A DNA stretch of 34,748 nucleotides from a virus: the IMG/VR virus record IMGVR_UViG_3300042154_000420, positions 1 through 34,748 of that record; one strand, written 5' to 3'. Position numbers and translations under genes: made by a program. Positions 1 through 34,748 of this stretch are shown in pieces. Under the pieces are notes generated by a model. It was not told the origin of the DNA. It saw only the letters and a program-made list of their open reading frames with translations, and did not search any database. How positions within the stretch are numbered: position 1 is the stretch's first letter; each line of letters starts with the position of its first letter.

Positions 1-85
1 TGCTTCTTTGGGTGCGTTTATCAAGACGAACACAGACAAGCAGACCAATGGTACTGATCCATCTTACACAACGCTGCCAAACAGC
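1..85. repeat. Terminal direct repeat marking genome circularity (left copy)
   Basis: The first 85 bases are identical to 34664-34748. The capsid reading frame continues through the join without interruption, so the contig closes into a circle of 34,663 bp. An exact overlap this short is most simply an assembly overlap of a circular or circularly permuted genome; a genuine short terminal repeat cutting the capsid gene would be very unusual. Confidence 0.95.
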
Positions 86-526
86 GCCCGTACAGATGGC
101 AACGTGCGCACATTCACTGAAACCATTTTGAAAAATGTGATTCAGAAAGTGTGGACTGCTGGTGGCACACCTAAGATTTTGATGTGCGGTCCTGTTAACA
201 AACAGCGCGTATCAGGTTTCTCTGGTATTGCTTCCAGCCGTTTCAACATTGATGGTGGTGCAAAGCCTGCCACATTGGTCGGTGCAGTTGACATTTATGT
301 CTCTGACTTTGGCAATGTGCAAGTGATTGCAAACCGCTTCCAGCGTGAGCGCGATGCATGGGTGATCGATCCTGACTACGCCAAGATGACAGTGCTGCGC
401 CCTTACCAGCAAGTCGAATTGGCCAAGACTGGCGATGCTGAAAAGCGTATGCTGATCGTTGAGTGGGGTCACAAAGTGTTGGCGGAAAATGCCCATGGTC
501 TGGCAGCAGACTTGGTTACTTCTTAA
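2..526 (+). CDS. Major capsid protein, 3' part (continues from 34748)
   Basis: C-terminal part of the major capsid protein whose start is at 34227. The frame enters at base 2 without a start codon and ends at TAA 524-526. Its segments ILMCGPVNKQRVSGFSG and RPYQQVELAKTGDAEKRMLI, and a near-terminal EWGHKVLAENAHG, match the SU10/DUF5309 capsid family as I know it. A strong terminator follows 15 bases after the stop, which would make this highly expressed gene the end of most late transcripts. Confidence 0.92.
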   Translation, partial: ASLGAFIKTNTDKQTNGTDPSYTTLPNSARTDGNVRTFTETILKNVIQKVWTAGGTPKILMCGPVNKQRVSGFSGIASSRFNIDGGAKPATLVGAVDIYVSDFGNVQVIANRFQRERDAWVIDPDYAKMTVLRPYQQVELAKTGDAEKRMLIVEWGHKVLAENAHGLAADLVTS

Positions 527-540
527 TCGAAGGTAAATGG

Positions 541-570
541 AAAGGGCCGAGGAAACTTGGCCCTTTTTTT
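541..570 (+). terminator. Rho-independent terminator after the capsid gene
   Basis: Stem AAAGGGCC (541-548) pairs perfectly with GGCCCTTT (559-566) around a 10-base loop, followed by T to 570 (seven T in all from 564). It sits between the capsid stop and the next gene, so it would lower transcription of downstream genes relative to capsid. Confidence 0.88.
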
Positions 571-573
571 AAA

Positions 574-891
574 ATGATTCACAAAAGACTATTTAGCGAA
601 AACAAAGATCAAGGCATCAAGCGCATCTGGCATGAAAACCCAGAAACTGGCGATGTGACCATTGAGACCCAACAAGATGTCACAGCGGTGATTGAGGCCA
701 ACAAGGCCATCTATAACGCTGTGGATGAGAAAGCCAACTGGACTGGTGAATGGCACTTGGTGGCATCCATCCCCGAATCCCTTTATTACAAGATGAAGGC
801 CGAGGGCAAGATCGATGACCAGGAGTACATGAAGCGCTGGCTCAACGACAGCGACAACCAATTTTTTAGAACTAGACCTGGGAAAGTATGA
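574..891 (+). CDS. Conserved phage protein downstream of capsid, function unknown
   Basis: 105 residues from ATG 574. The frame stays open further upstream into the capsid gene, but 574 is the first start after the terminator. No good ribosome site lies at the usual distance (GAGG at 549 falls in the terminator loop), so translation may depend on read-through transcripts. The protein is acidic and soluble, ending in LNDSDNQFFRTRPGKV, a motif I associate with small proteins next to head genes of podophages. Its stop overlaps the next start as ATGA. A head-morphogenesis role is suggested only by position. Confidence 0.75.
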   Translation: MIHKRLFSENKDQGIKRIWHENPETGDVTIETQQDVTAVIEANKAIYNAVDEKANWTGEWHLVASIPESLYYKMKAEGKIDDQEYMKRWLNDSDNQFFRTRPGKV

Positions 892-1538
892 ACTACATTG
901 CAGTCTGCACACCGGCCCGTGATCAGGTACATACCAATTACACATATTGCATGGTCAATATGGTGGCGTATCACACACTCAACACCACAGACGCTATCAG
1001 TCTGAAATTGATGCAAGGCACGATCATCCAAAACCAAAGGGCTGACCTTTGCTTGGATGCCATGAAAGAGGGCTGCACACACATACTCTTCATTGACTCG
1101 GACATGACGTTTCCACAGGACATGGTCGGCAAGCTGCTGGCCCATGACAAGCACATTGTGGCCGCCAACTGCGCACGCAGAAGAATGCCAACTGGACCGA
1201 CTGCCCAAAACTATGACGAGAATGGCAAACGAATCCCCGTCTACACCATGCCAGAATCCACCGGATTGGAAGAGGTGGGAAGCATTGGAACGGGCATAAT
1301 GCTGATCAAGCGCGAGGTGTTTGAGGGCATGAGTGAGCCATGGTTTGATATGCCTTGGCAAACGACACGGGGCTACATGGGAGAAGATGTGTTCTTTTGT
1401 AAGAAAGCGCAAGAGCTTGGCTACAAAGTCTACATCGACCATGATGTCTCAAAGGAAATTGGCCACATTGGCACGTTTGAATTTCGCCATGAACACACTT
1501 GGATTGTGAAAGAGGAAATGGAAAAAGAGGCCCAATAA
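888..1538 (+). CDS. GT-A-type glycosyltransferase
   Basis: 216 residues. A GT-A nucleotide-sugar transferase fold is indicated by the N-terminal strand MNYIAVCTPARDQ, the DxD metal/sugar-nucleotide motif in HILFIDSDMTFP (about residues 65-75), the acceptor-site GTGIMLIKREVF and GEDVFFCKKAQELGYKVYID near the C-terminus, the usual ED-containing motif. It would transfer a sugar to an unknown acceptor, either a virion protein or a host surface glycan. It lies inside the structural operon, overlapping both neighbours by a few bases, which favours a virion-associated substrate (inference). A second enzyme of this type is at 29552-30247. Confidence 0.82.
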   Translation: MNYIAVCTPARDQVHTNYTYCMVNMVAYHTLNTTDAISLKLMQGTIIQNQRADLCLDAMKEGCTHILFIDSDMTFPQDMVGKLLAHDKHIVAANCARRRMPTGPTAQNYDENGKRIPVYTMPESTGLEEVGSIGTGIMLIKREVFEGMSEPWFDMPWQTTRGYMGEDVFFCKKAQELGYKVYIDHDVSKEIGHIGTFEFRHEHTWIVKEEMEKEAQ

Positions 1539-2161
1539 TGGCACTGACTACATACACAGAGCTGAAGACATCCATTGGTGATTGGCTTAACCGAGCCGAC
1601 CTGACTTCTGTCATTCCTGACTTTATCTCTCTGGCCGAGGCACAAGTGGAACGTACACTGCGCACTAGGCAGATGATCGTCAGGGCCAATGCGTCTTTTG
1701 ACGCGCAGTATGGCGCTGTGCCAAGTGACTTCTTGGAGACCAAATCCCTCAAGCTCACAAGCACAAACCCCCAGACCCCATTGCAGTTTTTGAGCATTGA
1801 TGCCTTGGACAATGAGGCATCCAATTACACGGCCAGCGGCAAGCCAAGATTCTTTGGCGTGGTCGGTGGTCAATTCAGAATTGTCCCGACACCTGATGCC
1901 ACTTACACGACCGAGCTGACCTATTACGCAAAGTTGACAAAGTTATCAAGCAGTGTGGCCACCAACTGGCTTTTGACTGCAAACCCCGACATTTATCTGT
2001 ATGGCGCGCTATTACAGGCTGCACCATACTTGCAAGATGATGCGAGAATCCAGACATGGGCAACACTCTATGAGCGAGCCTTGAATGATTCACAAACTGC
2101 CGATGATCGCGGTGCATCTTCTGGTGGTGCGTTGCTGACCCGTGCAAAGACTTTTGGATAA
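1538..2161 (+). CDS. Head-tail adaptor protein (SU10 adaptor-like)
   Basis: 207 residues from ATG 1538, which overlaps the upstream TAA by one base. The opening MALTTYTELKTSIGDWLNRADL, the helix SLAEAQVERTLRTRQM, the central FLETKSLKL and the late TWATLYERALND are characteristic of the podophage adaptor family (SU10 adaptor). Such proteins form a ring under the portal and connect it to the tail nozzle. Capsid, adaptor and portal of the same SU10-like type support each other. Family assignment is from recognition, not a search. Confidence 0.85.
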   Translation: MALTTYTELKTSIGDWLNRADLTSVIPDFISLAEAQVERTLRTRQMIVRANASFDAQYGAVPSDFLETKSLKLTSTNPQTPLQFLSIDALDNEASNYTASGKPRFFGVVGGQFRIVPTPDATYTTELTYYAKLTKLSSSVATNWLLTANPDIYLYGALLQAAPYLQDDARIQTWATLYERALNDSQTADDRGASSGGALLTRAKTFG

Positions 2162-2171
2162 GGACTAGACC

Positions 2172-2570
2172 ATGTCATCTTTTACCGACTTTACAGAAAG
2201 CCTAGTTTTAACCTGGCTCCTGACCAATGGCAGCGCCACACGCCCCACGGCTTGGTATGTTGGCCTATTCACGGCTGCACCCAGTGACACGGGTGGCGGC
2301 ACTGAGGTCTCAGGCAACGCCTATGCGCGAGTGGCCACCGGCACAATGACCATCTCTGGCACAAGCCCCACAAACGCAACCAACGCAGCGGCCATCGAGT
2401 TTGCAGCTGCAAGCGGTGGAAACTGGGGATCAATTGGCTGGGCAGGCATCTTTGATGCATCTACTGGCGGGAATCTTTTAGCCTGGGCAGCATTGACCAC
2501 AGCACGCACCATCAATGATGGCGATGTGCTGCGCATCCCAGCTGGCGACCTTGATGTCACATTGACATGA
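2172..2570 (+). CDS. Virion appendage protein, gp80/tail-fibre-like beta domain
   Basis: 132 residues. The pattern WYVGLFTAAPSDTGGGTEVS, then NAYARVATG, WGSIGWAGIFDASTGGNLL and ends ...INDGDVLRIPAGDLDVTLT matches a very common phage family annotated as putative tail fibre (mycobacteriophage gp80-like). It is predicted to be all beta. It sits between the adaptor and two repeat/fibre proteins, consistent with an external decoration or fibre-base protein. The precise role in the family is not established. Confidence 0.78.
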   Translation: MSSFTDFTESLVLTWLLTNGSATRPTAWYVGLFTAAPSDTGGGTEVSGNAYARVATGTMTISGTSPTNATNAAAIEFAAASGGNWGSIGWAGIFDASTGGNLLAWAALTTARTINDGDVLRIPAGDLDVTLT

Positions 2571-2571
2571 C

Positions 2572-3333
2572 ATGGCTGCCTACGGCTCTGGCTATTATGG
2601 AGGTGGCAATTACTCTTATGGCGTAAGCCTTGGAGCTGCCACCTTTGCCGCATCTAGCACTGCGGCATTTTCAGCAAAACGCATCTGCATAGGTGCGTTT
2701 TCTGTTTCTGCTTCTAGCACAGAGACAGTCGCGGCCAATGTCGTCAAGACGGCATCTTTCTCGGTTTCAGCATCTAGCAGTGCGACAGCAGCTGCACAAC
2801 GTGTGGCCAATGCCTCGGCAACGGCCTCTAGCACCAGCTCCATGGCCGCAAGCGCTTTGCGCTATGCCATAGGTGCATCGACACTCGCGGCAAGCTCTAG
2901 CGTCAGCATTGCGGCCACACGGGTGGCCATTGGGGCATTTGCATCGGTCGATACCAGCGCCATGTCGGTCAACGGGGTCAGAGTCCCACTGGTCCAAATC
3001 CTGATTGAAGACTTTGCCACGATGACAGTGGCCACCAGCGTGATCGTTAACCAGTCGGTGCTGATTGCAGCCGAGTCTGGCATGAGCGTGAACGCGATCA
3101 GGAGAAGCAACGCTGCCATCAATTTCACTTGCCAGTCATCCATGACGATTGCTGGCAATCTAAAATGGGTGGCAGAAAGTGATACGGCTGAAACTTGGAA
3201 TGCGATCTCTGACAATGCAGAGACCTGGACACCGATCACAGACACATCAGAAACATGGACCGCAATTAGTGACAGCAGTGAAAGTTGGACACCAATTGCG
3301 GATAATAGCGAAACTTGGCAAATAGCCGCATAG
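2572..3333 (+). CDS. Repeat-built virion/appendage protein
   Basis: 253 residues with no enzyme motif. After a Gly/Tyr-rich start (residues 1-20) come six 20-residue repeats (21-140) rich in Ala and Ser with a recurring AASS/SASS core and a basic-hydrophobic end. A less regular section follows, then five 10-residue repeats at 203-252 (type SDTAETWNAI) with invariant E/S-T-W. The architecture suggests a beta-solenoid or stalk. It lies one base after the previous gene and ten bases before the tail fibre, so it probably belongs to the same appendage. I do not recognise a named family. Confidence 0.75.
   Translation: MAAYGSGYYGGGNYSYGVSLGAATFAASSTAAFSAKRICIGAFSVSASSTETVAANVVKTASFSVSASSSATAAAQRVANASATASSTSSMAASALRYAIGASTLAASSSVSIAATRVAIGAFASVDTSAMSVNGVRVPLVQILIEDFATMTVATSVIVNQSVLIAAESGMSVNAIRRSNAAINFTCQSSMTIAGNLKWVAESDTAETWNAISDNAETWTPITDTSETWTAISDSSESWTPIADNSETWQIAA
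2632..2991 (+). repeat. Six degenerate 60-bp coding repeats (20 residues each)
   Basis: Units begin GAATFAASS, GAFSVSASS, ASFSVSASS, ASATASSTS, GASTLAASS and GAFASVDTS, each exactly 20 residues. The cctctagcac / catctagcac segment recurs in several units at DNA level. Confidence 0.8.
3178..3327 (+). repeat. Five 30-bp coding repeats (10 residues each)
   Basis: Consensus (S/T/A)D(T/N/S)(A/S)E(T/S)W(N/T/Q)xI. Trp is at the same position in every unit. The third-base differences between units show they are old rather than freshly duplicated. Confidence 0.88.
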
Positions 3334-3342
3334 GGGTAGAAA

Positions 3343-4443
3343 ATGGCAGATACAACCACAACGAATCTATTGTTGACCAAACCAGAAGTCGGTGCATCCA
3401 CTGACACCTGGGGAACAAAGATCAACACCGATCTGGATTCAATTGACGCATTGTTTGATGCAGGCCCATTGCTCAAGGTCACAAAGGGTGGCACTGGTGT
3501 TGGCACAAGCACCGGCACTGGCAACAATGTTTTGTCTGCCAGCCCGACACTGACAGGTACTGTTGCTGCGGCAGCTGCGACACTGTCCGGAAATCTAACC
3601 CTCTCAGGAGGCACAGCCAACGGAGTAACCTATCTCAATGGTTCAAAGGTTCTGACAAGTGGCTCTGCGCTAGTCTTTGATGGCACTAATCTAGGCTTGG
3701 GAGTTACTCCGAATGCTTGGGATAGCACATACAAAGCCATTCAAGTTGGTGCTAGGTCAATGTTCTATGGCATTGGCTCAGAAGCAAACATGGCAAACAA
3801 TGCTTACTACAACGCTGGCTATAAGTATGTTGCAACTTCTGCTGCTGGTTTGTACACGATTGATGCCAATGTCCACAAGTGGTATTCAGCCGCATCAGGC
3901 ACAGCAGGAAACGCTATCACCTTTACTCAGGCGATGACTTTGGATGCCGCTGGAGGCTTAAAAACACTAAACACAATTGGAGTTGGAAACGCAACACCAT
4001 CCACAAGCGGTGCTGGCATCACATTCCCCGCAACTCAATCAGCATCATCAGACGCTAATACGCTAGATGATTATGAGGAGGGGACTTGGACACCAAACTC
4101 TGGTGGTACAGCCACATACACAACACAAAATGGAACTTACACAAAAATTGGTAATAAAGTCACAGTGCATTTTGTATTTCAAGTAAATTTAATTCTGACT
4201 GGTTCTGCAAACAGTATTCTTGGACTTCCATTTACTGCGTCAGCTAGTGCTGGTTCGCAAAGTGGTCATATGTCTTATGCAACTGGTTTAACTAGCAATC
4301 AGATATTTATTGGCGGATATGTTTCTGCTAGTGGAACAACATTTGCCACTACTAGTTCTGGTGCGGCTGCAAGTTCTATTACTACAAACAACATTATTGG
4401 TAACGGAACACTTTTAATCGGTGATATTACATATTTTGTATAA
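3343..4443 (+). CDS. Tail fibre protein
   Basis: 366 residues. The N-terminus [20 protein letters not shown] followed by [11 protein letters not shown] is the attachment segment seen at the start of many podophage fibres. The middle is Gly/Thr/Ser-rich beta repeat ([20 protein letters not shown]), then [17 protein letters not shown], a motif that typically introduces the receptor-binding tip. The tip (about residues 255-366) is clearly more A+T-rich than the rest of the gene, suggesting exchange of the host-recognition domain. The start is supported by a GGGG site shortly upstream. A trimeric fibre that binds the host surface is the expected role. Confidence 0.88.
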
Positions 4444-4452
4444 GGAAAAATC

Positions 4453-4761
4453 ATGCTTACTAAAACCACAACTGTTGACCAAATCACAGTAACCGAAAAC
4501 GGCATCGTTCTCTATCGTGAAGCAACACGCATCATGGAAGATGGCAATCAAATTAGCCAAACCTACCATCGTTCAAGCCTTACACCCGCACAAGACCTGA
4601 CAGGCGTTCCCGCTAATGTTGTTGCAATCTGCAATGCGGCTTGGACTGCTGAAGTGGTTGCGGCTTATCAGGCAGAGCAAGCACGAATTGCGGCTGAACT
4701 TGAAGCACAACGATTGGCTGCTGAAGCTGCACAGGCTGCGGCTGAATCCGCATCTGCCTAA
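4453..4761 (+). CDS. Small fibre-associated protein with Ala-rich coiled coil
   Basis: 102 residues: a short beta-like N-terminal half (TVTENGIVLYREATRIMEDG), then an Ala/Glu/Gln helix from about residue 65 to the end (ARIAAELEAQRLAAEAAQAA). It follows the tail fibre by nine bases with a GGAAA site. Small genes of this form commonly follow fibre genes and may help fibre assembly, but no family with a proven function is recognised. Confidence 0.7.
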   Translation: MLTKTTTVDQITVTENGIVLYREATRIMEDGNQISQTYHRSSLTPAQDLTGVPANVVAICNAAWTAEVVAAYQAEQARIAAELEAQRLAAEAAQAAAESASA

Positions 4762-4763
4762 TC

Positions 4764-4961
4764 ATGGATGCCGACACAGATAAGCGCCTAGCGGTGCATG
4801 AAGCGATCTGTGCCGAGCGATATAACTCTATCGCCAACACTTTAAAGGATGGCGACAGACGCATGACCAAGATTGAATATTTGCTTTATGCAGCAATCTT
4901 GGCCGTCTTGCTTGGACCAGGGGTGGCTGCCGAATTCGTCAAGAAGATTTTCGGGCTATGA
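4764..4961 (+). CDS. Small single-span membrane protein (XhlA/holin-accessory-like)
   Basis: 65 residues. A charged N-terminal helix (RLAVHEAICAERYNSIANTL) precedes one membrane segment (about residues 38-56, YLLYAAILAVLLGPGVAAEF) and a short basic tail. This resembles XhlA-type haemolysin/holin accessory proteins in layout. It starts the small-membrane-protein cluster that runs up to the endolysin. The function is inferred from topology and position. Confidence 0.7.
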   Translation: MDADTDKRLAVHEAICAERYNSIANTLKDGDRRMTKIEYLLYAAILAVLLGPGVAAEFVKKIFGL

Positions 4962-5050
4962 AAGACTGGGCCGTGGCATTCATTGCTGCGGCCTTACTGA
5001 CGGCCACCATCATTTGGTGCTTTACTGTCATCATTTTGTTTTGGCCATGA
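4958..5050 (+). CDS. 30-residue membrane peptide
   Basis: ATG 4958 overlaps the previous TGA as ATGA. The product is almost a single hydrophobic helix (VAFIAAALLTATIIWCFTVI) ending in FWP. Its stop in turn overlaps the next ATG. The chain of ATGA junctions on both sides is the main reason to accept it. Similar 30-residue peptides occur at 21860-21952 and 18110-18205. It may take part in lysis or membrane remodelling; no direct evidence. Confidence 0.65.
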   Translation: MKDWAVAFIAAALLTATIIWCFTVIILFWP

Positions 5051-5166
5051 TCTATGCTCTGGTCCTATTAGCAGCCACTGCCGAATATCGATGCACCAGG
5101 TGGTCTTGGACCGGTGATGTCTACAATCGGAGGGTTGTTTGTCTCAAGTGGGAGAAGAGGAAATGA
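5047..5166 (+). CDS. 39-residue protein with short hydrophobic N-terminus
   Basis: ATG 5047 overlaps the upstream TGA, and its own TGA (5164-5166) overlaps the following ATG at 5163. The start MIYALVLLAATAEYRC could be a weak signal peptide or membrane anchor; the remainder (WTGDVYNRRVVCLKWEKRK) is basic with two Cys. I do not recognise a family. Confidence 0.6.
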   Translation: MIYALVLLAATAEYRCTRWSWTGDVYNRRVVCLKWEKRK

Positions 5167-5663
5167 TCGATCCAATCACGGCCCTAGCAGGGATACAAAG
5201 CGCCATCAGCATGGTCAAGAAGGCTGCGGGTGTGGCCCAAGACTTAGGCTCACTTGCGCCAATGATTGGGAAATTATTTGACGCAAAGAGCGTGGCCACA
5301 AAGGCCATGCTTCAAGCCAAACAGTCTGGCAAAGGCTCGAACATGGGAACGGCCCTCCAGATCGAGATGGCCTTGGAGCAGGCCAGAGCATTTGAGGAAG
5401 AGCTAAAAATGCTTTTCATGCAGACCGGCAAGATTGATGTCTGGAACAAGATCAAGGCCAGACAGGCTGAGATGGACCTTGCTGATGCCAAAGAACTGAG
5501 CGCTTTAAAGAAGGCAGAGAAAGCAGCCAAGGCCAAAGAAGATGAAATGAATGAGCTGGCCATGATCATTGGCGGTGTGGCTTTTGTCTTGTTTCTGGTG
5601 TTCATTGGAGTCAATGAATTGATGGAATTTTGTGCAACGACTCGCAGATGTGGTGGCAGATGA
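5163..5663 (+). CDS. Helical protein with C-terminal membrane anchor
   Basis: 166 residues from ATG 5163, in an ATGA overlap. An N-terminal part (ALAGIQSAISMVKKAAGVAQ) is followed by a long charged coiled-coil section (about 75-130, ending KKAEKAAKAKEDEMNELAM) and one membrane segment (IIGGVAFVLFLVFIGV, about 137-153). This form is common in the lysis/virion region of podophages, but its job is unknown to me. An upstream in-frame start at 5139 is less likely because it would overlap the previous gene by 28 bases. Confidence 0.72.
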   Translation: MIDPITALAGIQSAISMVKKAAGVAQDLGSLAPMIGKLFDAKSVATKAMLQAKQSGKGSNMGTALQIEMALEQARAFEEELKMLFMQTGKIDVWNKIKARQAEMDLADAKELSALKKAEKAAKAKEDEMNELAMIIGGVAFVLFLVFIGVNELMEFCATTRRCGGR

Positions 5664-5815
5664 ATGAGTATCAGAAGACCTTTGATATGTGCCTCAAGAT
5701 ATTCGTTTACGGGTGTGTGGCGCTTTACTTTTTAGGTTTTCTCAAGTTTCTGCCTGATGACTTATCTGACAGAATTGTCAATTTACTGCTTGGAAAGGTG
5801 GGGCTTGGAAAATGA
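5660..5815 (+). CDS. 51-residue membrane protein
   Basis: ATG 5660 overlaps the upstream TGA; earlier in-frame starts at 5630 and 5648 are possible but would overlap more. One membrane span (IFVYGCVALYFLGFL, about 13-29) is followed by an amphipathic tail (LPDDLSDRIVNLLLG). It lies in the run of small membrane genes before the endolysin, so a lysis-related role is possible. Confidence 0.65.
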   Translation: MNEYQKTFDMCLKIFVYGCVALYFLGFLKFLPDDLSDRIVNLLLGKVGLGK

Positions 5816-5988
5816 AAATCACGGCTTACCAGATCAATGCCAATATGCTGAGAGAGGCCCAGAGGGTGATGCATCAGCAGAATCTAAAGCAGCTGGAGAT
5901 TTTGAACAAGCAGGCAGAACTGGCGCATAAGACCAAAGAGATTAAGACACAATGGGTCAAACCTAATTCTGTGGATGTATACACATGA
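5812..5988 (+). CDS. 58-residue helical protein
   Basis: ATG 5812 overlaps the upstream TGA and its own TGA (5986-5988) overlaps the next ATG. The product is a soluble helix rich in Gln and Lys (MHQQNLKQLEILNKQAELAH). No family is recognised; reading-frame architecture is the support. Confidence 0.6.
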   Translation: MKITAYQINANMLREAQRVMHQQNLKQLEILNKQAELAHKTKEIKTQWVKPNSVDVYT

Positions 5989-6182
5989 AATATCTGCTTG
6001 CAATTTCTTTGATAATGCTCACTGGCTGCGAAGAAAAATATCGCTATAAGTGCCAGAATCCTGACCAATTTCACGCGCCAGAGTGCCAAAAGCCTAGATG
6101 TATGTTTACCCAGACTTGCCCTGAGTATTTAGTCGCACCAATCTTGGAGAAAAAAGTTGACGAAGTTAAACCTAACAACTGA
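5985..6182 (+). CDS. Small Cys-rich lipoprotein
   Basis: 65 residues. The N-terminus MKYLLAISLIMLTGC is a lipoprotein signal with lipobox LTGC (Cys 15), so the mature protein should be lipid-anchored in the periplasm. The mature part has four further cysteines (YKCQNPD, PECQKPRCMF, TCPEY), which may pair as disulfides. It could be a second outer-membrane lysis lipoprotein or act in exclusion, but it is separate from the embedded Rz1-like gene at 6862. Confidence 0.72.
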   Translation: MKYLLAISLIMLTGCEEKYRYKCQNPDQFHAPECQKPRCMFTQTCPEYLVAPILEKKVDEVKPNN

Positions 6183-6654
6183 AGAGATCGAGGTCAGGGT
6201 CTGGAGCATTGTGGTGCTTGCTGTCACCCTGATTCTTTTCTTTATCGTGATTGCTCTTTTGTACTCTGTGACCTTTGTGACCCAGCCTATCAAGAGCATG
6301 GCCCCGATTGACCAGGCTTACACCAAGATGCTGAACGATATCGTTCTATTGATTGTGGGTGGCATTGGCGGTGTGATCGGAAAACGGGCAATGACTTCTA
6401 GGCAGCAGCCACCACCCATGAGCCAGCCAATGTGCCAGCCCATGCAAGGCCAGTATGGATACAGCAACAACCACGGGTTCAATGCCACCACCAACGGCAT
6501 CCCCAGTCAGCCATTTGGCGCTATGCCCAAGTGGACCAATCCAGAATTAGACGAGTCTTGGACACCTGGTCCACCACCAGACACGCCACCAGAGCATCTT
6601 GAAGATGACCATGAGCGCGAACAACTGGCAGCGGCCAGACAGGAGACAGACTGA
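6157..6654 (+). CDS. Holin candidate: two-span membrane protein with Pro-rich tail
   Basis: 165 residues. The start is TTG 6157, chosen because GGAGA (6146-6150) lies six bases upstream and no ATG exists before the first membrane span. Two hydrophobic segments follow: IVVLAVTLILFFIVIALLYS (about 18-37) and DIVLLIVGGIGGVIG (about 61-75). The C-terminal half is soluble, Pro/Gln/Met-rich (QQPPPMSQPMCQPMQ) and then acidic. Two spans directly before the spanin and endolysin genes suit a holin or pinholin, though the tail is longer than usual. It overlaps the lipoprotein gene by 26 bases. Confidence 0.65.
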   Translation: MTKLNLTTEEIEVRVWSIVVLAVTLILFFIVIALLYSVTFVTQPIKSMAPIDQAYTKMLNDIVLLIVGGIGGVIGKRAMTSRQQPPPMSQPMCQPMQGQYGYSNNHGFNATTNGIPSQPFGAMPKWTNPELDESWTPGPPPDTPPEHLEDDHEREQLAAARQETD

Positions 6655-7130
6655 TGTTTGGCATCCCACTACCCTATATCGCCCTGGCAATCGGCATTGC
6701 CTTGTTTGGCTCTTACCGAGGTGGCTATCACTTTGGCTGGCAAGACAGGGACAATGACATGAAGATTGCCATTGCCCAAAAGAATGATGAAGCCAGAGCG
6801 AAAGAGAAAGAGCTTGGCGAGAAGATGCAAGATCAGGAAACGAAACTCAGAAAGGCCCAAGATGATGTCAAGAAAAAGCAGTCTGCTATGCATGAGCTTG
6901 CTAGGACTGGCCGGCTGCGGCTCCCAGCCCCAAGTTGTCCACAAGCCAATGCAAGTGCCACCATTACCACTGGAGATACACAACCCAGCCAGTCCGATGC
7001 AAGCGAATCTGAGCGACAGACTATTGCAGCTCTTATCGACATCGCAGCCGAAGGAGACAAAGCTATCACCAAGCTCAACGCCTGCACCAGCGCCTACGAA
7101 GAAGTAAGGAGACTTGTCAATGGTCAATAG
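6654..7130 (+). CDS. Rz-like inner-membrane spanin
   Basis: 158 residues. One N-terminal membrane span (about 6-20, PYIALAIGIALFGSY) leaves the rest in the periplasm. A long charged coiled coil follows (about 36-80, EARAKEKELGEKMQDQETKL), then a Ser/Thr-rich linker and a short helix. This is the layout of an Rz-type i-spanin, which joins inner to outer membrane and fuses them in the last step of lysis. A lipoprotein frame (6862-7107) lies wholly inside it in the +1 frame, as in lambda Rz/Rz1. The endolysin follows with an 11-base overlap. Confidence 0.8.
   Translation: MFGIPLPYIALAIGIALFGSYRGGYHFGWQDRDNDMKIAIAQKNDEARAKEKELGEKMQDQETKLRKAQDDVKKKQSAMHELARTGRLRLPAPSCPQANASATITTGDTQPSQSDASESERQTIAALIDIAAEGDKAITKLNACTSAYEEVRRLVNGQ
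6862..7107 (+). CDS. Rz1-like outer-membrane spanin lipoprotein, embedded in Rz
   Basis: 81 residues from ATG 6862 (or 79 from ATG 6865), read in the +1 frame inside the Rz-like gene. AAAGG lies about seven bases upstream. The start MMSRKSSLLCMSLLGLAGC is a lipoprotein signal with lipobox LAGC (Cys 19). The mature part is Pro-rich (QVPPLPLEIHNP, TPAPAPTKK), as in o-spanins. Together with the i-spanin it should form the periplasm-spanning complex of Gram-negative lysis. The frame is open upstream to 6766, but only the internal start gives a signal peptide. Confidence 0.8.
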   Translation: MMSRKSSLLCMSLLGLAGCGSQPQVVHKPMQVPPLPLEIHNPASPMQANLSDRLLQLLSTSQPKETKLSPSSTPAPAPTKK

Positions 7131-7713
7131 TCAGCAGCTCCAGCAACTGCACATTGGTCCAGAGTGGGTCGATGCGCTTAATGAGACTTTCCAGCGCTTT
7201 GACATTTCAACGCCATTGCGCCAGGCTGCCTTTATTGGCCAGTGTGGCCATGAGTGCGGGAACTTCAGAATCCTTGAAGAGAACTTGAATTACAGGGCAG
7301 AGGCTTTGCAAAAGCTCTGGCCAAGGCGCTTTGATGCGGCCAAGGCCCAAGCCTGCGCTAGAAACCCAAAGCTCATTGCCAACACTGTCTACAGTGGCCG
7401 CATGGGTAACAGGGATGAGGCCAGTGGCGATGGGTATCGTTTCCGAGGCCGTGGGTGCATCCAGCTCACAGGGTCTGCGAACTACCACCACGCTGGTCAG
7501 GCGCTGGGTGTGGACCTGATCATGCAGCCAGAGCTGGTGGCCACGCCCCAGTATGCTGCGCTGACTGCCGGATGGTTTTGGGATGTCCAGAAACTCAACC
7601 AGTATGCGGATACCCAAGACTATAAGACCATGACCAAAAAGATCAATGGCGGCTTTATTGGCCTTGATGACCGGATCAAGCACATCAACCATGCACTGTC
7701 TGTCCTGACATAA
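7120..7713 (+). CDS. Endolysin, GH19 chitinase-like muramidase
   Basis: 197 residues from ATG 7120, which has AAGGAG (7106-7111) eight bases upstream; the TTG at 7114 would be too close. The catalytic-region motif FIGQCGHECGNFRILEENLN carries the GH19 general-acid Glu after the His, and YRAEAL, YSGRMGN, FRGRGCIQLTG and NYHHAGQALG are typical of GH19 endolysins. No signal peptide is present, so release should depend on the holin. It cleaves the glycan chain of peptidoglycan. C-terminal motif INGGFIGLDDR is also family-typical. Confidence 0.93.
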   Translation: MVNSQQLQQLHIGPEWVDALNETFQRFDISTPLRQAAFIGQCGHECGNFRILEENLNYRAEALQKLWPRRFDAAKAQACARNPKLIANTVYSGRMGNRDEASGDGYRFRGRGCIQLTGSANYHHAGQALGVDLIMQPELVATPQYAALTAGWFWDVQKLNQYADTQDYKTMTKKINGGFIGLDDRIKHINHALSVLT

Positions 7714-7719
7714 TTAGAC

Positions 7720-8364
7720 ATGGCCACCAAACAGCAACAACTTGAAACCCCATCCATACCGAGTCTGGGATACCCACCAGATGCGTATGAGAGGAGGCAT
7801 TTCAACGAAAACAATGGTGCGCTCAATAACTTTTTCAGAAAGTTGACCACAAACCTTGGCTCATTGTTTGGACCAAAAGGCGGCAAGTTTATGAATAACC
7901 CCTATGGGGCATTTCAAAGCACTGTGGACCAGACGGCAGCAGCGGCCAACACGGCCTACGCCATGACACTGAATACCATCGACTACGCCAATGGCGTGAG
8001 TGTCGCAAGCAATTCACGCATCACAGTGCTTGACGCTGGCATTTGGAATTTGCAGTGGTCTGGCCAGTTTGAAAACACCGACTCTCAGGACCATGACGTA
8101 AGGGTCTGGCTCAAGATCAATGGGACTGTGGTCACTGGCTCAACTGGATTTTTTGCAGTCCCAAGCAAGCATGGCTCAGTCAATGGCCATGCCTTGGTCG
8201 GCTGGAATTACTTTTTGAGTCTTAACGCAAATGATTATGTCGAGCTTTGGTGGGAGACTGACAGCACTATGGTGACAATTCAGACCTATGCTGCATCAGG
8301 AAATTACCCCTCAACGGCATCACTTATTGCGACAATGACATTTGTGTCAAACCTACCAACATAA
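7720..8364 (+). CDS. Virion protein with C1q/TNF-like beta domain
   Basis: 214 residues. After a 60-residue helical lead, the C-terminal part shows DQTAAAANTAYAMTLNTIDY, GVSVASNSRITVLDAGIWNL, DHDVRVWLKINGTVV and AVPSKHGSVNGHALVGWNYF, the pattern of a jelly-roll domain found in podophage virion proteins. It could decorate the virion or form part of a fibre. It follows the endolysin by six bases and leads the second block of tail/internal genes. Confidence 0.75.
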   Translation: MATKQQQLETPSIPSLGYPPDAYERRHFNENNGALNNFFRKLTTNLGSLFGPKGGKFMNNPYGAFQSTVDQTAAAANTAYAMTLNTIDYANGVSVASNSRITVLDAGIWNLQWSGQFENTDSQDHDVRVWLKINGTVVTGSTGFFAVPSKHGSVNGHALVGWNYFLSLNANDYVELWWETDSTMVTIQTYAASGNYPSTASLIATMTFVSNLPT

Positions 8365-8372
8365 TTGCCATC

Positions 8373-9851
8373 ATGTACATCCCACTCAAATTACCCCCAG
8401 GCATCTACAGAAACGGGACTGAGTACCAAGCGGCAGGCCGCTGGTATGACGCAAACCTTGTGCGCTGGTACGAGAACACTTTGCGGCCCATGGGTGGCTG
8501 GAGAAAACGAGCTGCTGGCCAGATGTCTGGCTCATGCCGAGGATTTATCACTTGGCGCGATAACAGTGCCAACCGATGGATTGCGGCTGGTACGCATACC
8601 AAACTGTATGCCATGAATGAGGCCGGAACACTGAAAGACATTACGCCCACCAGTTTTACAACTGGTTCTGCCAGTGGGACAGCCACGACAGGCTATGGCT
8701 ACAGCACCTATGGCACATTGGCCTATGGCACGGCACGACCAGACACTGGAACAATTACCCCAGCTACCACATGGTCCATGGACACTTGGGGTGAGTATTT
8801 GGTGGCTTGCTCCAATGCCGATGGCAAGCTCTATGAGTGGCAATTAGGTTTCACGACCCCGACACTGGCAGTGGCCATTACCAACGCGCCAACTGGCAAC
8901 AAGGCATTACTGGTCACGCAAGAGCGAATTCTCTTTGCACTTGGTGCTGGTGGAAACCCAAGAAAAGTGCAGTGGTGCGACCAAGAAAATAACACCACTT
9001 GGACACCGGCAGCCACTAATCAGGCTGGCGACTATGAGCTGGCAACGCCTGGCACGCTGATGGCCGGCAAGCGCGTCAAGGGTGTCAACCTACTGTTTAC
9101 AGACATAGATGTCCACACGGCAAATTATGTTGGCGCGCCATTTGTCTATGGCTTTGAGAAGGCCGGAAGCGGCTGCGGCCTGATCTCGGCCCAAGCTGTG
9201 GCGGCCATTGACACTGCTGCCATTTGGATGAGTAAGTCTGGCTTTTGGATTTATGACGGCTATGTCAAGCCACTGCCAAGCGATGTGTCAGACTATGTCT
9301 TTGGCAATATGAACTTTAACCAGGCATCCAAAGTCTATGCTGTTCACAATAGTCAGTTTGGTGAGATTTGGTGGTATTACCCAAGCAGCTCAAGCAATGA
9401 GAATGACAGCTATGTCACTTATAACTACCGCGAAAACCACTGGAACATAGGCTCATTGGCCAGAACTGCTGGCACTGATGCCGGAGTGTTTGTGAGTCCA
9501 TTGATGGTCTCAACTGATGGTTACATCTACGAGCATGAGGTCGGTTTTGCTTATGACAGCGCCAGCCTTTATGCTGAAAGTGGCCCAGTGCAGCTTGGCA
9601 ATGGCGACAACATCATGTCGGTCAGGCAAGTAGTCCCAGACGAGCAGACCTTGGGTGAGGCGGTGGTTTCATTCAAAACCCGAAATTACCCGACTGGCAC
9701 ACAGTCCACATTTGGGCCATACACGGCAGCCAACCCGACCGATGTCCGGTTCGCAGCGCGTCAGGTCAATGTGAAGGTGACTGGTAACACTTTGGCCGAC
9801 TGGCGAATTGGGGTGATGAGGCTTGAGGCCATCCCGTCTGGAAAGCGATGA
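8373..9851 (+). CDS. Tail nozzle/hub-like beta-rich protein
   Basis: 492 residues. Begins MYIPLKLPPGIYRNGTEYQA, with GRWYDANLVRWYENTLRPMG and GWRKR, and then regular short beta segments with repeated W and G, as in a beta-propeller. The length and position before the internal proteins resemble P22 gp10 / T7 gp12-type nozzle proteins that extend the portal-adaptor channel. I recognise the N-terminal signature from many environmental podophage genomes, but the nozzle role is inferred from architecture. Stop overlaps next start as ATGA. Confidence 0.7.
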   Translation: MYIPLKLPPGIYRNGTEYQAAGRWYDANLVRWYENTLRPMGGWRKRAAGQMSGSCRGFITWRDNSANRWIAAGTHTKLYAMNEAGTLKDITPTSFTTGSASGTATTGYGYSTYGTLAYGTARPDTGTITPATTWSMDTWGEYLVACSNADGKLYEWQLGFTTPTLAVAITNAPTGNKALLVTQERILFALGAGGNPRKVQWCDQENNTTWTPAATNQAGDYELATPGTLMAGKRVKGVNLLFTDIDVHTANYVGAPFVYGFEKAGSGCGLISAQAVAAIDTAAIWMSKSGFWIYDGYVKPLPSDVSDYVFGNMNFNQASKVYAVHNSQFGEIWWYYPSSSSNENDSYVTYNYRENHWNIGSLARTAGTDAGVFVSPLMVSTDGYIYEHEVGFAYDSASLYAESGPVQLGNGDNIMSVRQVVPDEQTLGEAVVSFKTRNYPTGTQSTFGPYTAANPTDVRFAARQVNVKVTGNTLADWRIGVMRLEAIPSGKR

Positions 9852-10216
9852 GCGACCAAGAACATTTGGACAGGCTGCGCCACCATGTGGAGGCTGCCTT
9901 AGAATATAGTGGAGGCACACATAATTTTGACGATGTCGCTGAGATGGTTGAGGATCACAGATTACAGCTGTGGCCGGCCAAGGACTCGGTGGTGTTAACT
10001 GAGATCATTGTCTATCCGCAGCTAAAGAATTTGCATTATTTTCTGGCTGGTGGCGACCTAGATGAACTCTCACGGATGCGACCATTGATCGAATCCTGGG
10101 GCAAGTCTGTTGGCTGCACCAGGGTGACTCTAGCAGGCCGAAGAGGCTGGTCAGAGACATTTTTGAAAGACGAAGGGTACAAACCGAAATGGGCTGTACT
10201 TGCAAAGGAACTTTAG
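9848..10216 (+). CDS. GNAT-like protein, possible internal virion protein (T7 gp13-like)
   Basis: 122 residues. The core ...VVLTEIIVYPQLKNLHYFLA, then MRPLIESWGKSVGCTRVTLAG, RRGWSETFLKDEGYKP follows the strand-helix pattern of acetyltransferase-related (GNAT) proteins, including the C-terminal GW...LK..GY motif. T7 gp13, an internal virion protein, is of similar type. The gene directly precedes the internal-protein block, consistent with such a role. Acetyltransferase activity cannot be claimed: no clear Q/RxxGxG/A CoA loop is visible. Confidence 0.7.
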   Translation: MSDQEHLDRLRHHVEAALEYSGGTHNFDDVAEMVEDHRLQLWPAKDSVVLTEIIVYPQLKNLHYFLAGGDLDELSRMRPLIESWGKSVGCTRVTLAGRRGWSETFLKDEGYKPKWAVLAKEL

Positions 10217-10225
10217 GGGATAAAT

Positions 10226-11506
10226 ATGGCCACAAATACAGAACAATTTTTAGCATATTTGCAGACTCCTGGTCTGACAGATGCGCAAATTGCGGGTGAG
10301 GCAAATCGATTAGCCGTTACAGCTCCTCAAATATCGCAGCTGACTGGTGTTCCACTTGCACAAGTGCAGTCTAGGCTTGCCATGCCCACCAATACAGTCG
10401 GTGGCACAACGGCTGGCGGTGGTGGCGGTGGTGGTGGTGCAACAACCCCAACATTTGGCACATCCCAAGAGACTGCCTTTTTTAACTTTTTGCAAACGCC
10501 TGGTCTAACCGACAAACAAATTGCCAATGAATTTAATCGTCTTGGATTAACTGCGCAGCAGGCTTCAAGCATGACTGGCGTACCAGTTGGCGAGATCACT
10601 GCGCGACTGAATCTAATTTCAACGCAAACGGCTGCTGACGCTAAAGCGGCTGCTGATGCTACGGCATTGGCCAATTCGCAAGCTGCTTTGAATGCGGCCA
10701 ATGCAGAAGCGGCAAGACTGGCTGGTTTAAATAAAACAACAACAGGAAACCAAGCCAACTTTGCGACATTCACAAACTGGCTCAAGTCCACTCCAGGCTT
10801 AACCGACACACAAATTGCTGCCGAAATGAATCGTCTTGGCATTACGACTGGCCAAGTGTCTGGCCTGACTGGTGTGTCAGAAACTGATGTCGGAAATCGT
10901 TTTCGGGCGACTGCACCATTTTCAAATGCCACACAAGGCTTTGCGCAGAACTTCAACAATTACCAGTCAATCCCCATTGGCGCTCAATATAACCCTGGCG
11001 TGACAGCCGGTGGTGCATCCCCATACTCTCAGGTCATGTCACAGATGAGGCCCGTAGGCAACCCCTACGCTAGCGTGGTCGGTAACTTGAGCATGGGTGG
11101 CTATAACCCAGCACTTTATGACCAGATCGCGGCTGCTAATTTGGCACGCGATATTGCTGCCAAGGGCGGCACAACATTGGCTGATTATTATGGCAGTGGA
11201 CCAGGCGATGCAACTGGTGACGCAGCGGCTGCTACTGCTGCCGACTCTGCTGCTGCTTCAGCTGCAAGTGCCACTGGCACAGCGCCTGGTAGTGATGGCA
11301 CTCCAGGCTCTGGTGCGGCCATGGGTGGTCTGATTACCAGAGTTTTTGGTCCTGACCCTGCTGGTCCTGATGAGGGCCAAGTCAACATGATGCGCGGTGA
11401 ATATGTGATCAAGAAGTCTTCAGTCAACAAGTACGGCAAGGGACTCTTGGACATGATCAATGAAGGCAAAGTGCCTGCCAAGAAAATGAAATCTTTACTC
11501 GGATAA
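10226..11506 (+). CDS. Internal virion protein with three 45-residue helical repeats
   Basis: 426 residues. Three repeats of the form TPGLTDxQIAxExNRLGxT...LTGV lie at about 8-52, 86-130 and 183-228, separated by an eight-Gly linker and an Ala-rich stretch. Each looks like a small helical, HTH-like unit. The second half is Ala/Gly/Ser-rich and low-complexity. The C-terminus MRGEYVIKKSSVNKYGKGLL is a motif I know from phage structural proteins. Likely virion-internal or ejected (inference from composition and neighbours). Confidence 0.7.
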   Translation: MATNTEQFLAYLQTPGLTDAQIAGEANRLAVTAPQISQLTGVPLAQVQSRLAMPTNTVGGTTAGGGGGGGGATTPTFGTSQETAFFNFLQTPGLTDKQIANEFNRLGLTAQQASSMTGVPVGEITARLNLISTQTAADAKAAADATALANSQAALNAANAEAARLAGLNKTTTGNQANFATFTNWLKSTPGLTDTQIAAEMNRLGITTGQVSGLTGVSETDVGNRFRATAPFSNATQGFAQNFNNYQSIPIGAQYNPGVTAGGASPYSQVMSQMRPVGNPYASVVGNLSMGGYNPALYDQIAAANLARDIAAKGGTTLADYYGSGPGDATGDAAAATAADSAAASAASATGTAPGSDGTPGSGAAMGGLITRVFGPDPAGPDEGQVNMMRGEYVIKKSSVNKYGKGLLDMINEGKVPAKKMKSLLG

Positions 11507-11515
11507 GGTGGCAAT

Positions 11516-12469
11516 ATGTCAAAAGGTGGAACAACAACCTCAACAAGCTCCATTGATCCACAGATCAAAGAAGCATTCTTGGCCAACTTTCAGCAGGCCC
11601 AAGGGGTCGCTGGCGCTTTGCCGACTCAGCAGTTTGCCGGCTACAACCCAATGTATCAGGCAGGCGAGGAGGCTCTGGTCAACACCGGCCTTGCTGGCCC
11701 AGGCATTACTGGCACAGACTTGGCCGCACAAATGGCCGCTTATGGCGGTGTCTATCAGCCTGGTCAGATCACAGCGCAGCAGGCTAATTTAGGTCTTGGC
11801 CAAGGTGCAGGCACTATTGGCTCATACATGAATCCATTTACAGAACAGGTGCGCACCAACGCATTGGCTGACTTGGAATCTGCAAGACGCGCTGCCATCC
11901 AGCAGACTGGTGAACGCGCCACACAAGCCCGTGCATTTGGTGGATCACGCCAAGGTGTGGCAGAAAGCCTGACCAATGCTGGCTTTGCCAAGCAGGCCGC
12001 CAACCTTGGGGCAACATTAAACGAGCAAGCATTTAACCAGGCAGTGGCTTTGCAGGGTCAAGACATTGCACGCAGATCAGCAGCCGACATTGCCAATCAG
12101 CAAGCAGGCTTGCAAGGTGCGCAATTGAGGCTAGGCGGTGCAAGCCAGCTTGGCAATTTGGCTGCGCAGCAACAAGCCTTGCGTCTTGGTGGCGCTCAAG
12201 CGGTCATGGCCGCTGGTGGTGCGCGTCAGGCATTGGACCAGCAACAAATGGATGCGATCCGAAACATTGGTCTCCAGCGTCTTGGTGTGGTCCAGTCTTC
12301 ACTTGGTGCGCAGCCTGCCAATCTTGGCATGGTGGCGACAACCCCGTACACCCAGAATGTCGGTGCTGGCCTATTAGGCGGTGCATTGGCTGGCTCTCAA
12401 TTGGCTGGTGCAGCCGGATTGACAGCAGGCACTGGTGCTGGCCTTGGTGCATTGGCTGCGCTGATCTAA
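11516..12469 (+). CDS. Internal/ejection virion protein, Ala/Gln/Gly-rich
   Basis: 317 residues. Contains GSYMNPFTEQVRTNALADLE and ARAFGGSRQGVAESLTNAGF, signatures I recognise from proteins of podophage internal-protein clusters. The middle is a long Gln/Ala helix, and the C-terminus is hydrophobic Gly/Ala-rich (GAGLLGGALAGSQLAGAAGL), which could enter a membrane. This suits a DNA-ejection protein. No catalytic motif is seen. Confidence 0.72.
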   Translation: MSKGGTTTSTSSIDPQIKEAFLANFQQAQGVAGALPTQQFAGYNPMYQAGEEALVNTGLAGPGITGTDLAAQMAAYGGVYQPGQITAQQANLGLGQGAGTIGSYMNPFTEQVRTNALADLESARRAAIQQTGERATQARAFGGSRQGVAESLTNAGFAKQAANLGATLNEQAFNQAVALQGQDIARRSAADIANQQAGLQGAQLRLGGASQLGNLAAQQQALRLGGAQAVMAAGGARQALDQQQMDAIRNIGLQRLGVVQSSLGAQPANLGMVATTPYTQNVGAGLLGGALAGSQLAGAAGLTAGTGAGLGALAALI

Positions 12470-12470
12470 C

Positions 12471-12920
12471 ATGAGACAAAACCCAACCCCAGAGCCACAA
12501 CGCTACGCTGACGCGCAGCTCATGGCTTTGCTTGATCCATCAAGCAAGCGTGACACCATCCTGATCACGCCTGGATCACCGATGCCCTCTCGCATCCCTG
12601 ATGGTTTGACAGTGGCTGAAACAAGCCGAGGCATTGTGATCACCAGTGATCCAGCAAAGGTCAAGATTATTGACCAAGGGTCTGAGAAAGATGTGGGCAT
12701 GGCGCTCTTTGGCTATGCATACGATCAGGCCAAGGGCTTTGACAATGTGGCGGTGGCCATGGATAGAAGTGGCATTCCGGTGGCAGAACTGGCCATCAAG
12801 CCTGGTCAAGAAAGACGGGCCATGCGTGCGGCATCTTTGCTTGCACCAGATACTGGATCAACTAACATGATGAGCAGAGGCGATGTGGTCAACACCCGTC
12901 TCAAAGGTTTATTGGATTAA
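12471..12920 (+). CDS. Conserved small protein in the ejection cluster
   Basis: 149 residues starting one base after the previous stop. Segments SRGIVITSDPAKVKIIDQGS and MALFGYAYDQAKGFDNVAVA suggest a mixed alpha/beta soluble fold. No family is recognised. It is sandwiched between internal virion proteins and may be a virion component or chaperone for them. Confidence 0.65.
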   Translation: MRQNPTPEPQRYADAQLMALLDPSSKRDTILITPGSPMPSRIPDGLTVAETSRGIVITSDPAKVKIIDQGSEKDVGMALFGYAYDQAKGFDNVAVAMDRSGIPVAELAIKPGQERRAMRAASLLAPDTGSTNMMSRGDVVNTRLKGLLD

Positions 12921-12929
12921 GGTGGAAAT

Positions 12930-14384
12930 ATGGCGACTCAATTTGACTTTGCAAGTTTAGGCAATATGTTTGGTGGGATGCCTGGTGCAACACCAACGGG
13001 ACTTGACGCATTGTTGACAGAAGACCAACGCAAGCTCTTGGGCCGTAATGCTGCACTGTCAGCAGCCGGTGCATTGCTCCAAGCCAGTGGCCGAAGCACA
13101 ACGCCAATCAGTCTTGGCCAAGCGCTTGGATCAGCTTTGCAGGCTGGCCAGCAGGGCTATCAACAAGCCCGTGCTGGCTCACTTCAAGATTTGTTGGTGG
13201 GCCAGAAACTGCAAGAGGCCAAAAGCGCTCAAGAGTTGCAAACCCAATTGGGCAATATTTTCACCAAACCAACAACTGCATTGAGTCCGGAGCAGCAGGC
13301 TTTGGCTGTGCCTGGAATGCAAGCTGGCCCAACCATGGCCCGTGCCGAACTGGCTGCAAACATTCAGCCACCAAGCGATGCCGAGATTAAAGCGGCTCAG
13401 TATCAACGAGCCGCAGACCTTTTGGCATCAAGAGGCAAAGGCGAAGAAGCCAAGCGATATCAGGACATGGCCAGAGACTTAAACCCACGGGCTAAAGTTG
13501 TTGGCCAGCCGTTTGAAGTGACTGACCCTAAAGGCAAGCCCATCATGGTCCAGCAGTTTGAATCTGGCGACATCAGGACCATGCAAGGCTTTGGTCCAAA
13601 ACGCGATGTCGTTTTGCAGAATCTTGGCGGTCAGACTGTGGCTGTTAATAAGTCGGCATTGACAGGTGGCGAAACATTTGCCCAGACAATGACCCCAAGC
13701 GAGATTGCCAACTTGAAAGTGGCTCAAGGCAACTTGGCCGTGGCCCAAGGCGGTCTTGGCTTGCGTCAACAAGAATTTTTGCGTGGTGCGACAGAGATCA
13801 GAGAAACCCCAGAAGGCTTTGCCTATGTGCCAAAAGCACCAGGTGGTCAAGCCATGCCAGTCATGGGCGCTGGTGGCCAACAACTCAAAGGTGTCTCTGG
13901 CGGTAAGCCAACAGAAGGAGAAACAAATGCTGCTGGCTTTGCCCAGCGCATGGAATTGGCTCAAAGCATTATTAGCGGTTTGCCTGCTGGATCACAACCA
14001 GGCGCGGGGACTCGAACACTTGAGGCCATCCCCTTTGTGGGTGGTGCATTGGCTCGAAGTGGCCAAAATGTGCAAACGCAACAATTTGACCAAGCAGCAC
14101 AAGACTGGATTCGCGCCAAGCTGCGCAAAGAGTCTGGTGCTGCCATTGGTGTGGATGAGGCGCGACAAGAATATGCGACCTATTTCCCAATGGTGGGAGA
14201 TACAGCAGAAAAGATTGCGCAAAAAGCAGAAGCAAGGCGCGTGGTTACATTGGGAATGCAAAAGGCTGCTGGCAAGGCTTATGAGCCTTACACCCCATTA
14301 GCGCCAGCACCAACGGGTGGGCCATCAGCGCCAACTGCTGAAAGACGCATGATTTTCCGCAATGGTCGATTTGAATTTGAGTGA
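12930..14384 (+). CDS. Large internal virion protein
   Basis: 484 residues. The first 130 residues are helical, Ala/Gln-rich (ALSAAGALLQASGRSTTPIS, QALGSALQAGQQGYQQA). A beta-like middle (QPFEVTDPKGKPIMVQQFES) follows, and a C-terminal helical section has AAQDWIRAKLRKESGAAIG and YFPMVGDTAEKIAQKAEARR. That last section is a pattern I know from podophage structural proteins. It lies between other ejection-type proteins with 9- and 6-base gaps. Enzymatic motifs are not visible. Confidence 0.7.
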   Translation: MATQFDFASLGNMFGGMPGATPTGLDALLTEDQRKLLGRNAALSAAGALLQASGRSTTPISLGQALGSALQAGQQGYQQARAGSLQDLLVGQKLQEAKSAQELQTQLGNIFTKPTTALSPEQQALAVPGMQAGPTMARAELAANIQPPSDAEIKAAQYQRAADLLASRGKGEEAKRYQDMARDLNPRAKVVGQPFEVTDPKGKPIMVQQFESGDIRTMQGFGPKRDVVLQNLGGQTVAVNKSALTGGETFAQTMTPSEIANLKVAQGNLAVAQGGLGLRQQEFLRGATEIRETPEGFAYVPKAPGGQAMPVMGAGGQQLKGVSGGKPTEGETNAAGFAQRMELAQSIISGLPAGSQPGAGTRTLEAIPFVGGALARSGQNVQTQQFDQAAQDWIRAKLRKESGAAIGVDEARQEYATYFPMVGDTAEKIAQKAEARRVVTLGMQKAAGKAYEPYTPLAPAPTGGPSAPTAERRMIFRNGRFEFE

Positions 14385-14390
14385 GGCAGT

Positions 14391-16253
14391 ATGAAAAAAA
14401 TCAACATTGAAGGCATTGGAACTTTAGAGTTTCCAGATACCGCAACTGATCAGCAAATCTCTTCTTTTATCAATTCGACTGCACCAGCAGAATTGATGAA
14501 AATTGCATCAACTCAAGCGCCAGACACATTAGGCCGTCAAGTTGGAATGGCTGTTCGACCCGTGGCTCAAGCGGCATTAACTGCTGGTGGATTGTTGCCA
14601 ATGGTGGTCGATCCTATGGTCAATTTCTTTAACTTGGCTGCTGGAACAAGAATTCCAACGCAAAGCCAAGCGGTTGAAAAGACATTGACAGGCATTGGGT
14701 TTCCAGAGGCTAGAACACCCCAAGAGCGCATCATGCAAGATGTGGCCACTGCTGGTTATGGCACTGGCGGTGTTGCCCGTGTTGCTGGTGAAGTCGCCCC
14801 AAGACTGCCAGGCTTAGTTTCAGATGTTGCCAAATTCTTTGCGCAAAGCCCCAAGGCTCAGACAGCGGCTGCACTGACAGCATCAGGCGCTGGTGGAATG
14901 TTACGCGAAGGTGGCGCTCCCCCAGCGCTCCAAGTTGGCGGTGCAATGTTGGCAGGCATGGTCGCCCCAGGTGGTCCAAAGCTCTCAACGACACAAAGAA
15001 TCTTAGAAGCCCCTGGTGCAATGGTTAAGCCATTTACGCAAACAGGCCGTGAAGTCATTGTCGGCAATGTCTTGAATCGACTGGCCACAGACCCAGAGCG
15101 CGCAGCACTCAATTTGCAACAGGCCCAGCCTCTTGTCCCAGGTGTGCGTGTCACGACAGCAGCTGGTGCGCGTGATCCTGGTCTGGCTGCGGCTGAGACT
15201 GCGATCAGAGCATTGGACCAGTCTGGTGCATTTCCAAGTGTGCTTTCTGCAAATCAGCAGGCTTTGCTTGAGTCATTCCGCAGGCTTGGTGGCCGTGGTG
15301 GCGATGTAACTCAGCCTGGCTCTATTCCCTACGCTGAAGCCAAACGCACTAGCATCACTGCCCCAATGCGTGAGTCTGCATTTGCCAACAAACAACCCGT
15401 CAGCGTTGAGCCGATCACAAATGCCATTTCCGGCATCATGGCCAACCCTGCAACCCAGCGCAAATCAGTCGATGAGGCAATGGGCTATGTCAACAGTTTA
15501 TTGGCCAAGCGCATTGATCCTGATACTGGGACCATTGATCCAATGGCTTTGTACAGTGTCAGAAAAGACATTACAGATGCCATGGCTGGCAAGTTGGCAG
15601 GCGAACAAGCCAATTTGCGTTTGGCCAAAGGCCAACTTGCAGACCTATTGCCAGTCATTGACAATGCCATTGAATCTGGCGCTCCAGGTTTTAAGAACTA
15701 CATGGAGAAATATGGCAAGTCATCGAGTGCCATTGACCAGATGCGCTTGTTGCAGGGCATTGAGGCCAAAGTCACAACTGGTCAACCCAACTTGATGACG
15801 GGTGAGCCAGTCTTGGCAGCGTCTGCATTGCGCAGGCAAGTGGCCGCCAAGGCAGAGGAAATTGGCACTCAATTATCGCCAGCGGCTCAGACCCGTTTGG
15901 ACAACATCATCAATGAGATCAATCGTGGTCAGGCTGCAACTGCACCAGGCGTGAAAGCCCCTGGTTCAAACACATTCCAGAACATGAGCATGGGCAACCT
16001 GATTGGCCGAGTGTTCAGCGAATCATTGGCTGACAACACCACATTGCGCACCATGACACGCCCATTGGACTTTTTGTATAAATTGCCTGATCAGCAGATT
16101 CAGCAATTGCTAGTTGAAGCCATGCTTGATCCCAAGTTGGCAGCAACAATGATGGGCAAGGCCAACATAATGAAAGTTGAGCCAATGGCCCAGTCACTGC
16201 GCAAAAAGGCTGAACAATTGGGATTTGGTGCAGCCATTGGCGCACAGGAATAA
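14391..16253 (+). CDS. Largest internal/ejection virion protein
   Basis: 620 residues. The N-terminus NIEGIGTLEFPDTATDQQIS is a short beta-helix motif common at the start of large phage ejection proteins. Ala/Gly-rich, weakly hydrophobic stretches follow (AQAALTAGGLLPMVVDPMV, LTASGAGGMLREGGAPPALQ), then a long helical region. No transglycosylase Glu motif is recognised. It ends the late + strand operon; its TAA abuts the stop of the convergent minus-strand gene with no gap. Confidence 0.7.
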   Translation: MKKINIEGIGTLEFPDTATDQQISSFINSTAPAELMKIASTQAPDTLGRQVGMAVRPVAQAALTAGGLLPMVVDPMVNFFNLAAGTRIPTQSQAVEKTLTGIGFPEARTPQERIMQDVATAGYGTGGVARVAGEVAPRLPGLVSDVAKFFAQSPKAQTAAALTASGAGGMLREGGAPPALQVGGAMLAGMVAPGGPKLSTTQRILEAPGAMVKPFTQTGREVIVGNVLNRLATDPERAALNLQQAQPLVPGVRVTTAAGARDPGLAAAETAIRALDQSGAFPSVLSANQQALLESFRRLGGRGGDVTQPGSIPYAEAKRTSITAPMRESAFANKQPVSVEPITNAISGIMANPATQRKSVDEAMGYVNSLLAKRIDPDTGTIDPMALYSVRKDITDAMAGKLAGEQANLRLAKGQLADLLPVIDNAIESGAPGFKNYMEKYGKSSSAIDQMRLLQGIEAKVTTGQPNLMTGEPVLAASALRRQVAAKAEEIGTQLSPAAQTRLDNIINEINRGQAATAPGVKAPGSNTFQNMSMGNLIGRVFSESLADNTTLRTMTRPLDFLYKLPDQQIQQLLVEAMLDPKLAATMMGKANIMKVEPMAQSLRKKAEQLGFGAAIGAQE

Positions 16254-16640
16254 CTAACCCCCAAAAAACGCGGCCACAAGTGGGTCGCGTTTCACGACCC
16301 GTCTTTTCTGTCTGCGTCTGGCAGCGTCAAAGTCTTTGTCGTCTGCACTCATTTTGTCGCGGTATTTTTTTATGCGCTCAGAGCCTGGCACTGGCCCAGG
16401 CGCTATGGCATCTTCACCCTCACCCCATGACCAAAGTGGCCGCCACTGGCCATTGGCATGGACCTTGGTGTGTCCTGAGATGTGGACCAGCTCATGGCGG
16501 TGCAAGTCAAACAGGATTCGCGCTGCACTGCGTCTGGCACAAAAGCACAGCTTGGCCAAGTCCACATCAGACAGATTGCCTTTCTTTTGTAGTGCTGCCT
16601 CGATGGCAGGCTCTACACGGGGCTTTAAGCCTCTGGCCAT
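16254..16640 (-). CDS. Winged-helix-like DNA-binding protein
   Basis: 128 residues, last gene of the minus operon. Residues 10-60 (EAALQKKGNLSDVDLAKLC, RRSAARILFDLHRHELVHIS) have the spacing of a winged-helix domain, with a wing-like GHTKVHANGQWRPLW. The C-terminal half is very basic (DAARRRQKRRVVKRD). A regulator or DNA-packaging accessory is likely, target unknown. It overlaps the preceding gene by 16 bases. Confidence 0.7.
   Translation of the reverse strand: MARGLKPRVEPAIEAALQKKGNLSDVDLAKLCFCARRSAARILFDLHRHELVHISGHTKVHANGQWRPLWSWGEGEDAIAPGPVPGSERIKKYRDKMSADDKDFDAARRRQKRRVVKRDPLVAAFFGG
16263..16292 (-). terminator. Terminator of the minus-strand operon, inside the last gene
   Basis: Read on the minus strand, AAACGCG (16292-16286), an inner stem CCAC/GTGG and CGCGTTT (16272-16266) fold into a strong hairpin that runs into six T (16268-16263). 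It is embedded in the last codons of the minus gene. The same hairpin on the + strand lacks a T run but could still slow late transcription. Confidence 0.7.
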
Positions 16641-16804
16641 GTGCTGGTCTCCATTCGGGTTTTCAAGCGCTCCAGCATTGTTTTGACAACGTATGCGCGG
16701 CTTTTAACCTCATAAGGCATTGCGTGGCCAAAGACTTCTGGGTGCAGCAAGTCATTGACCAGATCAAGGCAGGCATCAAGGGCTGGTGGTAGTTCATTGT
16801 TCAC
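16625..16804 (-). CDS. 59-residue helical protein, GTG start
   Basis: Starts at GTG 16804 with GGAG eight bases upstream, and ends at TAA 16627-16625. The product (LPPALDACLDLVNDLLHPEV ... YEVKSRAYVVKTMLERLKTR) is a regular amphipathic helical protein with normal codon use, so it is more than chance. Its GTG follows immediately, with no gap, after the stop of the overprinted frame at 16805, and overlaps the methyltransferase end by 11 bases. Function unknown. Confidence 0.72.
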   Translation of the reverse strand: MNNELPPALDACLDLVNDLLHPEVFGHAMPYEVKSRAYVVKTMLERLKTRMETSTWPEA

Positions 16805-17618
16805 TTAAGATTCTCCATGCTGTGGCTGCGCACAATGGCACTTGGCCATTTCCAATGGCTTTAAGTCTGTCCACCCTAGCGGCCACCCCATCAGCCACTC
16901 GACCCACACTGGGTTCAGTGGCCCACCAGCCTGTGCCGCTAGGGGGATTTCGTTCCTCTTGTACTCCGAGGGATTTCCACCGTCTTTGTGCATTCTGGAC
17001 ACTGGTGTTGGCCAAAGTCTGGGATTGTTCACTTGGTCCACCAGTCTGATTTGTACGGGCTGACCATTCGCTCGATGATTCTTGCCTTGCTTGAGTATTC
17101 CAGATGTCCCCCCCCCCCCCGTGTCGGGCGTGCGCCACAATCCAGATGCGGTCGCGCTGGTGCGGTGCGCCAATGTCGGCAGCTCCCATAACATTCCATT
17201 TCGAGTCATACCCGAGACTGGAAAGGTCTCCAAGGACTCGCCCGATTCCTCGATGAATGAGCATTGGGCTGTTTTCCACAAATACAAATCTGGGTCGAAT
17301 TTCGCTAACCACCCGCGCCATGTGATACCACATTGAGGAGTTTTCTCCATCAAGCCCTGCGCCTCTGCCGGCAATGGAAATGTCGGTGCATGGAAAGCCG
17401 CCAGATACGACATCAACAATGCCTGCCCATGGCTTCCCGTCAAAGGTTTGAACGTCATCCCAAATCGGGAAAGGCGCGAGAATGCCGTCATTTTGTCTGG
17501 CGCACAATACGCTAGCTGGGTATGGCTCCCACTCGACTGCGCAGACTGTGCGCCATCCAAGGAGCTTGCCTCCGAGTATTCCTCCACCAGCGCCTGCGAA
17601 AAGAGCCAGCTCATTCAT
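16794..17618 (-). CDS. dcm: DNA (cytosine-5) methyltransferase
   Basis: 274 residues from ATG 17618 (AAGGA five bases upstream); the in-frame ATG at 17624 overlaps that site. C5-methyltransferase motifs appear in order: I, ALFAGAGGGILGG; IV, VVSGGFPCTDIS with the catalytic Cys; VI, FVENSPML; VIII, PHQRDRIWIVA; IX/X, RVADGVAARVDRLKAIGNGQ. The region between VIII and IX, which sets target specificity, is short, and the total is less than typical (about 320). It would methylate phage DNA to evade host restriction. A G13 run sits right after motif VIII, and a second frame covers the whole gene. Confidence 0.92.
   Translation of the reverse strand: MNELALFAGAGGGILGGKLLGWRTVCAVEWEPYPASVLCARQNDGILAPFPIWDDVQTFDGKPWAGIVDVVSGGFPCTDISIAGRGAGLDGENSSMWYHMARVVSEIRPRFVFVENSPMLIHRGIGRVLGDLSSLGYDSKWNVMGAADIGAPHQRDRIWIVAHARHGGGGDIWNTQARQESSSEWSARTNQTGGPSEQSQTLANTSVQNAQRRWKSLGVQEERNPPSGTGWWATEPSVGRVADGVAARVDRLKAIGNGQVPLCAATAWRILSEQ
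16805..17614 (-). CDS. Overprinted frame coextensive with the methyltransferase
   Basis: 269 codons on the same strand as the methyltransferase, shifted by +1, without a stop. Its ATG 17614 forms an ATGA overlap with the upstream stop, the standard junction here, and lies nine bases after AAGGA. Its TAA (16807-16805) touches the GTG of the next gene. The translation begins MSWLFSQALVEEYSEASSLD and ends in LNPVWVEWLMGWPLGWTDLK, with a WPTP motif; I recall very similar sequences as stand-alone phage proteins, but have not checked. Either a truly dual-coded gene or a conserved by-product of methyltransferase motifs. No biochemical function can be named. Confidence 0.55.
   Translation of the reverse strand: MSWLFSQALVEEYSEASSLDGAQSAQSSGSHTQLAYCAPDKMTAFSRLSRFGMTFKPLTGSHGQALLMSYLAAFHAPTFPLPAEAQGLMEKTPQCGITWRGWLAKFDPDLYLWKTAQCSFIEESGESLETFPVSGMTRNGMLWELPTLAHRTSATASGLWRTPDTGGGGTSGILKQGKNHRANGQPVQIRLVDQVNNPRLWPTPVSRMHKDGGNPSEYKRNEIPLAAQAGGPLNPVWVEWLMGWPLGWTDLKPLEMAKCHCAQPQHGES
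17108..17120. repeat. Homopolymer of 13 C (13 G in the coding strand)
   Basis: Thirteen consecutive C on the + strand, read as four Gly codons plus one base in both overlapping minus-strand frames. Runs this long are unstable in replication and are classic sites of slipped-strand phase variation; they are also error-prone in sequencing. Another run of eight C is at about 25911-25918. Confidence 0.97.
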
Positions 17619-17892
17619 CACCATCCTTAAAATTAGCCAAAGCAGTCACTTCAATGTGGTCCACCATGGACTGCAAAAGCAAGTGGGCAATGTCCACATT
17701 ACTGCTGGCGATGTACGCGTTATTAAGGGCCATGCACTCTTCAATATCTGGCTCATAGGGCGCGCCATAGGAATCTGTCGAGCCTTTCTCTTCTGGGCTG
17801 TATTCCAAGAAGCAGACCAGATCGACATCTTCTACTGAGCAGGCAAACTGGAATAAGTCTTTTGGGCATGGGGGTGTGGCTGGGTAGTTCAT
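17611..17892 (-). CDS. Small acidic protein upstream of the methyltransferase
   Basis: 93 residues. Strongly acidic with several Cys (CSVEDVDLVCFLEYSPEEKG, PYEPDIEECMALNNAYIA), ending ...ALANFKDGDE. The C-terminal helix VDIAHLLLQSMVDHIEV is regular. Its start overlaps the previous gene as ATGA and its stop overlaps the ATG of the overprinted frame. No family recognised; acidic phage proteins of this size can be DNA mimics, which is speculation here. Confidence 0.68.
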   Translation of the reverse strand: MNYPATPPCPKDLFQFACSVEDVDLVCFLEYSPEEKGSTDSYGAPYEPDIEECMALNNAYIASSNVDIAHLLLQSMVDHIEVTALANFKDGDE

Positions 17893-18113
17893 GCTTGTTT
17901 CCTCAACTCTTTTATGGCATTGGCTGCATAGTGGTAATAGTTGTGGTTGCCATTGTTACTCTGGGCCTCATGCAGGCCCATCAGCAAGTCAATGCAAGCC
18001 TGGCGCTCATGCTGGGCCACAAGCTCTGCAAAATCATAAGTCGCACTGCCAATTTCATACCAGTCAAGACCGGCATCATGGGCTAGTTTTTTGTATTCAT
18101 TCACTTGGCTCAT
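17889..18113 (-). CDS. Small helical protein
   Basis: 74 residues from ATG 18113, in an ATGA overlap with the upstream membrane peptide (an earlier ATG at 18125 would add four residues). Sequence features: YKKLAHDAGLDWYEIGSAT and a helix FAELVAQHERQACIDLLMGL. Proteins with the ...HERxACIDLLM... pattern are frequent in phage accessory regions; function unknown. Confidence 0.65.
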   Translation of the reverse strand: MSQVNEYKKLAHDAGLDWYEIGSATYDFAELVAQHERQACIDLLMGLHEAQSNNGNHNYYHYAANAIKELRKQA

Positions 18114-18205
18114 GCTGACCACCATGCGACAAGTAATGCAGCCAAGCCAACGCCAATGGCCAAGGCAGTCAAATAATCCAGAAGGGTTTCGGTTGAGGGT
18201 TTCAT
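18110..18205 (-). CDS. 31-residue membrane peptide
   Basis: ATG 18205 to TGA 18110. One membrane helix (TALAIGVGLAALLVAWW) follows a short polar start (MKPSTETLLDYL). Stop and next start share ATGA. The leader aacgaaagaaac directly upstream is nearly the same as that before the gene starting at 18630, suggesting a shared ribosome-binding or control element. Confidence 0.62.
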   Translation of the reverse strand: MKPSTETLLDYLTALAIGVGLAALLVAWWSA

Positions 18206-18222
18206 TGGTTTCTTTCGTTAAT

Positions 18223-18236
18223 GGGGCCGAAGCCCC
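18223..18236 (-). terminator. GC hairpin with UUCG tetraloop between minus-strand genes
   Basis: On the minus strand GGGGC-TTCG-GCCCC forms a five-pair stem closed by the very stable cUUCGg loop. No T run follows, so it may be a pause/attenuator or an mRNA-stabilising 3' end for the upstream gene rather than a full terminator. Confidence 0.5.
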
Positions 18237-18246
18237 GTGGGTTTAA

Positions 18247-18630
18247 TTAGGCTGCGGCTTTCTCGGCAAATAAGCGCTTGGCTTCTGTGCCTTGATCTGC
18301 ATACTCATCAGAGCCATAAGCTGGATCGATCTCATCCCAAAATGTAGGAGAAATAAACTTGCCAGCTTCAAGCGCTGCATTAACACGGGCGGCTAAACGA
18401 TCTGCTTTGGCTGAAGCCTCTGCGCGTAAATCGGGAAAATAAGCGTCACCAGTCTCTTCACAAATAACTTGCTGAGTGCCATTAAAAGTGGCTTGATGAC
18501 GAAAACGCTTACCAGCTGCATTCTCGATGACCACATAAAACTGCTCTGCAATGAATGGATGACCATCACAAGAGTAACCAGCGTTAAAGAGATCAGAAGC
18601 TACTGAGGCGGTAAAAGTTGTGTTTTTCAT
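18247..18630 (-). CDS. First gene of the minus operon, conserved unknown
   Basis: 127 residues from ATG 18630 (earlier in-frame starts at 18696 run through the promoter region and are unlikely). Contains FNAGYSCDGHPFIAEQFYVV, KRFRHQATFNGTQQVICEET and a C-terminal Ala/Arg helix (AEASAKADRLAARVNAALEA). A soluble early protein of unknown role; it is the only gene of the operon separated from the next by more than 40 bases. Confidence 0.72.
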   Translation of the reverse strand: MKNTTFTASVASDLFNAGYSCDGHPFIAEQFYVVIENAAGKRFRHQATFNGTQQVICEETGDAYFPDLRAEASAKADRLAARVNAALEAGKFISPTFWDEIDPAYGSDEYADQGTEAKRLFAEKAAA

Positions 18631-18746
18631 TTCGTTTCTTTCGTTTACTTGTTTAGGAGTAACGAAGTATGACAGAAATAAACTATCTGTAAACAATTAT
18701 TTTTTATGTGTTGTTTTTATACATAAAGCGCAATTAGAATGCGACC
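18631..18746. promoter_or_regulatory. Divergent control region between the minus operon and the Cro-like gene
   Basis: An A+T-rich 116-base gap. On the minus strand TTTACA, a 16-base spacer and CATACT form a plausible sigma70 promoter for the gene starting at 18630. The inverted repeat ACAGA...TCTGT (18672-18690) overlaps that promoter, and TATGT...ACATA (about 18705-18725) lies before the + gene; both could be operators for the small HTH protein at 18747. Boxes are weak matches judged by eye. Confidence 0.5.
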
Positions 18747-18947
18747 ATGCAATCAATTCACGACATCAAGGCAAAGGCCAAGGCCCACAAGATCACCATG
18801 TCTGCGGTGTGCAATGAGGCTGGCATCCAGCAGTCCCAGGTGAGCCGGTGGCTGTCTGGGACTGTGGAGCCATTGTGGACATCAGTCAATCAATTGCACT
18901 TGGCGCTTGAGAAACTGATCGACAGATCACCAGTCGCTATCGACTGA
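18747..18947 (+). CDS. Cro/XRE-like small HTH regulator
   Basis: 66 residues. The segment ITMSAVCNEAGIQQSQVSRWL is a helix-turn-helix of XRE/Cro type (about residues 16-38), followed by SGTVEPLWTSVNQLHLALEK. The protein has only the DNA-binding domain, so it likely acts as a dimer on the inverted repeats just upstream, controlling the divergent operon. Its 3' end overlaps the convergent ssDNA-binding protein gene by 21 bases, allowing antisense interference. No integrase accompanies it, so lysogeny is not implied. Confidence 0.8.
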   Translation: MQSIHDIKAKAKAHKITMSAVCNEAGIQQSQVSRWLSGTVEPLWTSVNQLHLALEKLIDRSPVAID

Positions 18948-19496
18948 CTCGGCCACTGGTGCAGAGCCTTTGCCTGCCACCACGCCAAAGTCACTGGCCG
19001 CTGAAGGCTTTGCACCACCCAGCGAGTCACCCTTTGACAACAACATGATGTTGTTCAAGCCATACGACACGCCCTTGTTGCCTGCTTGGTCATAAGCATA
19101 GGCATTCAAGCTCACTCGGCCATAGTCGCCAGAGACAATATCTTGTGATCCAAGAATGTCATGGCCATGGGCATCCACTGCACCAGGCTTGTTGGTGCTT
19201 TTGGTGTTGAAAAAGAAATGGCCTTTGTACTCATCACCCAGTGGTGATCCATCAGATTTCACTTCAGTGTCGCCATCACGCAAGGGATTGCGAACAGTTT
19301 TGGGGATTTTGTCTCCGAACTTGGCGGTCAATGCGGCCTTGGCTGCCGCTTTCAATTGGTTCACAGTGTCAAGGTCTGTCTTTGGGACAAGCACTTGTGT
19401 TGAGAACTCTTCTTTGCCGTTCATTTCATTCTTGCGAGCTGTTAAAGCTGAGAAATAAGAAAAACGAACTTTTCCGGTTACGACTCTGGTTGACAT
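18927..19496 (-). CDS. Single-stranded DNA-binding protein, DUF2815 family
   Basis: 189 residues. Begins MSTRVVTGKVRFSYFSALTA, then FSTQVLVPKTDLDTVNQLKA, VRNPLRDGDTE, GHFFFNTKS, GDYGRVSLNAYAYDQAGNKG and VSYGLNNIMLLSKGD. These match the DUF2815 family, OB-fold phage ssDNA-binding proteins. It should coat single strands during replication and recombination. In related phages it sits with DUF2800 and a helicase, exactly as here, though on the opposite strand to them and transcribed divergently from 19497-19613. Confidence 0.9.
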   Translation of the reverse strand: MSTRVVTGKVRFSYFSALTARKNEMNGKEEFSTQVLVPKTDLDTVNQLKAAAKAALTAKFGDKIPKTVRNPLRDGDTEVKSDGSPLGDEYKGHFFFNTKSTNKPGAVDAHGHDILGSQDIVSGDYGRVSLNAYAYDQAGNKGVSYGLNNIMLLSKGDSLGGAKPSAASDFGVVAGKGSAPVAESVDSDW

Positions 19497-19613
19497 GGTT
19501 TTTTCCTTTTAAGGGTTTACGAGGTTTAACGATTTATCGTTTTCTGCGTTTGCAGAAATTGCACTTTAGCACAAATCAGATATGATGCAAATAAATTAAA
19601 CGAGGAAACGATC
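19497..19613. promoter_or_regulatory. Divergent early promoter region with two palindromes
   Basis: Two perfect inverted repeats lie side by side: AACGAT-TT-ATCGTT (19528-19541) and TTCTGC-GTTT-GCAGAA (19542-19557). They are followed on the + strand by TTGCAC (19559-19564), a 16-base spacer and TATGAT (19581-19586), a good -10 box. GAGGAAA precedes ATG 19614. The palindromes look like operators for the early + operon and the ssDNA-binding protein gene. Confidence 0.6.
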
Positions 19614-20843
19614 ATGCAACTATTCCCCCATCAGCAAGAGGCCAAGCTCTTCTTGCTGTCTAGGCGCAGGGCCATACTGGCCGACCAACCAAGGGTTGGC
19701 AAGACGCTACCCACAGCAGCTGCTGCACTTGAAAACCTACCGGCCCTCATCGTCTGTCCCGCCATTGCCAAGACAGTCTGGGAGGCGGCTTTCAGTAAGC
19801 TCGCGCCCAATGTCTCAGTGAATGTGGTCAATGGAAAAAAGGGCGCTTCAGAGGTAAACAGTGCCGATGTGACCATCATTAACTACGATGTTTTGCAATA
19901 CGCACAAACGAATGTGGACAGATATAACACGCTAGTTTTGGATGAGTGCCATAGGCTGGCCAACCCAAAGGCAAAGCGCACCAAGGCTGCGATGTTGGCC
20001 ATGAAGAAGATTGATTGCGTCTTTGCGCTCAGTGGCACTATCGTGCCAAATCGCCCAGCAGAACTGTGGCCCATCTTGCACGGCTTGGGCATTTACCGAG
20101 GCGGCTGGTTTGACTTTGTCTACCGATATGCAAAAGCATGGAGTCCACCATGGGGCGGCCTTGATGTGTCTGGCGCGTCAAACATCCCAGAACTGAAAGC
20201 CCTGGTCAAGCCCCATATGCTCAGACGCAAAAAAGAAGACATCTTCATGGACTACAAAGAGCCACAAGTGAGCCTGATCACCTTTGACTTGGCGGTGGAT
20301 AAGAGAGAGCAGTCATTTGATGCTGACGCATTGGTGGCCAATCCCAATGCGCTACTGGCCTTTGAAGGCTTGTCAGAGATCATGCGGGAAGCTGGCATCA
20401 GGAAAGCTCCACTGGCCATTGAATTCATTGCCGACTTGCTCAATTCTGACGAGCCAGTGGTGGTGTTTGCCCATCACAAAGAGGTGGTGGCCATGCTGAC
20501 TGAGGGATTGAAAGAACACAAGCCGGTCATGGTAGTGGGTGACACGCCCAAGGCCCAGCGCCAAAAGAACATTGACGCATTTCAGTCTGGCAAGACCAAG
20601 TGCTTTATTGGCAACATCAGCTCATGTGGCGAGGGCATTGATCTGTCCACTGCTGACACGATTGTCTTTGTCGAGCCAACTTGGCAGACCAGTGCATTGG
20701 AGCAGGCCAGCAGCCGAGTCGAAAACATTAACAAAAACGGCATCAAGCCATTGATCTACTTGCTGACAGTCAGGGCATCACTGGACCACACAATTCTTGG
20801 CAAAGTCATAGCCAAGCAGAAAATCATTTCACAAATCATTTAA
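19614..20843 (+). CDS. SNF2-family DNA helicase/translocase
   Basis: 409 residues. Motif Q-like LFPHQQEAKLFLL, motif I ADQPRVGKT (23-31), Ia ALIVCPA, II LDECH (109-113), III ALSGT, then V/VI SSCGEGIDLSTADT and QTSALEQASSRVENI. This is the SMARCAL1-like minimal SNF2 core common in phages. ATP-driven movement on DNA in replication fork remodelling or recombination is expected. Motif I has Pro-Arg in place of the more usual Met-Gly/Leu-Gly before VGKT. It is the first gene of the early operon; GAGGAAA precedes the start. Confidence 0.9.
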   Translation: MQLFPHQQEAKLFLLSRRRAILADQPRVGKTLPTAAAALENLPALIVCPAIAKTVWEAAFSKLAPNVSVNVVNGKKGASEVNSADVTIINYDVLQYAQTNVDRYNTLVLDECHRLANPKAKRTKAAMLAMKKIDCVFALSGTIVPNRPAELWPILHGLGIYRGGWFDFVYRYAKAWSPPWGGLDVSGASNIPELKALVKPHMLRRKKEDIFMDYKEPQVSLITFDLAVDKREQSFDADALVANPNALLAFEGLSEIMREAGIRKAPLAIEFIADLLNSDEPVVVFAHHKEVVAMLTEGLKEHKPVMVVGDTPKAQRQKNIDAFQSGKTKCFIGNISSCGEGIDLSTADTIVFVEPTWQTSALEQASSRVENINKNGIKPLIYLLTVRASLDHTILGKVIAKQKIISQII

Positions 20844-20855
20844 CCAGGAGAAACC

Positions 20856-21863
20856 ATGCAACACGAAACCAGAAAACACGCTCGCCTGTCTGCATCCCGC
20901 ACAGACCGATTCATGCAATGCCCAGGCAGTTATCGCCTAGAGTCATTGATGCCCTATGAGCCAGCAGGCGAGGCCGCTGCCATTGGAACGGCCATCCATG
21001 AGCTGTCAGAGATCATTTTGACTGGTAAAGAAATTCCAGCCGGCACTGACCCAGACCATCTGTCCATGGCCCAAGGCTATGCCGACTTTGTCAACACACT
21101 GGTGGAAAACCCCAGAAAGAAGTTGATCGAAGTCAACTTGGATGAAGGTCTGAAGTCTCTGCACCCAGCGCTTGGTGGCACGGCTGATGCAGTGTTGGTT
21201 GATGGCGACCATTTAATTATTTTGGACCTTAAAACTGGAAGAGTGCCAGTCGAAGCTAAAGACAACAAACAAATGCTGACCTATGCATTGGGCGCGATGA
21301 GGCAATTCAAAGCGCCCAGCTACATCACTTGCACCATGCACATCTTCCAGCCCAAGGTCGGCCACAGCAAGTGGACAGTCACTGGCCAGGACTTGGTGGA
21401 CCATGGCGCCAGACTCAAGGCCGCAGCCGAGCTGGCTTTGAGTGATGACGCACCAACAAGCCCCAGTGTGGATGCCTGCCGGTATTGCAAGGCCAAGACC
21501 ATCTGCCCCAGTATGCGTGAGAAGGTCCAAGAGACCGCTAGAAGCGATTTCAAGCCTGACACCACTGTTACCCCTGAGATGCTCGATGACGCTGCTCTGG
21601 TGGCCGCATGGGCCGATGCTGTGCAGTCTGCTGCCAAAGAGCAGTTGGCCAATGGCAAATCAATCCAAGGCTGGACCATGCGTCTTGGTCGCAAGACCAA
21701 ATTCTGGAAGGATGAGAAGCTGGTCCAAGAAGCATTCAAAGACTTGCTGATCGCGTGGGAACTCAAAAGCCCCAGTGCCGTCTTAAAACTTGGGGTCGAG
21801 GTGAGCGAAGACCTAGTCGGTGAGAAGGTGGCTGCGCCAAGTCTGGTCAAGGCCAAGGAATGA
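20856..21863 (+). CDS. DUF2800 Cas4-like PD-(D/E)XK nuclease
   Basis: 335 residues. LSASRTDRFMQCPGSYRLE with Cys 22, GTAIHELSE with the His, LIILDLKTGRVPVEA with the catalytic D-x-K, QMLTYALGA, and the C-terminal cluster CRYCKAKTICPSM (Cys 208, 211, 217). The four Cys form an Fe-S cluster in this RecB/Cas4 type of nuclease. It should process DNA ends during recombination-dependent replication with the SNF2 helicase and DUF2815 protein. Start preceded by AGGAG. Confidence 0.9.
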   Translation: MQHETRKHARLSASRTDRFMQCPGSYRLESLMPYEPAGEAAAIGTAIHELSEIILTGKEIPAGTDPDHLSMAQGYADFVNTLVENPRKKLIEVNLDEGLKSLHPALGGTADAVLVDGDHLIILDLKTGRVPVEAKDNKQMLTYALGAMRQFKAPSYITCTMHIFQPKVGHSKWTVTGQDLVDHGARLKAAAELALSDDAPTSPSVDACRYCKAKTICPSMREKVQETARSDFKPDTTVTPEMLDDAALVAAWADAVQSAAKEQLANGKSIQGWTMRLGRKTKFWKDEKLVQEAFKDLLIAWELKSPSAVLKLGVEVSEDLVGEKVAAPSLVKAKE

Positions 21864-21952
21864 GAAGCCTATACATCTGGGCAATTGTTGTTGCCTCACT
21901 CGCTGCCTACTGGTCTTACATGATCTATTTGGTTTTTTACTGGCCTGTATAG
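21860..21952 (+). CDS. 30-residue membrane peptide
   Basis: ATG 21860 overlaps the upstream TGA, AAGGA lies just before. Nearly the whole product is one membrane helix (IWAIVVASLAAYWSYMIYLV). It resembles in size the peptides at 4958 and 18110 but not in sequence. Function unknown. Confidence 0.62.
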   Translation: MRSLYIWAIVVASLAAYWSYMIYLVFYWPV

Positions 21953-21975
21953 AATCCAAACCTTGCAAAAAAAAT

Positions 21976-22007
21976 CCCTCGGTCCATGCGTTAACAGTGA
22001 CCGAGGG
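21976..22007. promoter_or_regulatory. Nine-pair hairpin covering a ribosome site; terminator on the minus strand
   Basis: CCCTCGGTC (21976-21984) pairs perfectly with GACCGAGGG (21999-22007) around a 14-base loop containing GTTAAC. On the + strand the right arm contains GAGGGG, the ribosome site for the ATG at 22017. On the minus strand the stem is followed by T8 (21975-21967), a full intrinsic terminator pointing back to the early genes. Confidence 0.7.
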
Positions 22008-22016
22008 GAATTCAAA

Positions 22017-22031
22017 ATGGCAACTACATGA
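22017..22031 (+). CDS. Four-codon leader peptide (MATT) coupled to the next ORF
   Basis: ATG GCA ACT ACA TGA starts six to ten bases after GAGGGGAA and its stop overlaps ATG 22028. Such a minimal ORF may serve only to deliver ribosomes to the following start. Speculative, because no expression evidence is available. Confidence 0.35.
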   Translation: MATT

Positions 22032-22162
22032 AACCCCAACTTAAAGGAATTTCAGTGACCATTCTAGTCCCGAGTGGTATAGTATTTGAAGCCACGGCTA
22101 GGGTAGCTCCCGAAAAGCAGACTGAATCACTGCCTGCCGATGCGCTTTCATATGATTCGTAA
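22028..22162 (+). CDS. Small ORF between nuclease and primase
   Basis: 44 residues (MKPQLKGISVTILVPSGIVF, then EATARVAPEKQTESL). No direct ribosome site, but coupled by ATGA to the four-codon leader upstream. A short beta-like start and polar end; no family recognised. It could be chance, but it fills the only gap in this operon. Confidence 0.45.
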   Translation: MKPQLKGISVTILVPSGIVFEATARVAPEKQTESLPADALSYDS

Positions 22163-22177
22163 TCGAAAGATTCATCG

Positions 22178-24319
22178 ATGTCTACAGAATTTCTGGCCGC
22201 CAAGGCCCATCCCTCCTACGCAGCAGCGGTAAACATTGCCAATGCCTGCCCAGAAGCGCTCTTCTGCGGCTTTAAAACCAAACCCAAGGCAGACGGCACG
22301 CACGCCAAAATCCCCGTCTCAAAGACTGGCGCTGGAGTCGGTGCTGACATTGACCAGGCTTTGCTGGTGAGCTGCGCAGAGCTGGCCCAAATGATTGAGC
22401 CGCCACAGCACTGCGAATACTGGGGCATCTTCATGCAAAACCGCATGACCTTTGACCCGTTCAATGAGCTGGTCCTGACCATCCTTGACCTAGACACCAA
22501 GCGCTCAACCGCACCACGCGACATCCGCATGGTCAAGCTCATGGATTTGGCCAAAGAGCATGGCCTCTTGACCGAGCGAAGCCACAGCAAGAAGGGCGGC
22601 CACATTATTTTCTTGGCCAAGCCTGACCAGAGCCTGCCTCCCAAAATAGACCTTGGCAATCACCAAGAGGTGGAAATCTTTGGCCACCCTGGCAGCGCAG
22701 GCAAGAACGTCATGCTCACTGGGGACTCCATGCGCGGTGAGATTATTGAGATCAACTGCACAGTCAAAGAATTCTTGGCCCAAGCCGGCATCCAAATTCA
22801 AGAGCCAGAAGTCAAGCAGCCATCACAGTCATTTGACTTCACACAAATGCTCTCAAGAGGCGGCCAAAACGACTTCGACCGAGCCTTGGAGGCGCTTGAG
22901 CACATCAGCCCAGACATTGATTACCCCGACTGGATCGCCATCGGTCAGGCCCTGCACTCAGAGTTTGGAGAGCAAGGCAAAAACGCCTGGTATCACTGGT
23001 CAGCCAGTGGCAGCAAATACCAAGGCGAGAAGGACCTAGACGGCCACTGGAAATCATTTGGCAAGAAGGATGGCGTAAGCCTTGGCACTCTGTACAAACA
23101 CGCCAAGGACCATGGGTGGCAGCCACCGACAAAGACCTCAGAGCGAAAGTCAGCCGTTGAAGACTTTGGCATCAAGTACATGGACCAGCCCCAAGCGCCC
23201 AAGGAAGCTCCAAAGACCAGATGGCAGCCTATCCCTCTTAACCTTGGCCACCTAGAGCCAGTCGATTACCTGATCAATGGCTTCATTGCCCACAGTTTCT
23301 CGGTCATTGCCGGTCAGCCTGGTGTGGGCAAGACCACGGCCATGCTGTCCATTGCCTTGATCGCGGCAGGCTTTAAGGTTGGCGACTCAGAGATCAAAGC
23401 CGAAGCCCGTAGAAAGATTATCTATGTCTCTGAAGACACGGCCCAAGTTAAAAGGTCTCTGTACGCATATTCAAAGCACATGGATATATGCGCAATTGAA
23501 TTGAATGATTATTTTGTACTGATTGAATCAATCAGATCAACAGCCGATGAGGTTATTGAGCTTGCGCATAATGTTATTGAGAACACGATTAACAATGAGC
23601 GCCCATGGGTGATTATCGACACGGCCAATGCCACGCTGGATATTGAGAATGAAAATGACAATAGTCAGGTCGGTGCATTCATGGCAGCGCTCAAGCAGAC
23701 CATATTTACAAAGCTCAACACATCGATCTGCATCATCACGCACACGGCCAAGACCATGTCTAAGGAAGACGACAGTGCCATGGCCCGTGGAGCTTCAGCC
23801 TACACTGGAGACGCGACGCTGACAGCTGTGCTTTTCATGGATGAGGAAAACAACAGATATCTTCGCCTCATAAAGACGCGCTATGAGCCAGTCTTCAGAG
23901 AAATCCTACTCATTAGCCACATTCACCACGAGGCCGTCATCAACCGCCACGGCAATATGCAAGATGTCAATTGCGTGATTGTCTCGCCCCAAGCCTCCAG
24001 CGCTGAAGATCGCAAGCTGGCTCAGATCGATAGGATCAACGATACAAAGCAGCAACGCATCCAGGATAAATGCGACAAGGCCGTCATGTTTGTCCAGAGC
24101 CTGATCAACAAGCACCAGCAAGTGATCATCAGAAAAGGCAGCCATTGCCCCAAAACGCCACCACCAGAATTGGCCAGTTTTTACCAATTGGAGTGGTCTG
24201 AGATTTACCAGAACGTGCCAGGCGCTGACAGAAGTGATGTCAAAAAGGCGGTCGGCACGGCCATCTTTCACAACTTCAATGACACCGAATTGAGCAATTT
24301 ATGGGTGCAATTGACATGA
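22178..24319 (+). CDS. Bifunctional prim-pol primase / RepA-like helicase
   Basis: 713 residues. The N-terminal third is an archaeo-eukaryotic primase-like domain: LTILDLDTK (about 100-107, metal-binding Asp pair), SHSKKGGHIIF with the His motif, VEIFGHPGSAGKNVMLTG. A PriCT-2-like linker follows (DYPDWIAIGQALHSEF, YHWSASGSKYQGEKD). The C-terminal third is a RepA/DnaB-type ATPase: Walker A GQPGVGKTTA (about 378), PWVIIDTANATLD (Walker B), ICIITHTAKTMSKEDDSAMA. It should open and prime the origin. No DNA polymerase gene accompanies it, so host polymerase is presumably used. Confidence 0.9.
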   Translation: MSTEFLAAKAHPSYAAAVNIANACPEALFCGFKTKPKADGTHAKIPVSKTGAGVGADIDQALLVSCAELAQMIEPPQHCEYWGIFMQNRMTFDPFNELVLTILDLDTKRSTAPRDIRMVKLMDLAKEHGLLTERSHSKKGGHIIFLAKPDQSLPPKIDLGNHQEVEIFGHPGSAGKNVMLTGDSMRGEIIEINCTVKEFLAQAGIQIQEPEVKQPSQSFDFTQMLSRGGQNDFDRALEALEHISPDIDYPDWIAIGQALHSEFGEQGKNAWYHWSASGSKYQGEKDLDGHWKSFGKKDGVSLGTLYKHAKDHGWQPPTKTSERKSAVEDFGIKYMDQPQAPKEAPKTRWQPIPLNLGHLEPVDYLINGFIAHSFSVIAGQPGVGKTTAMLSIALIAAGFKVGDSEIKAEARRKIIYVSEDTAQVKRSLYAYSKHMDICAIELNDYFVLIESIRSTADEVIELAHNVIENTINNERPWVIIDTANATLDIENENDNSQVGAFMAALKQTIFTKLNTSICIITHTAKTMSKEDDSAMARGASAYTGDATLTAVLFMDEENNRYLRLIKTRYEPVFREILLISHIHHEAVINRHGNMQDVNCVIVSPQASSAEDRKLAQIDRINDTKQQRIQDKCDKAVMFVQSLINKHQQVIIRKGSHCPKTPPPELASFYQLEWSEIYQNVPGADRSDVKKAVGTAIFHNFNDTELSNLWVQLT

Positions 24320-24573
24320 CCAAAAGCGCAACTCAAATGGCCCAGGTTCAAGCCGCAAAGTCGGGGGGACGAAGGGACAGTCCCGTCGATGGTCTCCTCG
24401 GTCTCGTCGATTCAATTGCTCGGAGTGTATTGTCAGATATGCACACTTTTGTGTGCATTCTGACATCACGCATGAGAGTTTTTTTGGTGTCAAAAGTCGA
24501 AGGGACGGAGGGACGAAATGCTATAGGGCGTCCCTTCGACTTTCGGGTGTTTTTAGGAGCAAATCATGGTTGA
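24316..24573 (+). CDS. Doubtful ORF across the hairpin/iteron region
   Basis: 85 codons from ATG 24316 (ATGA overlap with the primase stop) to 24573. Its translation (TQMAQVQAAKSGGRRDSPVD, then SDMHTFVCILTSRMRVFLV) looks irregular and its DNA is made largely of inverted and direct repeats. It may be chance read-through of a non-coding control region. The junction is the only argument for it. Confidence 0.3.
   Translation: MTKSATQMAQVQAAKSGGRRDSPVDGLLGLVDSIARSVLSDMHTFVCILTSRMRVFLVSKVEGTEGRNAIGRPFDFRVFLGANHG
24431..24465. repeat. Inverted repeat with TTTT loop
   Basis: TGTCAGATATGCACAC, loop TTTT, GTGTGCATTCTGACA: fifteen pairs with a single bulged base. A strong cruciform/hairpin candidate. 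A T run occurs only 14 bases later, so it is not a normal terminator. Confidence 0.85.
24496..24540. repeat. Perfect 12-bp inverted repeat
   Basis: GTCGAAGGGACG (24496-24507) and CGTCCCTTCGAC (24529-24540) around a 21-base loop that carries a further GGGACG unit. Confidence 0.88.
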
Positions 24574-24865
24574 TGACTTAGACGACAGAAATTGGTGCAG
24601 AAATTGTCGTCACCTCGACTTGGTCGAGCAGCGCCAGTCGATGCCAGCCGAACAGATGGAAAGGCACAGGAAGGTCAACGCAAAGCCACTGCGGTGGATG
24701 TTTGACCAGGCAAAGATTAGGAATGGATGGGCAACAGTCACATGGTCCGAACATCAGTGCGGCAAAACCGGACTGGCCGCATTCCCGACCGACATCAAAC
24801 ACCGATGCCACATGTTTCAGGCCAAACCCTCGGCAGTAGAATCCGAGGAATGGTGGTTGACTTAA
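24566..24865 (+). CDS. Small Cys-rich (possible zinc-binding) protein
   Basis: 99 residues with AGGAG before ATG 24566. WCRNCRHLDL near the N-terminus and EHQCG / HRCHMF near the C-terminus give a CxxC...C...C pattern suited to one zinc site. QMERHRKVNAKPLRWMFDQA forms a basic helix between them. Small zinc proteins of this form are common next to phage replication genes. Exact role unknown. Ends 16 bases inside the next gene. Confidence 0.72.
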   Translation: MVDDLDDRNWCRNCRHLDLVEQRQSMPAEQMERHRKVNAKPLRWMFDQAKIRNGWATVTWSEHQCGKTGLAAFPTDIKHRCHMFQAKPSAVESEEWWLT

Positions 24866-25248
24866 AACGCAAAAGAAAAAGCATTGAACACATTGACCAG
24901 GTCAAGGTGGTGCAACACTTTCGCGCTTTCTATCCGGACATCATCATTGCAGCAATACCCAATGGAGGCGATAGAACGGCCTCAGAGCGCGTCAGATTGC
25001 ATTCTGAAGGGGTTTTAGCAGGGATGCCTGATCTTTGCGTCTTAGAGCCTAAAAACGGGTTTCATGCGTTATTTGTGGAAATGAAGACCAAGGCCGGTGT
25101 GGTCTCAGCCAAACAAAGCGCTGTGGGTTTGCAGTTAAATGCAAAAGGGTATCGGTCAGTGGTCGCCAGATCAGCAGCTGATGCAATCAAAACAATCGAG
25201 GAGTATCTGAATGGCAAAACCAAAGAAGAGTGCAAAGACATTGAGTGA
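24850..25248 (+). CDS. VRR-NUC domain nuclease
   Basis: 132 residues from ATG 24850. Motifs: AAIPNGGDR, LHSEGVLAGMPDLCVLEP with the catalytic Asp, ALFVEMKTKAG with E-x-K, and SAKQ. This is the single-domain VRR-NUC fold (PD-(D/E)XK), as in phage Holliday-junction or flap nucleases. It likely resolves replication or recombination intermediates before packaging. GAGG stands only one base before the chosen ATG, so the exact start is uncertain, but the next start would cut into no conserved motif. Confidence 0.88.
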   Translation: MVVDLKRKRKSIEHIDQVKVVQHFRAFYPDIIIAAIPNGGDRTASERVRLHSEGVLAGMPDLCVLEPKNGFHALFVEMKTKAGVVSAKQSAVGLQLNAKGYRSVVARSAADAIKTIEEYLNGKTKEECKDIE

Positions 25249-25726
25249 GCTGGCTGACAACATTGCAGAGCGCCAGCTCACACTGCGTGACCAGGCTGCA
25301 ATTGATCGCAAAGAGATGTCAGGAATCAATAAGAAAATTCACGCCTTTGGCGGTGAAGCCATGCTCTTTGACCATATCTCACAAGGGAAAACAACCGATT
25401 CAGTGATTAAGTCTCTGGACATCAGCATCGGTGGTTTCTACAAATGGATCGAAAAAGATGCGAAGCGGGGAGAACTCCTCGCACGCGCACGCACGCGAGG
25501 TGGCAGAAGTTTAGCAGAGCAGACCCTCGAAATCGCAGACGGGGCAAGCCCTCAAGAGGCACAAGTGGCCAAGCTGCGGGTCGATACAAGGCGCTGGCTG
25601 GCCTCCAAACAAGCGCCAGACGAGTATGGTGACAAGCAGCAACCACTGGTCAACATCGACCTTGGAAGCATGGCGCTCGATGCCCTGCGCAAGCGCAGCA
25701 TCGTATCGGTAGACAGTTCTGAGTAA
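25211..25726 (+). CDS. Terminase small subunit
   Basis: 171 residues, ATG 25211 with GAGGAG about six bases upstream. Contains EAMLFDHISQGKTTDSVIKS, then DISIGGFYKWIEKDAKRGEL (helix-turn-helix), ARARTRGGRSLAEQTLEIAD and VAKLRVDTRRWLASKQAPDE, typical of the Sf6-like small terminase family. It recognises the packaging site on phage DNA and hands it to the large subunit. The large subunit is about 1.3 kb away, separated by the DnaA-box region and five tiny genes. It overlaps the VRR-NUC gene by 38 bases. Confidence 0.88.
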   Translation: MAKPKKSAKTLSELADNIAERQLTLRDQAAIDRKEMSGINKKIHAFGGEAMLFDHISQGKTTDSVIKSLDISIGGFYKWIEKDAKRGELLARARTRGGRSLAEQTLEIADGASPQEAQVAKLRVDTRRWLASKQAPDEYGDKQQPLVNIDLGSMALDALRKRSIVSVDSSE

Positions 25727-25773
25727 ATGAATACCGAAGCATTCAGTCACTTTATACAACGACCATTATGTTA

Positions 25774-25874
25774 AGTGGATAAGTCGTTATCCACAGAATT
25801 AAGTGCATTAAAGTATTACAGACCTACTTATGCACAGGAATCTGTGGATAAAGTTGGCAAAAATCCGTGGATAA
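25774..25874. promoter_or_regulatory. Cluster of five DnaA boxes
   Basis: Perfect matches to TTATNCACA: 25787-25795 (+), 25828-25836 (+) and 25843-25851 (-). One-mismatch copies: 25774-25782 (-) and 25866-25874 (-). The first two form a perfect 8-bp inverted repeat with a 4-base gap (25775-25794). Five boxes in 101 bases is far above chance. Confidence 0.85.
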
Positions 25875-25961
25875 GTCGGTGGTGGCCAGCTGGCGGTCGG
25901 TGGCCGCGACCCCCCCCATGGCCGGTTTGGCGGGGGCGACTGTGGCGGCACTAAACACCTA

Positions 25962-25991
25962 CAAAAAAAATTTTTTAAAAAAATAAAAAAC
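25962..25991. other. A/T-only tract, possible DNA unwinding element
   Basis: About 30 bases, almost all A or T: an A run, six T, another A run, then ATAAAAAA. It lies about 90 bases from the last DnaA box, where an origin would melt. Confidence 0.55.
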
Positions 25992-26054
25992 TAACTTACC
26001 AAACAACGCAAATTGTGCAAAAATGTCAACTTCACCAACTTACACATTTAAACC

Positions 26055-26219
26055 ATGAAAACGAAGCAGGCGACAGTCACAATCAAGGACCAAGAGTGGA
26101 TCGTCTTAGACACTGATGAGTCCAGAGATAAAAAAATCTTCTGCAAGCTGATGAGCTTGGATGGCACAATTGTCTGGCACACTTGGGTCGATATAAACCA
26201 AATAGTGGGGATAATATGA
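26055..26219 (+). CDS. 54-residue protein
   Basis: ATG 26055. MKTKQATVTIKDQEWIVLDT, then RDKKIFCKLMSLDGTIVWH: a compact beta-rich small protein. First gene after the oriC-like region; no strong ribosome site. Stop overlaps the next start as ATGA. No family recognised. Confidence 0.6.
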   Translation: MKTKQATVTIKDQEWIVLDTDESRDKKIFCKLMSLDGTIVWHTWVDINQIVGII

Positions 26220-26377
26220 ATATCACGATATTAACCAAGGTAAGGCAATTATTTAATGTCGATTATGTGCCCAATAGCACGAATAGACATAATCAGCGTC
26301 AATATATTAAGGCATTAAGAATATTGGGTGATAAGTGGTTAACCCATCCACATAATAAAGTGCAGAGAATACAGTGA
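26216..26377 (+). CDS. 53-residue basic protein
   Basis: ATG 26216 in an ATGA overlap (an upstream in-frame start at 26183 is less likely). Contains LTKVRQLFNVDYVPNSTNRH and QRQYIKALRILGDKWLTHP. Clearly more A+T-rich than its neighbours. Basic and helical, possibly DNA-binding; unproven. Confidence 0.62.
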   Translation: MNITILTKVRQLFNVDYVPNSTNRHNQRQYIKALRILGDKWLTHPHNKVQRIQ

Positions 26378-26598
26378 TTATTGTTTATTCAATCATTGGT
26401 TTTAATATACTTATTATTGCTTGGTTGGTTTATAGGTATTCAATGAAACCAAAAGAGACACCAGAAACACCAGACACTGGTCCGGCCTGTGGGCTGGTAT
26501 TAAGGACATGGGTCAATGATGTGGAGTTTATTGATAGGAAATGTCCACCATGTCATGGGAACTGCAATCAGGGCAGAAGTTGTCCGGCAAGAATATGA
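26374..26598 (+). CDS. Membrane-anchored Cys-rich small protein, GTG start
   Basis: 74 residues from GTG 26374, overlapping the previous stop as GTGA. One membrane span (YSIIGFNILIIAWLVYRYS) precedes a Pro/Thr linker and a C-terminal knot RKCPPCHGNCNQGRSCPAR with four Cys and one His. I remember this C-terminal motif from many phage small proteins. A metal site held at the inner face of the membrane is plausible; function unknown. Confidence 0.7.
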   Translation: MIIVYSIIGFNILIIAWLVYRYSMKPKETPETPDTGPACGLVLRTWVNDVEFIDRKCPPCHGNCNQGRSCPARI

Positions 26599-26795
26599 AG
26601 AGTAATTTTGTAAACAATCATGTGAGACTGAACGGCAACTGCCATGGCCACAAGTTGCAGCTGTGCAACAAGTGCGCGATGGAGAAGCCGCCAGAGGGTG
26701 GGGTTGAGATGAGTGCGACGAGGTGGTTGTGCGCATCGTGCTGGACCGACAGGATCACCAGCAGAAATTTAAAGCAAGCGAGGATGGCCAAATGA
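26595..26795 (+). CDS. Zinc-ribbon-like small protein
   Basis: 66 residues from ATG 26595 (ATGA overlap; the upstream start at 26541 is out of pattern). KLQLCNKCAMEKPPEGG and WLCASCWTDR give a CxxC...CxxC zinc ribbon. Next to the packaging genes it may be a small DNA- or RNA-binding factor. Confidence 0.7.
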   Translation: MKSNFVNNHVRLNGNCHGHKLQLCNKCAMEKPPEGGVEMSATRWLCASCWTDRITSRNLKQARMAK

Positions 26796-26995
26796 ATGAA
26801 CTGTTGACAGCGCTGCACTTGGAGATTGTGATTGTGGACCTGAGGGTGAAGATGCTGGAGGCCATTGAGAGTGGATATTACGATCTGGCCATGACGATGC
26901 ATTTGCTGATACTGGTCAGGACTGATGAGCTAGATGCGCACAAGTGGGCGATGCCTGAGAAGCAGTGGGCCGTTTATGACAAGATGCACCCATGA
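26792..26995 (+). CDS. 67-residue helical protein before terminase
   Basis: ATG 26792 in an ATGA overlap. LTALHLEIVIVDLRVKMLEA and a second helix YYDLAMTMHLLILVRTDELD. Its stop overlaps the large-terminase start. Possibly a packaging accessory; no family recognised. Confidence 0.65.
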   Translation: MNELLTALHLEIVIVDLRVKMLEAIESGYYDLAMTMHLLILVRTDELDAHKWAMPEKQWAVYDKMHP

Positions 26996-28398
26996 AAGAA
27001 AATGTTTTTAGCCAGTGGGTGGAGAGGTATCAGCCTGATCCGGTGCTTTTTGTGCAAGAGGTGCTGGGGGTTGATCCGGACAAGTGGCAGATTGAGTTTT
27101 TAAAAGCCATTGCCCGTGGGGATAGGAAGATATCTGTCAGGTCTGGCCACGGGGTGGGCAAATCCACTGCAAGCAGCTGGGCCATGCTCTGGTACTTTAT
27201 GACGCGCAGTCCCGTCAAGGTGGTGGTCACGGCGCCGACAAGCAGTCAGCTTTATGACGCGATGTTTGCGGAGCTGAAGCGCTGGATCAATGCGATGCCT
27301 TTGCCGCTTCAAGGTCTATTGACTGTCAAGCAAGAGAGGATTGAATTTAATGCTGCACCGACTGAGATGTTTATCAGTGCTAGGACAAGTCGGGCCGAGC
27401 AGCCAGAGGCTTTACAGGGAATTCACTCAGAGAATGTGATGCTAGTGGCCGATGAGGCTTCTGGTGTGCCAGAGCAAGTGTTCGAGGCTGCGGCTGGCTC
27501 GATGTCGGGGCATAACGCGGTGACGCTGTTACTGGGCAATCCGGTCAGGAGTAGTGGGTTTTTTTATGACACCCACACGCGATTAGCAGATGAGTGGACC
27601 ACGTTTCAAGTGAGCTGTCTCGACAGCCCAAGGGTGTCGGATGAGTACGTCAAAGAGATGGCCATGCGCTATGGCGAGGAGAGTAACGTCTACCGGATTC
27701 GCGTGGTCGGGGAGTTTCCAAAGGGCGATGATGACACTGTCATTGCCATGGACCTACTGGAAAGCGCATTGAATCGGGATGTGGCCGCCAGCGAGTACGC
27801 GCCCATGATCTGGGGCTTGGATGTGGCAAGGTTTGGATCGGACAGATCAGCCCTCTGCAAGCGCCAAGGGAATGCGGTGACTGAGAGCATTAAGACATGG
27901 AAAAACTTGGACCTGATGCAATTGACTGGCGCGGTGGTGGCCGAGTACCAGGCGCTTGCACCGAGTCAGCAGCCAAAAGAAATACTGGTGGACTCGATTG
28001 GATTAGGTGCTGGGGTGGTGGACCGGCTCAGAGAGCTGGGCCTACCGGCCAGAGGCATCAACGTGAGTGAAAGCCCAGCCATGGGCGGGACTTACAGGAA
28101 TCTGAAGGCCGAGCTTTGGTACAGGGCGAGAGCTTGGCTTGAGGCACGGGACTGCAAGATGCCACGGGATGATGTCTTGGTCAACGAGCTGGCCACTGTG
28201 CGGTACTCATTCACCAGCAACGGCAAGATCGCCATTGAGGGGAAAGACGAGATCAAGAGGCGGGGACTACCAAGCCCCGACAAGGCCGATGCCTTTGTCC
28301 TGACATTTGCCAGTGATGCGGTCATGGGGATGTACGGGTCAAGCGGATCGAGCAAGTGGTCTCAGCCACTGCGCAGAAACTTGTCGCGGGTTGCATAA
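26992..28398 (+). CDS. Terminase large subunit
   Basis: 468 residues. ATPase: Walker A SGHGVGKST (51-59), VVVTAPTSSQ, Walker B VMLVADEASG (about 149-158), coupling motif LLLGNPVRSSGFF. Nuclease (RNase H fold): WGLDVARFGSDRSALC (first Asp about 276), EILVDSIGLGAGVVDRL and SPDKADAFVLTFA. The enzyme cuts concatemers and pumps DNA into the head. This type is usual for headful-packaging podophages, which fits a circularly permuted genome. Confidence 0.95.
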   Translation: MKENVFSQWVERYQPDPVLFVQEVLGVDPDKWQIEFLKAIARGDRKISVRSGHGVGKSTASSWAMLWYFMTRSPVKVVVTAPTSSQLYDAMFAELKRWINAMPLPLQGLLTVKQERIEFNAAPTEMFISARTSRAEQPEALQGIHSENVMLVADEASGVPEQVFEAAAGSMSGHNAVTLLLGNPVRSSGFFYDTHTRLADEWTTFQVSCLDSPRVSDEYVKEMAMRYGEESNVYRIRVVGEFPKGDDDTVIAMDLLESALNRDVAASEYAPMIWGLDVARFGSDRSALCKRQGNAVTESIKTWKNLDLMQLTGAVVAEYQALAPSQQPKEILVDSIGLGAGVVDRLRELGLPARGINVSESPAMGGTYRNLKAELWYRARAWLEARDCKMPRDDVLVNELATVRYSFTSNGKIAIEGKDEIKRRGLPSPDKADAFVLTFASDAVMGMYGSSGSSKWSQPLRRNLSRVA

Positions 28399-28430
28399 TT
28401 CGGGTATTGACAAACCAATGGGGGAAACCT

Positions 28431-28619
28431 ATGAAGGCAATGAGTAAAGCGCAAAAGAAGGTCGGCTCAGTAATGAAAGAGTTTGGCTCTGGCAAGCTGC
28501 ACAGTGGCAAGGGTGGCCCAGTGGTCAAGAATCCCAAGCAGGCAATTGCCATTGCAATGTCTGAGGCAAAGATGCCCATGCGCGGTCAGCGCACAGCAAA
28601 GAATAAGGCGAAAAAATAA
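28431..28619 (+). CDS. DUF6496-like small basic protein
   Basis: 62 residues from ATG 28431, preceded by GGGGGAAA. Core VMKEFGSGKLHSGKGGPVVK and NPKQAIAIAMSEA matches a small family common in phages and bacteria (DUF6496-like as I remember it). Lys-rich C-terminus. Possibly a nucleoid- or DNA-associated protein. An in-frame upstream start at 28356 would overlap the terminase. Confidence 0.75.
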   Translation: MKAMSKAQKKVGSVMKEFGSGKLHSGKGGPVVKNPKQAIAIAMSEAKMPMRGQRTAKNKAKK

Positions 28620-29113
28620 TGGCTACTTTAAAACGCACCATGGAACAGGTCATGGACAGGGATATGGAAGAGGAAATGGGCGAAGACATGGAAGGCGGTG
28701 AGAGCTGCCCCATGCCCACGCAAGACATTACCCTCAACCTGAAAAACCGCGCAAAGGCAATCACCAGCGCTGGCTATGGCCCTGAGAATCCCAAGCTGCC
28801 CAATGAGGCTTTTTGGCGTAAGAAGGCTGACCAGTGGGATGTGAGCATGGATGACGCAAAGCAGTCTCTGTGCGGTAACTGCGCGGCATTCAACGTGTCT
28901 GACAAGATCAAAGAGTGCATTGCCCAAGGCATTGGCATGGAAGCAGACCCATGGGGAACGATCAAGTTGGCCGATCTTGGCTATTGCGAAATCTTTGATT
29001 TCAAGTGTGCAGCCAGTCGCACTTGCGATGCATGGGTGGTCGGTGGCCCCAATACGGGCGAAGAGGCTGAAGTCGAAGAGGGCGAAGACGAGGAAGAAGG
29101 AGAAGAGGAATGA
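28619..29113 (+). CDS. Cys-rich protein with HiPIP-like pattern and acidic tail
   Basis: 164 residues, start overlapping the previous stop as TAATG. Middle: SLCGNCAAFNVSDKIKECIA ... LGYCEIFDFKCAASRTCDAW, six Cys spaced like the high-potential iron-sulfur-type domains seen in phage structural regions. The ends are acidic (MDRDMEEEMGEDMEGGE and a Glu/Gly tail). It lies between terminase and portal. A metal- or cluster-binding virion protein is plausible; cluster identity unproven. Confidence 0.72.
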   Translation: MATLKRTMEQVMDRDMEEEMGEDMEGGESCPMPTQDITLNLKNRAKAITSAGYGPENPKLPNEAFWRKKADQWDVSMDDAKQSLCGNCAAFNVSDKIKECIAQGIGMEADPWGTIKLADLGYCEIFDFKCAASRTCDAWVVGGPNTGEEAEVEEGEDEEEGEEE

Positions 29114-29262
29114 AAGGTTTATATGCAAACATTCATGCAAAACGCGAAAGAATTGCTGCTGGCAGCAAAGAGAAAATGCGCAAGCCTGGGGCAAAGGGCG
29201 CTCCAAGCGCTTCAGACTTTAAGGCAGCGGCTAAAACCGCCAAGCCAGTGAAAAAGAAATGA
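29110..29262 (+). CDS. 50-residue Lys/Ala-rich protein
   Basis: ATG 29110 in an ATGA overlap. MKGLYANIHAKRERIAAGSK, then EKMRKPGAKGAPSASDFKAA. I recognise this MKGLYANI...RIAAGSKEKMR pattern from many phages with the same neighbours. Very basic, so DNA binding inside the head is likely (inference). Confidence 0.75.
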   Translation: MKGLYANIHAKRERIAAGSKEKMRKPGAKGAPSASDFKAAAKTAKPVKKK

Positions 29263-29555
29263 AGACCCCAGCTTGGCAGCGTAAAGAGGGCAAAAGCCCG
29301 TCTGGCGGCTTAAATGCCAAGGGTCGGGCCAGTGCGAAGGCGCAGGGGATGGACCTTAAAGCGCCAGTCAAGGCTGGCGATAACCCAAGGCGCGCCAGTT
29401 TCTTGGCACGCATGGGCAATATGCCTGGGCCTGAGTACAAAGCAGGCGAGCCGACACGGCTGCTGCTGTCGTTGAAGGCATGGGGAGCCAGCTCCAAGGC
29501 CGATGCCAAAGCCAAGGCGGCTGCAATATCTGCGAGAAACAAGGCGAAGAAATGA
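29259..29555 (+). CDS. Basic protein with SPSGGLNAKGR motif
   Basis: 98 residues, ATGA overlaps at both ends. WQRKEGKSPSGGLNAKGRAS, DNPRRASFLARMGNMPGP and TRLLLSLKAWGASSKADAKA follow a known small phage protein family (DUF6321-like). Strongly basic. Between terminase and portal such proteins may bind packaged DNA; unproven. Confidence 0.75.
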   Translation: MKTPAWQRKEGKSPSGGLNAKGRASAKAQGMDLKAPVKAGDNPRRASFLARMGNMPGPEYKAGEPTRLLLSLKAWGASSKADAKAKAAAISARNKAKK

Positions 29556-30247
29556 TTTGTCCAATTGTCATTGCCACTGTCAAGGGCCATGGCCTAGCGG
29601 TGCTGCTGGAATCCATCAAGCAATACGCGCCAGAGTGTCCGGTCTACTTGCGCGGCCCAGAGTCGGTGATTGAGAATTTCCAAGCCGATCTGAAGATTTA
29701 TGGCCAGCCAAGGAACTTTGGCGAGGACTATAACGAGATCATCGAGGCGGCGCTCAAAGACTGGTCATCGTGCATTGTGGCCAATGACGACATAGTGCTG
29801 ACCCCCACCAGCGTGAAGGTGCTGATGGAGGATGTGGCCATTGTCAGGACCATGAACAGCTACAAAGCTGGGTGGGTCGCGGCAAGGTGCGATGCGGCCA
29901 GACCTTGTCAAAATGTGCGGATCAGTGAGCCAAATGAAAGGCTCAACTTCTACAAATTCCCGTCTGAGTCCCACATCAAACTGGTCCAAGAGATCAGCCC
30001 CATATTTGCATGGATATCAAGTGATGCATTTGGGGAGGCAAAGTTTCCCCCTCTGAATTGGTACAGTGACGATGTGCATTGTATGGACTTAATCCAAAAA
30101 GGCTATGGCCATTATGTGAGTGCTAGTTATGTCCACCACATTGGCTCAAACACCATTGGCATGAATGCACAAAAACTGCATGAAGAAGCGCTGCCATGGC
30201 TCAGAGAAAACCGACCAAATTATGCGAGTGCCTGGTTTGATTCTTAA
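29552..30247 (+). CDS. GT-A-type glycosyltransferase
   Basis: 231 residues from ATG 29552 (ATGA overlap). CPIVIATVKGHGLAVLLESI, EDYNEIIEAALKDWSSCIVA followed by the N-D-D metal motif (NDDIVLTP), and a late WYSDDVHCMDLIQKGYGHYV. This is the layout of family-2-like GT-A transferases. Acceptor unknown. A SAM methyltransferase overlaps its 3' end by 26 bases, so the two may modify the same glycan. Confidence 0.8.
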   Translation: MICPIVIATVKGHGLAVLLESIKQYAPECPVYLRGPESVIENFQADLKIYGQPRNFGEDYNEIIEAALKDWSSCIVANDDIVLTPTSVKVLMEDVAIVRTMNSYKAGWVAARCDAARPCQNVRISEPNERLNFYKFPSESHIKLVQEISPIFAWISSDAFGEAKFPPLNWYSDDVHCMDLIQKGYGHYVSASYVHHIGSNTIGMNAQKLHEEALPWLRENRPNYASAWFDS

Positions 30248-30755
30248 CCTTGGGTCTGGCAAAGACTGGAATCCTGAGTATCTGAATGCAGATATACAGG
30301 CCAGCAAGAATCCTGACTGGCTGGTCGATATCAGCAAGGTCAAGTGGGGCGACACGCTAAAGACGCGATTTGGGCAGCTGGAGATCGTGCCAGGTATGTT
30401 TGAGGCCATTGTGGCCAATGATGTGCTGGAACACATCCCCAATCTGGTCGATGCCATGACCAACTGCAAAGAGCTGCTGAAGGTGGGCGGTGAGATGCGG
30501 ATTCATGTGCCTTATGACCTGAGTCTTGGCGCTTGGCAAGACCCAACCCATGTCAGGGCGTTTAACGAGAATTCTTGGCGGTATTACACCGATTGGCACT
30601 GGTACTTGGGCTGGCCAGATCGGTTTGAGCTGACAACGCTGGAAATGAGGCTCTCAAAGGTGGGAGAAGCACTAGAATTGCCACAAGACGAAATCATCCG
30701 CACGCCACGCGCTGTGGACTCCATGTATGTGGTTCTTACAAAGGTCAAGCCATGA
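30222..30755 (+). CDS. Class I SAM-dependent methyltransferase
   Basis: 177 residues from ATG 30222. Motif I LILNLGSGKDWNPEYLNADI, then FEAIVANDVLEHIPNLVDAM (motif II/post-II) and LLKVGGEMRIHVPYDLSLGA (motif III). The PTHVRAFNENSWRYY segment and the C-terminus SMYVVLTKVKP agree with the methyltransferase-11/23 type often found beside phage glycosyltransferases. Small-molecule or glycan methylation is more likely than DNA methylation. Start is not certain because the ribosome site is weak. Confidence 0.82.
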   Translation: MRVPGLILNLGSGKDWNPEYLNADIQASKNPDWLVDISKVKWGDTLKTRFGQLEIVPGMFEAIVANDVLEHIPNLVDAMTNCKELLKVGGEMRIHVPYDLSLGAWQDPTHVRAFNENSWRYYTDWHWYLGWPDRFELTTLEMRLSKVGEALELPQDEIIRTPRAVDSMYVVLTKVKP

Positions 30756-32965
30756 TTGAAAACATTACCGACAACTTATCCACCGACATTGCAGCCAAAG
30801 AGCCAATGGATGATGCAGAACTGCAAGCGATCATTACCCAAGATTTGGTCGATGCGGTGAGCTATGTGGACAGTGATCTGTCCCCCACACGCGCCAAAGG
30901 GACTGAATACTATCGCGGTGATTTATTCGGCAATGAGGTCGAAGGCAACAGCAAGGTGGTGGCCATGGAGGTGCGGGATACTGTCTCGGCCATGCTGCCA
31001 AGCCTGATGCGGGTTTTCTTTAATTCTGAGAATGTGGTGGAATTTTCGCCCAGGGGACCCGAGGATACTAAGATGGCCCAACAGGCCACCGACTATGCTA
31101 ATTATATTTTCCAGAACGACAATTCTGGATTTTTAACGACCTATGCGATTTTTAAGGATGCACTGGTTCGCAAATGCGGCATAGCGAAATTCTGGTGGGA
31201 GGATGAAGAGAAGGTCCGAATTGAAGAGTACACCGGCCTCGATGACCAGACCCTAGAAATGCTCATGCAAGAGCCTGGTGGTGAGGTCAAGATCGTGGTC
31301 TCTTACCCAGACCCAAGCATTGATGAAATGCAGATCAGCACTGTTGACCCCATGACTGGCCAGCCGGTTATGGCGCCACCCGCCATGGTCCATGATGTGC
31401 AGATCAAGCGCATCACAAAGGATGGCCGGATCAGGATCATGGCCGTGCCACCCGAAGAGCTACTACTGGACAGACGCGCCAGATCGTTTGATGACGCGAC
31501 CATCATTGCCCACCGACAAATGGCCACCATGGCTGACTTGTTGGCCATGGGCTATGACCAGGATGAGATTGAAGAGAATCTGTCAACGACAGACTTGGAC
31601 AGCAATGACGAGTATTTGGCGCGTCAGCCACTGTCCACGACATTTGGCACAAATGACGCTGCCAACCCAATGATGCGCAGAGTGCTTTACATCGAGGCTT
31701 ATTCCCGTGTTGACTATGATGGTGATGGCATTGCAGAGCTGCGCAAGGTCTGCTGCATGGGTGGCGGCTATAAGGTGGTGCGCAATCTGCCGGCCAGCTA
31801 CATTCCCTTTGCTGACTTTCCCTGCGACCCAGAGCCACACACAAGCCCACTTGAGGCGATGTCGATTTTTGACATCACCCGCGACTTGCAAGAGATCAAG
31901 TCGGAAATACTCAGGAACACATTGGACAGTCTGGCCCAGTCGATTCACCCACGCACAGCGGTGGTCGAAGGCCAAGTCAACATCGACGATGTCTTGAACA
32001 ATGAGACGGGTGCAATTATCAGAATGCGCGCGCCTGGCATGGTCCAGCCATTGACCACGCCATTTGTGGGTCAGGCCGCATTCCCGATGATGGAATACAT
32101 GGACCAGATCAAAGAAGATCGCACCGGCATGAGCAAGGCGGCCATGGGCTTGAATGCTGATGCATTGCAGTCAAGCACCAAGGCGGCAGTCAACGCAACG
32201 ATCAACGCCAGCCAAGGCCGCATTGAACTGACAGCCCGAATCCTGGCTGAAGGCATGAAAAAGCTATTTAAGGGCATTTTGTTCTTGGCCACAACGCACC
32301 AGGACAAAGCTCGCATGGTCAGAATGCGCAACGAGTGGGTGCAGATCGATCCAAGGTTCTGGGACACCAGCATGGATGCCAACATCAATATTGCCTTGGG
32401 CAATGGCGACACCAACGAGAAGCTCCAAGCGCTGATGATGATCATGGCCAAGCAAGAGCAAATCTTGCAGCAGCTTGGCCCAACGAATCCCTTGGTCACG
32501 CCACAGCAGTTCAGCAATACCCTGCGAAAAATCGTAGAGCTATCTGGGTTCAAAGACTCAACCAGCTTTTTCCAAGATATCCCTGCTGACTATGTGCCAC
32601 CACCACCACAGCAAAAGCCAAGCCCCGAAGAGGTGCTGGCCCAAGTGCAGGCTGAGTCCATCAAGGCAGACATCCAAAAGAAGGCTGCCGAGCTTGAACT
32701 AAAGCGCCAGCAGATGATCATGGATGACGATCTGACCCGTGACAAGATGGCCCAAGATATGTATCTCAAAAAGTATGAAATTGAGTTAAAGTACAAATCA
32801 CAGATCAGTACAGCCGAAATTGATGCGGCCCAAAGTATTGATCGTGAAGCAATGCGTCAGCAGGCGCTCTTGGCCCAGCAGCAGGCGGCACAGTTTGTGT
32901 CCCAGCCGCAGCCACCAGCGCCTGAGATGATGCCCCCATCAACCTTTCAAGGAATGGCACAGTAA
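30752..32965 (+). CDS. Portal protein (P22/SU10-like)
   Basis: 737 residues. YVDSDLSPTRAKGTEYYRGD, NSKVVAMEVRDTVSAMLPSL, MRVFFNSENVVEFSPRG, and later RDLQEIKSEILRNTLDSLAQ and EDRTGMSKAAMGLNADALQS are signatures of podophage portals. The C-terminal 120 residues form a Gln/Lys-rich helix (barrel-like) and Pro-rich end. A dodecameric ring at the vertex through which DNA passes. Start in an ATGA overlap. Confidence 0.93.
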   Translation: MIENITDNLSTDIAAKEPMDDAELQAIITQDLVDAVSYVDSDLSPTRAKGTEYYRGDLFGNEVEGNSKVVAMEVRDTVSAMLPSLMRVFFNSENVVEFSPRGPEDTKMAQQATDYANYIFQNDNSGFLTTYAIFKDALVRKCGIAKFWWEDEEKVRIEEYTGLDDQTLEMLMQEPGGEVKIVVSYPDPSIDEMQISTVDPMTGQPVMAPPAMVHDVQIKRITKDGRIRIMAVPPEELLLDRRARSFDDATIIAHRQMATMADLLAMGYDQDEIEENLSTTDLDSNDEYLARQPLSTTFGTNDAANPMMRRVLYIEAYSRVDYDGDGIAELRKVCCMGGGYKVVRNLPASYIPFADFPCDPEPHTSPLEAMSIFDITRDLQEIKSEILRNTLDSLAQSIHPRTAVVEGQVNIDDVLNNETGAIIRMRAPGMVQPLTTPFVGQAAFPMMEYMDQIKEDRTGMSKAAMGLNADALQSSTKAAVNATINASQGRIELTARILAEGMKKLFKGILFLATTHQDKARMVRMRNEWVQIDPRFWDTSMDANINIALGNGDTNEKLQALMMIMAKQEQILQQLGPTNPLVTPQQFSNTLRKIVELSGFKDSTSFFQDIPADYVPPPPQQKPSPEEVLAQVQAESIKADIQKKAAELELKRQQMIMDDDLTRDKMAQDMYLKKYEIELKYKSQISTAEIDAAQSIDREAMRQQALLAQQQAAQFVSQPQPPAPEMMPPSTFQGMAQ

Positions 32966-33229
32966 GTGACAAACGAAGACCAAGTAAGTAAGGGCCGAAA
33001 GGCCAAGCAGCTGCTTGAGGATGAAACCCTCAATGCGGCAATTGCGAAATTAGAAGGCGACCAACTTTGGGCATTTCGTTCATCGAAACCCGAAGAGTCT
33101 GTGAAGCGAGAGACAGCGTGGTGTATGTTGCAGGCCATTGACGGCCTGCGGCAAGAGTTGATCAAGATCATGGACAACGGCAAGATTGCCCAAAACGCTA
33201 TCGTCAAATCACAGAAAAACCTAATTTAA
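32966..33229 (+). CDS. Small helical protein between portal and scaffold, GTG start
   Basis: 87 residues from GTG 32966, which follows the portal TAA directly. GRKAKQLLEDETLNAAIAKL, FRSSKPEESVKRETAWCMLQ. A known small neighbour of podophage portal genes in my memory, of unknown function; a helical head-assembly factor is likely. Confidence 0.75.
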   Translation: MTNEDQVSKGRKAKQLLEDETLNAAIAKLEGDQLWAFRSSKPEESVKRETAWCMLQAIDGLRQELIKIMDNGKIAQNAIVKSQKNLI

Positions 33230-33238
33230 GAAATTACT

Positions 33239-34219
33239 ATGGCAGAAATACAAGCGATGAATATGGCCGATGCGGCCAGTGCTATCTCGGCAATCTTAGC
33301 CCCCGAAAAGGGACAAGTAGAAGTTGACGAGACGCAGCCAGTCGAAGAGTCCGAAGAGGACTTGGAGACAGCGGCTTCTGAGGAAGATGACTCTGGTGTG
33401 GAAGACGCGCCAGATGATGAAACTTCAGAGGAACAGTCAGGGGAAGAGGAAGAGACCGAAGAGGGCGAACAGCCACAGACTTTCACTGTCAAAGTTGACG
33501 GCAAGGAAGTTTCTGTCACGCTAGACGAACTACAAAAGGGCTATTCCAGGACTCAGGACTACACTCGGAAAACGCAGCAAATTGCCGAAGTGCGAAAGCA
33601 AGTCGAGCAAGAGACGTATGCAGTCCGAGCCGAGCGTGAGCAATACGCTCAATTGTTGGGAGCATTGCAAGCCCAACTTCAGTCTTCAGAGCCTCAGATC
33701 GATCTGGATCGTCTTTATCACGAAGACCCGATTGAGTGGGTGAGGCAAAAGGAAGTTATGCGGGAGCGACAAGAGAAATTAGGTGCTATTCAGTCCGAAC
33801 AGCAGCGACTCTCTCAAGTGGCCCAGTATGAACAGCAGCGCGCCATGGAGGCCCAACTTGCCAGCCAGCAAGAAGCTCTCTTGGCAGCCTTACCTGATTG
33901 GAAAGACCCCAAGAAGGCAAAGGCCGAGAAGGCGCTGGTCATTGAGTCTGCGAAGGCAGCAGGCTTTACCGATGAAGACTTGAAGAGCGTTTACGACCAC
34001 CGACTGGTTTTACTGCTGCGCAAAGCGGCACTGTTTGACCAGATGGTAAGTAAGCGCCAAGGCATTAAGCCTGTGGTGAACAATGGCCCACGACCAGCCA
34101 AGCCTGGTGCAGCTGGTCGGGTTTCGACGACAACTGAGAGTACGCGAGCAAAGCAGCGTCTTGCAAAAACTGGCCGTATCGACGATGCGGCTTCTGCAAT
34201 TGAACTTTTATTGAAATGA
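33239..34219 (+). CDS. Capsid scaffolding protein
   Basis: 326 residues. The first 80 residues are highly acidic (VEESEEDLETAASEEDDSGV); then a short beta domain FTVKVDGKEVSVTLDELQKG and GYSRTQDYTRKTQQIAEVRK, a hallmark of phage scaffolds. A long Gln-rich coiled coil follows (about 120-210), and a basic C-terminus (STRAKQRLAKTGRI), where scaffolds contact the shell. It directly precedes the capsid gene. Expected to direct procapsid assembly and leave before packaging. Confidence 0.9.
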   Translation: MAEIQAMNMADAASAISAILAPEKGQVEVDETQPVEESEEDLETAASEEDDSGVEDAPDDETSEEQSGEEEETEEGEQPQTFTVKVDGKEVSVTLDELQKGYSRTQDYTRKTQQIAEVRKQVEQETYAVRAEREQYAQLLGALQAQLQSSEPQIDLDRLYHEDPIEWVRQKEVMRERQEKLGAIQSEQQRLSQVAQYEQQRAMEAQLASQQEALLAALPDWKDPKKAKAEKALVIESAKAAGFTDEDLKSVYDHRLVLLLRKAALFDQMVSKRQGIKPVVNNGPRPAKPGAAGRVSTTTESTRAKQRLAKTGRIDDAASAIELLLK

Positions 34220-34226
34220 GGAAATT

Positions 34227-34748
34227 ATGGCTATCGTAAGTAACACGTTCTTGACCTATTCGGCCAAGGGCATCCGCGAAGACTTGAGCAATATCATCAC
34301 AAATATTGCACCCGAAGAAACCCCTTACATGAGCAACATTGGCCGTGAAAACGTGTCCAACAGCTTGTTTGAGTGGCAAACAGATACATTGGCCAGCGCT
34401 GCTGCCAATGCACAACTTGAGGGTGACGATGTTGCATCGTTTGACTCAGTTACAGCTACTGTGCGTTTGCAAAACTATGCACAGATTTCACGCAAGACAA
34501 TCATCTTGTCAGCCACTGAAGAAGTGGTCAACAAGGCAGGGCGTCGCAGTGAGCTGGCCTACCAAATTTCTAAAAGGGCGAGCGAGCTAAAAAGAGACCA
34601 AGAATTTGTCATGCTCAATAGTGGCATTGCTGTTTCTGGTGACTCTACAACTGCCCGTGTGACTGCTTCTTTGGGTGCGTTTATCAAGACGAACACAGAC
34701 AAGCAGACCAATGGTACTGATCCATCTTACACAACGCTGCCAAACAGC
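34227..34748 (+). CDS. Major capsid protein, 5' part (SU10/DUF5309 type)
   Basis: This is the N-terminal part of the major capsid protein, which forms the icosahedral shell. The ATG at 34227 is preceded by a clear GAGGA ribosome site. The protein starts MAIVSNTFLTYSAKGIREDL and contains IAPEETPYMSNIG, a hallmark of the SU10 major capsid family (DUF5309, HK97 fold). The frame runs off the window and continues at bases 2-526; joined across the circle it is 963 nt, 320 residues, a normal length for the family. The scaffold gene sits directly upstream and the portal before that, the usual head-gene order. The family call comes from remembered sequence features, not a search. Confidence 0.92.
   Translation, partial: MAIVSNTFLTYSAKGIREDLSNIITNIAPEETPYMSNIGRENVSNSLFEWQTDTLASAAANAQLEGDDVASFDSVTATVRLQNYAQISRKTIILSATEEVVNKAGRRSELAYQISKRASELKRDQEFVMLNSGIAVSGDSTTARVTASLGAFIKTNTDKQTNGTDPSYTTLPNS
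34664..34748. repeat. Terminal direct repeat marking genome circularity (right copy)
   Basis: Exact copy of bases 1-85. It lies inside the major capsid gene, and reading from 34748 into base 86 keeps the capsid frame open. Confidence 0.95.

Follow-up and report, generated by a model that had tools for sequence, protein, structure and literature searches.

A probable host-Xer multimer-resolution site with phased DnaA boxes beside the small-terminase gene of a tailed phage

The window analysed here, a stretch of viral DNA of 34,748 nt, carries an 85-bp end repeat and, given this repeat, is probably a complete circular contig, equivalent to a circle of 34,663 bp. The terS gene for an Sf6-type small terminase occupies positions 25211–25726 on the plus strand (PF20901, 6.4e-19). 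Directly past its stop codon lies a unit composed of a ATGAATACCGAA motif (25727–25738, plus strand), a 28-bp core of the XerC/XerD type (25749–25776) and a cluster of DnaA boxes ending at 25874. The boxes are followed by a G+C block with a C8 run (about 25876–25950, plus strand) and by an A/T tract, A8T6A7 (25962–25990, plus strand); both were described in the first-pass annotation, which had read the locus as a bacterial-type origin, and both are present.

That annotation had counted five DnaA boxes within 101 bp, including three perfect ones and a perfect inverted pair. This count was confirmed; the perfect boxes read TTATNCACA, and the inverted pair consists of R2 and R4. None of the five has more than one mismatch, and 300 dinucleotide-preserving shuffles gave at most two such boxes per 110 bp. 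The three perfect TTATNCACA boxes are the only ones in the 34,663-bp circle. R2 (TTATCCACA, 25787–25795, plus strand) lies exactly 10 bp past the XerD arm of the core, an offset that is constant across the 24 distinct Xer sites compared. R3 (TTATGCACA, 25828–25836, plus strand) follows R2 at 41 bp, start to start, with a constant offset in 92 distinct sequences, and the inverted box R4 (TTATCCACA, 25843–25851, minus strand) follows R3 at 15 bp, start to start. These three are the boxes conserved among the relatives. The box-like sequence R5 (TTATCCACG, 25866–25874, minus strand) is variable; it is found in some relatives, and elsewhere the place is taken by TTGTCCACA or by no box. R1 (TTATCCACT, 25774–25782, minus strand), also box-like, covers the last bases of the XerD arm, is retained in close relatives only and is probably not an independent element. 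Conservation of the boxes in related phages, which had been proposed as a check, is strong, with the same spacing right after terS. Since the boxes are real, occur far above chance and are strongly conserved, recruitment of host DnaA, one of the roles first suggested for them, is likely on sequence grounds.

The alignment revealed a second conserved motif immediately to the left of the boxes, which had been missed: the 28-bp site ACTTTATACAA-CGACCA-TTATGTTAAGT. The XerC arm (ACTTTATACAA, 25749–25759, plus strand) has an inner ACAA that is almost invariant among the 24 distinct sites. The central region (CGACCA, 25760–25765, plus strand) is always 6 bp long and reads CGTCCA, TGACCA, TGGCCA or CGTTCA in relatives. 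The XerD arm (TTATGTTAAGT, 25766–25776, plus strand) occurs in the 24 sites as TTATGTTAAGT or TTATGTAAAGT only, and is thus invariant save for one T/A position; it varies less than the XerC arm, as is usual for Xer sites. The layout is 11-6-11 in 24/24 distinct sites, in keeping with the two 11-bp inverted arms, 6–8 bp apart, of an Xer site. The XerD arms of the Rhodoferax ferrireducens and Bordetella pertussis dif sites served for comparison (PMC2731167): TTATGTTAAGT is identical to the former and TTATGTAAAGT to the latter. In addition, the XerC arm of the window matches that of the Rhodoferax dif (ACTTGATACGA) at 9/11 positions, giving 20/22 matching positions over both arms.

For a genome-wide view, 28-mers were scored against the proteobacterial dif consensus (maximum 21). 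The top or tied-top dif-like 28-mer fell at this place in 20/20 near-complete genomes tested. The core of the window scores 16/21, within the range of the shuffled-genome maxima (14–17), so that the score by itself does not stand out, whereas the site of one relative (G014), with the XerC arm ACTTCGCACAA, scores 19/21, above the shuffles. The case therefore rests on conservation and on the better-preserved relatives such as G014. Together, these comparisons argue strongly for an Xer-type site.

The core and the boxes recur together. In the relatives, the XerD arm is followed by 10 bp, a box, 32 bp, a box, 6 bp and an inverted box; these gaps of 10, 32 and 6 bp are constant in 92 distinct sequences, although the identity of the 32-bp spacer falls to 31% and that of the 10-bp gap to 0%. 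Such fixed lengths despite diverging spacers favour an ordered protein assembly over a sink for DnaA. IMG/VR relatives found through terL or the helicase have the boxes directly after terS, at the same spacing, in every case where the sequence downstream of terS is available. A search with the box pattern recovered the same geometry in phages with unrelated terL, and the geometry of the whole unit is constant across these unrelated terminases.

This second lineage was also retrieved by terS alone, independently of the element, which provided 78 sufficiently covered loci. All of them but L393 (77/78) have a DnaA box with no more than one mismatch at +10 or +51 from the XerD arm, and an inverted box equivalent to R4 is found further out in part of this lineage. 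In 13 loci the Xer site and boxes are inverted together relative to terS and, where checked, to the G+C block, with the internal spacing kept; in 8 of the 13, the +10 box has two mismatches to TTATCCACA. The ATGAATACCGAA motif, on the XerC side, is kept in close relatives, moves with the inverted unit (L336, L357, L365) and is absent in L109. These sequence relationships strongly suggest that the Xer site and the boxes form one unit.

The three-box geometry was also seen in other settings. In a further phage group (L132, L170 and L171), it adjoins a different terS-like gene, without an Xer site. In two Acholeplasmatales MAGs (L094 near 2279 and L099 near 145), a box, 32 bp, a box, 6 bp and an inverted box lie directly beside a dnaA-like gene. 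Four Cytophagaceae MAGs (L097, L098, L100, L101) have the same geometry, which in the three checked is flanked by an HTH gene on one side and by a further conserved gene on the other.

In the related phage ctjtQ328 (MW202879), terS is followed by a serine resolvase gene (PF00239, 6.9e-29), without an Xer site or boxes at that place, whereas the G+C block and the A/T tract are kept. Among 215 loci that include terS and 450 bp or more beyond it, in which some contigs occur twice, 155 carry the Xer site and boxes and no resolvase, 60 carry the resolvase and neither an Xer site nor a DnaA box there, and none has both or neither. The 20 Xer-type genomes searched yielded no resolvase. The exchange requires one change on the terL tree, two on the helicase tree and three on the terS tree; the 215 loci are thus not independent and reflect only a few events, one to three independent swaps. 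Since the Xer unit is replaced in place by a resolvase gene, it is natural to see both as performing one task, the resolution of multimers.

The G+C block and the A/T tract are present in 60/60 resolvase-type loci. Because the block is kept where the Xer site and boxes are absent, it is not tied to the boxes. In the resolvase-type loci, a promoter-like sequence (TTGACA/TACATAAT) stands between the A/T tract and the resolvase gene. More generally, the segment 25876–25990 is common to Xer-type and resolvase-type phages and precedes the promoter-like sequence in many of them. In the window, the fold of the G+C block is no better than that of shuffles (z 0.19), with no Rfam match, and the search for a promoter or terminator at the site gave one weak promoter-like match, as in shuffles, and no good one.

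Replication most likely starts elsewhere, at 24357–24543 (plus strand), under the control of the phage primase-helicase. This probable origin, with GAAGGGAC-type repeats and palindromes, lies downstream of the primase-helicase gene (22178–24319, plus strand; PriCT-2 and AAA/RecA domains by Pfam and PHROGs), whose product is the probable initiator and whose homologue in MW202879 is annotated repA. In relatives, the end of the helicase gene is followed either by TAATGCGGTAG iterons and DnaA boxes, with a helicase allele of 47% identity, or, like the window, by GAAGGGAC repeats together with palindromes; in phages with unrelated terL, this position carries TGTACCGAAAC or TGCACCGAAA iterons. The repeats at 24357–24543 thus differ by helicase allele, as if origin and helicase were swapped together. 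The palindrome TGTCAGATATGCACAC-TTTT-GTGTGCATTCTGACA (24437–24471), conserved within the same helicase allele, is a possible operator or initiator site. Resolvase-type phages retain DnaA boxes beside the helicase gene, and the helicase allele of the window goes with a probable origin that has no DnaA box; in this phage, the boxes after terS may also have a role in replication.

Cumulative GC skew had been proposed as a test of an origin at the boxes. The detrended minimum lies at 24189, at the end of the primase-helicase gene and beside the 24357–24543 repeats, the region that the first-pass annotation itself had named as the alternative that would count against its reading. In 16/17 core-group genomes, the minimum is 1.4–1.9 kb upstream of the boxes, and in the last it is 2.4 kb upstream; the switch in skew that marks a bacterial oriC is therefore not at the boxes. 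Skew carries less weight here than the repeats do, because it rises again after 26 kb and the second lineage lacks the pattern.

These results bear on several other explanations of the boxes. The one nearest to the original interpretation, that host DnaA binds them, melts the A/T tract and loads a helicase at a second, oriC-like origin, has in its favour the density of perfect boxes with an A/T tract close by, the position of the three-box geometry beside dnaA in the two Acholeplasmatales MAGs, and the lack of DnaA boxes in the other repeat region of the window, that of its helicase allele. However, 88 bp of G+C-rich DNA separate R5 from the A/T tract, the tract and the G+C block outlast the boxes in 60/60 loci, 13 loci have the unit the other way round with respect to its flanks, and the switch in skew is 1.6 kb away; the boxes are locked to an Xer site that the first-pass annotation had overlooked, and sister phages live without them. 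We therefore regard such an origin as unlikely. A copy of a host oriC was considered separately and rejected: the exact three-box geometry occurs in only 8 stretches among 84,980 species genomes, none of them proteobacterial. The latter search also bears on the idea that the site is an attP of the IMEX type, by which host XerCD would integrate the phage at the chromosomal dif. In its favour, the arms are near those of Burkholderiales dif sites and no phage integrase was found in 20 genomes, but the centre is CGACCA instead of the TGTATA of dif and, among the 84,980 species searched, no proteobacterial genome carries the three-box pattern and none of the 8 matches is an integrated copy. Phage attP sites described so far have longer centres and degenerate XerD arms (PMC3025954), unlike the 6-bp centre and invariant XerD arm found here, and in the sisters the place is taken by a gene for a small-type serine resolvase, which makes integration by this route very unlikely.

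The position between terS and terL, together with a TTGACA promoter-like sequence past the A/T tract in many relatives, would suit a DnaA-controlled switch of late promoters or a packaging (pac) site after terS. We find this highly improbable, since the unit occurs in both orientations and stays constant across unrelated terL, and since the promoter-like sequence remains where the boxes are absent and the window has no good promoter or terminator at its own site. Titration of DnaA, the second role first suggested, would make the boxes a sink or datA-like element, reducing the free or ATP-bound pool of DnaA and halting host initiation. High-affinity consensus boxes are consistent with it, and a high phage copy number would be expected to titrate DnaA; yet each genome has only three to five boxes, arranged in a single exact geometry bound to an Xer site with which they vanish, and a simple sink would not need exact spacing. 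This explanation is scarcely credible.

We consider instead that the segment 25727–25874 is probably a host-Xer multimer-resolution site with the DnaA boxes as its accessory sequences. Host XerC and XerD would bind the 28-bp core (25749–25776) and, by recombination between two copies of the site within a dimeric or multimeric genome, yield monomer circles. Host DnaA, bound to the phased boxes R2, R3 and R4 from 10 bp past the XerD arm, would serve as the accessory factor, shaping the synapse and conferring selectivity, and in the sister phages their own serine resolvase would perform the same task. The adjacent phased sites expected of a cer- or psi-type system are represented by the candidate DnaA-box sites, and the unit is retained, inverted or missing as one piece. 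A function in multimer resolution is well supported by these comparisons; the part assigned to DnaA is suggested by motif and geometry. From such data we infer that XerCD recombine the site, that DnaA binds and assists, that the host belongs to the Burkholderiales and that the phage passes part of its time as circles, which must stay monomeric. The broader proposal, that DnaA is an architectural accessory factor of an Xer site, forming the synapse through phased boxes by the XerD arm and coupling multimer resolution to host DnaA in widespread freshwater tailed phages, is tentative, and we hold it to be somewhat more apt to fail than to stand.

The gene content is compatible with more than one lifestyle. 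No DnaA (PF08299) was found in 20 genomes, as had been claimed; the companion claim of no DNA polymerase holds for the PolA family (PF00476), the one searched, in 25 genomes. No integrase was detected in 20 genomes, and no ParB or S24 repressor in 25, so that there is no direct sign of a plasmid-like prophage; the circles may be such a prophage, a carrier state or a lytic stage. A small HTH protein weakly similar to phage repressors (18747–18947), which adjoins the SSB gene, is the sole candidate lysogeny regulator seen, and a C5 cytosine methylase gene lies at 16794–17624 on the minus strand (PF00145, 4.4e-32). Searches by DNA similarity gave no convincing plasmid or phage relatives for the element, and at the protein level plasmids offered only remote matches, to terminases and replication proteins. 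The host group suggested by the dif arms is Burkholderiales, perhaps Comamonadaceae. The first published Limnohabitans phages are described in PMC12195039.

Dimers destabilise multicopy circles without partition genes, the rationale given for cer, and this would fit a multicopy circle here. A point against this reading is that headful-packaging phages need concatemers, and resolution would therefore have to be limited in time. Accessory proteins so far known for Xer resolution are ArgR, ArcA and PepA, and DnaA would be a new one; literature searches gave no match for DnaA in this role or for Xer-site use by tailed phages. If confirmed, the arrangement would link replication initiation to multimer resolution, and many integrase-less freshwater phages would pass through circular forms that need monomeric upkeep. 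The loci compared also document a clean exchange, in which a host-dependent site and a phage-encoded resolvase stand in for each other.

Several known systems resemble the unit in part. Phage P1 also keeps its genome monomeric by site-specific recombination, at loxP, but encodes its own recombinase, Cre, whereas no phage recombinase was found here and host Xer is presumed. The attP sites of CTXphi, VGJphi and TLCphi likewise use host XerCD; those phages integrate, whereas here the site is canonical and no integrated copy was found. The gamma-delta/Tn3-type serine resolvase of ctjtQ328 sits at the corresponding position past terS in close relatives, but brings its own enzyme, with no Xer site or DnaA boxes there. 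Burkholderiales dif sites share the 11-6-11 core, and the XerD arm is the same as that of the Rhodoferax or Bordetella dif, but the central hexamer is different and the phage sites have DnaA boxes attached; KOPS matches (23 in total across 20 phage genomes) are too few to judge whether they point to the site. The closest parallels in organisation are cer of ColE1 and psi of pSC101, where a short XerC/XerD core beside phased sites for host proteins lets host recombinases keep a circular replicon monomeric. The accessory proteins are ArgR and PepA at cer and ArcA and PepA at psi (PMC5357621, PMC2409434), and the ColE1 centre is 8 bp long (PMC2731167), compared with 6 bp in the phage site. The accessory sequences of cer lie on the XerC side, which speaks against the parallel; here, in tailed phages, DnaA boxes on the XerD side replace the ArgR, ArcA and PepA sites.
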